Assembly (NCBI GenBank): GCA_018660835.1
Contig: JABJJN010000008.1
Span: forward strand, 1 to 46,976
Origin: Gemmatimonadota bacterium
Lineage (GTDB): Bacteria > Latescibacterota > UBA2968 > UBA8231
Direction: 5' to 3'
DNA: 46,976 nucleotides
In this document: positions 1 to 46,976 of the stretch, one piece after another
How positions within the stretch are numbered: position 1 is the first letter of the stretch
Layout of the letters: each line of letters opens with the position of its first letter
Notes under the pieces: generated by a model
Told to the model about the DNA's origin: nothing
Seen by the model: the letters and a program-made list of their open reading frames with translations, nothing else
Database searches by the model: none
Position numbers and translations under genes: made by a program

Positions 1-833
1 GAGAAGGCGATGAAAGTACCTGCCGTCATGTCACCGGCGATCACGCGATTCCATCCGACCCAGGCATAGGCGGTGGTGGCCAGGGTGCGCGCCGTCAGCC
101 CCGTGAAGCCAATGCCTCCTCCGAGCGCGGTCGCCACCATCTGCAGACGCGAGACTCCACGCAACAGGTCCCCGAGGTGGCGGCTGACGGGAACCTCGAG
201 ACTGAGGGATTGCACCAGTCTCGCGCTGCCGATCAGCTCCACGGAACGTGCCTGGAGTTGAGCCGATTGCTCGGCGACAAGTCGGGCATATCGACGTTGT
301 ACCCTCCCGCCTACAAGCACGAGCACCGCATCCACGGGTAAGACCACGAGACTCAACAGGGCAAGCTCCCAATCGAGGGTCAGTAACACGACGGGAAATA
401 CAAGCAGATAGAGTCCGTTGAGGATCAAGCTGTTGATGAGAGATATGACCATCGACAGAGATGTGTCCATGTCGTCGAATCGTGCCAGAATCTCCCCTGT
501 TTGCCAGCGATTGAAGAAGGCGAGATCCTGAGCTTGTACCCGTCGGAGAAGACGCTGCTGGAAATCGATCCCCATCAGCGCCCCCAGTCGTTGGCTGAAC
601 AGACTCTGTACAGTGCCGGTCAGTCCCAGAAAGAGCGAACTCGACGCGGTGGCAACGAGTACCAGCACGAGCAGGCCCACCTCCTTGCCGGGAGCGACTT
701 CGTCGATGAGGACCTTCGTGAGATACGGCCCAGGGAGTGCCAGGAGCGTCGAAGCAATCGCCACGACTGTTGCCAGCAGCAAACGCATCCGGTAGGGCCA
801 TAGGAGGCCAACGATCTTTGTAAGGGTTCGCAC
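1..833 (-). CDS. ABC exporter, transmembrane domain (partial, cut by left edge)
   Basis: Partial N-terminal 277 residues of a type-I-secretion or lipid-exporter-like ABC protein. Reading the minus strand from GTG at 833 gives VRTLTKIVGLLWPYRMRLLL, then hydrophobic helices around residues 15-40, 46-70, 130-150 and 155-175. The exporter-type text FFNRWQTGEILARFDDMDT lies between them and matches the first cytoplasmic loop of ABC transmembrane type-1 domains. The nucleotide-binding domain would lie beyond base 1. No C39 peptidase domain precedes the helices. The GTG start directly abuts the TGA stop of the HlyD-like gene (834-836), so the two are translationally coupled and probably form one exporter with the adaptor. 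A longer open frame on the same strand (31-837) is an out-of-frame shadow. The substrate is unknown. Confidence 0.87.
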   Translation of the reverse strand, partial: MRTLTKIVGLLWPYRMRLLLATVVAIASTLLALPGPYLTKVLIDEVAPGKEVGLLVLVLVATASSSLFLGLTGTVQSLFSQRLGALMGIDFQQRLLRRVQAQDLAFFNRWQTGEILARFDDMDTSLSMVISLINSLILNGLYLLVFPVVLLTLDWELALLSLVVLPVDAVLVLVGGRVQRRYARLVAEQSAQLQARSVELIGSARLVQSLSLEVPVSRHLGDLLRGVSRLQMVATALGGGIGFTGLTARTLATTAYAWVGWNRVIAGDMTAGTFIAF

Positions 834-2000
834 TCACTCGTCGCCTCTGGTCAGACCAAGCCGCGCCAGGAGGGGTCGACTTTGCTGGAACTGCTCGTCA
901 AACCACACGGCGAGCAGTTTGATCAACGATCCCTTGTCGATGATGATGTGTGCTGCAACCCTCATGCCCTCCGCCAGTCTGAGCCCCTCGTCCAATGGTG
1001 GCTCGATCTGCAGGTGAATCGCGTATGCAGAGGAGGAGCCTGGCTCCGGTTTGGATGAGATCGATTCCACTACGGCATCAATGGTAGCATGGCGCACATG
1101 CGGGTAGGCTTCCACGAACAGCTGCGCTGCCTGTCCCGGTTTGACTTGCCCCCAGTCCTGTGCCGACACGGTAAGGCGAGCCTGCCAGTCCGTCGATGTA
1201 GAGATCTCAACAAGCCCTTGCCCCGCTACGACGGCGATCCCCTCCAATGCCCCAGGCTCAGGGGTGCGCACAACACCAGCGGAAGCGGCACGCAAAGTGT
1301 GTTCCGCCAACTGGTCATACAGGTGCGACCGCTGCTTCAGCAGCCGCTGCCGCTGCGAGGAGAGCCACTGCGTCTCGCCCTGACGCAGGTCGACTTGTGC
1401 CAGATCGATGCGGGCCCCCTGCAGTAGTAGTTTTGCGTGGGCCTGCGCTTCCAGCGCTCGACGCACGGGAATCAGGTCATCGAGTTCCTGCCGGCGCCAT
1501 CCGGGCAGACGCCCAACAGTGTGAAGAGATTCGATCTGTCGAACTCGATCGAGTTCGGCGGCCGCCAACTTCACTTGATGCCGACGCTGGCTCACGAGAG
1601 ACTCGAGTTGAGTTCGCTGCGTCTCGATCTGCGTGCGCAGAAGAAGTTCACGATGGAATTGCGTTTCGACATCCGCATCGAGCAATTCGAGGTGATGCTG
1701 CAAATCGTCGCTACGTAAATGCACAAGGGCGTCGCCGACATAGACAGAGTCACCCTCCGCAACCATCACACGATCCACAACACCCGATTCCGGACTACGT
1801 ACGACGTCGGTTTGTCTTGGCAGTAGCACACCCGTTGCAGGGGCGGTGACTCTGATGTCGATACGTTGAGCCGCCACGGTAAGAAGCCCGAGCGCACAGC
1901 CTGCAGCCAGCAGCAGCCACACGTGCAGGGTGCCAACCCACCGAAAGCCAAGAGGTGGAAGTTGTGGAGACGTTGTTGTGAGAAAAGATGCAGTGGCCAT
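834..2000 (-). CDS. HlyD-family periplasmic adaptor of an exporter
   Basis: Membrane fusion protein that would bridge the inner-membrane exporter encoded just downstream to an outer-membrane channel. Start chosen at ATG 2000 because AGAGGAGG lies 2 bases upstream of it; the frame is open to 2078 but that extension lacks a signal and looks untranslated. From this start (388 aa) there is a short cytoplasmic tail, a membrane helix near residues 21-42 (LHVWLLLAAGCALGLLTVAA), a lipoyl-like half-motif (SPESGVVDRVMVAEGDSVYVGD), a long Gln/Leu/Arg-rich coiled-coil hairpin at about residues 110-235, the second lipoyl half (TLRAASAGVVRTPEPGALEG), and a beta-barrel region. The order matches HlyD/EmrA-type adaptors. 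It overlaps nothing and abuts the ABC gene with zero spacing. Confidence 0.88.
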   Translation of the reverse strand: MATASFLTTTSPQLPPLGFRWVGTLHVWLLLAAGCALGLLTVAAQRIDIRVTAPATGVLLPRQTDVVRSPESGVVDRVMVAEGDSVYVGDALVHLRSDDLQHHLELLDADVETQFHRELLLRTQIETQRTQLESLVSQRRHQVKLAAAELDRVRQIESLHTVGRLPGWRRQELDDLIPVRRALEAQAHAKLLLQGARIDLAQVDLRQGETQWLSSQRQRLLKQRSHLYDQLAEHTLRAASAGVVRTPEPGALEGIAVVAGQGLVEISTSTDWQARLTVSAQDWGQVKPGQAAQLFVEAYPHVRHATIDAVVESISSKPEPGSSSAYAIHLQIEPPLDEGLRLAEGMRVAAHIIIDKGSLIKLLAVWFDEQFQQSRPLLARLGLTRGDE

Positions 2001-2267
2001 GGCCTCCTCTTCGCAAGCAACATGCCACGCGGGCGGTGCAGGCCACATTGTGCCACTAACTTGAGAGGCCGCTTCCACTTACGGGTTCATCTACAACCGC
2101 GAATCGCAGCAAGTCGTCAAACGATCATGTGAACAGGATGACTCATGGGTGATACCCGTCGGTACCAGTGGCCTTGCCGCAATTGGTTTTGCAAGTTCAT
2201 TCTAGATGATCTGTCCGCCAGTCCTGATCCATCCAATCTTGAGTCCCCACGACGGACAAGCCGACCA

Positions 2268-2708
2268 ATGAGCCAACCGACGATCATATATGACGGCGAG
2301 TGCCGCTTCTGCACATGGAGTGCGGGGCGCATTCGCAGCCTGGACAGACAGAGCCAGTACGAAGTATTGCCACGTCAGCAACCGGGACTCGATGAACGTT
2401 TCCCCATACTGACGCAGTCAGATTTCAATACAGGCCTGCGTCTCATCGGCGCTGGCGCGCAGGTCCATGTCGGTGCCGACGCCGTCTATGAGATCTACCG
2501 AACCTTCTCCCCCTATCATTTGGTCGCCTGGCTCTATCGCGTCCCGATTCTTCATAGCTTCTTTCGCTTGGGATACGCCTTGATCGCACGCTATCGCCAC
2601 CACCTCGGGAGAATCGACCCTGAATTGGCCTGCGATGATGAGGGCTGTGTGATTTCCTATGGCGAACGTCAAGAAACATTGCGGGGATCTGCCAAGGAGG
2701 TAACCTGA
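2268..2708 (+). CDS. DCC-family (DUF393) thiol-disulfide oxidoreductase-like protein
   Basis: Protein of 146 aa beginning MSQPTIIYDGECRFCTWSAG. The near-N-terminal DGECRFC is the DxxCxxC signature that names the DCC family, thought to have a thioredoxin-like fold. The C-terminal half has the usual aromatic run (YEIYRTFSPYHLVAWLYRVP) ending in a short helix that packs on membranes or partners. The open frame extends upstream to 2145, but the family N-terminus begins right at MSQPTIIYDG, so ATG 2268 is preferred. The biochemical role of the family is only inferred from the CxxC. The gene stands alone between the divergent exporter and the next small membrane protein. Confidence 0.85.
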   Translation: MSQPTIIYDGECRFCTWSAGRIRSLDRQSQYEVLPRQQPGLDERFPILTQSDFNTGLRLIGAGAQVHVGADAVYEIYRTFSPYHLVAWLYRVPILHSFFRLGYALIARYRHHLGRIDPELACDDEGCVISYGERQETLRGSAKEVT

Positions 2709-2818
2709 TCTGCCCTTCTACATCTTCTTGCAATTTGGCAGGTCCAAGCCTACCATTAATCGAATTGTCCGTACTGGTACGGACACCCATCCACCACTGA
2801 ACTAACTCGGTTACCGCC

Positions 2819-3274
2819 ATGGGACTTCTTCTCATCGGACTCGTCGTTGTCGGCCTCGCGACAGGTTTCATTATGAGCGACATGGAGCGCAAGCGGCGGG
2901 CGCTCTCAGAACTGGTGGAGCGGCTTGAGCCCTTGGTTCCTCGCAATCGACGTTTGGCCCTGCACAATCTGCGTCGTTTGAGTCAGAGCCTTTTCTACGC
3001 ACAGAATCTGATGTCGCAGATCGAGCGGGAACTGTTGCTGCTGGAGAAGGAAAAGGAGATTGAGGTGCCCGTCGTCGACGCGTCGAGATTTGCCTTCCGT
3101 ACGTCGGTCCAACTTGCCGGGATGTTTCAACGACTCGTGACGATCGAAGAGAGTGTCGGCATTGCCGAAAAGGCTGCTGCCGAGGAAAAGGCAGCCGCTG
3201 CAGAAGCGAGCGCCCTTATCGCCGAGGCCCCCCCCGAGGACCCGGGATTGGCCAGTGGCGCAGCCGCCGGGTGA
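2819..3274 (+). CDS. Small membrane-anchored coiled-coil protein
   Basis: Protein of 151 aa that I do not recognise. It opens with a single hydrophobic helix (MGLLLIGLVVVGLATGFIM), then a heptad-like basic/acidic helix region rich in Leu, Arg and Glu (about residues 22-85), a short beta-like link (EVPVVDASRFAF), a second helix around ESVGIAEKAAAEEKAAAAEA and a Pro/Ala/Gly tail. This predicts an inner-membrane anchor with a cytoplasmic coiled coil. It resembles in layout the two small proteins at 5104 and 5656 on the far side of the sulfatase gene, so the three may act together. Function unknown. Confidence 0.72.
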   Translation: MGLLLIGLVVVGLATGFIMSDMERKRRALSELVERLEPLVPRNRRLALHNLRRLSQSLFYAQNLMSQIERELLLLEKEKEIEVPVVDASRFAFRTSVQLAGMFQRLVTIEESVGIAEKAAAEEKAAAAEASALIAEAPPEDPGLASGAAAG

Positions 3275-3386
3275 GTGACACCTTCTGGCGAGAATCACGG
3301 TCTTCTGACATAAATTGACCGTCGCCAATGAACGAGTGCGACGGCGACCAGCCGATTCGCTCCGGCCTATATGATGACCCACGCCT

Positions 3387-3414
3387 TCAGCATCCCGCTG
3401 ACTGGCTTTTTTTT
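3387..3414 (+). terminator. Weak candidate rho-independent terminator
   Basis: TCAGC and GCTGA (3387-3391 and 3397-3401) form a 5-bp stem around a 5-base loop; eight consecutive T follow at 3407-3414 after CTGGC. The stem is short and the T run is offset by five bases, so this is only a candidate for ending the 2819-3274 transcript before the sulfatase gene. Confidence 0.3.
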
Positions 3415-3464
3415 GTTTGTGATGGGCTCTCTGAGCCGCCTCGAAGCCGCCCCTTGAAAATTGC

Positions 3465-3518
3465 GTAACCGTTTATTTTTGTTACTCTAATGGATGTATT
3501 GTAACCGTTCCTTTATTT
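3465..3518 (+). promoter_or_regulatory. AT-rich region with repeated GTAACCGTT upstream of sulfatase
   Basis: The 269-base gap 3275-3543 has an unusually AT-rich end. GTAACCGTT occurs at 3465 and again at 3501, each followed by TTTATT-like sequence, and GTTAC (3481-3485) with GTAAC (3501-3505) makes an inverted repeat around 15 bases. This looks like a regulator-binding or promoter region for the sulfatase gene. No convincing -35/-10 pair could be fixed. Confidence 0.3.
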
Positions 3519-3543
3519 CACCTGGCGCTTCGGAGATCTCCCC

Positions 3544-5097
3544 GTGACCGAGCGACCCAACATCCTCTTTTTGCTCTCTGACGAGCATTCCTATCGGTTT
3601 CTGTCTTCACGATCCCGACAGGAGGGTGGTGAGCCGTGCCATACACCGACACTTGATGGTCTGGTTGACCAGGGCGCGTTCTTCAGCGAGGCATCGTGCC
3701 AGATGCCCCTGTGTACCCCGAGCCGTATCGCCATGCTTGCGGGACGCCACTCGCACCGTGCAGGTGCCTGGAACAACAACTCCATCCTGCCACCTCAGCT
3801 GCCGACCTTCGCCTCCCACCTGGGTGATCACCGCTATGCCACCTGTACCATCGGCAAGATGCATCTAGGTGGGACACGCCAATTCGCGGGATTTCAACAC
3901 CGCCCGTATGGTGATTTCGGCGGCCCCTGTGCACATCAGTTTGATCCACTCAGCGCCTACGAAGCAGGTGGGTCACGCCCCGGCTCTGATCTCAGGTCGC
4001 GGACGGTAGATGCGGGGCTATTGCAGGTCCCCGAATCACAACTGCAGGAGGCTGCCGTCGCCTCGGAGTCCATCGCCTGGTTGCGCAATCATCGCCAGGC
4101 GCAGCCAGACAAGCCCTGGTTGTTGATGGCGTCCTTCAGCCGCCCCCACTTTCCTCTCACAGCGCCACAACGACATTTTTCCCGCTACTGGCCTGAGGGG
4201 GTCAATGAACCTCGCATCACCGCGGGCAGTGGGGATAGTGCCACCCATCCCATGACACAAGGTGCGATCGCCGGATTCCGGACGAACGAGATCGAACGTG
4301 AAGAGGGATTGCGAGCAAGAGCCGCCTATTTTGCCTGCGTCGATTTTCTCGACGAGTTGCTCGGCGACTTTCTTGTCAGACTCGAACGTGATGGCGCTCT
4401 CGACAATACGATCATCGTCTATGCATCTGACCACGGCGAAATGTGCGGTGAGCACGGTCTGTGGTGGAAGAACACGTGGCATGAGTCCTCGGTGCGTGTC
4501 CCATTGATCATCTCCACACCCGAGCATCGACGCGGCGAAGTGGACGCCGCGATCATCAGCGACCCCGTGGGCCTCGCCGACCTGTTCCCCACGTTTTGCG
4601 GTTTCGCCGGCATCGAACCACCGGACGATCTCGATGGGGTCGATCTGTCGGGGCCCAGTCGCTCAGAGGCCAGTTCGGCTTTGATGCAGCGCCCAGGGAC
4701 GATCACGGAATCGCTGATGCCACGGTGGGGCGAGGGCACCGAATTCCGCCTCATTCGCTCGCGTCGCCACAAATATGTCATGTTCCGTGATGCGGACGAT
4801 CTGGCCTTCGACCTGCAAGCCGATCCTGATGAGCAACGCAACTTGCTCGCCCACGGTGAAGGCGGTGCGGAAACCGACGCCCTACGCTCACACCTGCTCG
4901 AAGACTTTGATTTTGCCACCGTCGAGCAGAACCGAACGACCCAGACGCAGGATCTACGTGCTCGCTTCCCGCTGCGGACCGAGGCGACGACACCGAATCA
5001 GATACAACGTGGCGATGGTCTGCTTGTTGAGGCTGATTCACCCCTCTATGACGCTGATGTCGTGAGCCGCGACGTTGACGCAGACTTTGATCGGTAG
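3544..5097 (+). CDS. Type I sulfatase (formylglycine-dependent)
   Basis: Sulfatase of 517 aa starting at GTG 3544 with GGAGA about ten bases upstream. It begins RPNILFLLSDEHSYRFL, where the DEH supplies metal ligands, and carries the sulfatase signature LCTPSRIAMLAG near residue 58. The Cys of CTPSR would be oxidised to formylglycine by a maturase not seen in this window. Further family motifs are GKMHLGG, SFSRPHFPL and YASDHGEMCGEHGLWWK. The choline-sulfatase/arylsulfatase branch of the alkaline phosphatase superfamily is the best fit; the substrate cannot be told from sequence. No signal peptide is visible, so it may be cytoplasmic. Downstream is a six-base gap to the next small gene. Confidence 0.92.
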   Translation: MTERPNILFLLSDEHSYRFLSSRSRQEGGEPCHTPTLDGLVDQGAFFSEASCQMPLCTPSRIAMLAGRHSHRAGAWNNNSILPPQLPTFASHLGDHRYATCTIGKMHLGGTRQFAGFQHRPYGDFGGPCAHQFDPLSAYEAGGSRPGSDLRSRTVDAGLLQVPESQLQEAAVASESIAWLRNHRQAQPDKPWLLMASFSRPHFPLTAPQRHFSRYWPEGVNEPRITAGSGDSATHPMTQGAIAGFRTNEIEREEGLRARAAYFACVDFLDELLGDFLVRLERDGALDNTIIVYASDHGEMCGEHGLWWKNTWHESSVRVPLIISTPEHRRGEVDAAIISDPVGLADLFPTFCGFAGIEPPDDLDGVDLSGPSRSEASSALMQRPGTITESLMPRWGEGTEFRLIRSRRHKYVMFRDADDLAFDLQADPDEQRNLLAHGEGGAETDALRSHLLEDFDFATVEQNRTTQTQDLRARFPLRTEATTPNQIQRGDGLLVEADSPLYDADVVSRDVDADFDR

Positions 5098-5103
5098 GGC
5101 GAG

Positions 5104-5652
5104 ATGATCTGGGTCGTCGGCGTCATCGTCGTGGGCGAAATACTCATCTTCGTCCAGTTGATGCTCAGCTACCAGAAGCGAGGTGCGCGTCTGAAAATTG
5201 CCCGCGCCCCTATTCTCAAGCGCATCGAACAGCACAAGCAGGACCTCGTCGAGCTGTCGGAGAAGGTGCAGGCCCGCACGACAGAGAGCCTGGAGAAGGT
5301 CGACCTGAGGATTGCGGACTACACACATCGTACTGGATTCGCTGCAAATCTGGTTGCTGAACTGGACAACGAAGCACACGAGCGGGCTGAAGAATTGGGC
5401 CTCAATGCAGATGACGAAGAAGAAGAAGAAGAAGAAGAGGAGCATGAAGAGCCGCCTGCCGACGGCGAGGGAAACTTCAATCCCATGAAGGTCGAAAAGG
5501 ACAAGGGATTCGACCCTTTCGACACGGTCCGCCACATACGGGGAGACTTGGAAGATGTCTTCGAGCAGGTCGAAAGCCTGCGAAATGACGAGGATATCGT
5601 CACGAATATGGCCCAGCGACTGGCCGCATCCAACGGCAAGCCGAAGGACTGA
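5104..5652 (+). CDS. Membrane-anchored coiled-coil protein with acidic run
   Basis: Protein of 182 aa, unrecognised. An N-terminal helix (MIWVVGVIVVGEILIFVQLML) is followed by a basic segment and a long amphipathic helix (about residues 30-100), then a run of nine Glu (about 108-116) encoded by a GAA microsatellite, and a charged C-terminus with a further helix (DLEDVFEQVESLRNDEDIV). It follows the sulfatase by six bases and precedes the 116-aa membrane protein by three, so the group is probably one operon with the aldo/keto reductase. Likely a cytoplasmic-facing scaffold anchored in the inner membrane; no enzymatic motif is seen. Confidence 0.7.
   Translation: MIWVVGVIVVGEILIFVQLMLSYQKRGARLKIARAPILKRIEQHKQDLVELSEKVQARTTESLEKVDLRIADYTHRTGFAANLVAELDNEAHERAEELGLNADDEEEEEEEEEHEEPPADGEGNFNPMKVEKDKGFDPFDTVRHIRGDLEDVFEQVESLRNDEDIVTNMAQRLAASNGKPKD
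5416..5437 (+). repeat. GAA trinucleotide microsatellite in coding sequence
   Basis: Seven consecutive GAA codons followed by GAG give a poly-Glu run in the 182-aa membrane protein. Gain or loss of units would change the acidic run by whole residues without shifting the frame. Confidence 0.8.
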
Positions 5653-5655
5653 TTT

Positions 5656-6006
5656 ATGTCGGAGCTTCTCCTCATCGCCGGTGGGTCAGCCGTGTTTCTT
5701 CTCATCGTCTGTCTCATCACCAGAGAGAGCACGGAGGGCAAACTACGCGCCATGCGCATGGAACTCATGTCTCTGCGCTCAAAGGAGCGTACCCTGGAAG
5801 ATCAGGTGAAGGCGGTACAGAAGACGGAGTCACAGATTCGCGAAGGCTTGATGCGCATGGAGCGGACGCAGGACTCGACGGGGCAAGTCGTCTCAGACCT
5901 GTTCCGAAAACTAACCCAGTTGTATGAATTCGTTCGGCAAGAACCGATGCCGGCCGTACCAGATCCTGGCGCTGCAATCGCTCAGGAAGAGGAGGTCGCC
6001 GCTTGA
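5656..6006 (+). CDS. Small membrane-anchored coiled-coil protein
   Basis: Protein of 116 aa with AAGGA upstream of its ATG. One N-terminal membrane helix (LLLIAGGSAVFLLIVCLI) precedes a continuous amphipathic helix (about residues 25-90) typical of a coiled coil (LRSKERTLEDQVKAVQKTE), then a Pro/Ala-rich tail. It resembles the 151-aa protein at 2819 in size and layout. Its TGA stop overlaps the TTG start of the aldo/keto reductase (TTGA). Function unknown. Confidence 0.7.
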   Translation: MSELLLIAGGSAVFLLIVCLITRESTEGKLRAMRMELMSLRSKERTLEDQVKAVQKTESQIREGLMRMERTQDSTGQVVSDLFRKLTQLYEFVRQEPMPAVPDPGAAIAQEEEVAA

Positions 6007-6899
6007 AATACCGACGTTTCGGCCAATCAGACTGGCAAGTCAGTGAAATCGGCCTCGGTGGCTCCTGGTTTTACGGTCGCCCCGAAATCGACCCCCAGCC
6101 TGTATCGTACGGTGTTGCCGTCGTCGAACGGGCCCTCGAACTGGGTATCAACTACTTCGACACAGCCCCGCTCTACGGCAAGGGGCGTAGTGAACAGGTC
6201 CTGGGTCACGCACTCAAGGGCATCGAGCAGCCATACTACCTGGCGACGAAAGTCGGCTACTTCCCTGAACCCTTCGATTACACTCGGGACAGCGTCCTAC
6301 GCGGCTTTGAGGCGAGCCTCAAACGACTGCAGCGTGATCGTGTAGATCTGGTGCAGATCCACGAGTCTGAACAAGCGGGATGGGATGGCGTCTTTGGTGC
6401 CGGGCGCACATTAGAAACGTTGCTCGAATTGAAGGAACAAGGACTCACGACCCACATCGGCCTCACAGGTTCGGACCTGCCGCTGATGGCGAAGATCCTC
6501 GACGAAGCGAACGATTTCACCTCTGTGATCACCTTCCTCAAATACGATATGCTCGTGCAGGACGCGAAGAACGAGCTGATCCCGAGTGCTCTGCGCAACG
6601 ACGCTGCGGTGATCTGTGCTTCGCCCCTGCATGGCGGCTTGCTTGGATCAAAACGTGATCATTGGCGTGAGACAGGGCGATTCGCCGAGCACTATGACCG
6701 CCAGGAACGTGTCGAGGCGGTACTGACAAGGCACCAGCTGGACTCCGTCGAAGCGGGCCTTCGTTATCTCCTCTCGGATGGGCAAGTCGGCATGCTGCTC
6801 TCTGGCGTAGCCAGTGTCGAGGAGTTGGAAACCTCCGTCGCTGCGTCCAATGCGGGTCCCTTACCTGAGGATGTGATCGACGAGATTAACAACGCCTGA
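6003..6899 (+). CDS. Aldo/keto reductase
   Basis: NAD(P)H-dependent oxidoreductase of 298 aa in a TIM barrel. The start is TTG 6003, overlapping the previous stop, with AGAGGAGG about eight bases upstream. It opens KYRRFGQSDWQVSEIGLGG, and the catalytic tetrad is visible as Asp and Tyr in NYFDTAPLYGKGRSEQVLG, Lys in LATKVGYF and His in VDLVQIHE. The form resembles L-galactose or L-fucose dehydrogenase-type AKRs, which fits its neighbour, a sugar-type Gfo/Idh/MocA dehydrogenase 64 bases downstream. The exact substrate is an inference only. Confidence 0.9.
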   Translation: MKYRRFGQSDWQVSEIGLGGSWFYGRPEIDPQPVSYGVAVVERALELGINYFDTAPLYGKGRSEQVLGHALKGIEQPYYLATKVGYFPEPFDYTRDSVLRGFEASLKRLQRDRVDLVQIHESEQAGWDGVFGAGRTLETLLELKEQGLTTHIGLTGSDLPLMAKILDEANDFTSVITFLKYDMLVQDAKNELIPSALRNDAAVICASPLHGGLLGSKRDHWRETGRFAEHYDRQERVEAVLTRHQLDSVEAGLRYLLSDGQVGMLLSGVASVEELETSVAASNAGPLPEDVIDEINNA

Positions 6900-6963
6900 C
6901 TCGCTTCGACAAGTACCGCCTCGTGTTTCATTCGACGATCATCACTCATCAGACAGGATCCCC

Positions 6964-8034
6964 GTGTCTTCTACCCGCGTCGGCTTCATCGGCCTTGGCC
7001 ACATCTCCATACATGCTCATCTCCCGGGTCTGCGACCACTTGTCGAGTCTGGCGACGTTGAACTGTCGGCTTTCTGTGACATCAGCGAGGAAGCCCTTGC
7101 CGAGCAGGCTGCCGCCTTCGGTGCAAAAACAACCTATACGGACCATAGGCAGATGTTTGAGCAGGAGGACCTGGACGCCGTCTACATCAATCTCCCACCG
7201 ACCTTACATACCGATCAGGTGACCCTCGCCGCCGAGAAGGGCATCCACACTTTTGTCGAGAAGCCAGTAAGCCTCGACATGGCGCAGGCTGCCAGTTTCT
7301 CGCAACAGATCGAGAAGGCGGGAGTCGTATCGCAGGTAGGCTTCATGAGTCGCTACTATCCCTCTGCCGAGCATGTTGTGGAACTGCTCAGAGAACGCAC
7401 ACCTCGCCATGTTCAGATCTCCCTGTTCTATTCAGGAAAACCCGTCCGCTGGTGGACGAGCCGATATGAGGAATGCGGCGGCTCTTTCGTCGAGAACACG
7501 ATTCACATGGTCGATCTGATTCGCTACTTCCTGGGCGATATTGCCGACGTGTCAGCCTTCTACATGTGGCGCGAGCCCGGCGAAGGCCCGGAGATGATGA
7601 ACATGCCCCATGTGTATGACGTGAACTACCGCTTTGCCTCGGGCGTCGTCGGCAATGCCACCACATCACGCGTCCTCACCGACGCCAACGGTGCCGGGCG
7701 CCGCGAAGTCCTCATCGTCTGCGATGACGCATTGATCGAGTGGTCGACGAACAAGGTGACCGTCAACGGCGAGACCACCTTCGAAGCAGATGCCAAGGGC
7801 CGCGAAGCCTTCGCGCTGCAAGCAGCGGCCTTCATCGAGGCCGTCAAAGCTGAAGACCCATCTCGGATGCGCAGCCCCTACGGCAGCAGTCTCAATTCCC
7901 TCGCCGCCGTACTGGGCGCCAACGCCTCAGCTGAACGGGATGGCCAGCGCCTGGCCCTGGCAGACGTAGAAGCCAGCGAAGTCGCCTGGAATCCCCGCCA
8001 CGCCGCCGGCCACGGCACACCCACCCTGGAGTGA
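6964..8034 (+). CDS. Gfo/Idh/MocA-family oxidoreductase
   Basis: NAD(P)-dependent dehydrogenase of 356 aa acting on sugars, inositols or related polyols. Start at GTG 6964 with AGGA upstream. The N-terminal Rossmann fold begins VGFIGLGHISIHAHLPGL, and the family's EKP motif is present in HTFVEKPVSLDMAQA, whose Lys helps catalysis. The C-terminal beta domain contains GGSFVENTIHMVDLIRYFLGD, with the conserved Asp-x3-Tyr/Phe region, and NYRFASGVVGNATTSRV. It follows the aldo/keto reductase on the same strand, so the two probably work in one carbohydrate catabolic route with the sulfatase upstream. Confidence 0.9.
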   Translation: MSSTRVGFIGLGHISIHAHLPGLRPLVESGDVELSAFCDISEEALAEQAAAFGAKTTYTDHRQMFEQEDLDAVYINLPPTLHTDQVTLAAEKGIHTFVEKPVSLDMAQAASFSQQIEKAGVVSQVGFMSRYYPSAEHVVELLRERTPRHVQISLFYSGKPVRWWTSRYEECGGSFVENTIHMVDLIRYFLGDIADVSAFYMWREPGEGPEMMNMPHVYDVNYRFASGVVGNATTSRVLTDANGAGRREVLIVCDDALIEWSTNKVTVNGETTFEADAKGREAFALQAAAFIEAVKAEDPSRMRSPYGSSLNSLAAVLGANASAERDGQRLALADVEASEVAWNPRHAAGHGTPTLE

Positions 8035-8053
8035 TCGCCAGGAAGTGACGCGC

Positions 8054-8071
8054 ACGATCATTTACGATCGT
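8054..8071. other. Short inverted repeat between oxidoreductase and sigma gene
   Basis: ACGATC and GATCGT form perfect 6-base arms around ATTTAC in the 114-base gap before the sigma-factor gene. There is no T run, so it is more likely an operator-like site or chance than a terminator. Confidence 0.25.
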
Positions 8072-8148
8072 CAGTAACCATTTCGGGCCAACTTGGGGCT
8101 TTACATGTAGAGCAGTCCTATCCACCCAATCTTGCCGATCGGATCATC

Positions 8149-10521
8149 GTGCCCGACGATCAGCTCATCGCTACCGTGCGCCTTGCCCAACAAGGTGATC
8201 TGGATGCCTTCACCGACCTGGTGCGCCAGTTTCAGGACATGGCAGTCGGCTACGCCAGAACGATCCTTCGCGACTCTCATCTTGCCCAGGACGCAGCGCA
8301 GGAGGCCTTCGTGCAGATGCTCGATGACCTGCCCGCGTTACGAGATCCCGCCGCCTTCGTGGGATGGTTTCGAAAACTCGTCTTCAAATTCTGTGATCGG
8401 CAAACACGGCGGGCAGACTGGTCATCCCAGTCTCTGCCCCAGGAGGACGTCATGGATCTGTCGACGACTGATCCGCAGAGCGAGTTGGAGTTGCAGCAGG
8501 AGGGTGCCGTCGTCCATCGGGCCATCGAATCACTACCGGATATCCAACGGGAGACGGTCCTTCTTTACTACATGGGAGACCAGTCGCAGGCCCGCATCGC
8601 CGCATTCCTGGAGATCAGCAAGGGCGCGGTGAAGAAGCGTCTATTTGATGCCCGAGCCACGTTGAAGGAGTCGATGATCTCCATGGTCCAGGACTCACTG
8701 CATGAAGAAGCCCCCTCTCGAACCGATTCATTTGAGCGTCGAGTTCTCACGAGTGTCCTGCCACTGCAGATCTCAGCGTGGGAGCAGCCTGAGGATATCA
8801 CACGTGCACTCGGTTCCACCGTCGCGGGCCGGCATGTAGAGATCCCAGAAAATGCGGTTCTGCCTGAGAACGCCGTATTGATCGTAGAGCCGCGACTCGA
8901 AATCGATGACGCCGCATGGGATCGCCTCCTGGGCGAGATGAAGGAGCACCAGATCCCAGGTCTGTGCGTCGCAGGTCGACTATCTGATCGGCACCTCGAG
9001 CGGATTGGCGAACTGGCGGATCAACTCGTCTACCTGAATTTGTCTGGAACGAATGCTGGCATCACGGATCAAGGCCTGGCGCACCTGGCAGACCTGAAGC
9101 GCCTCCGCTATCTGGATGTGAATCAGAACAGCGCCTGCAATTCACCCTCTCTGGTGCCGGCGAAGGTATCGGATGCGGGGATGGATTTTCTACGCGAGTT
9201 AGCCGATCTCGAAGTGCTTTACTTACACAATCTGTTCAATGTCGGCGATGAAACTGCCAGACACCTGAAGCATCTCACGCGTCTTCGACGACTCGGCTTC
9301 GATGCGACACTGATCACCGATCAAGGCTTACGCCATATCGCCGGCCACGAGCACTTGATTGATCTGTCCCTGGGGCCGCTGATCACCGATGCAGGACTCG
9401 CCGTACTGTGTGAGTTACCAGGTTTCACCGACGCATCACGACCTGGGGCAGCATTGAGTCTGGCCAAATGTCCATTCATTGGCGACGAGGGTCTGAAACA
9501 TGCGGGCGCTCTGGCAGGCCTCGAACGCCTGTGGCTGTGTGAATCCCGACTGATGAAGGATCGGTGGGTAGGCCTCCTCGAACCGGATGTCGCCTGGCCC
9601 GCCAGCTACACAGGAGCAGGGCTTGCTCCCCTTCGGCATCTGCCGCACCTGCGAGATGTCTGCTTTTCTGGAGAAAAGATGGATGAGGTTGCCCTCGAAC
9701 ACGTGGGCCAGTTCCCCAACCTCACGTCCTTTGCCTGCGGGAACGCAGTCTCCGGGGATCGGGGTTGGCAGGGTCTGTCAGAGTCTCAGTCCATCCAGAC
9801 GCTGAGTGCCTTCTGTTGTCACGGGATGACGGGTATCGGTCTGAGAGCGCTGGCAGCCATGCCACACCTGGCAACCCTCGAACTCGGCAGCGACCAGATA
9901 CGCGATGCTGATCTGGCGGCACTGGCGGATTTCCAAACGATGACAGCCTTCGTGACCCATCGCGGCAATGTGTTCACCGATGACGCCTTCGAATACATCG
10001 CCAGAGCGCCTGCTCTCGAGAGATTGGGCATGGGTTACGCCCGCACCCTATCGGATGCGGCGACGACACACATCGCTCGAGCGCCTCATCTGAAGAGTAT
10101 TCACATGGGTGGTTGGCGCATGGGGGATCGTTCCTGTGAATTGCTTGCCGACGCGCCGGCGCTGGAACACGTGCGGCTGCATACGCGTCGACTGACCGAC
10201 ATTGGTCTCCTTCATCTGAATCGAGCGCCTCGTCTCAAGCAAGTCGAGATCGACGCCTGCCCCTTCGTGACAGTCGAGGGAGTTGGGACATTGCGTGACG
10301 ATATCGACGTCGACTACTCGCCAGCGACACCGCGACAGGTCATCGAGGTCATTCTCGATGATGAGCAGATGAGGCAGCGAGCAATCGCTGTGCTTGCGGG
10401 CCACGGTGCGGCAGCACAAGATGAATTGTCTACCTTCGTGCGGATCTCGCCGCAAGCCCTTAGGCCCACATTTCGAAAACTCCTCGATCAAATCGACGCG
10501 GAGGCACCTTCGGACACTTGA
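8149..10521 (+). CDS. ECF sigma factor fused to leucine-rich-repeat domain
   Basis: Protein of 790 aa from GTG 8149. Residues 1-175 are an ECF sigma factor: region 2 (DAFTDLVRQFQDMAVGYARTI, with LAQDAAQEAFVQML) and region 4 (AIESLPDIQRETVLLYYMGD, ISKGAVKKRLFDAR helix-turn-helix). A linker of about 70 residues follows, then many leucine-rich repeats from about residue 270 to 720 with the bacterial GLAHLADLKRLRYLDV / ITDQGLRHIAGHEHL pattern. The last 60 residues (VIEVILDDEQMRQRAIAVLA onwards) are helical. ECF factors are usually under 250 aa, so the repeat domain triples the size and is likely a built-in ligand or partner sensor that replaces an anti-sigma factor. No anti-sigma gene is adjacent. 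Confidence 0.88.
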   Translation: MPDDQLIATVRLAQQGDLDAFTDLVRQFQDMAVGYARTILRDSHLAQDAAQEAFVQMLDDLPALRDPAAFVGWFRKLVFKFCDRQTRRADWSSQSLPQEDVMDLSTTDPQSELELQQEGAVVHRAIESLPDIQRETVLLYYMGDQSQARIAAFLEISKGAVKKRLFDARATLKESMISMVQDSLHEEAPSRTDSFERRVLTSVLPLQISAWEQPEDITRALGSTVAGRHVEIPENAVLPENAVLIVEPRLEIDDAAWDRLLGEMKEHQIPGLCVAGRLSDRHLERIGELADQLVYLNLSGTNAGITDQGLAHLADLKRLRYLDVNQNSACNSPSLVPAKVSDAGMDFLRELADLEVLYLHNLFNVGDETARHLKHLTRLRRLGFDATLITDQGLRHIAGHEHLIDLSLGPLITDAGLAVLCELPGFTDASRPGAALSLAKCPFIGDEGLKHAGALAGLERLWLCESRLMKDRWVGLLEPDVAWPASYTGAGLAPLRHLPHLRDVCFSGEKMDEVALEHVGQFPNLTSFACGNAVSGDRGWQGLSESQSIQTLSAFCCHGMTGIGLRALAAMPHLATLELGSDQIRDADLAALADFQTMTAFVTHRGNVFTDDAFEYIARAPALERLGMGYARTLSDAATTHIARAPHLKSIHMGGWRMGDRSCELLADAPALEHVRLHTRRLTDIGLLHLNRAPRLKQVEIDACPFVTVEGVGTLRDDIDVDYSPATPRQVIEVILDDEQMRQRAIAVLAGHGAAAQDELSTFVRISPQALRPTFRKLLDQIDAEAPSDT

Positions 10522-10539
10522 TGGAGTAATGCTCTCAAG

Positions 10540-11823
10540 ATGACACAGTTGCTGGCTGGAGTTTCTCGCAAGACCATCACACCGCCCGTAGGTATCCACC
10601 TCATGGGATACGGGAATCGCCTTCAGGGGAATATCGGTGTCCACGATGACCTCTATGTCTCCACCGTCATCCTCTACGACGGCGAGACATACGCCGCCCT
10701 GCTCACAGCGGATCACACCTTCATCCACGCTCTGCTCGTTGAACGGATCAAGACGAAGATTGCGGCGTCCACTCAGATACAGGCGAAGGGCGTGTTTGTC
10801 TGCTGTTCGCACACACACGCGGGGCCGATCGGTTACGCCGACGACGATTCTGCGCAAGAAGCCAGAGCCTATATAGACGACCTGGTTCGCTTGTGTGTGG
10901 AAGGTGCCGTCGAAGCTCTCAGAGACATGCAGCCAGTTACCATGTTTGCCGGAACCGATCAATCACAGATCAATATCAATCGGCGTGAGCAGACCAACGA
11001 AGGTGTGATCATCGGAGAAAATCCCGAGGGACCCGTAGATCACGACGTGCAGACACTTCAGCTGCGGCTGGTATCTGGGCGATCTCTGGCAACGCTGGTC
11101 AACTACAGTTGTCACCCTGTCGTGATGGGGCCACTTAATCGACAGGTATCTGCCGATTGGGTCGGCGCCATGCGCAGCGGCGTGGAAGAATCCTCCGAGG
11201 ACCTGTGTCTCTTCTTTCAAGGCACACCAGGAGATATCAACCCACGCAAGATGCGCTGGACCGAGGACAGTTGGGATGAGGTTGACCAGCAGGGACGAGA
11301 CGTCGCTGCCGCCGCCATACGAGCTTGTCAGCAGGCGACTGCACTGACAAGCGGAGCGGTCCGCGTGCAACAAGAGGATGTGTGGCTGAGGCTTCTACCC
11401 GCTCGGGCCTTCGATGAAGTCTTCCAGGCCCTCGTTCCTGGGATCGAGAGCCTGGAAGAATACCACCGCAAGCGGCAAGAAGCCTTCCCATGGCACGTTG
11501 ATCTTGAGAATCGAGGAGACGGAACCTATTCACCCATCGCCGTGGGCGCCGTTGGGGTTGGCGAATGGTCGCTCGCTACGCTGGGCGCCGAACCGTTCTG
11601 CGAAACAGGTCTCGCCATCAAGGCTGACTCGCGTGCGGCCATGACCTTTGTCTCGGGATACAGCAATGGCTGCAACAGTTACCTGCCCGTGGCCTCAGCA
11701 TACGAGAGTGGCGGCTACGAAGTCGAAACGGCACCCCTGTTCTATAAACTTCCCGCAGGATTTGCACCGGAGAGTGAACAAAACGTGCGCGACACGGCTC
11801 TCCAGCTACTCCGGTCGTCTTGA
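10540..11823 (+). CDS. Neutral/alkaline ceramidase-like protein
   Basis: Protein of 427 aa matching the N-terminal catalytic region of non-lysosomal neutral ceramidases. It opens LLAGVSRKTITPPVGIHLMGYG and has VHDDLYVSTVIL, CCSHTHAGPIGY (the zinc-binding HxH) and FFQGTPGDINPR, all in family order. Real neutral ceramidases hydrolyse the amide bond of ceramide and are secreted with about 650-700 aa; here there is no signal peptide and no C-terminal immunoglobulin-like domain, which is typical of the many environmental paralogues of unknown substrate. It lies 18 bases after the sigma/LRR gene. Confidence 0.83.
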   Translation: MTQLLAGVSRKTITPPVGIHLMGYGNRLQGNIGVHDDLYVSTVILYDGETYAALLTADHTFIHALLVERIKTKIAASTQIQAKGVFVCCSHTHAGPIGYADDDSAQEARAYIDDLVRLCVEGAVEALRDMQPVTMFAGTDQSQININRREQTNEGVIIGENPEGPVDHDVQTLQLRLVSGRSLATLVNYSCHPVVMGPLNRQVSADWVGAMRSGVEESSEDLCLFFQGTPGDINPRKMRWTEDSWDEVDQQGRDVAAAAIRACQQATALTSGAVRVQQEDVWLRLLPARAFDEVFQALVPGIESLEEYHRKRQEAFPWHVDLENRGDGTYSPIAVGAVGVGEWSLATLGAEPFCETGLAIKADSRAAMTFVSGYSNGCNSYLPVASAYESGGYEVETAPLFYKLPAGFAPESEQNVRDTALQLLRSS

Positions 11824-11890
11824 TACCGGCGTCGTCCCCCAGGAATCCGAAGCAGTTGTGCTCTTTCCCGGGTGGATGAGCGCTGGGCCA

Positions 11891-13087
11891 CTATTCACGG
11901 CCGGACCAGATGTGTGACAGGTCTCCTGCTGCCTGATCGGCGGTGGCAGTAAAGAGGACAGAATCTCCCATGACGACGGACACGCGCACTTGCCTGTCCG
12001 CCTCAATTGTATACTGAGAAAACCGCACTCTCTCCGGGATCCGATCCAGGTGAATCGTCACCGCCTCCGTGTCGCGTGTCGTGACGGCCAGTGTATCGTG
12101 AGTCAATGACACTTGGACCTCGGCAAAAACCTCGCCCACGACGGGCCCAATCGTTAGCCAGAGAATCCGTTTCGCTTCATCGGTTACCAGGTGCAGTTGC
12201 GGATAGAATCGTTCGCCCTGGCCATCCAGACCGATTCTCTGGTGATGCTGCAGTTGGTCAAGTACCCAGGAAGCTGGAAGATTCAAGGGTAGATGGGATG
12301 CTCCCTGCAGCCAGTGCGGATCGGGTTGGAATCGATCGTGCGCTTGAATGGCGGCAACGAGGGACTCTGTCTGCTGCGGCGGCACGATTTCATCGAGAGT
12401 GCCGTGCCAGAAGATCGTCGGTACATACTGAAAATTCGGCACGTACGTCGCGGCGGACTGTCGTCGATAGGCATACTCAGTCATCGGCGATGGCGCACCT
12501 CCAACCTCCTGGGTTAGCAACGAGTCTGCCAACAACCTGAGTTGGCCCACCTTCGAGCTGAGCGCAGTCGGCGCCGACCGTTTTCTCCAGCTCTCGACAT
12601 CGTAGATCCCTTGACCTGAAACGACCGCCGCAAATCGACCTGGATACTTGGCTGCCGTGACAGCGGACAACATTCCCCCCATCGATCGTCCTGCCAGATA
12701 GACTCGCGTCGAATCCACAGGATAGTGCGCCTGCATGTACTCCATCGCATCGATCAGATCATGCTGCGCTTCCAGTGCCGCCATCGAGAAACGACCATCT
12801 GTGTGACGGCCGTGTAGCTCCGGCACGACCAGCAGCCAGCCGCGCCTTTCGATCTCGTTGTAGTAGTAGGCTTGGGAATGACGAGTCCCCCAGGCATGGT
12901 GGGCCAGGACCAGTAGTGGCCTCCTGTCATCGCTCTCAAGCGAATCCGGCACAATGGCGAAGGCCAGCTGTTGCGTCCCATCATGGGAGTTGGTGAAGCT
13001 GAACTCGATCTGCTCTGCTTGTGTCGAGACAGAGAGTGCAAGGAGGCAGATCGTGGTGAGCAGTGGCTGGCGGGATCTCTCAGTCAT
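11891..13087 (-). CDS. Secreted alpha/beta hydrolase (esterase/peptidase type)
   Basis: Hydrolase of about 398 aa with an N-terminal secretion signal (MTERSRQPLLTTICLLALSV, cleavage near STQAE). The start ATG 13087 is chosen because the signal peptide begins there; the open frame runs on to 13240 inside the preceding gene. Catalytic elements are the nucleophile Ser in LAGRSMGGMLSAV, Asp in WHGTLDEIVPPQ and His in GASHLPLNL, with HHAWGTRHSQAYYY supplying the oxyanion region. It resembles feruloyl esterase/PHB depolymerase or prolyl-oligopeptidase-like hydrolases; the C-terminal 110 residues look like an extra beta domain. It overlaps the end of the upstream gene by 8 bases (two-gene operon). 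Confidence 0.84.
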   Translation of the reverse strand: MTERSRQPLLTTICLLALSVSTQAEQIEFSFTNSHDGTQQLAFAIVPDSLESDDRRPLLVLAHHAWGTRHSQAYYYNEIERRGWLLVVPELHGRHTDGRFSMAALEAQHDLIDAMEYMQAHYPVDSTRVYLAGRSMGGMLSAVTAAKYPGRFAAVVSGQGIYDVESWRKRSAPTALSSKVGQLRLLADSLLTQEVGGAPSPMTEYAYRRQSAATYVPNFQYVPTIFWHGTLDEIVPPQQTESLVAAIQAHDRFQPDPHWLQGASHLPLNLPASWVLDQLQHHQRIGLDGQGERFYPQLHLVTDEAKRILWLTIGPVVGEVFAEVQVSLTHDTLAVTTRDTEAVTIHLDRIPERVRFSQYTIEADRQVRVSVVMGDSVLFTATADQAAGDLSHIWSGRE

Positions 13088-13982
13088 TTGCCGCTGCCAG
13101 AACGACATTCGTCGCATCGAGAGCCCATGTCTCGTTGTAGACCGTCGGCTTCGGGCGCGCAGGAGGATAACTCGAGGGTGGCGACGCTGGATCCCATAGC
13201 TCATGACGATCTCGACCTCGGGCTGCGTCCAGCCACTCACGGTCCCGGGCGATGGCCTCTACTTCACGCTGCAGAATAAACTCGACGTGATCAAAGGCCG
13301 TGATCGCCACGTGCGCGAGAAACACACGATCCACGCCATCCCCATCCCAGGTGGCAAGGTCAGGCAAAATCACGGGGCCCGTGCAAATCTGGAACTCGGC
13401 ATCCGCCTCATTCACATTGATCAGATTGACGGGATATTCCACGGTGACCGTAACATTGCGCTCAACGTCGACGTAGGAGGATCGGGCATTCATGCAGTCA
13501 TTGGCGAAGGTCGCATTCACGATCTGTTTCGCATTGGCTAGCTCGCGAATCTCGCCGAAGCGGCGAATCTTCAATTGTGTGTCCATAAACAGATCAGACA
13601 GAGGGCTTCGTGAGACATCCTGCGAGACCGAACTCGGCTGCCTTGCCACCGGAATCACGTGCTTGTCGCTGAAGACCAGTCGCCATTCTGCACTGGGAAT
13701 CTGAAACAAATTTCTCTTGGCGATGGTGTATTCGGACCGACATGGCGATCCGGCGAACAGTCGTGTCACCTTGCCCGAATCATGATCAGATATTTCACAA
13801 CTCGCTTCGAGATTGAAACGAACGTGGTAGACCTGTCCCTCTTCGCCGACAAACCCACCAGCGTATTTGTAGTGCTCGTCATGTTTCCAGGGATTGTGCT
13901 TCCAGGTGAAGCTCGAACGCGCGAAATCGATCACAGATTCTCTCCTCATGGCAGCGACATTGGGTCTTTGAGTGGCAACCAA
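13080..13982 (-). CDS. Hypothetical protein
   Basis: Protein of up to 300 aa that I do not recognise. An internal ATG 11 codons in (13949, MRRESVIDFARSSF) may be the true start. The sequence is mixed alpha/beta with several Cys, aromatic patches (FTWKHNPWKHDEHYKY) and a C-terminal Pro-rich stretch (PPSSYPPARPKP). No signal peptide, no membrane helix and no clear catalytic motif are visible. It is translationally coupled to the secreted hydrolase, so a shared role is likely, but nothing more can be said. Confidence 0.6.
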   Translation of the reverse strand: MVATQRPNVAAMRRESVIDFARSSFTWKHNPWKHDEHYKYAGGFVGEEGQVYHVRFNLEASCEISDHDSGKVTRLFAGSPCRSEYTIAKRNLFQIPSAEWRLVFSDKHVIPVARQPSSVSQDVSRSPLSDLFMDTQLKIRRFGEIRELANAKQIVNATFANDCMNARSSYVDVERNVTVTVEYPVNLINVNEADAEFQICTGPVILPDLATWDGDGVDRVFLAHVAITAFDHVEFILQREVEAIARDREWLDAARGRDRHELWDPASPPSSYPPARPKPTVYNETWALDATNVVLAAAND

Positions 13983-14141
13983 GCGTACTCAAAAGAGCAT
14001 TATCGTAACGCAGACACTGGCGGGGCAAATGCTTGGCGCTTGCCTGCTCTGTGGCAGTTCCACATAATGAGTCCCTGAGAATTGCATCAACCGCCGTCGT
14101 GGACGGCTACCTGCGACAGATCAGGTCTCTGGAGAAGCGCA

Positions 14142-15254
14142 ATGGTACAGGATGTCGTTAAGAAGCTCTTTGCCCAGGCAGGCGTCGAAGTACAAGGCGA
14201 CCGTCCCTGGGATATACAGATACACAACCCGGATACGTACAAGCGCATCCTGACGGAGGGCTCCGTCGGATTGGGCGAGTCCTACATGGACGGCTGGTGG
14301 ACCTGCGAGGCGCTGGACCAATTCTTCGCCAAAGTGATTGTCGCACGTCTCAACAAGAAAATCGTCCCTCTGTCTGCCAAATGGGTGGTTCTGCGCTCCA
14401 AACTTTTTAATGTGCAGACAAAACTGGGCTCACGACGTGTCATCGATCGTCACTACGAAATCAGCCCAGCCGTCTTTATGGCCTTTCTCGATACCTACAA
14501 CCAGTATACCTGCGGCTACTTCAAGGACACCGATGATCTGAACGTTGCGCAGGAGCAGAAACTGGATCTCATCTGTCGAAAATTACAACTGACATCCGGT
14601 GACAAAGTCCTCGACATCGGCTGTGGTTGGGGTGGATTCGCGAAGTTCGCCGCGAAGAACTACGGCTGTCACGTCACGGGAATTACGATTTCTGATCAAC
14701 AGTTGGAGTATGGCAAGACCTTCTGCGATGGCTTGCCAGTCAATCTGTTGAAGTGCGACTATCGAGATTTCGATCAGACCGGTTTTGACAAGACGCTGGT
14801 CTGCGGCATGATCGAGCATGTAGGGCACAAGAACTATCGTCCCTTGATGGAGGCGGCACATAGAAGTTTGAAGGCTGATGGACAGTTTCTGTTGCACACG
14901 ATCGGCCGGCATTCTTCTGGAACCAGCACCGATCCATGGATCAACAAATACATCTTTCCAAATTCGATGCTGCCTTCCGCACGCCAGATCACAACCGCAG
15001 CAGAGGGACTGTATGCGCTTGATGACTGGCACAATTTCGGCAGCTACTACGATCCCACCCTCATGGCGTGGCACGACAACTTCGTCAAGAATTGGGAGAC
15101 CCTTCGCGATGGATATGACGATCATTTCTTCCGCATGTTTACTTATTACCTGCTCAGTTGTGCTGCCATTTTCAGGGTAAACAAGAAAGTTCTGTGGCAA
15201 GTTGTGTTGTCGAAACGCCCCGGCGCACAAGCGGGATACGTGAGTGTCAGATAA
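14142..15254 (+). CDS. cfa: Cyclopropane-fatty-acyl-phospholipid synthase
   Basis: SAM-dependent enzyme of 370 aa that adds a methylene bridge across double bonds of membrane phospholipid acyl chains. The start ATG 14142 has GGAG about seven bases upstream; the frame runs on to 14082 but family similarity begins at MVQDVVKKLFAQAG. It follows the E. coli Cfa pattern: NPDTYKRILTEGSVGLGESY, YMDGWWTCEALDQFF, then SAM motif I VLDIGCGWGGFAKFAA, then GMIEHVGHKNY and HTIGRHSSGTSTDPWINKYIFP, which holds active-site residues. The length matches E. coli Cfa (about 380). It starts divergently from the minus-strand unknown gene. Confidence 0.95.
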   Translation: MVQDVVKKLFAQAGVEVQGDRPWDIQIHNPDTYKRILTEGSVGLGESYMDGWWTCEALDQFFAKVIVARLNKKIVPLSAKWVVLRSKLFNVQTKLGSRRVIDRHYEISPAVFMAFLDTYNQYTCGYFKDTDDLNVAQEQKLDLICRKLQLTSGDKVLDIGCGWGGFAKFAAKNYGCHVTGITISDQQLEYGKTFCDGLPVNLLKCDYRDFDQTGFDKTLVCGMIEHVGHKNYRPLMEAAHRSLKADGQFLLHTIGRHSSGTSTDPWINKYIFPNSMLPSARQITTAAEGLYALDDWHNFGSYYDPTLMAWHDNFVKNWETLRDGYDDHFFRMFTYYLLSCAAIFRVNKKVLWQVVLSKRPGAQAGYVSVR

Positions 15255-15272
15255 CCCAGGCAACATGCGACG

Positions 15273-16148
15273 ATGAAACTGCACCTGGTCGACGGTACGT
15301 TCGAGCTGTTTCGTGCCCATTTCGGGGCACCCAACGCCCTTTCTCCAGCAGGCATTGAAGTCGGTGCGTCGCGGGGTATTCTGCGATCCTTACTCAATCT
15401 GCTGCGCGAACCGGAGTGTACTCACGTGGGCGTCGCCTTTGACCACGTCATCCGATCCTATCGCAATGACATGTTCGATGGCTACAAGACAGGAGACGAT
15501 GTAGAGCCAGAAATTCTCGCTCAGTTTCCCATTGTCGAGCGAGTTGCCGCAGCGCTCGGCCTGGTTGTTTGGCCCATGGTTGAGTTCGAGGCAGATGATG
15601 CTCTGGCGACTGCGGCCACAAGATTCAGCCCCGATCCGCGCGTTGATCAGATCATCATCTGCTCACCCGACAAGGACTTTGCCCAGTGCGTGCGAGGTCA
15701 ACGTGTGGTGCTTCACGATCGCATACGAGACCGTGTCATCGACGAAGAAGGTGTGCACGAAAAGTGGGGTGTTGGTCCTGGCTCAATACCGGACTTACTG
15801 GGCCTCATGGGTGATACAGCAGATGGTATCCCCGGCATCCCTCGATGGGGGCAAAAATCCTCTGCCACCTTGCTCGCCGAGTATCAGACCATCGAGTCCA
15901 TTCCGGCAGACCCTGACTCGTGGAGTGTAAAGGCACGTGGAGCCAAAGGGCTGTCAGAGAATCTTGAGTCTCAGCGTGAGGCCGCACTTCTGTACAAGGA
16001 GCTTGCAACGCTCAGATGTGATGTACCTCTGACAGAATCGATCGAAGACCTCGAATGGCGAGGAGCACGACGCGGGCTCCTTGCTGACGTCGCCGACGAA
16101 ATCGGCGATCAAGGCATTCTGGAGCGCATCGAGCGCTGGCGCGACTAA
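15273..16148 (+). CDS. 5'-3' exonuclease (FEN/Pol I N-terminal type)
   Basis: Flap-endonuclease-family nuclease of 291 aa, equivalent to the stand-alone N-terminal domain of DNA polymerase I. Metal-binding acidic residues are visible at LHLVDGTFELFRAHFG, GVAFDH, VEFEADDALATAA and ICSPDKDFAQCV, then LLGLMGDTADGIPGIPRWGQKSSATLL, which contains the helix-hairpin-helix DNA-binding motif (GIPG). It probably removes RNA primers or flaps. It lies 18 bases after cfa and 16 before the beta-propeller gene. Confidence 0.9.
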   Translation: MKLHLVDGTFELFRAHFGAPNALSPAGIEVGASRGILRSLLNLLREPECTHVGVAFDHVIRSYRNDMFDGYKTGDDVEPEILAQFPIVERVAAALGLVVWPMVEFEADDALATAATRFSPDPRVDQIIICSPDKDFAQCVRGQRVVLHDRIRDRVIDEEGVHEKWGVGPGSIPDLLGLMGDTADGIPGIPRWGQKSSATLLAEYQTIESIPADPDSWSVKARGAKGLSENLESQREAALLYKELATLRCDVPLTESIEDLEWRGARRGLLADVADEIGDQGILERIERWRD

Positions 16149-16164
16149 CCCGAAGGACAACTGC

Positions 16165-17877
16165 ATGGGTATTTACTTCGACCTGGGACGCCCTGTCATT
16201 GGGGGTTGGTTTCAGGGTGGCTGGGTTCTGCACGATCCGGTGCGCCGCAAGGACCTACTCTGGGGATCCGAATTGGGCCAGGAAGGTGCCGTGCTTTTTG
16301 CGATCGACGTCGACAGTGGGCACGTCGTCGAAGAACACCGGATTGGCTGTCGTGAATTCAATGCAGTGGGCGACCCGAACACAGGACTACTGTGGATTGC
16401 CACCAACCACGGCCTCTTTCAGCCGGGCCATCTGCTTTTGTCCTGGAGTCCGCACACAAGAAAGCTGACTTCTCATGGCTTCCCGCCGATCAGCGGTCAG
16501 AGATTTGCGGGTGTGCCATTTTTTGCCAGCGATGGTCGGATCTACATCGGCTCCCACCCACACGGACATGTGAGTGGGTTCGATCCGCGCAGTGGCAAGT
16601 GGCGGGACTACGGATGTCTCGCCCCCGAGCCAATCATTGTGGGACAGCACATCTGGTGTTACCCGCAATCTGAAACCGAGACAGGCGAGATCGTGTGTGG
16701 GATCAACCGGGTCCCCTTCGCGATTGTCGCGCTGAACCCAGACAGCGGCGAAACGCGGCTGTTGGATGAAGCGCCTCCCACACCGGTCAGTCCCCCGCCC
16801 ACTCGCGACATCCAACCTCGCTTCTACCATGCCGCTGACTACGTTGTCGATGGACAAGAGCGTCAGAGCGACTACACGCCGCAGGTGGCGACGGATATTG
16901 TCGGCCTCAATACGGGACCGGACGGCAAGATCTACGGCAGCACCATCATCTCCATGCACATGTTCAGCTTTGACCCGCGCACCCGAGAGCTGACTGACCT
17001 GGGACGCGCAGGCTGGAGCAGTGGTGAGATCTATGATGTGATCGCCTATGGCGACAAGGTCTACCTGGGCAGTTACGGAGGTGGATACTGGGCTTCCTAT
17101 GACCCGAGCAAACCATGGGACCCACAGCCAGAGCAGGAGGGCATCTCACCGACGGCGAATCCGCGCAACTTTGGCCAACTCGGCCAGGACATGAATCGCC
17201 CCTTCGAATACGCAGTTGGGGCGGACAACCGCATCTACATCGCCTGTCGTTCCAACTACCGAATTCCAGGGGGCGGACTGGCCCGTTTCGATCCCGCATC
17301 GGAAGAAATCCGCGTCTTCAGAGACGAAGAACAATCGTTCCAGAGTGTCACTGCCGACGAACGCTTCGTTTATGGCGGCACAAGCATCTCGGGCGGGCGT
17401 GGTTGCATCGAGACGACGACGGAGGGAAAACTCGTTCTGTTTGACGTCGAAGCCGAGGCTCGTGTCTTCGAGTGTATCCCTGTGCCAGCAGCGGAGGCGG
17501 TCACGTCTGTCGCCGTAAGTTCCGCTGATGGTCTCGTCTACGGAAGCGTCAGCTCGGGCCAGCTCTTCGCCTTTGACGTTGACGAACGACAGGTCGTGAG
17601 GCGCTGGGAAATGCGATCAAAAGGGACGCCACTGATGGGCGTACCGGAGACCTATGGGATCACACACCTGACATGTGCCCACGATGGTGACATTTACGGT
17701 GTCACCCAGAAAGACGTCTTCCAGCTAAATGTCAGCACCGGAGAGGTCCGTTATCTGGATCCCCCACCGATCACCGATCTCTATCAGATCGTCGAGGGTG
17801 AACCGGGTGTGTTCTATATCGGTGCCCGCGGTCATCTTCTAGAGTATCACCTGCAGGACAAACCCCACTACAGATAG
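16165..17877 (+). CDS. Beta-propeller protein
   Basis: Protein of 570 aa made almost entirely of repeated four-strand blades. Many segments share the FDPRSGKWRDYG / FDPRTRELTDLGRAG / LARFDPASEEIRVF form, with DGRIYIGSHPHGH, DGKIYGSTI, DNRIYIACRS and DGDIYGVTQ at blade starts, as in SMP-30/YncE or kelch-like propellers. The start ATG 16165 is used, as the frame before it belongs to the nuclease. No signal peptide is visible. The function is unknown; propellers of this kind are lactonases, lyases or interaction platforms. The gene converges on the M55 peptidase, with 10 bases between stops. Confidence 0.78.
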   Translation: MGIYFDLGRPVIGGWFQGGWVLHDPVRRKDLLWGSELGQEGAVLFAIDVDSGHVVEEHRIGCREFNAVGDPNTGLLWIATNHGLFQPGHLLLSWSPHTRKLTSHGFPPISGQRFAGVPFFASDGRIYIGSHPHGHVSGFDPRSGKWRDYGCLAPEPIIVGQHIWCYPQSETETGEIVCGINRVPFAIVALNPDSGETRLLDEAPPTPVSPPPTRDIQPRFYHAADYVVDGQERQSDYTPQVATDIVGLNTGPDGKIYGSTIISMHMFSFDPRTRELTDLGRAGWSSGEIYDVIAYGDKVYLGSYGGGYWASYDPSKPWDPQPEQEGISPTANPRNFGQLGQDMNRPFEYAVGADNRIYIACRSNYRIPGGGLARFDPASEEIRVFRDEEQSFQSVTADERFVYGGTSISGGRGCIETTTEGKLVLFDVEAEARVFECIPVPAAEAVTSVAVSSADGLVYGSVSSGQLFAFDVDERQVVRRWEMRSKGTPLMGVPETYGITHLTCAHDGDIYGVTQKDVFQLNVSTGEVRYLDPPPITDLYQIVEGEPGVFYIGARGHLLEYHLQDKPHYR

Positions 17878-17887
17878 GGGCTGGTCT

Positions 17888-18721
17888 TTAAATCGGCGCG
17901 GCAGCGTTCTCCACGCCGCGCATCGCCCACTGCATCGCAGACCACGCGTCATCGGCGACCCAGCGATGGGTGGTTTCATTCACGCGTTGGGCGCCAGAGG
18001 GCGTCTCGGCCCACGTCTCAGGTCGTTCTATCTCGAGAGTCACAGGTGACGAGGCTACGAGAGGGTCGACGGCCTGCCAGTTTTCCACAGCCTGCTGGAT
18101 CGATGCGCGGATCAGGTCTCGTGCATCCACCGGTGCCAGATGGATGGCACACTCTTCTGCAAGCCCCTCCTTTACCGCGGCCGTCACGATGTTGGGCACC
18201 CAGGCCTCGGATTCGCGACAGGCGTGCGAGTCACCACTGGTATAGATCCAGGGCAGTCCAAACTGACCACATTGATACGCGGCAATCTGCATCTCCCCCA
18301 CTTCGCGCCCATTGATGCGGTACACGGTCTGATCCTTCGACATGGTGTGGGCCAGACAAGCATCAGGCGTTTTCGCCATAGCGTGCATCCCTACCTGCAC
18401 CAGCGCCTGCGCCCCGGCAACAAGACCTGGCAATGTCCGTGGCCGTCCGGTTCCGCGTGCGATCTTCACACCCGAGATCAGTTCTTCCACGAGAATGGTG
18501 CGTCCCGCACCATGGCCATCATTGATGTAGATATCTACCACACCGGCGTCGAAAAGTCCCTGCGCAGCGGCATTGACCTCACCTGTAAGCAACCTCTGAA
18601 TCTCGGCTCGATCGTAGACACCTCGCGCCATGGCCGCATCGTCGCGCCGGCGCGGATCCCACATGTCGATCCCGGCGACGCCCTCCATGTCCGTGACCAT
18701 GTAAACGGATTTCAACGTCAT
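17888..18721 (-). CDS. M55-family D-aminopeptidase (DppA-like)
   Basis: Zinc peptidase of 277 aa related to Bacillus DppA, which releases N-terminal D-residues from peptides and works as a decameric ring. Family motifs are present in order: TDMEGVAGI (metal-binding Asp and Glu), NDGHGAGRTI (the family NDxHG), VGMHAMAKTPDACLAHTM (His ligands) and YTSGDSHAC with GD. The preceding lysine-rich gene on the same strand is 35 bases upstream. Possible roles are D-peptide or peptidoglycan fragment salvage, with the M19 dipeptidase elsewhere in the window a functional relative. Confidence 0.9.
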   Translation of the reverse strand: MTLKSVYMVTDMEGVAGIDMWDPRRRDDAAMARGVYDRAEIQRLLTGEVNAAAQGLFDAGVVDIYINDGHGAGRTILVEELISGVKIARGTGRPRTLPGLVAGAQALVQVGMHAMAKTPDACLAHTMSKDQTVYRINGREVGEMQIAAYQCGQFGLPWIYTSGDSHACRESEAWVPNIVTAAVKEGLAEECAIHLAPVDARDLIRASIQQAVENWQAVDPLVASSPVTLEIERPETWAETPSGAQRVNETTHRWVADDAWSAMQWAMRGVENAAAPI

Positions 18722-18756
18722 GTGAGTCTCAGACTGTGTGAAGTTTCAGGATCATG

Positions 18757-18954
18757 TCAGCGACTCTGGTGCTTCTGCTCTCGTGTGATCTTGATCGGTC
18801 CGCCAACATGCCCTCTGCTCGTATCTCGTGGGGCAGGACCCCGCTGCTCAGCCTGGTTCTCGTCGCTGTCAGTTCGGATAGACTTCGTCTTTTTCTTGGC
18901 AGAGGTCTTCTTCTTCGTGACAACCCTCTTCTTCTTGATCTTCTTCTTTCCCAC
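18757..18954 (-). CDS. Small lysine-rich basic protein
   Basis: Protein of 65 aa starting at GTG 18954 with AAGGGAG about seven bases upstream. Residues 1-25 hold some fifteen Lys (KKKIKKKRVVTKKKTSAKKK), like the tails of histone H1-like or other nucleic-acid-binding proteins; the rest is polar with no fold signature. The good ribosome-binding site and codon use support a real gene. DNA or RNA binding is an inference from charge. Confidence 0.6.
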   Translation of the reverse strand: MGKKKIKKKRVVTKKKTSAKKKTKSIRTDSDENQAEQRGPAPRDTSRGHVGGPIKITREQKHQSR

Positions 18955-19081
18955 CTGAATCTCCCTTCACAACGTAGCAAAGCGGACGTCTCTTCTACTC
19001 GGAAGTTACGTATGCAGCCATGATAATCTCAATGGTGGATTAACGGATCGTTCAAACCGGCATATCTGCGAGACCATATTG

Positions 19082-19795
19082 CTACGTCACATCGAAGCGA
19101 ATACGGACCTCGTCGAGACAGACATAACCCTCCGGGAGCCGCGAACGCCAGACAGGATAGTCCTTCTCGGGACGCAGCTGATGTCGATCACCTTCTATGG
19201 CTCCCATAGGCTCGATTTTCAGTGGGTGCAGGACGAGGAGGATATCAACATTTACGTCTGCTAGAATCGTCGTGAGGGGCAGTTCGCCGTAAGACTCGGT
19301 ACGGTCGTGTCTTGCCTTCAGACAGCTCCACTGGGCTGTATCAGGGACCAGTGTAACGGTCTGCTCACTCCAGTCGGGTGTGATCTCAAAGCTCTGACCT
19401 GTCAGTAGCCAGCCCGAAACCAACCCATCCTGTGCGCCCTGGATCAGCAGGTGAAACTTGGCACCTTTGGCCTCGACCTCTCCTCGCAGACGCAGCGTAA
19501 ACTGCGCATTCGTGAAATCCGTCGGGCATCCCTGCAGGATGAACCGATTCTGCCCCTCTGTCTCGCGTTGGTGTTCTCCCGGTCGCCCGTCCGTGTTGAG
19601 CATGTAGAGCAGGTGCATGTAGCCGAGGCCCGGTGGCGCGTGATTGTAGTCTATCCACCACGGACTTCGACTTAGGGCGTAGCCATCATTGACCTCGAGG
19701 CGTGCCGGACCCCCAGCGTTGCTGATCCAGCCATACCAGCCGGCCGGTCCCTCGTCGAAGGTTTCGATGTATTCCACTGTTTCCGTGCCTTCCAC
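19082..19795 (-). CDS. Hypothetical beta-rich protein (carbohydrate-binding-like)
   Basis: Protein of 237 aa from GTG 19795. It is rich in aromatic and beta-strand segments (GPAGWYGWISNAGGPARL, SRSPWWIDYNHAPPGLGYMH, QFTLRLRGEVEAKGAKFHLL, SGWLLTGQSFEITPDWSEQT) and ends CLDEVRIRFDV. The pattern resembles jelly-roll carbohydrate-binding or LamG-like modules, but no catalytic motif is visible and there is no signal peptide. Family not recognised. It is divergent from the SMUG1-type gene. Confidence 0.62.
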   Translation of the reverse strand: MEGTETVEYIETFDEGPAGWYGWISNAGGPARLEVNDGYALSRSPWWIDYNHAPPGLGYMHLLYMLNTDGRPGEHQRETEGQNRFILQGCPTDFTNAQFTLRLRGEVEAKGAKFHLLIQGAQDGLVSGWLLTGQSFEITPDWSEQTVTLVPDTAQWSCLKARHDRTESYGELPLTTILADVNVDILLVLHPLKIEPMGAIEGDRHQLRPEKDYPVWRSRLPEGYVCLDEVRIRFDVT

Positions 19796-19942
19796 TCTGG
19801 TGTCCTCGTATCAGTCCCGATAGCGCGTGCGCCGCCCTCGCACGAACTGCCCTTGATCTCCTCGCCACTTGCCTGATGTGTGCCATCATCGAGATAACTA
19901 TGCACTCATGTCCTATCAGGCTGACCTTGATGCTGTGGTTTT

Positions 19943-20003
19943 GATACCAGGCCTGTATACTAGGCCTCATACTAGGCCTGATACTAGGCCTGATACTAGG
20001 TCC
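19943..20003 (+). repeat. 12-base tandem repeat (about 5 copies)
   Basis: Five near-identical units of the form GATACTAGGCCT run from 19943 to 20003, with one 13-base unit at 19955 and a diverged last unit ending GGTCC. ACTAGGCCT contains the 6-base palindrome AGGCCT in most copies. They lie in the 286-base gap between the divergent gene at 19795 and the uracil-DNA glycosylase start at 20082. Confidence 0.85.
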
Positions 20004-20081
20004 GACAAGCCGTTGAGCCAAACTCCATATGCCGTGAGATTCTGTACTGCCCTCAGAGTCTCCCCCCCTTTGGAAGCCCTC

Positions 20082-20804
20082 ATGCCCACCCCGCTCGTCA
20101 ATGCCGCTCGCGCCTTACGCCGCCAACTGCAGGACTTGTCCTTCGCCGCTCCTGTCACCCATGTCTACAACCCTCTCGACTATGCGCGACGCAGCCACGA
20201 GCAATATCTCACGCGGTGGGGCAGTGGCAGCAGGTCGGTGCTCTTTCTTGGGATGAATCCTGGTCCCTGGGGAATGGGACAGACAGGGGTCCCCTTTGGC
20301 GAGGTGGCTGCCGTCCGCGACTGGCTCGGGATTGAGACGCCCGTTTCACACCCCGACACAGAGCATCCGAAACGTCCAATAGATGGCTTCGCCTGCGCCC
20401 GCTCTGAAGTGAGTGGTCAACGTCTGTGGGGAATGTTTGCGGATCGATTCACGGATGCTGGCCAATTCTTCGCCGAGCACTTCGTCGCCAACTATTGTCC
20501 GCTCATGTTCATGGAAGAAACCGGTCGCAATCGCACCCCTGACAAGCTCCCGGCGCACGAACGCGAGGCCGTGCAGGGGCCCTGCGACGAACACCTACGA
20601 CGTCTCGTCGATGCCCTGCAGCCACGCTGGATCGTCGGCGTGGGTCGCTTTGCGCAGACCCAGGCGCAACGTGCCTTGCCTGACACGCAGGCGCAGATCG
20701 TTACGATCCTGCATCCGAGTCCGGCAAGCCCGATAGCCAACCGTGGTTGGGCGCCGCAGGCTAGCGCTCAGCTACAGAATCTGGGTATCTGGACAGGCGA
20801 ATGA
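20082..20804 (+). CDS. smug1: SMUG1-type uracil-DNA glycosylase
   Basis: Single-strand-selective monofunctional uracil-DNA glycosylase of 240 aa that removes uracil and oxidised pyrimidines from DNA. It has the SMUG1 active-site text FLGMNPGPWGMGQTGVPFGE, then VRDWLGIE, HPKRPIDGFACARSEVSGQR, NYCPLMFMEETGRNRTPDKL and LHPSPASPIANRGW, where the His of HPSP is the second catalytic element. SMUG1 is best known in animals but occurs sporadically in bacteria, so transfer is possible. The start ATG 20082 fits the family; the open frame upstream runs through the 12-base repeats. Confidence 0.93.
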   Translation: MPTPLVNAARALRRQLQDLSFAAPVTHVYNPLDYARRSHEQYLTRWGSGSRSVLFLGMNPGPWGMGQTGVPFGEVAAVRDWLGIETPVSHPDTEHPKRPIDGFACARSEVSGQRLWGMFADRFTDAGQFFAEHFVANYCPLMFMEETGRNRTPDKLPAHEREAVQGPCDEHLRRLVDALQPRWIVGVGRFAQTQAQRALPDTQAQIVTILHPSPASPIANRGWAPQASAQLQNLGIWTGE

Positions 20805-20904
20805 CCACACCCTCCAGAGTTTCGTAACCCTCTGTTTTCCTGTGACTTCACGCAGAAAAACAGGCGCTTGCTCAGAGACGATCGGTTGAGTATGTTCGCG
20901 CCAT

Positions 20905-21633
20905 ATGAGCGATACAACGATCACTGACGAGAAACTCTGGCATCTGCAGCACTGTCCCTTGTTTTCCGGTATCAGCAAACAAGAGATGGAGCACCTGCGG
21001 GACGTGACTGTCATGGTGAAGCTGGAGCCGGAAGATCTCATTCTGTCGGATCCGGATGATCCGAATGCCATCTGGTTTATCAAGGAAGGACTGATGTCGC
21101 TCACCTACGGTGATGCAGAAGGCAAGGATGCCACTGTGCTATTGCTCGGGCCCGGAGACCTGTTTGGCGCCATGGAGGGAGCGCAGACCCTCGACTACAG
21201 CCAAAGCCTCGTCGCCCTGAAATCCACGGTCCTTTGCCGCATGACGCAGCAGCAGATGGAAGCCCTGCTGAACAATCATCCTGACATTGGCTACCGAATC
21301 ACCAAATTCTCATGGCGCCGTATCGCCAGACTGCAGCAGCGCCTCGCCGAGATCATGACCAAACCGGTGCGCGTGCGCCTGGCGACACTGCTGCTCAACC
21401 TCGCAGATGAATACGGCGAGGACCTACCCACTGGCGGACGATCCCTTGGCCTGACGATCACCCACGATGACTTGGCGAGACTTGTCGGATCGAGTCGCGA
21501 GATGGTGAGCAAGGTCATGGGCACCTTCCGCGATGAGGGCCTCCTACAGGCGGGTCGCAAGCAGATTGACCTGGTGGACCGAGACGGGTTGGCGACCCTC
21601 GCCGAAGGCCGCGACGCGGCAGAAGTCGTATGA
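20905..21633 (+). CDS. Crp/Fnr-family transcription regulator (first gene of egt/transport operon)
   Basis: Regulator of 242 aa with an N-terminal cyclic-nucleotide-type beta-roll (LFSGISKQEMEHLRDVTVMV to VALKSTVLCRMTQQQMEALL) and a C-terminal winged helix whose recognition part is LTITHDDLARLVGSSREMVSKVMG. Only two Cys are present in the sensor half, so it lacks the four-Cys Fnr iron-sulfur site; a small molecule, nucleotide or redox thiol pair could be sensed. It is three bases from the next ABC ATPase gene and heads the operon ending in egtD, so it probably controls this operon. GTGACTTCAC (20842-20851) upstream is a short palindrome. Confidence 0.88.
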   Translation: MSDTTITDEKLWHLQHCPLFSGISKQEMEHLRDVTVMVKLEPEDLILSDPDDPNAIWFIKEGLMSLTYGDAEGKDATVLLLGPGDLFGAMEGAQTLDYSQSLVALKSTVLCRMTQQQMEALLNNHPDIGYRITKFSWRRIARLQQRLAEIMTKPVRVRLATLLLNLADEYGEDLPTGGRSLGLTITHDDLARLVGSSREMVSKVMGTFRDEGLLQAGRKQIDLVDRDGLATLAEGRDAAEVV

Positions 21634-21636
21634 ACC

Positions 21637-22386
21637 ATGCTTGAACTGAGGGGCGTAGCAAAACACTTCGGCGACACCATCGCTCTCCAGCCGACGGACC
21701 TGATCGCTGCATCGGGAAGCACGATGGTCTTGATCGGCCCGTCCGGATGTGGCAAGTCGACCCTCCTGCGCTTGATGCTGGGATTGATTCAGCCTGACGC
21801 GGGATCCGTCGCCATCGACGGCACCATCCTGGCCGAGCAGAATCTCGACACGCTGCGCCATCGTATTGGTTATGTCATTCAGGATGGTGGCCTGTTCCCG
21901 CATTTGCGCGCCGGCGAAAATGTCAGCCTTCTCGCTCGCCACCTCGACTGGACGCCAGACCGAATTCACACACGACTGCGAGAACTGGCCGAACTCACCC
22001 ACTTCCCCGTGGACGCCCTCGACCGCTATCCGGCTCAGCTCTCAGGTGGTCAGAGGCAACGTGTGGGGCTGATGCGTGCCCTCATGCTCGAACCTGACTT
22101 GCTCTTGCTCGACGAACCACTCGGCGCACTGGACCCCATTGTCAGATCCGACCTGCAGAATGATCTGCGCGACATCTTCCGTGGCCTCGGGAAAACAGTC
22201 GTGATGGTCACCCACGATATGGGCGAGGCAGGGTTTTTCGGCGACCAGATCGCCCTGATGCGTGAGGGGCGGATTGTCCAACAGGGTACGTTGACCGATC
22301 TGCTGACGAAACCAGCAGAGGAATTCGTCGAGCGATTCATCAACGCCCAGAGAACGACCCTGCACGTCTTGGGCGGGACAAGCTGA
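21637..22386 (+). CDS. ABC transporter ATPase, OpuCA/EgtV-like
   Basis: ATP-binding subunit of 249 aa. Walker A is GPSGCGKST, the Q-loop is YVIQDGGLFPHL, the signature is LSGGQRQRVGLMRAL, Walker B is LLLLDEP, and the switch His is in VMVTHDMGEA. The YVIQDGGLFPH form is that of the glycine-betaine/choline/ergothioneine importers (OpuC, OsmV, EgtV). No C-terminal CBS domains are present. Its stop and the next start share a base (TGATG), so it is translationally coupled to its permease partner. Confidence 0.9.
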   Translation: MLELRGVAKHFGDTIALQPTDLIAASGSTMVLIGPSGCGKSTLLRLMLGLIQPDAGSVAIDGTILAEQNLDTLRHRIGYVIQDGGLFPHLRAGENVSLLARHLDWTPDRIHTRLRELAELTHFPVDALDRYPAQLSGGQRQRVGLMRALMLEPDLLLLDEPLGALDPIVRSDLQNDLRDIFRGLGKTVVMVTHDMGEAGFFGDQIALMREGRIVQQGTLTDLLTKPAEEFVERFINAQRTTLHVLGGTS

Positions 22387-23879
22387 TGCGGCCCTGGCGC
22401 ACCATCCTCACTGCCCTGCTCCTGTGCACACCCGCCATAGCAGAAGACCCCGTCCTGCACGTTGGTTCGAAATCCTTCACGGAGAGTGTCATTCTCGGTG
22501 ACATGCTGCAGCAATTGGCACAGACCAGGGGCTACGAGACCGAGCATGAACGAGAACTGGGCGGGACACGAATCCTGTGGAACTCTCTGCTCGCTGGTGA
22601 GCTTGATGCCTATGTGGAATACACGGGCACCATCGCCCAGGAAATTCTCGGCAACGAGGGCATGATCGATGAAGCCGCGATGCGGGCGCGCGTAGAAGAA
22701 CATGGACTACGCATGACACGCCCTCTCGGTTTCAACAATACCTATGCCATCGGTGTCACTAGCCATGTGGCAGAACGTCGAGGACTGGAGACGATTTCTG
22801 ACCTCGTCGCCCATCCGGAACTCGTGCTCGGCTTCAGCAACGAGTTCATGGATCGAGGTGATGGTTGGCCCGGTCTGCGCATGCACTACCAGCTACCACA
22901 CCAGGACGTGAGTGGCCTCGAGCACGCGCTTGCCTATCGCGCCCTGGAAGCGGGACAACTCGACGCGACCGATTTCTACTCAACCGATGCAGAAATCGAC
23001 TTTTATGGGTTTGTCGCCCTCAGAGACGATCGCGAGTATTTCCCCACCTATCACGCCGTCATCCTGTATCGCGCTGATCTTGAAGAGCGTGCACCCCATC
23101 TCGCGGCAGCCTTTCACAGCCTCGAAAACCGCATCGATGCCGTCTCCATGGCGAAGATGAACAAGCGTGCGAAGATCGATCGCGTCCACGAACAGCAGGT
23201 TGCTGCCGACTTTCTCGCCGAGACCTTCGGCACGATCGCCGAACTCGAGATACTGAATCGACCTCAGAGACTGTGGAAGACGACGATCGAGCACCTGACT
23301 CTCGTCGGCCTCTCACTTTTGGCAGCGATCCTGGTCGCCGTGCCCCTGGGGATTGTCTCAGCCCGATATCGGCAACTCGGCCAGGCCGTGCTGGGCCTCA
23401 GCGGCATTATCCAAACGATTCCCGCCTTTGCCTTGCTCGCCTTTATGATCCCTCTCGTGGGACTGGGCGGACCGTCGGCCATCTGCGCACTCTTCCTGTA
23501 TTCTCTGCTCCCCATCGTCCGCAATACCTACACGGGGCTGACGGACACCCCCTTGCATCTGCGCGAATCTGCGGCGGCACTCGGATTGCCATCTGGCAAG
23601 CGTCTACGCTGGATTGAACTTCCCATGGCATCGCGGTCGATCCTGGCAGGAATCAAGACATCTGCCGTGATCAATGTGGGGTTTGCCACACTCGGCGCCT
23701 TTGTTGGCGCAGGTGGGTTCGGTCAACCGATCCTGACCGGCATCCGCCTCGCCGATACGGCTCTGATTCTCGAGGGAGCCATCCCTGCTGCCTTGCTTGC
23801 CTTGTTAGTCCAGTGGCTCTTTGAGTTGTCAGAGAGAATCCTTGTACCTGCTGGCCTGCGACTACAGCCAACAGACTAA
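22386..23879 (+). CDS. Fused solute-binding protein/permease, OpuC/EgtU-like
   Basis: Protein of 497 aa. After a signal sequence (MRPWRTILTALLLCTPAIA), residues 22-295 are an OpuAC/YehZ-type binding domain with VGSKSFTESVILGDMLQQL, GGTRILWNSLLAGELDAYVE and YTGTIAQEILG. Residues 300-490 form a permease of about six helices with the EAA-type loop ESAAALGLPSGKRLRWIELP and GAGGFGQPILTGIRL. The order is binding domain first, the reverse of the known EgtU/OpuB fusions as far as I recall. Co-operonic location with egtD suggests import of ergothioneine, selenoneine, hercynine or a betaine precursor; the substrate is inferred, not shown. Confidence 0.87.
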   Translation: MRPWRTILTALLLCTPAIAEDPVLHVGSKSFTESVILGDMLQQLAQTRGYETEHERELGGTRILWNSLLAGELDAYVEYTGTIAQEILGNEGMIDEAAMRARVEEHGLRMTRPLGFNNTYAIGVTSHVAERRGLETISDLVAHPELVLGFSNEFMDRGDGWPGLRMHYQLPHQDVSGLEHALAYRALEAGQLDATDFYSTDAEIDFYGFVALRDDREYFPTYHAVILYRADLEERAPHLAAAFHSLENRIDAVSMAKMNKRAKIDRVHEQQVAADFLAETFGTIAELEILNRPQRLWKTTIEHLTLVGLSLLAAILVAVPLGIVSARYRQLGQAVLGLSGIIQTIPAFALLAFMIPLVGLGGPSAICALFLYSLLPIVRNTYTGLTDTPLHLRESAAALGLPSGKRLRWIELPMASRSILAGIKTSAVINVGFATLGAFVGAGGFGQPILTGIRLADTALILEGAIPAALLALLVQWLFELSERILVPAGLRLQPTD

Positions 23880-23903
23880 CTACGCACGCGACTGGAGGCC
23901 TCG

Positions 23904-24917
23904 ATCACGCAGTTCCAGCCACTTTCTACACATGGCACGCCCCGGGGCCTGACCCTGGTCGGATCTACACAGCAAAGTGCCAAGACTGACCTCGCCGCCG
24001 ATGTACGCGAAGGTCTTACAAACACACAAAAGTGGCTGCCGTGCCTCTATTTTTATGACGAAGTGGGCTCGCAACTGTTCGAGCAGATCTGCGAGCTGCC
24101 GGAATACTACCCGACCCGCACAGAGGCGGCGATCCTGGCAAGCTGCGCTGACGATCTGGTTGCACACCTTCAGCATCACGTGGATCTCGTCGAACTTGGC
24201 TCAGGGAGTGCGACCAAGACACGCCTCGTGCTTGAAGCACTGCTAAGACGCCACGAACAGCTGCGTTTTATCCCCGTCGACATCTCTCGTTCGATCCTCG
24301 AAGAGAGCTCAAGGGCCCTGGTCGGCGATTACGATCAGCTGGAAGTCTATGCCGTCGCCGGAGAGTATCATGATGGACTGGATTTCCTCAAAGAGCAGGG
24401 CGGGCCACCCCGGCTGATTCTGTGGCTGGGCTCAAATGTGGGGAATTTTCAACGCGATGATGCCGTCCATTTCTTGCAGCGACTACATACGACGATGCGA
24501 CCAGACGATCGCTTCCTGATTGGCATCGACCTGCGAAAGGACGCAGCCATCCTCGAGTCAGCCTATGACGACGCGGCGGGAGTCACTGCTGCCTTCAACA
24601 AGAATCTGCTGACACGTATCAATCGCGAACTCGGGGCAGACTTCGATCTGGACGCCTTCTCTCATGAGGCTCGGTGGAACCAGGATGCGGGAAGAGTGGA
24701 AATGCATCTGGTCAGCGAGATCGCTCAATCCGTTCACATCGCTGCAATCGACCTAATGGTCGAGTTCGAAGGCAGTGAGAGCATTCATACAGAAAACTCG
24801 TACAAATACTCGCCGGACGAGATTCAGGCCCTGGCCACCTCGAGTCACTTCGGCATGGAGTGCCAGTGGTTCGACGAAGCCCGCCGCTTTTCCGTCAATC
24901 TCTGGCACCCGAAGTAA
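23904..24917 (+). CDS. egtD: L-histidine N-alpha-methyltransferase EgtD (apparent ATC start)
   Basis: SAM-dependent enzyme that trimethylates histidine to hercynine, the imidazole partner needed for ergothioneine or selenoneine. An apparent GTG start at 24063 lies inside the conserved N-terminus: the same frame upstream reads ADVREGLTNTQKWLPCLYFY then DEVGSQLFEQICELPEYYPT, the standard EgtD text. From the stop of the permease gene (23879) to 24063 the frame has no ATG, GTG or TTG. The best initiation signal is GGAGG at 23894-23898, five bases before ATC 23904, giving 337 aa. Other motifs are LVELGSGSATKTRLVL, LILWLGSNVGNF and MHLVSE. Exact start is uncertain (CTG 23892 or 23949 are alternatives); family assignment is secure. 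Confidence 0.9.
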   Translation: MTQFQPLSTHGTPRGLTLVGSTQQSAKTDLAADVREGLTNTQKWLPCLYFYDEVGSQLFEQICELPEYYPTRTEAAILASCADDLVAHLQHHVDLVELGSGSATKTRLVLEALLRRHEQLRFIPVDISRSILEESSRALVGDYDQLEVYAVAGEYHDGLDFLKEQGGPPRLILWLGSNVGNFQRDDAVHFLQRLHTTMRPDDRFLIGIDLRKDAAILESAYDDAAGVTAAFNKNLLTRINRELGADFDLDAFSHEARWNQDAGRVEMHLVSEIAQSVHIAAIDLMVEFEGSESIHTENSYKYSPDEIQALATSSHFGMECQWFDEARRFSVNLWHPK

Positions 24918-24940
24918 GCCAGGCGCAGCAGTCGTTCCGT

Positions 24941-26437
24941 CTAGTCGTAGGTAAAAACGGTTCCTGGACGGACCCGCAGACGTCTTCGGATGATCTGCGA
25001 AATCGTATCGATTCCCACATTGAGCAATGCCGTCGCGCCGATCAGAAAAACGGCCTTGTCGATCGCGTCTTCTGCGATGGCCGAATCGATGAAGAAACCC
25101 AGCGTCCGAATACCGAGGATGCCGAGAATTGCGGACTCGCGCATCATGACCTCCCATCGGTAGAACAGGAACGCGAGGAATGGCCCATAGACTCGCGGCA
25201 GCACCTCGAATAGATAGCGGTCTGATCGTCGTTGGGGTTGATCGACACGCAGATTCAGCGTGTTGGCGTGCCCGCCCGTGAGGTGACTGAGGATCGCCCC
25301 ATTGTGCAACAGAATTGCGACCACGGCAGGCAGCATCGAAGGGCCCCACAACTGCAACAGAGCGTATGCGAGGATGTATTCCGGTGTCGTGCGCAGGACG
25401 ATGAGACCGTAGTGGGACAGGGCACGCCCAAAACGACCATTGAAGTGACGACAGATGGCGGGGAAGGCAAGCAAGGTAAACACCCCCGTACCGACGAGAG
25501 CAATCTGGGTCAACAGGATGGTGTTCCATGCCCCCGGGACAACCTCCGTCGCCGTCAGGTCCCAGGCCCAACGCCCAATCTCCATCAGATCGAAAACAAC
25601 CTCGCCCGTGCCCGCATAATAACCATCACTGCGCATTGGCCAGGGCAGAATCTCGTATGTAAGGAAACGTCGGACATTGTCCCAGGACAGATGGACATCC
25701 GTCGAGATCAACGCGAAGGAAACAGCGATGTAGATCGGTACGAGCCGCGGTCGTACCCACCAGCGCAGAGAGGCGATCAGCAGATAAAATGCATAGAGCA
25801 GAGCAGGCGCTTCTGCGTAGAGTCCCTCGCGAAAGGCCGTCTCCAGATGAAAACCCAGCGTCGGCAGGCCGATGAAGCCGAGGATGGCACTGGAACGCAG
25901 TGCACACTCGAGTCGGTAGGAGGTGTAGGCGCGCAGATCGGGATAGGCAACGGGGAGAACGCCATAGAAGAAACGACTCAGTTTGCCGCTCGCCGCCGGC
26001 AAACCAGCAAGAGGGCGACGATCAGCTTCCTGCAGGATCTCGGCGTATACCTTGGCGAAGACCCCCGCATAGGGAATGCCGATGGCGAGGATTCCGCAGA
26101 TGGGGGTGAGTCCGACGACAGGCAGGAAGAGGAATGCCCAGAACAGTTCGTGCACTGCGCGCACACATGCGCAAAAGGCACGGACCGTAACTGATTGATT
26201 GAACACAGCCGCCAACAGGCTGCCACCGGCAACACCCAGTGCCAGACCGCAGAAGGCAAAGGTGATCGTATTCACGAGCGCGTCGCCTACACGGGACAGG
26301 GCCGACACGTCTGGCGTAAGAAACCCCCAGCCGATTCGACCCAACTCCCCCCATGGCTCGAGGGTGCTGATCTCCAGATCGGCACCGACGAGACATAGTA
26401 CTGCGACGCCGACGAAACCAAGACTCGTGCGCAGCAC
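24941..26437 (-). CDS. Tandem-fused PhnE-type ABC permease (predicted selenium oxyanion importer)
   Basis: Inner-membrane protein of 498 aa starting at GTG 26437, seven bases after the stop of the ATPase gene. It holds two homologous permease halves: the first ends with VLPVAYPDLRAYTSYRLECA and RSSAILGFIGLPTLGFHLET, the second with VLPRVYGPFLAFLFYRWEVM and RESAILGILGIRTLGFFIDS. These are the ATPase-contact loops of PhnE-type phosphonate permeases. Fusion makes one chain supply both halves of the channel. It is the last gene of the selD-binding protein-ATPase-permease operon, supporting a role in uptake of selenate/selenite. It ends 24 bases from the convergent egtD stop. Confidence 0.88.
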   Translation of the reverse strand: MLRTSLGFVGVAVLCLVGADLEISTLEPWGELGRIGWGFLTPDVSALSRVGDALVNTITFAFCGLALGVAGGSLLAAVFNQSVTVRAFCACVRAVHELFWAFLFLPVVGLTPICGILAIGIPYAGVFAKVYAEILQEADRRPLAGLPAASGKLSRFFYGVLPVAYPDLRAYTSYRLECALRSSAILGFIGLPTLGFHLETAFREGLYAEAPALLYAFYLLIASLRWWVRPRLVPIYIAVSFALISTDVHLSWDNVRRFLTYEILPWPMRSDGYYAGTGEVVFDLMEIGRWAWDLTATEVVPGAWNTILLTQIALVGTGVFTLLAFPAICRHFNGRFGRALSHYGLIVLRTTPEYILAYALLQLWGPSMLPAVVAILLHNGAILSHLTGGHANTLNLRVDQPQRRSDRYLFEVLPRVYGPFLAFLFYRWEVMMRESAILGILGIRTLGFFIDSAIAEDAIDKAVFLIGATALLNVGIDTISQIIRRRLRVRPGTVFTYD

Positions 26438-26444
26438 CTGTTAC

Positions 26445-27131
26445 CTAGCCTTCAGCGCGGTAGAGGTGCCCGAGAGTCTCCGGATCGACTTGCTCAGCGG
26501 GAAGATCGAAGACGATCTGCCCGTCGCGAAGGGCGATGGCTCGAGGAAAGTGCTCGAGTGCCAACTGCACATCATGCATGGCAAGCACAACCGTCGACGC
26601 ACTTTGCTTGATCAACTCAAGTACACGTCCTGCCTGATGCGGATCGATGGCAGAGACAGGCTCATCTCCCAGCAGGATCTGGCTATCTCGGAAAACAGCG
26701 CGCCCCACGGCGACGCGCTGCTGCTGACCACCCGACAAGGACTGCACACGGTCGTGTGCCTTGTCCGCCAGATCCAGGGCCTCGAGAATCGGCTGCACAG
26801 CCGCTACATCTGCCGGATGGGGACGCAGCAAGGTCCGCAGATTCTGCCATGATGTGTGACTGTCGAGCCGACCCGCATAGATGTTGTGAAAAGTGGACAA
26901 CTGCGGCACCAGGGCATAGTCCTGGTGGATCAGGGCGCTGTCGCGGCTGCTCAGCTCCTGCAGATGCCGCAGCAGCGTCGACTTCCCCGCGCCACTGGGC
27001 CCGATGAGGACAACCTTCTCCCCCATCTCGATCCGCAGACAGATACCCTGAAGCGCCGTGACTCCTTGGTACGCAATGCTCAGATCCTGCAGATCAAAGG
27101 CGTTCGTGGCTACGTCGACGGGGGCCCCCAT
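26445..27131 (-). CDS. PhnC-type ABC transporter ATPase
   Basis: ATPase of 228 aa that powers the permease encoded downstream. Walker A is GPSGAGKST, the Q-loop region is IHQDYALVPQLSTFHNIYAG, the signature is LSGGQQQRVAVGRAV, Walker B is ILLGDEP with VSAIDP, and the switch His is in VLAMHDVQLAL. The Walker B reads LLGDEP rather than LLLDEP, as seen in phosphonate-type (PhnC) ATPases. It lies 17 bases after the binding-protein gene. Confidence 0.9.
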   Translation of the reverse strand: MGAPVDVATNAFDLQDLSIAYQGVTALQGICLRIEMGEKVVLIGPSGAGKSTLLRHLQELSSRDSALIHQDYALVPQLSTFHNIYAGRLDSHTSWQNLRTLLRPHPADVAAVQPILEALDLADKAHDRVQSLSGGQQQRVAVGRAVFRDSQILLGDEPVSAIDPHQAGRVLELIKQSASTVVLAMHDVQLALEHFPRAIALRDGQIVFDLPAEQVDPETLGHLYRAEG

Positions 27132-27148
27132 GGCTTTACGAGTCGGCC

Positions 27149-28027
27149 CTACTTGCGTAAGACGCCGATCTCCTGGCCGGTTTTGAGAATGGGCGCATAC
27201 ATGCTGTTGTCCGCGGCGATGAAGCGAGACCGTGGAAAGGCATCGAGGAGAGCGCGATCTTCGATATTGATCAGGGCCTGCTGAATGCGGTCAGCGAAGC
27301 CCTCACCATACACCACGTCGACATCGCCTCGTACCGTCCAGTTATAATCGGGATAGGTCGGTGTGCGCCAGATGATGCTCACCTTGTTTGTATCGACCTT
27401 GCCTGCCGCCAGTTCGTTGTCCCAGACCTTGTAGTTGAGGGCGCCCACCTCATAGGCACCAGACTGTACAAGTGCCAGGGTTTTGGAATGATCGCCGCTG
27501 AAGCCGACACGCTTGAAGGATTCATCCGGCGACTTGCCCAGATGCTGACGGATGAAGTATTCCGGCATCAGACGCCCCGAGGTTGAACCTTTCGAGCCAA
27601 AGGTGAAGGTGTGGCCAGCGATCCCGGCAGGAAACGTAGCTCCTGCGTCTATCCCTGTGCTGTGATGAGCGATGAAATAGGTGACGAAGGCGAGGTCATC
27701 TTGCCCCTGGGCAATTGCCTTGGAACCGGGTACCGCCAACCGTGCCTGCACACCGGAGAGCCCACCAAACCATGCCAGCTGCACTTCAGAATTCTTAAAG
27801 GCCGCCACAGATGCCGCGTAAGACTTCACGGGAATGTATTCGACCTGAACACCGAGCTGCTCGGTGAGATATGCGGCGACACCACCAAAACGTTCCTGCA
27901 GTCGTGCCGTGTTCTGATCGGGGATCGCTGTAAAGCGGAAGATCGGCGCCTGCTCCTCGGCGGCGACGCTGGTTACGGTGATCCAGCATATCGTCAGTGC
28001 GAATAATGCTTTCGTGAAGGTGCGCAA
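27149..28027 (-). CDS. PhnD-family solute-binding protein, predicted selenate type
   Basis: Periplasmic binding protein of about 292 aa. The start is set at TTG 28027 because AAGGAG lies eight bases upstream and it gives a clean signal peptide (LRTFTKALFALTICWITVTS, cleavage near VAAEE); the frame is open to 28060. Residues after the signal read FTAIPDQNTARLQERFGGVA, VEYIPVKSYAASVAAFKNSE, AWFGGLSGVQARLAVPGSKA and FTFGSKGSTSGRLMPEYFIR. These match the branch of phosphonate-type binding proteins that is repeatedly found beside selD and named putative selenate-binding. Here it follows selD directly on the same strand, which supports selenium oxyanion uptake. Affinity has to be inferred. Confidence 0.88.
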   Translation of the reverse strand: MRTFTKALFALTICWITVTSVAAEEQAPIFRFTAIPDQNTARLQERFGGVAAYLTEQLGVQVEYIPVKSYAASVAAFKNSEVQLAWFGGLSGVQARLAVPGSKAIAQGQDDLAFVTYFIAHHSTGIDAGATFPAGIAGHTFTFGSKGSTSGRLMPEYFIRQHLGKSPDESFKRVGFSGDHSKTLALVQSGAYEVGALNYKVWDNELAAGKVDTNKVSIIWRTPTYPDYNWTVRGDVDVVYGEGFADRIQQALINIEDRALLDAFPRSRFIAADNSMYAPILKTGQEIGVLRK

Positions 28028-28176
28028 GAGCCTAACTCCTTGTGAAGTGGGCGAACCCATCGCCTTGGATGACTGCTAAATCGGCGTCGACAGACAGATT
28101 CCCGTCGGCTTCAGCCGTATGGTGAATGAGTTTTCTTGTTGATAGCCAGTGAGAATCGAGGTGAGCTGAGCCCTTG

Positions 28177-29232
28177 TTATCTAATCGCCAGAGCTGTGTC
28201 AGCGTCGCGTGGTTCGACAACACCCACCTGGCAGGCTGCAGAGACACCAGCTGCCTTCAAGGCCGCGATGGCCGCCTCGCCTTCGGATGCAGGTAAGGCA
28301 ACGAGAAGACCACCACTGGTCTGCGGATCGACAAGGATTTCCTGCTCGGCCAGGGACAGATCCCGGTCAAAGCGGATCGACGCGTCGATCTGTTCATGAT
28401 TGGCTGCATTGACGCCTGTTGTGACGCCTTTCTGATACATATCCAACGCTTCAGCCATGATGGGAATCGAGCCGAAGTCGATGGCCAGCGTCGCCTTCGA
28501 TCCCTCGGCCATTTCGAAGGCATGCCCTCCAAAACCGAACCCTGTGACATCCGTTGCCGAATGCACATCAAAGCGGGCGAACACTTCGGCCGCCGTCTTG
28601 TTCAGTGTCGTGAGTGTCTCGATGCAAGTGTCCATTGCCTCTGCGGATACCAATTTATTCAGATTTGCATTGAACAGGACACCGCTCCCAATGGGTTTGG
28701 TCATGATCAACACATCTCCCGGCTGTGCTCCGGCGTTGCCCCAGTAACGCTCCGGATGAACGATGCCCGTGACAGACAGGCCGAACTTCGGTTCCTCATC
28801 GTCTGTCGTATGCCCTCCTGCAAGGACCGCCCCGGCTTCTGTGATTTTCTCCAGGGCCCCTTCGACGATCCCAGCCAGCACGTCGGCGCCAAGATCTCTG
28901 CTGGGGAAGCCAATCAGATTCAGGCAAGCCAGTGGCTTGCCACCCATGGCGAATACATCGCTCAGGGCGTTCGCAGCAGCGATCTGACCGAACAGAACCG
29001 GATCGTCAACGGGCGGCGTGATGATATCGGCCGTGAGCACGAGTGCGCGCTCATCGTCGAGTCGATACACAGCCGCATCGTCACTGGTCTCGAATCCAAC
29101 CAGCAGATTCGGGTCGTTCTTCGACGGCAATCGGGACAGCAGCTTGGCGAGTCCGACCGGACTCACTTTCGCCGCTCACCCGCAGGTACGCGCCAGACTC
29201 GTCAGGGTCTTGTCTTTACTGAACAGTGCCAA
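28177..29232 (-). CDS. selD: Selenide, water dikinase SelD/SenC, predicted selenocysteine protein (UGA recoded)
   Basis: Makes selenophosphate from selenide and ATP, the Se donor for SenB and for selenocysteine. The uninterrupted frame begins at GTG 29166 (SPVGLAKLLSRLP...), lacking the catalytic loop. Reading through TGA 29176-29178 adds ALFSKDKTLTSLARTCG-U-AAKVSP, where U sits where E. coli SelD has Cys17 and Lys follows three residues later, as in Cys17/Lys20. The start is probably TTG 29232 (351 aa; E. coli SelD has 347), as an upstream stop lies at 29239-29241. Other motifs: NLLVGFETSDDAAVYRL, ALSDVFAMGGKPLACLNLIG, LAGGHTTDDEEPKFGLSVTG, DVTGFGFGGHAFEMAEG and DPQTSGG. It heads the selenate-type transporter operon and is divergent from senA. 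Confidence 0.92.
29147..29178 (-). promoter_or_regulatory. SECIS-like hairpin with UGA selenocysteine codon in selD
   Basis: Minus-strand RNA: the UGA (29178-29176) is followed by nine bases, then GUGAGUCC (29166-29159), loop GGUC (29158-29155) and GGACUCGC (29154-29147). These arms pair over 8 bp including one G-U. Bacterial SECIS elements lie directly after the UGA in coding sequence and present a G-U in the apical loop to SelB; E. coli fdhF has a GGUC in its loop about 18 bases after UGA, here 17. It would direct insertion of selenocysteine at the SelD catalytic position. Confidence 0.85.
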
Positions 29233-29316
29233 TGGAGCTCACTTGCAGCGAGGAATATTGTCATACAAGAATGCTTCCGGCTGAACGTAATTGTGCCGCG
29301 TCAGATTCGCAATGGA

Positions 29317-29345
29317 TTGAACAGGTCGGGTTACATTCCTATCCT
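29317..29345 (+). promoter_or_regulatory. Candidate sigma-70 promoter for senA
   Basis: TTGAAC (29317-29322) and TATCCT (29340-29345) are separated by exactly 17 bases, and lie 44 bases before the senA ATG, inside the 156-base gap between the divergent selD and senA starts. Each box matches four of six consensus bases. No promoter of similar quality was found for selD in the other direction. Confidence 0.4.
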
Positions 29346-29388
29346 CCGTATCCAGTGCCTCTTGTCCCCAACCTCAGATAGCGCAACC

Positions 29389-30705
29389 ATGGCTCCCGAC
29401 CACCAGATCCTTTCCTTGATGACCATCGACGACCTGATCGGACACGTGGCGGATGCCCGCGCACGTTCACTTGAGCTGATGGGTGACTTGTCTGATGAGC
29501 AACTGCTCGGACCTAAACTCGACTGCGTGAATCCAGGTCGCTGGGAAATTGGTCATCACGCGTGGTTTCAGTCCCAGTGGGTCCTGCGTGCCGCAGCTGG
29601 CCAGGACCGAGTTCGGGAGGACGAGGATGTGCTGTATGACTCGATGGAAATCGACCACAAGACAAGATGGGATCTGCCACTACCAGAGCGCACTGAGACC
29701 TTCGCCTACGTCGCTGAGGTGCTGCAGCGAACTCTGGCCCTGCTGCGTGATAACCCGAGTGACGAGGTCGTCTACCACGCCCTCTATGCGACGCTTCACG
29801 AGGACATGCATACCGAGGCACTCACCTATACGCGCCAGACGCACGGTTGGCCCGCGCCAAATCTTGGCATCCAGATCGATCCCGGGGACGTCGACGGTGG
29901 CGGCCCTCTGCCGGGTGATGTGGAGATACCTGGTGGTACCCTGCAATTAGGTTCATCCGCCAACGCTGCCTTTGTCTTCGACAACGAGAAGTGGGCCCAT
30001 CCAGTTCAGCTGGCTCCCTTCCGTATCGCTCGTGCCGCTGTGACCCAGGCCGAATACGCTGAATTCGTCGATGCCGGAGGCTACGCCGAGGAACGCTATT
30101 GGACGCAAGAGGGCTGGCAATGGTGTCAGTCGCGCCAGGCCCAGCATCCGGTTCACTGGCAGCGTATCGCCAACGGCTGGCAGCGACAGCATTTCGATGC
30201 CTGGTTCGACCTCGAGCCAGATCGACCCGTGATCCACATCAGTTGGTTTGAGGCAGATGCCTACTGCAGGTGGGCCGGGCGGCGCTTGCCAACAGAGGCT
30301 GAATGGGAGGCAGCAGCAGCGACGGAGCCAGATTCCGCCGGCCTGTCACAGCACAAGCGCCCCTATCCATGGGGTAACGAGGCGCCCTCCCCTGCCGTGG
30401 CCAATCTCGACTGGCATACGATGGGCACCGTTGATGTAGGCGCTCTGGGCGCCGGTGACAGTGCCTGGGGTTGTCGACAGATGATCGGCAATGTCTGGGA
30501 ATGGACGTCAACAGATTTCGGCCCCTACCCGGGATTTGAAATGGATCCCTACAAGGACTATTCAGCGCCCTGGTTTCACACACGGAAAGTGATGCGAGGT
30601 GGTTGCTGGGTGACTCGATCTCGCCTGATCCGCACCCAATATCGAAACTTCATGACACCCGACCGTCGCGATATTCTCGCCGGCTTCCGCACCTGCGCCG
30701 CATGA
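29389..30705 (+). CDS. senA: Selenoneine synthase SenA (EgtB-family)
   Basis: Non-haem-iron enzyme of 439 aa that joins hercynine to a selenosugar to make the C-Se bond of selenoneine. ATG 29389 is the true start; the frame is open to 28396 only because it runs antisense through selD. An N-terminal DinB-type helical domain (about residues 8-145) holds the iron-binding His: WEIGHHAWFQSQW and YATLHEDMHTEALTYTRQ with its HxxxH. The C-terminal formylglycine-generating-enzyme-like domain shows PGGTLQLGSS, RLPTEAEWEAA, GNVWEWTSTDFGPYPG and MRGGCWVTRSR. Sequence alone would allow ergothioneine synthase EgtB; the neighbours senB and selD make SenA the better call. Confidence 0.88.
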   Translation: MAPDHQILSLMTIDDLIGHVADARARSLELMGDLSDEQLLGPKLDCVNPGRWEIGHHAWFQSQWVLRAAAGQDRVREDEDVLYDSMEIDHKTRWDLPLPERTETFAYVAEVLQRTLALLRDNPSDEVVYHALYATLHEDMHTEALTYTRQTHGWPAPNLGIQIDPGDVDGGGPLPGDVEIPGGTLQLGSSANAAFVFDNEKWAHPVQLAPFRIARAAVTQAEYAEFVDAGGYAEERYWTQEGWQWCQSRQAQHPVHWQRIANGWQRQHFDAWFDLEPDRPVIHISWFEADAYCRWAGRRLPTEAEWEAAAATEPDSAGLSQHKRPYPWGNEAPSPAVANLDWHTMGTVDVGALGAGDSAWGCRQMIGNVWEWTSTDFGPYPGFEMDPYKDYSAPWFHTRKVMRGGCWVTRSRLIRTQYRNFMTPDRRDILAGFRTCAA

Positions 30706-30835
30706 GGCCGCACTTACGATGTCTAGGGCCGCACTTACACTGTGTGGGACCGCACGTACGCTGTGTGAGACCGCACTTACGCCGTGTGAGACCGCACTTA
30801 CGCTGTGTGAGACCGCACTTACGCTGTGTGAGACC
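30700..30835 (+). repeat. 21-base tandem repeat between senA and senB (about 6.5 copies)
   Basis: Units of exactly 21 bases with core GTGTGAGACCGCACTTAC begin at 30700, 30721, 30742, 30763, 30784 and 30805, and a partial unit (GTGTGAGACC) begins at 30826. The last three full copies are nearly identical, the first two diverged. The first unit covers the stop codon of senA (30703-30705), and the repeat ends 7 bases before the senB start at 30842. Being a multiple of three, it keeps an upstream frame open through TLCETAL-type repeats, but senB homology starts only after it. Confidence 0.92.
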
Positions 30836-30841
30836 AGCCTC

Positions 30842-31789
30842 GTGCGTATCCTGATTGTCACACCTGCCGCGGCACGGTCCCGCAGCGGCAATCGTCTCAC
30901 CGCCATGCGCTGGGCCCGGCTTCTGCGGCGATCGGGCCACCGGGTCACGGTGAGTACCGATTTTGACAGACAACGTGCAGATGTTCTCATCGCCCTGCAT
31001 GCCCGACGCAGCCATCAGGCGATCGTCAAGTGGCGGCGCCAGCGACAGGGTGCACCCATTGTACTCGCCCTCACAGGGACTGATCTGTATGGTGACATTC
31101 ACACCGACGCTGATGCGCAACAGTCCCTGCAGTTGGCGGACCGCTTCATCGTCCTGCAAGAGGCAGGCATAGAGGAGCTGCCCGCTGATCTGAGGGATAA
31201 TGCACGTGTCATCGTTCAATCGGTGCTGCCTGCGAAGGGGACGTATCCGCCGCGAGCCCGGGTTTTCGAGGTCTGCGTTCTCGGCCATTTGCGTGAGGTG
31301 AAAGACCCTTTCCGTACCGCGGAGGCATCTCGCCGTGTGCCCGTGTCGTCTCGGTTGCAGATATCACATGCTGGTCGCGCTCTGTCAGTGGAAATGGAGG
31401 AGCGTGCACGGCAAGAGATGAGCCAGAATCCGCGCTATCGATGGTTGGACGAAATACCGCGGTGGCGCGCCATGCGGTTGCTGGCTCGCAGCCAGGCGAT
31501 GGTGTTAAGCTCTGTCATGGAGGGTGGCGCCAATGTGGTCTGCGAGGCGATCGCCAGCGGTGTGCCGGTGATTTCGTCTCGTATCTCCGGGTCCATCGGC
31601 CTGCTGGGTGCCGACTACCCGGGCTATTTCGAGGTCGGAGACACAACGCAGCTTGCCCTCCTGCTGCAGCGGCTCGAGCAGGACCCCAGATTCCACGATC
31701 AATTGCGGACGTGGATTTCGAACCGCGCCAACATGGTCGATCCCGCCACGGAGCAGGCCCTTCTGCACGCATTGGTGGAAGAATTATAG
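30842..31789 (+). CDS. senB: Selenosugar synthase SenB (glycosyltransferase family)
   Basis: Glycosyltransferase-fold enzyme of 315 aa predicted to attach selenium from selenophosphate to a UDP-sugar. The start GTG 30842 gives VRILIVTPAAARSRSGNRLT, as in SenB relatives; the frame upstream to 30719 encodes only the tandem repeat. Diagnostic stretches are AMRWARLLRRSGHRVTVSTD, ADVLIALHARRSHQAIVKWR, IVLALTGTDLYGDIHTDADA, SLQLADRFIVLQEAGIEELP and VLGHLREVKDPFRTAEASR, with MVLSSVMEGGANVVCEAIAS near the C-terminus, the acceptor-donor E-motif of GT4 proteins. It follows senA by the repeat region on the same strand, forming senAB. Confidence 0.9.
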   Translation: MRILIVTPAAARSRSGNRLTAMRWARLLRRSGHRVTVSTDFDRQRADVLIALHARRSHQAIVKWRRQRQGAPIVLALTGTDLYGDIHTDADAQQSLQLADRFIVLQEAGIEELPADLRDNARVIVQSVLPAKGTYPPRARVFEVCVLGHLREVKDPFRTAEASRRVPVSSRLQISHAGRALSVEMEERARQEMSQNPRYRWLDEIPRWRAMRLLARSQAMVLSSVMEGGANVVCEAIASGVPVISSRISGSIGLLGADYPGYFEVGDTTQLALLLQRLEQDPRFHDQLRTWISNRANMVDPATEQALLHALVEEL

Positions 31790-31804
31790 CCTCAGGGCCT
31801 GAGG
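31790..31804 (+). terminator. Hairpin just after senB (terminator-like, no T run)
   Basis: CCTCAG and CTGAGG form a perfect 6-bp stem around GGC, starting at the base after the senB stop. No T run follows, so it may be an attenuator, a 3'-end stabiliser or a weak terminator. Confidence 0.35.
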
Positions 31805-31878
31805 TTGAGGCCCTTGCCTGATGTGATCTGCAGAGCCACTTTTGGGCCGCGTACGCCCATCCCCTTCGTGGAGCCACC

Positions 31879-32940
31879 ATGCTCATTATCGATTCGCACC
31901 TCGATCTGGCCTACAACGGACTCGTGTGGAATCGGGATCTCGCCCAATCGATCTCGCAAATGCGCGAGGCCGAGGCGGGGATGGAGCAAAAGGGACGCGG
32001 ATTGAATGTGGTCTCCTTCGACGAACTTCGTCGTGGTGAGATGGGCTTGGTCTTTGTCACGGTCTGTTGTCGCGTCGCATCCCATGGCAAACGTTTCCCA
32101 GGTGTGCGCACCCAGGAAATCGCCTACGCCCACGATCGAGGGCAGCTGGCCTGGTATCGAGTGATGGAGCGCCAGGGCCACCTGCGTCAGATCTGCAGCG
32201 TCAGCGATCTCGATGCGCACCTGCAGGCATGGGAAGCAGATCCCTTGCACTGCCCACTTGGTTATATCCTGACCATGGAAGGTGCTGACGGCATCGTCGA
32301 CGTCGAACAGATACCCGAGTGGTGGAGTGAGGGCCTACGCGTCGCCAGTCTCTGCCACTATGGTGTCAGCTCCTACTCCCACGGTACGCAAGCCCCCGGT
32401 GGCCTCACGTCTAGAGGTGGTGCCCTCCTCAAAGCACTGCAGAGCCAGGGCGTGATGCTGGACCTGAGTCATCTCGCGGAAGCTGCTTTCTGGGAAGTCC
32501 TGGAGATCTTTGGTGGACAAGTGCTGGCAACGCACAATTGCTGCCGCGCTCTATGCGACCATGACCGGCAGTTCGATGATCGTCAGATTCGGGCGATCAT
32601 CGATCGCGGTGGTGTGATCGGTGTGGCCTTTGACGACTGGATGCTCTCGCCTCTGTGGGATCACGAGTCTCAGGACAATACGGGAATCACCCTGGAAACC
32701 GTGGCCGACCACTTCGATCATATCTGCCAGATCGCCGGCAATTGCCAGCACGTCGGGATCGGGTCAGATCTCGATGGTGGCTATGGCAAGGAACAAAGCC
32801 CCGCCGACATGGACACGATTGCCGATCTGCAGCGCCTGGAAGCAATCTTCGCACGACGTGGCTACACCGATCAGGACATCACCAGGATGTTGCACGGCAA
32901 TTGGCTACGCCTGTTGCGCCAACATCTACCGGCGTCCTGA
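31879..32940 (+). CDS. Membrane-dipeptidase family protein (peptidase M19)
   Basis: Zinc dipeptidase of 353 aa, with GGAG about six bases before ATG 31879. The family's metal site is seen in LIIDSHLDLAYNGL (the HxD), LTMEGADGIVDVEQ (Glu ligand), VMLDLSHLAEAAFWEVL and QVLATHNCCRALCDHDRQFD (His ligands), then HVGIGSDLDGGYGKEQSP. No signal peptide or GPI-like tail is visible, so it is probably cytoplasmic and may cut D-amino-acid-containing dipeptides or act as a beta-lactamase-like peptidase. Its stop is two bases from the next start, so it is coupled with the metallophosphoesterase. Confidence 0.91.
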   Translation: MLIIDSHLDLAYNGLVWNRDLAQSISQMREAEAGMEQKGRGLNVVSFDELRRGEMGLVFVTVCCRVASHGKRFPGVRTQEIAYAHDRGQLAWYRVMERQGHLRQICSVSDLDAHLQAWEADPLHCPLGYILTMEGADGIVDVEQIPEWWSEGLRVASLCHYGVSSYSHGTQAPGGLTSRGGALLKALQSQGVMLDLSHLAEAAFWEVLEIFGGQVLATHNCCRALCDHDRQFDDRQIRAIIDRGGVIGVAFDDWMLSPLWDHESQDNTGITLETVADHFDHICQIAGNCQHVGIGSDLDGGYGKEQSPADMDTIADLQRLEAIFARRGYTDQDITRMLHGNWLRLLRQHLPAS

Positions 32941-32942
32941 CC

Positions 32943-33857
32943 ATGAGCGTCCGCTTTGTCGTGGTCACCGACACCCACTACCACCCAACGGCCCTGCGTG
33001 ATTGGGGTGCACCAAAGATGCTGACGCGCTCGCGCGAAGTACTTGCAGCGAGTGTGCCGGCGATCAATGCTGTCGAAGCAGATTTCATCATCCACGGCGG
33101 CGATCTCGTATGTGGCGGTGGTTCCTTCGATCTGTCGACGATCGACTACGAACTGTCGATCCAAGATGTGGCTGCTGAATATGCGAAGTTGCGTGCCCCC
33201 ATTCACTATGTTCCGGGCAATCATGACTCCGATGCACAGACGGGCTCCTTCGAGAGACTCTTCGAGACCTTCCCCATCCCTCGCCTGCTGGATGTCGTCG
33301 ATGTTGCCCCGGGCGTGCGCCTTGCCCTGGCCAACATCTATCACGCGGCGCCGCTGATCGGACGCTGGTCGGATGAGCTGGATCAGGCGCTGCGTCGTGC
33401 CGATGCGGCAGCGCGAGAAGATCACTGTGCGCTGCTGTTGGTCTTACACGAGTGGATCCTGCCCAATCTCGTGCGTCCCGGCGACGACGACGATGTAGGA
33501 TGTATCGAGGGCGCTTCTGTTCTGCGTGACACACTCATCGACTGTACCTCTGTCGTGGCGACCTTTTCGGGGCATCGGCATGTGAATCGTCTACGTCTTT
33601 GGCGGGACATCGTTTTGGTGGATACAGCCTGCCTGATCGGCCACCCCCTCGGATTTCGCGAGATCGTTCTCGAAGAGGACGGTTTTCTGCAGTCTCACTT
33701 CCACGTTCTCGACTGTCCGGACCTGCTCGAGGCTTCGCGATACAGATCCTCGCGCGAAGCCAACGAACGCTATGAGGGGGAAGAATTGGATCGAAATGGT
33801 GTCCTGCTGGCACCACGACTGCAGCGGATCTGGGCCTGGCGGCAGCGCCAGAGCTGA
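32943..33857 (+). CDS. Metallophosphoesterase (calcineurin-like)
   Basis: Binuclear-metal phosphoesterase of 304 aa. The start ATG 32943 fits because the family's first motif comes at once: FVVVTDTHYHP (DxH). Then FIIHGGDLV (GD), VPGNHDSD (GNHD), LHEWI and FSGHRHVNRLRL (GHxH) complete the five-motif calcineurin signature. The open frame extends to 32655 inside the M19 gene and is not used. Substrate unknown; the family includes phosphodiesterases and nucleotidases. It is two bases after the dipeptidase. Confidence 0.9.
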   Translation: MSVRFVVVTDTHYHPTALRDWGAPKMLTRSREVLAASVPAINAVEADFIIHGGDLVCGGGSFDLSTIDYELSIQDVAAEYAKLRAPIHYVPGNHDSDAQTGSFERLFETFPIPRLLDVVDVAPGVRLALANIYHAAPLIGRWSDELDQALRRADAAAREDHCALLLVLHEWILPNLVRPGDDDDVGCIEGASVLRDTLIDCTSVVATFSGHRHVNRLRLWRDIVLVDTACLIGHPLGFREIVLEEDGFLQSHFHVLDCPDLLEASRYRSSREANERYEGEELDRNGVLLAPRLQRIWAWRQRQS

Positions 33858-33965
33858 CCATGCGAAGATTGCCCACTGCTGCAGGATGGCCCCTCATGGT
33901 TTGCCACCTGGTGAGGGCCGACCTATATATGAACCAGTCAACCTGTCCCTCACTCTGAGTCGACC

Positions 33966-34646
33966 ATGTCTCTCAGCCAATTTTTGCGCAATGTTCAGCT
34001 CTTCGACTGTCTCGGCGAGTCCGAGCTGGATGCCCTCGCAGAGCTGACATTTACCCGCACCTTCGACAAGGGACAGTTGATCATTCTCGCGGAGGATCCG
34101 GGGGATTCACTCTTCATCATACGCAGTGGTCAGGTGAAGGTCAGCCTCATCCATGAAGACGGGAAGGAGTTCATCCTGTCCCTGCTTGGTGAAGGTGAGG
34201 TATTTGGCGAATTGTCCCTTCTCGATGACCAACCGCGCTCAGCCAATGTGACGGCCATGGCGCAGACGCAATTGGTGATGTTGCAGCGTGCCGATTTTCG
34301 TGCCCTGTTATCGAAGATTCCGCAGATAGCGGTTTCTCTTCTCGAGGAATTAGCGCAGCGATTGCGCCGCACGGACGATCAGGTGGAGGGACTCGCGTTG
34401 CTTGATGTGCACCATCGTGTCGCCAAGACGATCCTGCGACTGGCCACAGATCAGGGTGAACCAACTGATGGCGGTGTGGTGATCACTGGTCGCCCCACGC
34501 ACCAGCAACTGGCCAACATGGCAGGCACGACACGCGAGACAGTGACACGCGAACTCAAGCAATTGGAGCAACAGGGATATATCACGACCCGTGGCCGGGA
34601 CATCATTGTCCTGACACCTGACGATGAGGCCGACAGCGAGGAATGA
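33966..34646 (+). CDS. Crp/Fnr-family transcription regulator
   Basis: Regulator of 226 aa. The N-terminal beta-roll (LFDCLGESELDALAELTFTR to FDKGQLIILAEDPGDSLFII, VKVSLIHEDGKEFILSLLGE, then FGELSLLDDQPRSANVTAMA) is a classical CAP-type sensor with the GELSLLDDQPRSA phosphate-binding cassette, so cyclic nucleotide binding is likely. The C-terminal winged helix has THQQLANMAGTTRETVTREL as recognition helix. Its stop overlaps the start of the next gene (ATGA). It heads the run of small and MutL-operon genes that follow, so it probably regulates them. Confidence 0.9.
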   Translation: MSLSQFLRNVQLFDCLGESELDALAELTFTRTFDKGQLIILAEDPGDSLFIIRSGQVKVSLIHEDGKEFILSLLGEGEVFGELSLLDDQPRSANVTAMAQTQLVMLQRADFRALLSKIPQIAVSLLEELAQRLRRTDDQVEGLALLDVHHRVAKTILRLATDQGEPTDGGVVITGRPTHQQLANMAGTTRETVTRELKQLEQQGYITTRGRDIIVLTPDDEADSEE

Positions 34647-35104
34647 CCCATGCCGACTCTACACCTTCTCCACTGCAATGGCGTGCTCATCCGTGGCACC
34701 AGGAACCTCCGGGGAAGTCGACGACACTCGTAGGAATCATCTTCGCTGTGGGTGCCGTGGCAGCGTGGAGTTTCGAACACATTCTGTATGGACTGGGATC
34801 CATCCTGATACTTCTCGCCACTACGAGTCGATATCTACTGCCAACGGATCATCTTGTTGACGGCCAAGGCGCGTCAACAACCCACCTTGGTTTCACACGC
34901 AAGCTTCGCTGGCAACAGATTGCCCGAGTAGATGTCCATCGCGATGGCTTGTTCCTGAGTCCTTTCAACCAGGCCTCCCGTCTGGATGGTTTTCGAGGTA
35001 TCTTCCTGCGCTATGCCGACAACGGCGGTCGGGTCGCCGTCACCGTCGACCACTGGCGGCGATCCCTGCAGGACTCAAAGGCACTGAAGGACCCAGAGAG
35101 TTGA
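34643..35104 (+). CDS. Hypothetical membrane protein with PH-like C-terminus
   Basis: Protein of 153 aa that overlaps the regulator stop by ATGA. Residues 30-65 form two hydrophobic helices (TTLVGIIFAVGAVAAWSFEH and LYGLGSILILLATTSRYLL). The C-terminal half (LGFTRKLRWQQIARVDVHRD, GLFLSPFNQASRLDGFRGIF, LRYADNGGRVAVTVDHWRRS) resembles bacterial PH domains, a fold common in membrane-associated proteins. Function unknown. Its stop overlaps the next start (TTGA). Confidence 0.68.
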   Translation: MTHADSTPSPLQWRAHPWHQEPPGKSTTLVGIIFAVGAVAAWSFEHILYGLGSILILLATTSRYLLPTDHLVDGQGASTTHLGFTRKLRWQQIARVDVHRDGLFLSPFNQASRLDGFRGIFLRYADNGGRVAVTVDHWRRSLQDSKALKDPES

Positions 35105-35460
35105 GTACTTTTAAAGAGAAGTGGTCCCACGCCTTTGCCATCGCTGAGGAGTCGGAAACGACCTGGACCGAGGGCGAACGCGAACTGATCGACAAGCTGG
35201 CACAATTCGTTGTCAGACGACGAATGACAACTGTCGCCTTGATGACCCTCGAGTCCAGCCGGCCGCTGAATTTCGTCGGCAGCCAGGCCCTCGCCTTTCT
35301 CGCCCCTCTCCTGACCCTTATTTTCAATAAAGCGGACGTAGATCGCTTCATCGAGTTGCTGGAGAAGCGCCAATCCGTCGACCTCATTTGTGACACGATT
35401 CTGGAGTTGGAAAACGCACGGGATGACAACAATCAACACCCGACGCAGCAGGTACAATGA
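35101..35460 (+). CDS. Hypothetical small protein
   Basis: Protein of 119 aa from TTG 35101, overlapping the previous stop by TTGA. It is mainly helical and soluble in its first half, with one hydrophobic helix (GSQALAFLAPLLTLIF) near residues 60-77. ADVDRFIELLEKRQSVDLIC is a helix typical of a partner-binding surface. I do not recognise it. Its stop overlaps the MutL-like start (ATGA), which strongly suggests a stoichiometric partner in the same operon. Confidence 0.65.
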   Translation: MSTFKEKWSHAFAIAEESETTWTEGERELIDKLAQFVVRRRMTTVALMTLESSRPLNFVGSQALAFLAPLLTLIFNKADVDRFIELLEKRQSVDLICDTILELENARDDNNQHPTQQVQ

Positions 35461-37286
35461 CGTCTGATCTCAATGTCGTTATCGCCACCGACTGTGGTTC
35501 GACAACGACGAAGGCGATCCTCATCGAGCGCAAGGGTGATGCGTATCGACAGACTTTTCGAGGTGAGGCCCCCACAACAGTAGAGGCGCCCTTCGAGGAT
35601 GTGACGCGTGGCGTGCTGAATGCGATTCAGGAGATCGAGGAGTTGTCCGGTCGCCAAATCCTGGATGGTGAGCGCATCATTACACCCGCCAATGGTGATG
35701 TAGGAGTCGATGTATACATCTCCACCAGCTCCGCCGGTGGTGGGCTGCAAATGATGGTCGCCGGTGTGGTACAGTCGATGACGGGAGAAAGTGCCCAGCG
35801 CTGCGCGCTAGGTGCTGGCGCGATCGTCATGGACGTGCTCGCCGCCAATGATGGCCGGCTCCCGCATGAGAAGATCGAACGGATTCGCCAACTACGACCC
35901 GACATGGTCCTGCTTTCGGGTGGGACAGATGGCGGAACCATATCACATGTCGTAGAGATGGCTGAGTTCATTTCAGCTGCGGACCCGCGGCCCCGTTTTG
36001 GCTCTGGTTTCCAACTGCCTGTGATCTATGCCGGCAACAAGGACGCCGCGGAGAAAATCGAGGCGACCCTCGGTGAAAAGACGGCACTCACCTTGACGGA
36101 AAACCTGCGCCCCGTTCTCGAACGCGAGAATCTGGGCCCCGCTCGACATGTCATTCATGACATGTTTCTCGAACATGTCATGGCCCAGGCACCCGGGTAT
36201 CGCAAGCTCATGACCTGGACAGGGGCGCCGATCCTGCCAACGCCCGCCGCCGTCGGCCAGATCATGCAGACGATTGCCAAGCGCCAGGGCATCAATGTGC
36301 TGGGTGTCGACATCGGCGGCGCAACGACCGACGTGTTCTCCGTATTCGATGCGGACGGCGAGCCGGTATTCAACCGCACCGTGAGTGCCAATCTTGGCAT
36401 GTCCTATAGTATTTCCAATGTGCTCTCTGAGGCAGGCCTTGAGGATGTGATGCGCTGGATCCCCTTTGAACTGGACGAGGCCGACCTGCGCGACCGGATC
36501 AAGAACAAGATGATCCGCCCCACAACGATTCCGCACACCCTCGAAGAGCTGCAAATTGAGCATGGTGTCGCGCGCGAAGCACTACGCCTCGCCTATATCC
36601 AACACAGAGAGTTGGCTGTCGGACTCAAGGGAGTCCAGGCAGAGCGCACCCTGTCTGATGTCTTCGCCCAGTCGGAAAGTGGTGAGTCCCTTATCGACAT
36701 GATGGCCCTCGATCTACTCGTCGGTTCCGGTGGCGTCTTGTCCCATGCGCCACGACGGACACAGACAGCGGCGGTCATGGTTGATGCATATCAACCGGAG
36801 GGTGTCACCCGCCTCGCCGTCGACAGTATTTTTATGATGCCCCATCTCGGCGTTTTGGCCTCAGTGAACGAGAAAGCGGCAACCGATGTCTTTGAGCGCG
36901 ACTGCATCGTTCATCTCGGCACCTGCATCGCACCCGTATACACCGGCAAGGGTGGGATGAAACCCGGTGAGGTCTGTGCAACCTACGAATTGACATCCGC
37001 GGAATTTGGTGATGACGCCAAATCTGGTCAGCTCGAGGTTGGCGACCTGCTCCTGTTCCCACTTGCCGAGGAAGCGGAAGCACAGCTGACGATCACGCCC
37101 GTGCGCGACGTCGACGTCGGTGCTGGTCCTGGGCAAGCTCACAAAGCGACCATCCACGGCGGGGTTGTCGGCGTAATTTTCGACGGTCGCGGTCGTCCTC
37201 TGCAGATCGCCGCCGAGCCGGCGGCCCGTGTCGAACAATTGGAGAGTTGGTACAACGCCATGCACGTGTATGGGGAGGAGGCCTGA
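35457..37286 (+). CDS. MutL/GlmL-type ASKHA ATPase
   Basis: Protein of 609 aa of the glutamate mutase L family. Two ASKHA phosphate motifs are clear: ATDCGSTTTKAILIE at the N-terminus and LGVDIGGATTDVFSV near residue 281, with LLSGGTDGGTISHVVEMAEF between. Family members accompany adenosylcobalamin glutamate mutases as putative reactivases, but no mutase subunits (MutS/MutE) are present here. The gene overlaps the previous one by ATGA and is followed after three bases by the barrel-sandwich protein, so its role here is probably in the membrane operon. ATP binding is inferred from motifs. Confidence 0.87.
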   Translation: MTSDLNVVIATDCGSTTTKAILIERKGDAYRQTFRGEAPTTVEAPFEDVTRGVLNAIQEIEELSGRQILDGERIITPANGDVGVDVYISTSSAGGGLQMMVAGVVQSMTGESAQRCALGAGAIVMDVLAANDGRLPHEKIERIRQLRPDMVLLSGGTDGGTISHVVEMAEFISAADPRPRFGSGFQLPVIYAGNKDAAEKIEATLGEKTALTLTENLRPVLERENLGPARHVIHDMFLEHVMAQAPGYRKLMTWTGAPILPTPAAVGQIMQTIAKRQGINVLGVDIGGATTDVFSVFDADGEPVFNRTVSANLGMSYSISNVLSEAGLEDVMRWIPFELDEADLRDRIKNKMIRPTTIPHTLEELQIEHGVAREALRLAYIQHRELAVGLKGVQAERTLSDVFAQSESGESLIDMMALDLLVGSGGVLSHAPRRTQTAAVMVDAYQPEGVTRLAVDSIFMMPHLGVLASVNEKAATDVFERDCIVHLGTCIAPVYTGKGGMKPGEVCATYELTSAEFGDDAKSGQLEVGDLLLFPLAEEAEAQLTITPVRDVDVGAGPGQAHKATIHGGVVGVIFDGRGRPLQIAAEPAARVEQLESWYNAMHVYGEEA

Positions 37287-37289
37287 AGT

Positions 37290-38411
37290 ATGGCACACGC
37301 ATATACACCAGGGCTTCGCGTTACAGCTCTCACGACCCTACAACGGACGCGCCGATTGCCATTGAAGGGTGATGTCCTCGTCGCAGCGGGTGATCAGGTT
37401 AGGCGAGATCAGGTGGTGGCGCGAACCGATCTGCCTGGGGACGTGGTCACCTTGAACATCGTCAACCGTCTTGGTATCTCGGCTGAAGAAATCCCTCAGT
37501 ACATGTTGAAGGCCGAGGGCGACGAGGTCCGCCTCGGCGAAGTCATCGCCGAGACCCGTCCTCTGATCAAGTGGTTCAAAACACAGATCACCTCAGAAAT
37601 CGATGGCACCATCGAGAATGTTTCTTCCGTCACGGGACAGGTGATGTTGCGCAAGCCGCCAGCACCCGTTGAAGTACCTGCCTACATCGATGGCGTCGTC
37701 GTCGAAGTGATGCCAGAGGAGGGAGTGGTCGTCGAGACGGTCGGTGCCTTCATACAGGGGATTTTCGGCGTCGGCGGAGAGCAGTGGGGCACTCTGCAGA
37801 TGATCACCGACTCGCCTGAACAAGGCATCACGCCCGAGATCATTCCTGCTCAATGCAGCGGCAGGATCCTGGTCGGTGGAGGACGAATTACACATCATGC
37901 CATCGAAGCAGCCAGAGATGCAGGCGCTGTCGGTCTGATCGCAGGTGGAATTGCAGATGGTGATTTGCGGCAGCTTCTCGGCTACGACCTTGGTGTTGCA
38001 ATTACCGGCACCGAAGACATTGGGCTCTCCGTCATTGTCACGGAGGGTTTTGGCGAGATATCGATGGCCCGCAAGACCTTCGCCACCCTCTCAGCGTGTG
38101 ACGGCAAGGATGCCTCAATTTCTGGCGCCACACAGATTCGGGCGGGCGTTCAAAGGCCGGAGATCATTGTGCCATCCACCGAACCTGCCGCCACGGCCGC
38201 CGAAGGGGGTCACATCAGCGGCATGGACGAGGGCGATCCATTGCGTGTCATTCGTGCTCCCTACTTCGGGCGAATCGGTCGAGTCGTTGAGTTGATTTCT
38301 GAGTTGCGCCAGGTTGAGTCCGGCGCCACAGTTCGCGTCCTCGAGGTCGAATTCGAGGATGGTGAACGCGCAGTCGTCCCACGAGCGAATGTTGAGTTGA
38401 TCGAGTCTTAA
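37290..38411 (+). CDS. Barrel-sandwich/KOW-like partner of the MutL-like protein
   Basis: Protein of 373 aa, three bases after the MutL-like gene with GGAGGAGG upstream. Its N-terminal part has repeated lipoyl/RnfC-like hairpins (LKGDVLVAAGDQVRRDQVVA, SEIDGTIENVSSVTGQVMLR), a middle alpha/beta region (QCSGRILVGGGRITHHAIEA, ARDAGAVGLIAGGIADGDLR) and a C-terminal KOW-like barrel (YFGRIGRVVELISELRQVES, VLEVEFEDGERAVVPRANVE). No lipoylatable Lys in an EGD-K setting is evident. I do not know the family by name; the arrangement suggests a cytoplasmic subunit that docks on the membrane proteins downstream. Confidence 0.75.
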   Translation: MAHAYTPGLRVTALTTLQRTRRLPLKGDVLVAAGDQVRRDQVVARTDLPGDVVTLNIVNRLGISAEEIPQYMLKAEGDEVRLGEVIAETRPLIKWFKTQITSEIDGTIENVSSVTGQVMLRKPPAPVEVPAYIDGVVVEVMPEEGVVVETVGAFIQGIFGVGGEQWGTLQMITDSPEQGITPEIIPAQCSGRILVGGGRITHHAIEAARDAGAVGLIAGGIADGDLRQLLGYDLGVAITGTEDIGLSVIVTEGFGEISMARKTFATLSACDGKDASISGATQIRAGVQRPEIIVPSTEPAATAAEGGHISGMDEGDPLRVIRAPYFGRIGRVVELISELRQVESGATVRVLEVEFEDGERAVVPRANVELIES

Positions 38412-38418
38412 CACATCG

Positions 38419-38434
38419 CCGGCGAAACGGCCGG
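38419..38434 (+). other. Inverted repeat after 37290-38411 gene
   Basis: CCGGC and GCCGG form a 5-bp stem around GAAACG, 8 bases after the stop. No T run follows; it may be a transcript-processing or attenuation structure. Confidence 0.3.
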
Positions 38435-38461
38435 TGGTCAGTGCTTGTTGTCAGATGTCTT

Positions 38462-38480
38462 ACCGATCATGAGGATCGGT
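38462..38480 (+). other. Inverted repeat upstream of FN3/DUF6754-like gene
   Basis: ACCGATC and GATCGGT make a perfect 7-bp inverted repeat around ATGAG, 25 bases before the next start. It could be an operator or an mRNA hairpin between the two halves of the operon. There is no T run. Confidence 0.4.
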
Positions 38481-38505
38481 CCGCAAAAGAGAGAGGAAGC
38501 TGTCC

Positions 38506-39714
38506 ATGCAATGGAGAGCGAATCGAATCGTCACTTTGCTGGGCGTGGCGGTGCTGTTACCCGTGGTCCTATCGGCCCAGGCGCCGCCGCGAGCGAGCGC
38601 CTTCGATACGCCAAATGACGCGGGGGGGAGCATCACCGTTACCTGGCCACGGGTGGATGGCAATGAGACCACAAACCACCTCGTGTATATCGCCACCGCT
38701 GAATCAGGGCCTTACAATCTTGCCGCTGAGGTAGAGGGCAAGGGGGCCGTTCTCTCCGACGATCCCGGCAACTATGGCCGGGGCCCAGAGCAGGATGCGA
38801 CACACTTCGTCCATGTGAGCGATTTCACCACCGCAGACGGGCGCCAACCTCTCGACAACGATGTGACCTACTTCATCCGCGTCGCAGCGACGAGGGACGG
38901 GATGGAGGCGCGCGGTGCCATCACTTCGGCGATGGCGAAGGCCAACTTTATCAACTGGGCCAAGATGAACAATTTCATCATCGGTACGGCCTTGTCGCTC
39001 ATCATCCTGCTCTCCATCTCGCTGGCCAGACGCAAGGACATGTTCATTCGTCGCATTGCCGGCCTGGAAGCGATTGACGAAGCATTGGGGCGCGCCACAG
39101 AGATGGGCAAGGCCGTCCTGTTTGTGCATGGCCTGCGTGAGATGGACAAAATCTCCACCATCGCCGCCGTCAATATCCTCGGTCAGGTCGCCCGTAAGAC
39201 GGCTCAATACGACACATTGCTCAAGGTGACCAGCTACGACCCGGTTGTAATGTCGGTGAGCCAGGAAACGGTCAAAGAAGCCTACCTCGAGGTAGGCCGT
39301 CCGGATGCCTACAACGAGGACAATATCTTCGTCGCCGGCACGGATCAGTTCAGTTATGCAGCCGCTGTTGAGGGTATGATGGTCCGTGAGCGTCCTGCAG
39401 CCCACATCATGATGGGTTACTTCTATGCTGAATCCCTGCTTCTGGCAGAGACCGGTTCACAGACCGGTGCGATCCAGATTGCTGGCACCGATGCTTTCAC
39501 GCAGTTGCCATTCTTCGTGACAACGTGCGATTACACACTGATGGGCGAGGAACTCTATGCCGCAAGTGCCTACTTATCCCGCGAGCCACGAATGCTGGGC
39601 TCGCTCAAGGGACAGGACATCGGCAAAGCCTTCCTTATCGCCGCCTTATTGCTTGGCAGCCTACTGGCGACGGCGGGAATGCCCTTCATCACTCACGCGC
39701 TCGCCGCGCATTAG
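38506..39714 (+). CDS. FN3-domain membrane protein with DUF6754-like domain
   Basis: Protein of 402 aa with AGAGAGGA ahead of its start. A signal peptide (VTLLGVAVLLPVVLSAQA) is followed by a fibronectin type III domain (SITVTWPRVDGNETTNHLVY to NDVTYFIRVAATRDG, about residues 35-135), a membrane helix (IIGTALSLIILLSISLARRK, about 155-175), a soluble alpha/beta domain (FIRRIAGLEAIDEALGRATE; GKAVLFVHGLREMDKISTIA) and a last helix (AFLIAALLLGSLLATAGMPF). The soluble region matches the DUF6754 type as I recall it. No function is known. It begins a run of four membrane-protein genes. Confidence 0.78.
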   Translation: MQWRANRIVTLLGVAVLLPVVLSAQAPPRASAFDTPNDAGGSITVTWPRVDGNETTNHLVYIATAESGPYNLAAEVEGKGAVLSDDPGNYGRGPEQDATHFVHVSDFTTADGRQPLDNDVTYFIRVAATRDGMEARGAITSAMAKANFINWAKMNNFIIGTALSLIILLSISLARRKDMFIRRIAGLEAIDEALGRATEMGKAVLFVHGLREMDKISTIAAVNILGQVARKTAQYDTLLKVTSYDPVVMSVSQETVKEAYLEVGRPDAYNEDNIFVAGTDQFSYAAAVEGMMVRERPAAHIMMGYFYAESLLLAETGSQTGAIQIAGTDAFTQLPFFVTTCDYTLMGEELYAASAYLSREPRMLGSLKGQDIGKAFLIAALLLGSLLATAGMPFITHALAAH

Positions 39715-39726
39715 GAGCGCCAGACT

Positions 39727-40380
39727 ATGTTCCTGACCCGAACCATGCCGACGCTGCTGGCCTTCCTCTTTGGGGCCGTGGCGGTCATGATCTACTACGT
39801 TCCGCATACAGTGGCACAGGAAATCGAGCGCGAATTGTCTCTATGGTTACGAATCCTCTATGCCTTCGCCTATTTCCTTGGTCTGTATAGCATCCTGAAT
39901 CTGCACTGGACCCGGATTTCCAGGCGGGAAGGCGGTTGGGCCTATTCTGGTGTGGCCATTGCCAGCTTCCTGGTGATGTTCTTCTTCGTCGTCTATAACG
40001 ATGGCGCTGGGCCCTTTGCGCCCCAGGCGACAGCCGGGGGCTACCAGTGGATGTTCACCTATATCCATGTCGCCTGTTCATCGACGATGTTCTCGATGCT
40101 CGCCTTCTACATCGCGTCCGCTGCCTATCGCACATTTCGCGCCCGTTCCAGTGACGCAGCGATCCTGCTGGTGGCAGCGATCATTCTGATGGTCGGCAGG
40201 GTGCCGGTAGGACGAGCCATTTCGGAATTCTTTCCCGAAGCGGCTGCATGGCTGATGGAAGTGCCTAATCTGGCGGCGAAGCGAGGTATTGTGCTCGGCG
40301 TCAGCCTTGGGGCGATCGCAACGTCCCTGCGGATCATCTTCGGAATTGAGCGCTCGTATCTTGGCGGAGGAGAAGAATAA
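39727..40380 (+). CDS. Polytopic membrane protein (about six helices)
   Basis: Protein of 217 aa with GGAG upstream. Hydrophobic helices are at about 5-25, 38-60, 72-93, 107-133, 142-160 and 184-205 (AFLFGAVAVMIYYVP, AYFLGLYSILNLHW, ASFLVMFFFVVYND, IHVACSSTMFSMLAFYIASA, AAILLVAAIILMVGRVP, GIVLGVSLGAIATSLRIIFG). No known transporter motif is evident. Its stop shares a base with the next start (TAATG), so it is co-translated with the 273-aa protein. Likely a channel-like subunit of the membrane assembly. Confidence 0.75.
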   Translation: MFLTRTMPTLLAFLFGAVAVMIYYVPHTVAQEIERELSLWLRILYAFAYFLGLYSILNLHWTRISRREGGWAYSGVAIASFLVMFFFVVYNDGAGPFAPQATAGGYQWMFTYIHVACSSTMFSMLAFYIASAAYRTFRARSSDAAILLVAAIILMVGRVPVGRAISEFFPEAAAWLMEVPNLAAKRGIVLGVSLGAIATSLRIIFGIERSYLGGGEE

Positions 40381-41201
40381 TGGATCTGCTGAATATCGAT
40401 CGACGCATCATCTTCGTCTTCGTCTTCATCGGCGTCGCCATTCCCCTCATGCTCGACTTCTCCTTCCCCATCAAGGCGACAGAGCCAGTGCAGCGCGTCT
40501 TCGATGAGTTCGAGCGCGTCGCCGCTGAGGAAGAGCCAGTCGTCCTGGTCTCCTTCTCTTACGGTGCCAGCACCGTGCCTGAGATGCAGCCCATGGCACT
40601 GGCCATCCTGCGACACGCTTTCAGCCGTGACATCAAGGTCGTCGCCATCTGCCTGTGGCCGGAGGCACCCGGCCTGGCACAGCAGGCGCTTGCCCAGGTT
40701 GCTTCCGAGTATGGTAAGGAGTACGGCACGGACTACGCCTTCCTGGGTTACAAACCGGGCCTGTGGGCCCCCATTATCAACATGGGGCAGGACTTCCACG
40801 ATGCCTGGCCACGGGATGCCAGAGGCACATTGGTCGGGGATATACCCGTCACGTCGGCGATTCGTGATCTCAACGACTTCAACCTGGTCTTCGATCTGGC
40901 TGCAGGAGACTCGATCGAGTTTTGGTGGATCCCCTTCGGTGTGGAGAAATACAAGTTCGCCTTCAGCGGTGGTTGCACTGCCGTGATGGCACCCGATCTG
41001 TATCCCTTCCTGCAATCAGACCAGTTGCGTGGGATGATCGGCGGTCTCGCCGGTGCTGCTGAGTATGAACATTTGATGGAGATCCCTGGTTCAGCGACAG
41101 CAGGGATGCGGGCGCAGTCGGTTACACATCTCATCATCGTCGCCTTTATCCTCTTGGGCAATGCCGCTTACTTCGCCTCACGCCGCAAGGTGACCGCATG
41201 A
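40380..41201 (+). CDS. Bitopic membrane protein with extracytoplasmic or cytoplasmic Rossmann-like domain
   Basis: Protein of 273 aa overlapping the previous stop and the next start (ATGA). An N-terminal helix (IIFVFVFIGVAIPLMLDF) and a C-terminal helix (THLIIVAFILLGNAAYFA) bracket an alpha/beta domain with EEPVVLVSFSYGASTVPEMQ, RDIKVVAICLWPEAPGLAQQ and YAFLGYKPGLWAPIINMGQD. The strand-turn pattern is Rossmann-like. I do not recognise the family. The domain's form echoes the soluble domain of the 402-aa protein two genes upstream, hinting at duplication within the cluster. Confidence 0.72.
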   Translation: MDLLNIDRRIIFVFVFIGVAIPLMLDFSFPIKATEPVQRVFDEFERVAAEEEPVVLVSFSYGASTVPEMQPMALAILRHAFSRDIKVVAICLWPEAPGLAQQALAQVASEYGKEYGTDYAFLGYKPGLWAPIINMGQDFHDAWPRDARGTLVGDIPVTSAIRDLNDFNLVFDLAAGDSIEFWWIPFGVEKYKFAFSGGCTAVMAPDLYPFLQSDQLRGMIGGLAGAAEYEHLMEIPGSATAGMRAQSVTHLIIVAFILLGNAAYFASRRKVTA

Positions 41202-41923
41202 CAAACGACAAGAAACTATTTATCGGCTTTGTCGGCCTCTTCGCTCTTGTGAATGCGATACTGTTGGGTGGCGGTTATCTGGACATGAGTTGGGCCAGTC
41301 TCGGTGTCATCGTTGCCGCAGGACTGACGATCAGTCTGTATAGCTTTCTCTATCACGACAATCCACTATTCAAACTTGCCGAACACATCTTCGTCGGTGT
41401 TGCCGCAGCCTACATCTTCGGTATCTACTGGTATCAGAGTCTGTATGGTGAAGTCATCGTTCGACTCTTCTCGATTGGTGATGACCCGGGCACGACGACA
41501 CAGCGCTTGTTGCTACTGGTACCTTCAATTCTCGGTCTGCTGATTCTGACTCGTCTGTCTGTAAAGATTGGCTGGCTCAGTCGAATCAGCTTCGCCTTCG
41601 TCGTCGGCGTGGGCGCGGGATTCACGATTCCACGTTATATCTCTGCTTTCGTCCTGTCGCAGATTGAGCCAACCATTCGTCCCATCACGATGGACATGGA
41701 CGGTCTCAATCTGGTTCTGATCATGATCGGCGTCGTAAGTGTCCTCGTCTACTTCTTCTTCTCTGTCGAGCATCGTGGTTTCGTGGGCGGTGTATCGAAG
41801 GTGGGCATCTGGTTCTTGATGATCTCCTTTGGTGCGTCTTTCGGCTATACGATCATGGCCCGATTGTCGCTGTTGATTGGACGCGTCCGCTTCCTGCTCG
41901 ACGACTGGCTGCATGTGATGTAG
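41198..41923 (+). CDS. Polytopic membrane protein (about seven helices)
   Basis: Protein of 241 aa starting four bases inside the previous gene. Helices include LFIGFVGLFALVNAILLGGG, LGVIVAAGLTISLYSFLYHD, HIFVGVAAAYIFGIYWYQSL, LLLLVPSILGLLILTRLSV, ISFAFVVGVGAGFTIPRYIS, LNLVLIMIGVVSVLVYFFFS and VGIWFLMISFGASFGYTIMA. No transporter signature is visible. It is the last gene of the tightly packed MutL-membrane cluster. Unknown function. Confidence 0.75.
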   Translation: MTNDKKLFIGFVGLFALVNAILLGGGYLDMSWASLGVIVAAGLTISLYSFLYHDNPLFKLAEHIFVGVAAAYIFGIYWYQSLYGEVIVRLFSIGDDPGTTTQRLLLLVPSILGLLILTRLSVKIGWLSRISFAFVVGVGAGFTIPRYISAFVLSQIEPTIRPITMDMDGLNLVLIMIGVVSVLVYFFFSVEHRGFVGGVSKVGIWFLMISFGASFGYTIMARLSLLIGRVRFLLDDWLHVM

Positions 41924-41960
41924 CGAGGGTCTTCGCCGCTCAGTCTGGGCGAACCGGAAA

Positions 41961-42875
41961 ATGCCGGAAATTACAGCGGGTACCGTGTGGATTGGTCGTG
42001 AAGACGAGAAAGATCTACATCTCGCCTATACGGCCTATGGTCGGCGGACGGCTTCCATGCACGTACTACTGGTGCATGGCCTATTCGACGACCGGCGAAC
42101 CTGGAAGGATCTGCTTTCACACCTGCCGCAGGATGACCGCTACGTCGTCGCCGTCGATCTGCTCGGTGCGGGGCAGAGCAGTCACCCCCATCTGCAGCAT
42201 CTCCCTCCAGACGAACGCTATGGTGCCGATCTGCATGTTCAACACCTGCAGCGGCTGGTCTCTGAGCTAGGCCTGTGCAATCTCGTTTTGGTTGGTAGCT
42301 CCCTTGGCGGCGGTATCGTCTTGCGCATGTTATGCGTCCCATGGTCCGACCGCCCCACCCTTCTTGGTTTGATTCTCGAAGGTGCTGCTGCCTACAACCA
42401 CCAGATTCCTCTGATGATGCGGCAGTTGGCCGCGCCAGCGGGACGGTTGCTGATGGTGGAGTGGATACGAAAACAGGCTGGCAAGCTGGGACTGGCACGC
42501 CGAACTGTGGATCGATCGATTCGACGATGCTTTTTCGACCCAGGCACGGCGGCGCCAGATCTTGCCGATCGATATCTGGAAATCCTGGACTCTTCACGAG
42601 CGATCCATGCCTACCGGGAAACCGTACGCAATCTGGTGCCAGCCGATATGGAGAAGGTCGTGCAGAGATACTGCCATATTGATATGCCCACGTTGGTATG
42701 TTGGGGGCAGAACGATCAGATCATCTCACCTCTTTACGGCCAGCGTCTTGTCGCGGACATTGCAGGCGCACAGTTAACCCTAATCGAAGATTGTGGCCAC
42801 GCTCCTCACCTTGAACAACCGGCACGGATGGCGCATGCCATGGACACATGGCTCAGTCGCCTGGACAGGCACTAG
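41961..42875 (+). CDS. Alpha/beta hydrolase
   Basis: Hydrolase of 304 aa. The oxyanion region is LLVHGLFDDRRTW, the nucleophile elbow is LVGSSLGGGIVL, the acid is in PTLVCWGQNDQIISPLYGQ and the His in IEDCGHAPHLEQPARMA. The fold matches the broad meta-cleavage-hydrolase/esterase class; the substrate cannot be told. No signal peptide is seen. Its stop is immediately before the next start (TAGATG), so it is coupled with the transglutaminase-like protein. Confidence 0.88.
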   Translation: MPEITAGTVWIGREDEKDLHLAYTAYGRRTASMHVLLVHGLFDDRRTWKDLLSHLPQDDRYVVAVDLLGAGQSSHPHLQHLPPDERYGADLHVQHLQRLVSELGLCNLVLVGSSLGGGIVLRMLCVPWSDRPTLLGLILEGAAAYNHQIPLMMRQLAAPAGRLLMVEWIRKQAGKLGLARRTVDRSIRRCFFDPGTAAPDLADRYLEILDSSRAIHAYRETVRNLVPADMEKVVQRYCHIDMPTLVCWGQNDQIISPLYGQRLVADIAGAQLTLIEDCGHAPHLEQPARMAHAMDTWLSRLDRH

Positions 42876-45248
42876 ATGACGCAAACGACCCACCAGCACA
42901 AGCAGGACATTTCAACACCGACTCAAGTGGTGCAGATTGACGTGGGCGGATCCGTCGACGGTGTGATGACACGAGATCCCATCGGCTATGGTCCCTATGA
43001 TCAGACCTGGGAGAATATGGTCGGCGTATCCCTGGAGAATGTCGGCGACGAGGCAGTTATAGACCCATGGATCAGCGTGGATGGCAGATGCCGCTGGCGC
43101 AGCCTGGAAGAGATTCTCGCAGGTATCCTGACGCCGCAGATGAATGACGCCGCCAAGGCACGGGCGATCTGGGAATTCGCACGCACCCACAGATACCACA
43201 GCACAACCGGTGATGACGAAGTCAAAGACACGGTAAAGATGCTCAACGTCTACGGCTACACTCTCTGTTGGGACGAAGCGTATACCGTGTCCAATCTGTG
43301 GCAGGCGGCGGGCTTGAAGATTCGCCGTGGTCTCCCACACGGTCACTGTACGACGGAAGTCTACTACGATGATGATTACCATCTACTGGACAGCGATGAG
43401 CATTTACTGATCCTGGATCGTGACAATCAGACCATCGCCTCAGAGGCCCAGATCAGTCGCGATCACGATCTGATGAAACGTGCCCACACCTATGGCATTT
43501 TGTCCGGTGAGAGTCGGGAGACCTCCGAATCTGCGGCGTCCCTGTTCTGCCACCAGGGCCCACGATCCGGCGGCCGTCCTCGAGTCGGGGACCACACGAT
43601 GAGTTTGGTTCTGCGCCCCGGCGAGAAACTTGCATGGGGGTGGACCGAGAACGGCAAGTACCACGGCTTCGGTCAGGCGCCACCGCGTTACGCCAATGGC
43701 AAGCAACACTGGTCGGTTCCCCTGACCGACACGCGTTGGGCCCTTTCCACCAACAATGTCCTGGTCGAAGAAACAGGCTTGGCCGCCCAAGCAGAGGGGC
43801 AGATCATCTTCGAGATGCGCTCCCCCTATGTCGTGGTCGGTGGACGTATGCAGATTGAACTCGAGGGCAGCGGCGCCCTGTCGGCCCAACGCGTCGAGGA
43901 TGATTCCTGGACTCCGATCGAACCCAGCGCAGAGCCAGGTGCTGAGGGCACGACGATCGACCTGGATCCTCTACTGCCCGCTGCCGCCGTTCCTTGTTAT
44001 GGGGTGCGTGTCCGTGTGCAGGGCAATAGCTGGGTTTTGCGAAAACTGCAGATTGAGGCGGATCTGCAGATGGCCCCATTGTCTCTGCCGACGCTGCGTC
44101 TTGGCAGCAATCAAGTGACCTACACGGATTGCAGCGAGGCTCGGCATATGCGACTCCGCTGCCAATGGCTGGAGCGCAACGACTGGACCGCTCCACCCAT
44201 GGTCGAAGGCCTGGCACCGAACGCAGGTAAGCCGCAACTGACCAGCTGCGTACGACTGGGCTGGAACCCGACCCCAGAAGCGATGGACTATCATGTGCGT
44301 CTCGGTACTGACGAGGACGTCGATCTGGCCCTGTCGCCAGTTTTCGACAAGCTCGTGTCCAGGACAACCTCCGCGGGGCAGTGTTTCTGGACGGTGCCTG
44401 AGGAAGGCCTCCTCAATCCAGACACTGACTACTACTGGAAAGTCCGTGCTCGCAGCGCCCAGGGCGTATGGGGGCCGTGGAGTCAGGCCGCCCACCTTCG
44501 GGTTCTTGCCCCGGGAATCCCACTACAGGTTCACCTTGAGATGAACTGGCCCGAACGCTGCGGGCGGCTTCACTGGCGACCGAATCCTCAGGGCAACGAA
44601 CCACTTGCCTATGAAATCCACGGTAGCGACGAGCGAGGATTCAGCGCTCGGCGGGGTGATTATGAGATCTATCTCGGCAACCAGGGGGGCAGCGAACGTC
44701 AAACGGTTCCGGGCAATCTGGTTGCCGTCGTCGACGCGGACGCAGACGCCAGAGGTGATTCCGACTCAGGCAGTCTCGGGCACATGGTGATCGGTCCCCA
44801 GGTCGATCTTCACATGCAACATCCCTTCTATCGCGTCGTGGCCGTAGACGCAGACGGCGTCCGCAGCGGACCCTCACAGATGGTGGAAGCACCACATCCC
44901 TTCGTCACCACGCCACTGCCTCGCCAGATTCCGGCCAATGAAGCCACGATCATCCAACTCCACTCTCTTCGCTCGCGGGGAGACCTGCGAGCAGTCAGTG
45001 ATGGCCCGCGCCGATATCGCCAGGCCTTTCGCGATGGCGAACAGTTGGAATTCCTTCTCGATGAAGGACCCGACTGGATACATCTGGACGCGACAACAGG
45101 CGTTCTCACAATGTCCCCCCCAGTTCAGGGAGCCTTGGGCAATCACACAGTGACCCTGCGAATTCGCAGCAACCAAGGCGATGCGGACGTCATCGGCTGG
45201 GATGTCGATGTCCAGCCAGTATCGCCGGCCACGGAAGACGCCATTTGA
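42876..45248 (+). CDS. Multidomain protein with transglutaminase-like and FN3 domains
   Basis: Protein of 790 aa. Residues 95-180 look like a transglutaminase-like domain with the Cys-His-Asp triad in GYTLCWDEAYTVSNLWQAAG, GLPHGHCTTEVYYDDDYHLL and the following DSDEH. A middle beta-rich region follows, then fibronectin type III modules (PQLTSCVRLGWNPTPEAMDY; DTDYYWKVRARSAQGVWGPW) and a C-terminal Ig-like segment (LDATTGVLTMSPPVQGALGN). No N-terminal signal peptide is visible, odd for FN3 proteins, so export may be by another route. The domain assignment is by motif and moderately secure; the substrate is unknown. The next gene overlaps its stop (TTGA). Confidence 0.78.
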   Translation: MTQTTHQHKQDISTPTQVVQIDVGGSVDGVMTRDPIGYGPYDQTWENMVGVSLENVGDEAVIDPWISVDGRCRWRSLEEILAGILTPQMNDAAKARAIWEFARTHRYHSTTGDDEVKDTVKMLNVYGYTLCWDEAYTVSNLWQAAGLKIRRGLPHGHCTTEVYYDDDYHLLDSDEHLLILDRDNQTIASEAQISRDHDLMKRAHTYGILSGESRETSESAASLFCHQGPRSGGRPRVGDHTMSLVLRPGEKLAWGWTENGKYHGFGQAPPRYANGKQHWSVPLTDTRWALSTNNVLVEETGLAAQAEGQIIFEMRSPYVVVGGRMQIELEGSGALSAQRVEDDSWTPIEPSAEPGAEGTTIDLDPLLPAAAVPCYGVRVRVQGNSWVLRKLQIEADLQMAPLSLPTLRLGSNQVTYTDCSEARHMRLRCQWLERNDWTAPPMVEGLAPNAGKPQLTSCVRLGWNPTPEAMDYHVRLGTDEDVDLALSPVFDKLVSRTTSAGQCFWTVPEEGLLNPDTDYYWKVRARSAQGVWGPWSQAAHLRVLAPGIPLQVHLEMNWPERCGRLHWRPNPQGNEPLAYEIHGSDERGFSARRGDYEIYLGNQGGSERQTVPGNLVAVVDADADARGDSDSGSLGHMVIGPQVDLHMQHPFYRVVAVDADGVRSGPSQMVEAPHPFVTTPLPRQIPANEATIIQLHSLRSRGDLRAVSDGPRRYRQAFRDGEQLEFLLDEGPDWIHLDATTGVLTMSPPVQGALGNHTVTLRIRSNQGDADVIGWDVDVQPVSPATEDAI

Positions 45249-45655
45249 ACTCCCTGTCGTCCCCCGAGCAGGGCCGCAATATCGGCGAAGAAGGGATCAA
45301 CTTTCGGTATTTTTTCGGTGGATTGCTGATATTCTTCGCTCTCGGAATGACGCTTCTTCTGGCTGTCATGGGGGCACCTCTGTTTCTGCGTGCTCTTGTC
45401 TTCTTCCCGCTGTGGTTTGGCGTGCTTTGTCTGATCCAGGCGGGAAAGGGTGTGTGTGTGTTTCTCGCCGCCAAGGGGCAATGCGTCGTCGCTCACGGCA
45501 CGATACCGATCGCCAACCCAGCTGCGCGACAAGCGCTCGAACAGCAAGCCATACGCATTCACATCATTTCGATGGTCGTCGCTTGCCTCCTGGCCGTGAC
45601 ACTCATGCTGGCTTCCCTCCTGATCCCCTGGCAATCCTTCTTCACCACCGCGTAG
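45245..45655 (+). CDS. Small membrane protein
   Basis: Protein of 136 aa from TTG 45245, overlapping the previous stop. About three or four hydrophobic helices (YFFGGLLIFFALGMTLLLAV, FLRALVFFPLWFGVLCLIQA, IHIISMVVACLLAVTLMLAS) surround a short Lys/Cys-containing loop. Unrecognised. The tight coupling suggests a role with the transglutaminase-like protein upstream. Confidence 0.68.
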   Translation: MNSLSSPEQGRNIGEEGINFRYFFGGLLIFFALGMTLLLAVMGAPLFLRALVFFPLWFGVLCLIQAGKGVCVFLAAKGQCVVAHGTIPIANPAARQALEQQAIRIHIISMVVACLLAVTLMLASLLIPWQSFFTTA

Positions 45656-45665
45656 CGGAATCATT

Positions 45666-46622
45666 TTGGCCGACAAGTCCAGACTGCTGATCAAGATTCT
45701 GAAGAAGATTCCCATCTTCGATGCTCTTCCGCCTACAAGCGTGAAGTTACTCATCTCCCTGTGTGAACCTCGCACTCTGGAAGAGGGAGAGGAATTGTGT
45801 CACAGCGGCACACCGAGTGATGAGATGTATATCCTGCTGGCAGGCGAGCTGTCTGTTACGACACAGGAGGGGATGCTGGTCGCTACGTTGACACCTGTGA
45901 CAACAGTGGGAGAAATGGGTGTCATCACCGGCCAACCGCGCTCGGCGACAGTAACCGCCGTGCGCCCGACACGAGTGTTGACGTTGAAGCGCGAGCGCTT
46001 CGAGGCAGCGATTCAGGATGATTCATCCCTGAGTTCGCGGGTCATGCGCAATTTCATCGAGATCCTCGCAGCTCGCGTCGGCGACGACAATGTCCGTCTT
46101 CGAGATTTCGAACAGGAGGTGCGGAGGGCCGGATCCACAACGAGAGCGATGGAAGACCGCTTGCGGCGCCATCAGGCACGCACTGAACACGCCCTGGATC
46201 TACTGGTCGCCAGTGGTGGAGAACGGGAAGAAGCTCAGCAGAGAATCGACGCACAGATACTCGAGCAGGCGCCGCGCGTTCTGGTCGTAGACGATGAGCC
46301 AGACTTCAGGGATCTCGTGCGGCGGACCCTCTCGTATTGCTATGTCACTGAGGCGGGAGACGGCGAGCAGGCACTGACGCAGATAGAGCAGGATATGCCG
46401 CAGATCGTCGTCACGGACATTCGCATGCCAGGGATGGACGGCCTCGAACTGGCGGCGACACTACGTGAGCGCCATCCCGGGCTACCGCTACTGGGGGTCT
46501 CCGGTTTCGTCGATCCAGACGAAGCAGAGGAGTCATTCGGTCGCTTTATGAGCAAGCCGATCGCCGTCAACGAGTTTCGCACGCTCGTTGAGGAAGCGCT
46601 TACCGAATCAGACGCTCCATGA
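45666..46622 (+). CDS. Cyclic-nucleotide-domain and receiver-domain fusion protein
   Basis: Protein of 318 aa from TTG 45666. Residues 15-135 are a cyclic-nucleotide-binding beta-roll (IFDALPPTSVKLLISLCEPR, DEMYILLAGELSVTTQEGML, VGEMGVITGQPRSATVTAVR). A coiled helix linker (DFEQEVRRAGSTTRAMEDRL) follows, then a receiver domain (RVLVVDDEPDFRDLVRRTLS, the phosphoacceptor Asp in VVTDIRMPGMDGLELAATLR, the Lys in FGRFMSKPIAVNEF). No DNA-binding or enzymatic output is present. It converges on a histidine kinase gene 32 bases away, a likely signalling partner. Possibly a cyclic-nucleotide-gated signalling relay. Confidence 0.87.
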   Translation: MADKSRLLIKILKKIPIFDALPPTSVKLLISLCEPRTLEEGEELCHSGTPSDEMYILLAGELSVTTQEGMLVATLTPVTTVGEMGVITGQPRSATVTAVRPTRVLTLKRERFEAAIQDDSSLSSRVMRNFIEILAARVGDDNVRLRDFEQEVRRAGSTTRAMEDRLRRHQARTEHALDLLVASGGEREEAQQRIDAQILEQAPRVLVVDDEPDFRDLVRRTLSYCYVTEAGDGEQALTQIEQDMPQIVVTDIRMPGMDGLELAATLRERHPGLPLLGVSGFVDPDEAEESFGRFMSKPIAVNEFRTLVEEALTESDAP

Positions 46623-46654
46623 CCGAACCGGCGCCCAAGCTTGCGATCCAGCGA

Positions 46655-46976
46655 TCAGGAAACCTGGGGTAAGACAAGAATCTGCCGTCCCCCCCCCTGT
46701 GCGTCAGCCCCTATCGTCAGATCTCCGCCGTAGGCACGGGCGAGATAGCGCCCAATACTCAGACCGAATCCAGTAGGCTGGCCACCTTCCTTGGTCGAGT
46801 ATCCCAGTTCAAAGACTCGTTCCGTCAAGTCCTCGGATATTCCCGGGCCATCATCTTCTACCTCGAACCGCACCTGTGAGTCGACGATGGTCGTACTCAT
46901 ATGAATGGCTCCCCCTTCACCAGCGCCGGCGAGGGCCTCACGAGCATTCTGAATCAGTGCGATCAGGATCTGCAGC
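46655..46976 (-). CDS. Histidine kinase, C-terminal ATPase domain (partial, cut by right edge)
   Basis: Last 107 residues or so of a sensor kinase on the minus strand. From the window edge the frame reads LQILIALIQNAREALAGAGE (N box), FEVEDDGPGI (G1 box), FELGYSTKEGGQPTGFGLSI (F and G2 boxes) and ends LVLPQVS. An apparent ATG start at 46900 is internal, as the N box is upstream of it. The histidine phosphotransfer and sensor parts lie beyond the edge. It converges with the cyclic-nucleotide/receiver protein. Confidence 0.88.
   Translation of the reverse strand, partial: LQILIALIQNAREALAGAGEGGAIHMSTTIVDSQVRFEVEDDGPGISEDLTERVFELGYSTKEGGQPTGFGLSIGRYLARAYGGDLTIGADAQGGGRQILVLPQVS

Follow-up and report, generated by a model that had tools for sequence, protein, structure and literature searches.

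The selenoneine pathway of the Variovorax sen cluster has been described (PMC9814287), and the chemistry of its SelD, SenB and SenA proteins was demonstrated in Variovorax, not in the organism studied here. Excerpts of further sources describe selenocysteine (Sec) at the catalytic site as a known form of SelD (PMC13188914) and picocyanobacterial PhnD1 proteins as binders of phosphite, phosphate and methylphosphonate (PMC10284923), and an excerpt of a review states that no specific selenite transporter of bacteria has been identified (PMC11422209). Here we analyzed a window of 46,976 nt, meaning the whole stretch of DNA examined, from a Gemmatimonadota bacterium (Latescibacterota; UBA2968; UBA8231; assembly GCA_018660835.1, contig JABJJN010000008.1), the genome of which is a draft with 7.98% contamination.

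A predicted selenoneine island

The window is predicted to encode the full gene set for the selenium antioxidant selenoneine, adjoining two likely importers. Profile and Pfam searches recovered every gene that the initial annotation had named at 20905..31789:

20905..21633, + strand: Crp/Fnr-family regulator (Pfam HTH_Crp_2 and cNMP_binding), 3 nt upstream of the ABC ATPase
21637..22386, + strand: ABC ATPase, EgtV/ProV-like (TIGR01186, 236.8 bits, below the cut-off of 326.6)
22386..23879, + strand: substrate-binding protein-permease fusion, ProX/EgtU-like (Pfam OpuAC and BPD_transp_1)
23991..24917, + strand: EgtD, histidine N-methyltransferase for hercynine (TIGR03438, 377.1 bits from 23991, cut-off 290.9)
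24941..26437, - strand: PhnE-like permease, two PhnE-like stretches in a single protein (TIGR01097, 180.5 bits, below the cut-off of 216.7)
26445..27131, - strand: PhnC-like ABC ATPase (TIGR02315, 180.2 bits, below the cut-off of 266.1)
27149..28060, - strand: PhnD-type binding protein, putative selenite binder (TIGR04553, 378.2 against a cut-off of 250)
28177..29232, - strand: SelD (SenC role), predicted selenoprotein (TIGR00476, 343.1 against a cut-off of 125), Sec from TGA 29178-29176
29125..29185, - strand: Sec UGA and SECIS-like hairpin 3' of it (-32.3 kcal/mol, z -3.96)
29389..30705, + strand: SenA, predicted selenoneine synthase (NF041186, 502.8 against a cut-off of 420)
30703..30835, + strand: tandem repeat of 21 bp, 6.3 copies, between senA and senB
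30842..31789, + strand: SenB, predicted selenosugar synthase (TIGR04348, 407.2 against a cut-off of 300)

The SenA, SenB, SelD and EgtD assignments all exceed curated NCBIfam cut-offs. For the Crp/Fnr gene and for the ABC ATPases and permeases of both importers, the NCBIfam matches are at the superfamily level and fall short of the cut-offs of the models listed. Compared with senABC of Variovorax paradoxus, the same SenA, SenB and SelD/SenC families are found and the same chemistry is predicted, but selD carries a Sec codon and is separated from senA and senB, the three genes being split over two divergent units, and the cluster also packs EgtD and two ABC importers. Rfam gathering thresholds gave no match in the window, a promoter scan returned 2 sites (shuffle mean 3.9), and a terminator scan 7 (shuffle mean 6.0).

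We consider it highly probable that this is a selenoneine island, in which likely import of a selenium oxyanion would be followed by a Sec-type SelD, SenB and SenA, with hercynine supplied by EgtD. Judging from family membership, SelD would make selenophosphate and SenB a selenosugar, and SenA would combine the selenium with hercynine to yield selenoneine. The PhnD-type transporter encoded after selD may take up the selenite, and its reduction to selenide by the cell is assumed. Such a locus would bring the selenoneine pathway, hercynine synthesis and two candidate importers together in a little-known lineage, and two open questions become testable, namely which carrier brings the selenium for SelD into bacterial cells and what purpose a betaine importer serves beside senAB and egtD.

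EgtD is the sole copy above cut-off in the genome. Its open reading frame alone scores 342.2 on TIGR03438 (cut-off 290.9), and its start codon is uncertain because the homology begins at 23991, in a frame open from 23883 and upstream of the first ATG, GTG or TTG (24063).

Linkage in related genomes

In a synteny sample of 80 relatives' loci around senB, the neighbors of senB included SenA in 49, EgtD in 25, SelD in 14, the betaine importer in 10 and the PhnD type in 6. No SenA of at least 200 bits was found in 31 of these 80 loci, and many of the contigs are cut. One Poribacteria locus (L052) holds every part except the Crp regulator. The proposal that the locus goes beyond a minimal senABC set was borne out, the additional genes recurring beside senB in other phyla, and so was the conservation of the neighboring transporter genes, both importers recurring at the frequencies given above. 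In 10 of the 80 loci, senB is accompanied by the ATPase of the betaine importer (at least 200 bits), and in each of these egtD is present too. SelD is also present in four of the six PhnD-type loci, which are titled Gemmatimonadetes, Gemmatimonadaceae, Latescibacterota, Poribacteria, Caldithrix and Deltaproteobacteria. The Crp/Fnr gene, proposed as a dedicated regulator, is not conserved with the locus (no match of at least 100 bits in the 87 stretches searched), and we rejected it in that role.

SenA and SenB

The reading of the SenA-like protein as SenA and not EgtB agrees with the profile scores: the SenA cut-off is passed, whereas the score on the EgtB model TIGR03440 (335.9) misses the cut-off of 360. 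SenA and EgtB are homologous, the protein does score on the EgtB model, and the SenA profile found no other full-length EgtB-family gene in the genome, so it could be argued that the protein functions like EgtB, using a sulfur donor, and that the product is ergothioneine. We regard this as very improbable, since senB and selD adjoin senA and the identity to a solved EgtB (36.2%, in the 37% class) is exceeded by the values for SenA (44.9%) and OvsA (42.5%); profile scores and gene context alike disfavor a sulfur-only product.

A second question is raised by OvsA, a selenoxide synthase, which is the closest solved relative by bits (314.1, against 275.2 for SenA). An OvsA-like enzyme would make an ovoselenol-type selenohistidine and not selenoneine, a reading to which we give only a slim chance: the protein passes the NF041186 SenA cut-off, it neighbors SenB as well as EgtD, which makes the SenA substrate, and its HxTRWxLPLP and YSAPWFxTRxVxRGxC stretches are nearer to Variovorax SenA than to OvsA. 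In a quick tree, the protein falls within an 11-row clade of related SenAs (support 99); Variovorax SenA is placed elsewhere together with OvsA, which speaks against the assignment, although support there is low and the branches are long. Selenoneine synthase remains the preferred assignment.

For SenB, the most likely start is GTG 30842, immediately 3' of the 21-bp tandem repeat, and the protein matches solved SenB with 217.9 bits over residues 3-315. It keeps N17, H53, R56, T78, T80, D81, R151, K154 and E227, which align with positions that were tested in Variovorax SenB; among these, all but D81 and E227 correspond to the set that binds selenophosphate or cleaves Se-P in Variovorax (N20, H58, R61, T83, T85, R155 and K158). 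The protein has Cys at residue 145, and its gene is without an in-frame stop.

A probable selenocysteine codon in selD

The open reading frame at 28177-29166 is too short for SelD, and the frame continues through TGA 29176-29178 to TTG 29232. This in-frame UGA, overlooked in the first reading, occupies the catalytic Sec/Cys position and is likely read as selenocysteine. As in Sec-type SelD, the codon lies in the N-terminal loop and is followed by a hairpin; none of 200 shuffles was as stable, and of 16 distinct SelD sequences, 12 retain the tip of the hairpin. The same UGA is present in all 14 SelDs beside senB in the 80 loci (17 of 17 SelD rows beside senB). The host genome contains selA, selB and tRNA-Sec. 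As RF01852 alone loses specificity close to its cut-off (ARAGORN calls one 47.1-bit hit of the same genome a tRNA-Ser), only matches of at least 66 bits were counted as tRNA-Sec. The window does come from a draft genome, and the TGA could be a mutation or assembly error leaving SelD broken, but this is hardly credible given the recurrence of TGA in all 17 rows, the hairpin z of -3.96, the Sec machinery in the genome and the known Sec form of SelD (excerpt of PMC13188914).

Only one SelD above cut-off is encoded in the genome. The UGA, the hairpin and the presence of selA, selB and tRNA-Sec suggest that this protein would feed both Sec synthesis, through selA of the same genome, and selenoneine, which would set it apart from Sec-type SelD in general. 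The Sec codon would then link small-molecule selenium use to selenoprotein synthesis. It would also mean that the cell needs selenium to build the pathway itself: without selenium, SelD would stay incomplete and the pathway would stop. SelU was considered as a further SelD client and discarded (best match in the genome 24.6 bits, cut-off 219.75).

Two candidate importers

As initially annotated, a PhnCDE-like transporter accompanies selD, with phnDCE continuing on from it; the PhnE-like permease is without a Pfam match. The PhnD-type protein passes TIGR04553, a 'putative selenate' model itself marked hypoth_equivalog. Its closest solved relatives are picocyanobacterial PhnD1 proteins (7s6g first, 247.7 bits), which places it nearest to phosphite/phosphate binders, and every residue that contacts phosphate directly in PhnD1 is retained (Y44, STS, H156, D203 and Y204), so phosphorus could be the cargo. 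On this account, the transporter would import phosphite, phosphate or phosphonate with no role in selenium use, and the island would be senABC-egtD beside an unrelated phosphorus importer. The known ligands of PhnD1 (excerpt of PMC10284923) favor this account, which we nevertheless consider unlikely, though a serious possibility. The PhnD type recurs beside senB (4 of the 6 loci with SelD), and residues flanking the contacts, beside the STS motif and H156, differ consistently from PhnD1. A further difference from PhnD1 is the operon with selD. A literature search on PhnD-type transporters and selenium, judged by title, gave nothing relevant. Selenite uptake remains our preferred function for this transporter.

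The second importer had been annotated as OpuC/EgtU-like. A betaine-type ABC importer is indeed present and conserved, but the EgtU-specific part of the label does not hold. The fusion protein is about equally close to solved EgtUC (131.3 bits) and ProX (130.3 bits), and it shares with EgtU/EgtUV of Streptococcus pneumoniae the fusion type, an aromatic cage and carboxylate contacts. However, at the three ergothioneine-specific marker positions 244, 293 and 337, EgtU has G/F/Y, whereas the window protein has F/Y/F, as in ProX, and so do all 10 senB-linked relatives. By these residues, the betaine pocket resembles that of ProX and not that of EgtU, and we rejected a plain EgtU label. The binding domain is also N-terminal to the permease, unlike in EgtU (order from the residue numbers of PMC9732360). 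Hercynine, selenoneine or another betaine akin to them may be the cargo of this importer.

In-frame UGA codons in senB of relatives

A side observation beyond the window concerned 85 distinct senB genes, of which 10 carry an in-frame stop, UGA every time. Five of these UGAs stand at a Cys column and are followed by a codon-frozen stretch, which makes SenB a probable, hitherto undescribed selenoprotein family. Folds of the 60 nt from the senB TGA were no better than shuffles (z -0.58 to 1.04 at nine loci), so the argument for a hairpin is carried by the frozen codons instead of by folding energy. In one gene (L041), the TGA stands at column 171, away from any Cys column, and probably arose by mutation. 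Two genes have a TGA at column 4, and the genome of one of them (L063) yielded no tRNA-Sec above cut-off. We lean towards the view that selenoneine islands of this kind are built of selenoproteins and are self-gated by selenium, with Sec in SelD and, in about nine related genomes, in SenB (at the position of Cys145, at residue 4 or at residue 130). If so, SenB, which would form the pathway's first C-Se bond, would itself contain selenium, gene callers would have truncated senB in these relatives, and pairs of Sec and Cys forms of SenB would directly test what selenium adds to a glycosyltransferase.

Gene content of the island

The initial annotation had described a complete selenoneine island, and its gene set is borne out: in our ORF calls for the window, ten genes fill positions 20905-31789, and the assignments of SenA, SenB, SelD, EgtD and the transporters are backed by NCBIfam and Pfam profile searches; only the PhnE-like permease lacks a Pfam hit.

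Left unit, plus strand: Crp/Fnr-family regulator (Crp1, 20905-21633), ABC ATPase (3 nt on), ProX/EgtU-like substrate-binding protein (SBP)-permease fusion (1-nt overlap), EgtD
Middle unit, minus strand: SelD, PhnD-type SBP (27149-28060), PhnC-like ATPase, PhnE-like permease with two PhnE-like stretches in one protein (gaps 116, 17 and 7 nt)
Right unit, plus strand: SenA, SenB

The senA and selD genes are divergent, with the senA start 156 nt from selD. We regard the selenoneine island as genuine, with a SelD predicted to be of the Sec type and two conserved candidate importers; its chemistry would be that of the protein families. The genome assembly is a draft: 7,086,704 bases on 105 contigs, with 93.13% completeness and 7.98% contamination. 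In the EgtD frame, homology starts upstream of any ATG, GTG or TTG (23883-24063), through either an uncommon start codon or an error in the assembly. A 21-bp tandem repeat (30703-30835, 6.3 copies) lies between senA and senB; as it is in frame without stops, SenB could be longer, from an upstream ATG at 30719.

Identity of SenB, SenA and EgtD

SenB aligns over its full length with the solved Variovorax SenB and keeps N17, H53, R56, T78, T80, D81, R151, K154 and E227, of which N17, H53, D81 and K154 are invariant in 100 rows. Work on the Variovorax counterparts has addressed how they bind selenophosphate, cleave the Se-P bond or select the sugar donor (PMC10891094). SenA scores above the NCBIfam SenA cut-off and under that of EgtB. 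A quick 64-row tree places it in a clade of 11 rows made up of related SenAs (SH-aLRT 99). However, among solved proteins OvsA matches it best (314.1 bits), followed by SenA (275.2), and the tree puts Variovorax SenA towards OvsA, though weakly supported; these two are long branches, and so is EgtB. Both findings argue against a simple SenA story. The window protein shares 44.9% identity with the solved SenA row, 42.5% with that of OvsA and 36.2% with that of EgtB.

The window EgtD is the only one above cut-off in its genome, and a SenA-profile search of the draft assembly found no EgtB gene. That search returned one other full gene (L145:9800-11140, contig C46 of the same genome), over the SenA cut-off at 483 bits and with no SenB match nearby, which pairs in the quick tree with a SenB-linked Caldithrix SenA, near OvsA; the other 21 matches reach at most 120.1 bits. 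A further fragment in this genome (L003, C88:142903-143298) resembles the C-terminal part of EgtB/FGE proteins, has stops around it and seems to be the remains of a gene.

A predicted selenocysteine in SelD

The annotated SelD ORF begins at 29166 because a TGA stands directly upstream. If that codon is decoded as Sec, the peptide reads LTSLARTCGUAAKVSPVG; in SelD, Sec is a catalytic residue of the N-terminal loop (PMC13188914). The 61 nt around the TGA fold at -32.3 kcal/mol (z -3.96), a stability reached in 0 of 200 shuffles. Of 16 distinct SelD sequences, 12 have the hairpin tip AGUCC-GGUC-GGACU or a form with paired or G-U changes; it is missing from L035, L042, L054 and L074, which are more distantly related. 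SelD lies within reach, at 200 bits or more, at 14 of 80 named senB loci (the best 80 of 378 relatives), and the Sec-site codon is TGA in all 14, or in 17/17 with three further handle-genome rows (two duplicates). The genome has selA (548.2 bits), selB (328.6 bits), a tRNA-Sec with UCA anticodon (66.6 bits) and no other SelD above cut-off; the profile search gave no SelU above cut-off.

Conservation and ligands of the two importers

One scan of genome contigs with the SenB alignment gave 378 relatives. At the bit thresholds used, the counts among the best 80 loci are 49 for SenA, 25 for EgtD, 14 for SelD, 10 for the betaine importer (the ATPase and fusion upstream of egtD) and 6 for the PhnD type; 25 loci have none of the five. 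If only the 30 loci with 8.5 kb or more on each side are counted, the numbers are 15, 9, 5, 4 and 4. Conservation of this kind favours both candidate importers. The betaine importer occurs only with EgtD (10/25 EgtD loci vs 0/55 others; p = 2e-6, uncorrected for kinship, best 80 of 378), at loci titled Bryobacteraceae, Acidobacteria, Nitrospinota/Nitrospinae (three), Poribacteria, Planctomycetia, Armatimonadetes, Myxococcales and, in one case, just 'bacterium'. One locus, L052, has all island parts except the Crp.

In the window and ten loci, the EgtU pocket residues K242, T275, T296, Y341, E375, R379, Y419 and Y443 (set from PMC9732360) are kept 11/11, but positions 244/293/337 are F/Y/F, as in ProX. 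The counterparts of E375 and R379 are also E and R in ProX, so those two do not discriminate EgtU from ProX. The ligand is likely some trimethylammonium compound.

For the PhnD-type protein the closest relative is picocyanobacterial PhnD1 (247.7 bits). PhnD1 has a higher affinity for phosphite than for phosphate and requires a trigonal arrangement of three oxygens (PMC10284923). The NCBIfam name of the window protein, 'putative selenate' (TIGR04553), is a poor fit to the nearest solved relatives, binders of phosphite and phosphate. Since selenite has the same three-oxygen trigonal shape that PhnD1 needs, we infer selenite, and not selenate, as the probable cargo. A phosphorus ligand is possible, since the direct phosphate contacts of PhnD1 are kept and the string 'selen' is absent from the text of PMC10284923.

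Candidate selenoprotein SenB in relatives

The most surprising lead lies outside the window. After dropping duplicates by identical 300-nt core, 85 distinct senB remained from 100 rows, and ten have an in-frame stop, always TGA (column 145, five; 130, two; 4, two; 171, one). The nine with TGA at Cys column 145, or at column 130 or 4, are candidate selenoproteins:

L158 (=L026), L159 (=L043), L167 (=L034), L168, L170 (=L052)
L108 (=L030), L109 (=L144), L063, L099

Over the 100 rows, column 145 holds Cys 80, stop 9, Ala 8, Ser 2 and Thr 1, and column 4 holds Cys 37 and stop 2. The codons right after TGA145 differ in their third bases; beyond them CGT CCC GTG AAG GA, able to form GUCC-CGUGAA-GGAC, is fixed in 5/5 loci, against 2/80 other sequences (p = 6e-7) and 2/54 encoding the same RPVKD peptide (p = 4e-6), the five being from one phylum and so not independent. 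In that phylum, senB is over cut-off in 14/84 genomes. Fold energies at nine TGA loci were no better than shuffles. A tRNA-Sec of at least 69 bits is present in 9/10 genomes with TGA SenB (6/7, plus G044, G035 and G088) and also in all four tested genomes with stopless SenB (G001, G015, G084, G086), and so permits but does not prove a Sec SenB. The terms 'SenB' and 'glycosyl' are absent from the main text of a 2026 review tabulating prokaryotic selenoproteins. No title in the literature searched, PMC10891094, PMC11929427 and PMC10702425 included, describes a Sec SenB, which does not show its absence from print.

Boundaries and spread

The boundary search covered 87 stretches (80 loci and 7 by handle, 3 of those from the same genome). 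Neither Crp1 nor the four genes tested to its left had a match of at least 100 bits there, so the dedicated regulator of the initial annotation found no backing. Within the phylum, senB is patchy, over cut-off in 5/64 genomes, this one included. The same-genus locus L025 ends inside the PhnE-like gene, so its left side is not visible; downstream of senB it carries a metallophosphoesterase, a second Crp, two small ORFs and MutL, as in the window. In the window, senB is separated from the metallophosphoesterase by an M19 dipeptidase gene (31879-32940), which has no match in L025. The MutL-family gene (PF13941, 35457-37286), a few kb from senB, is also found in L025 and four Poribacteria loci (L027, L028, L031, L032).
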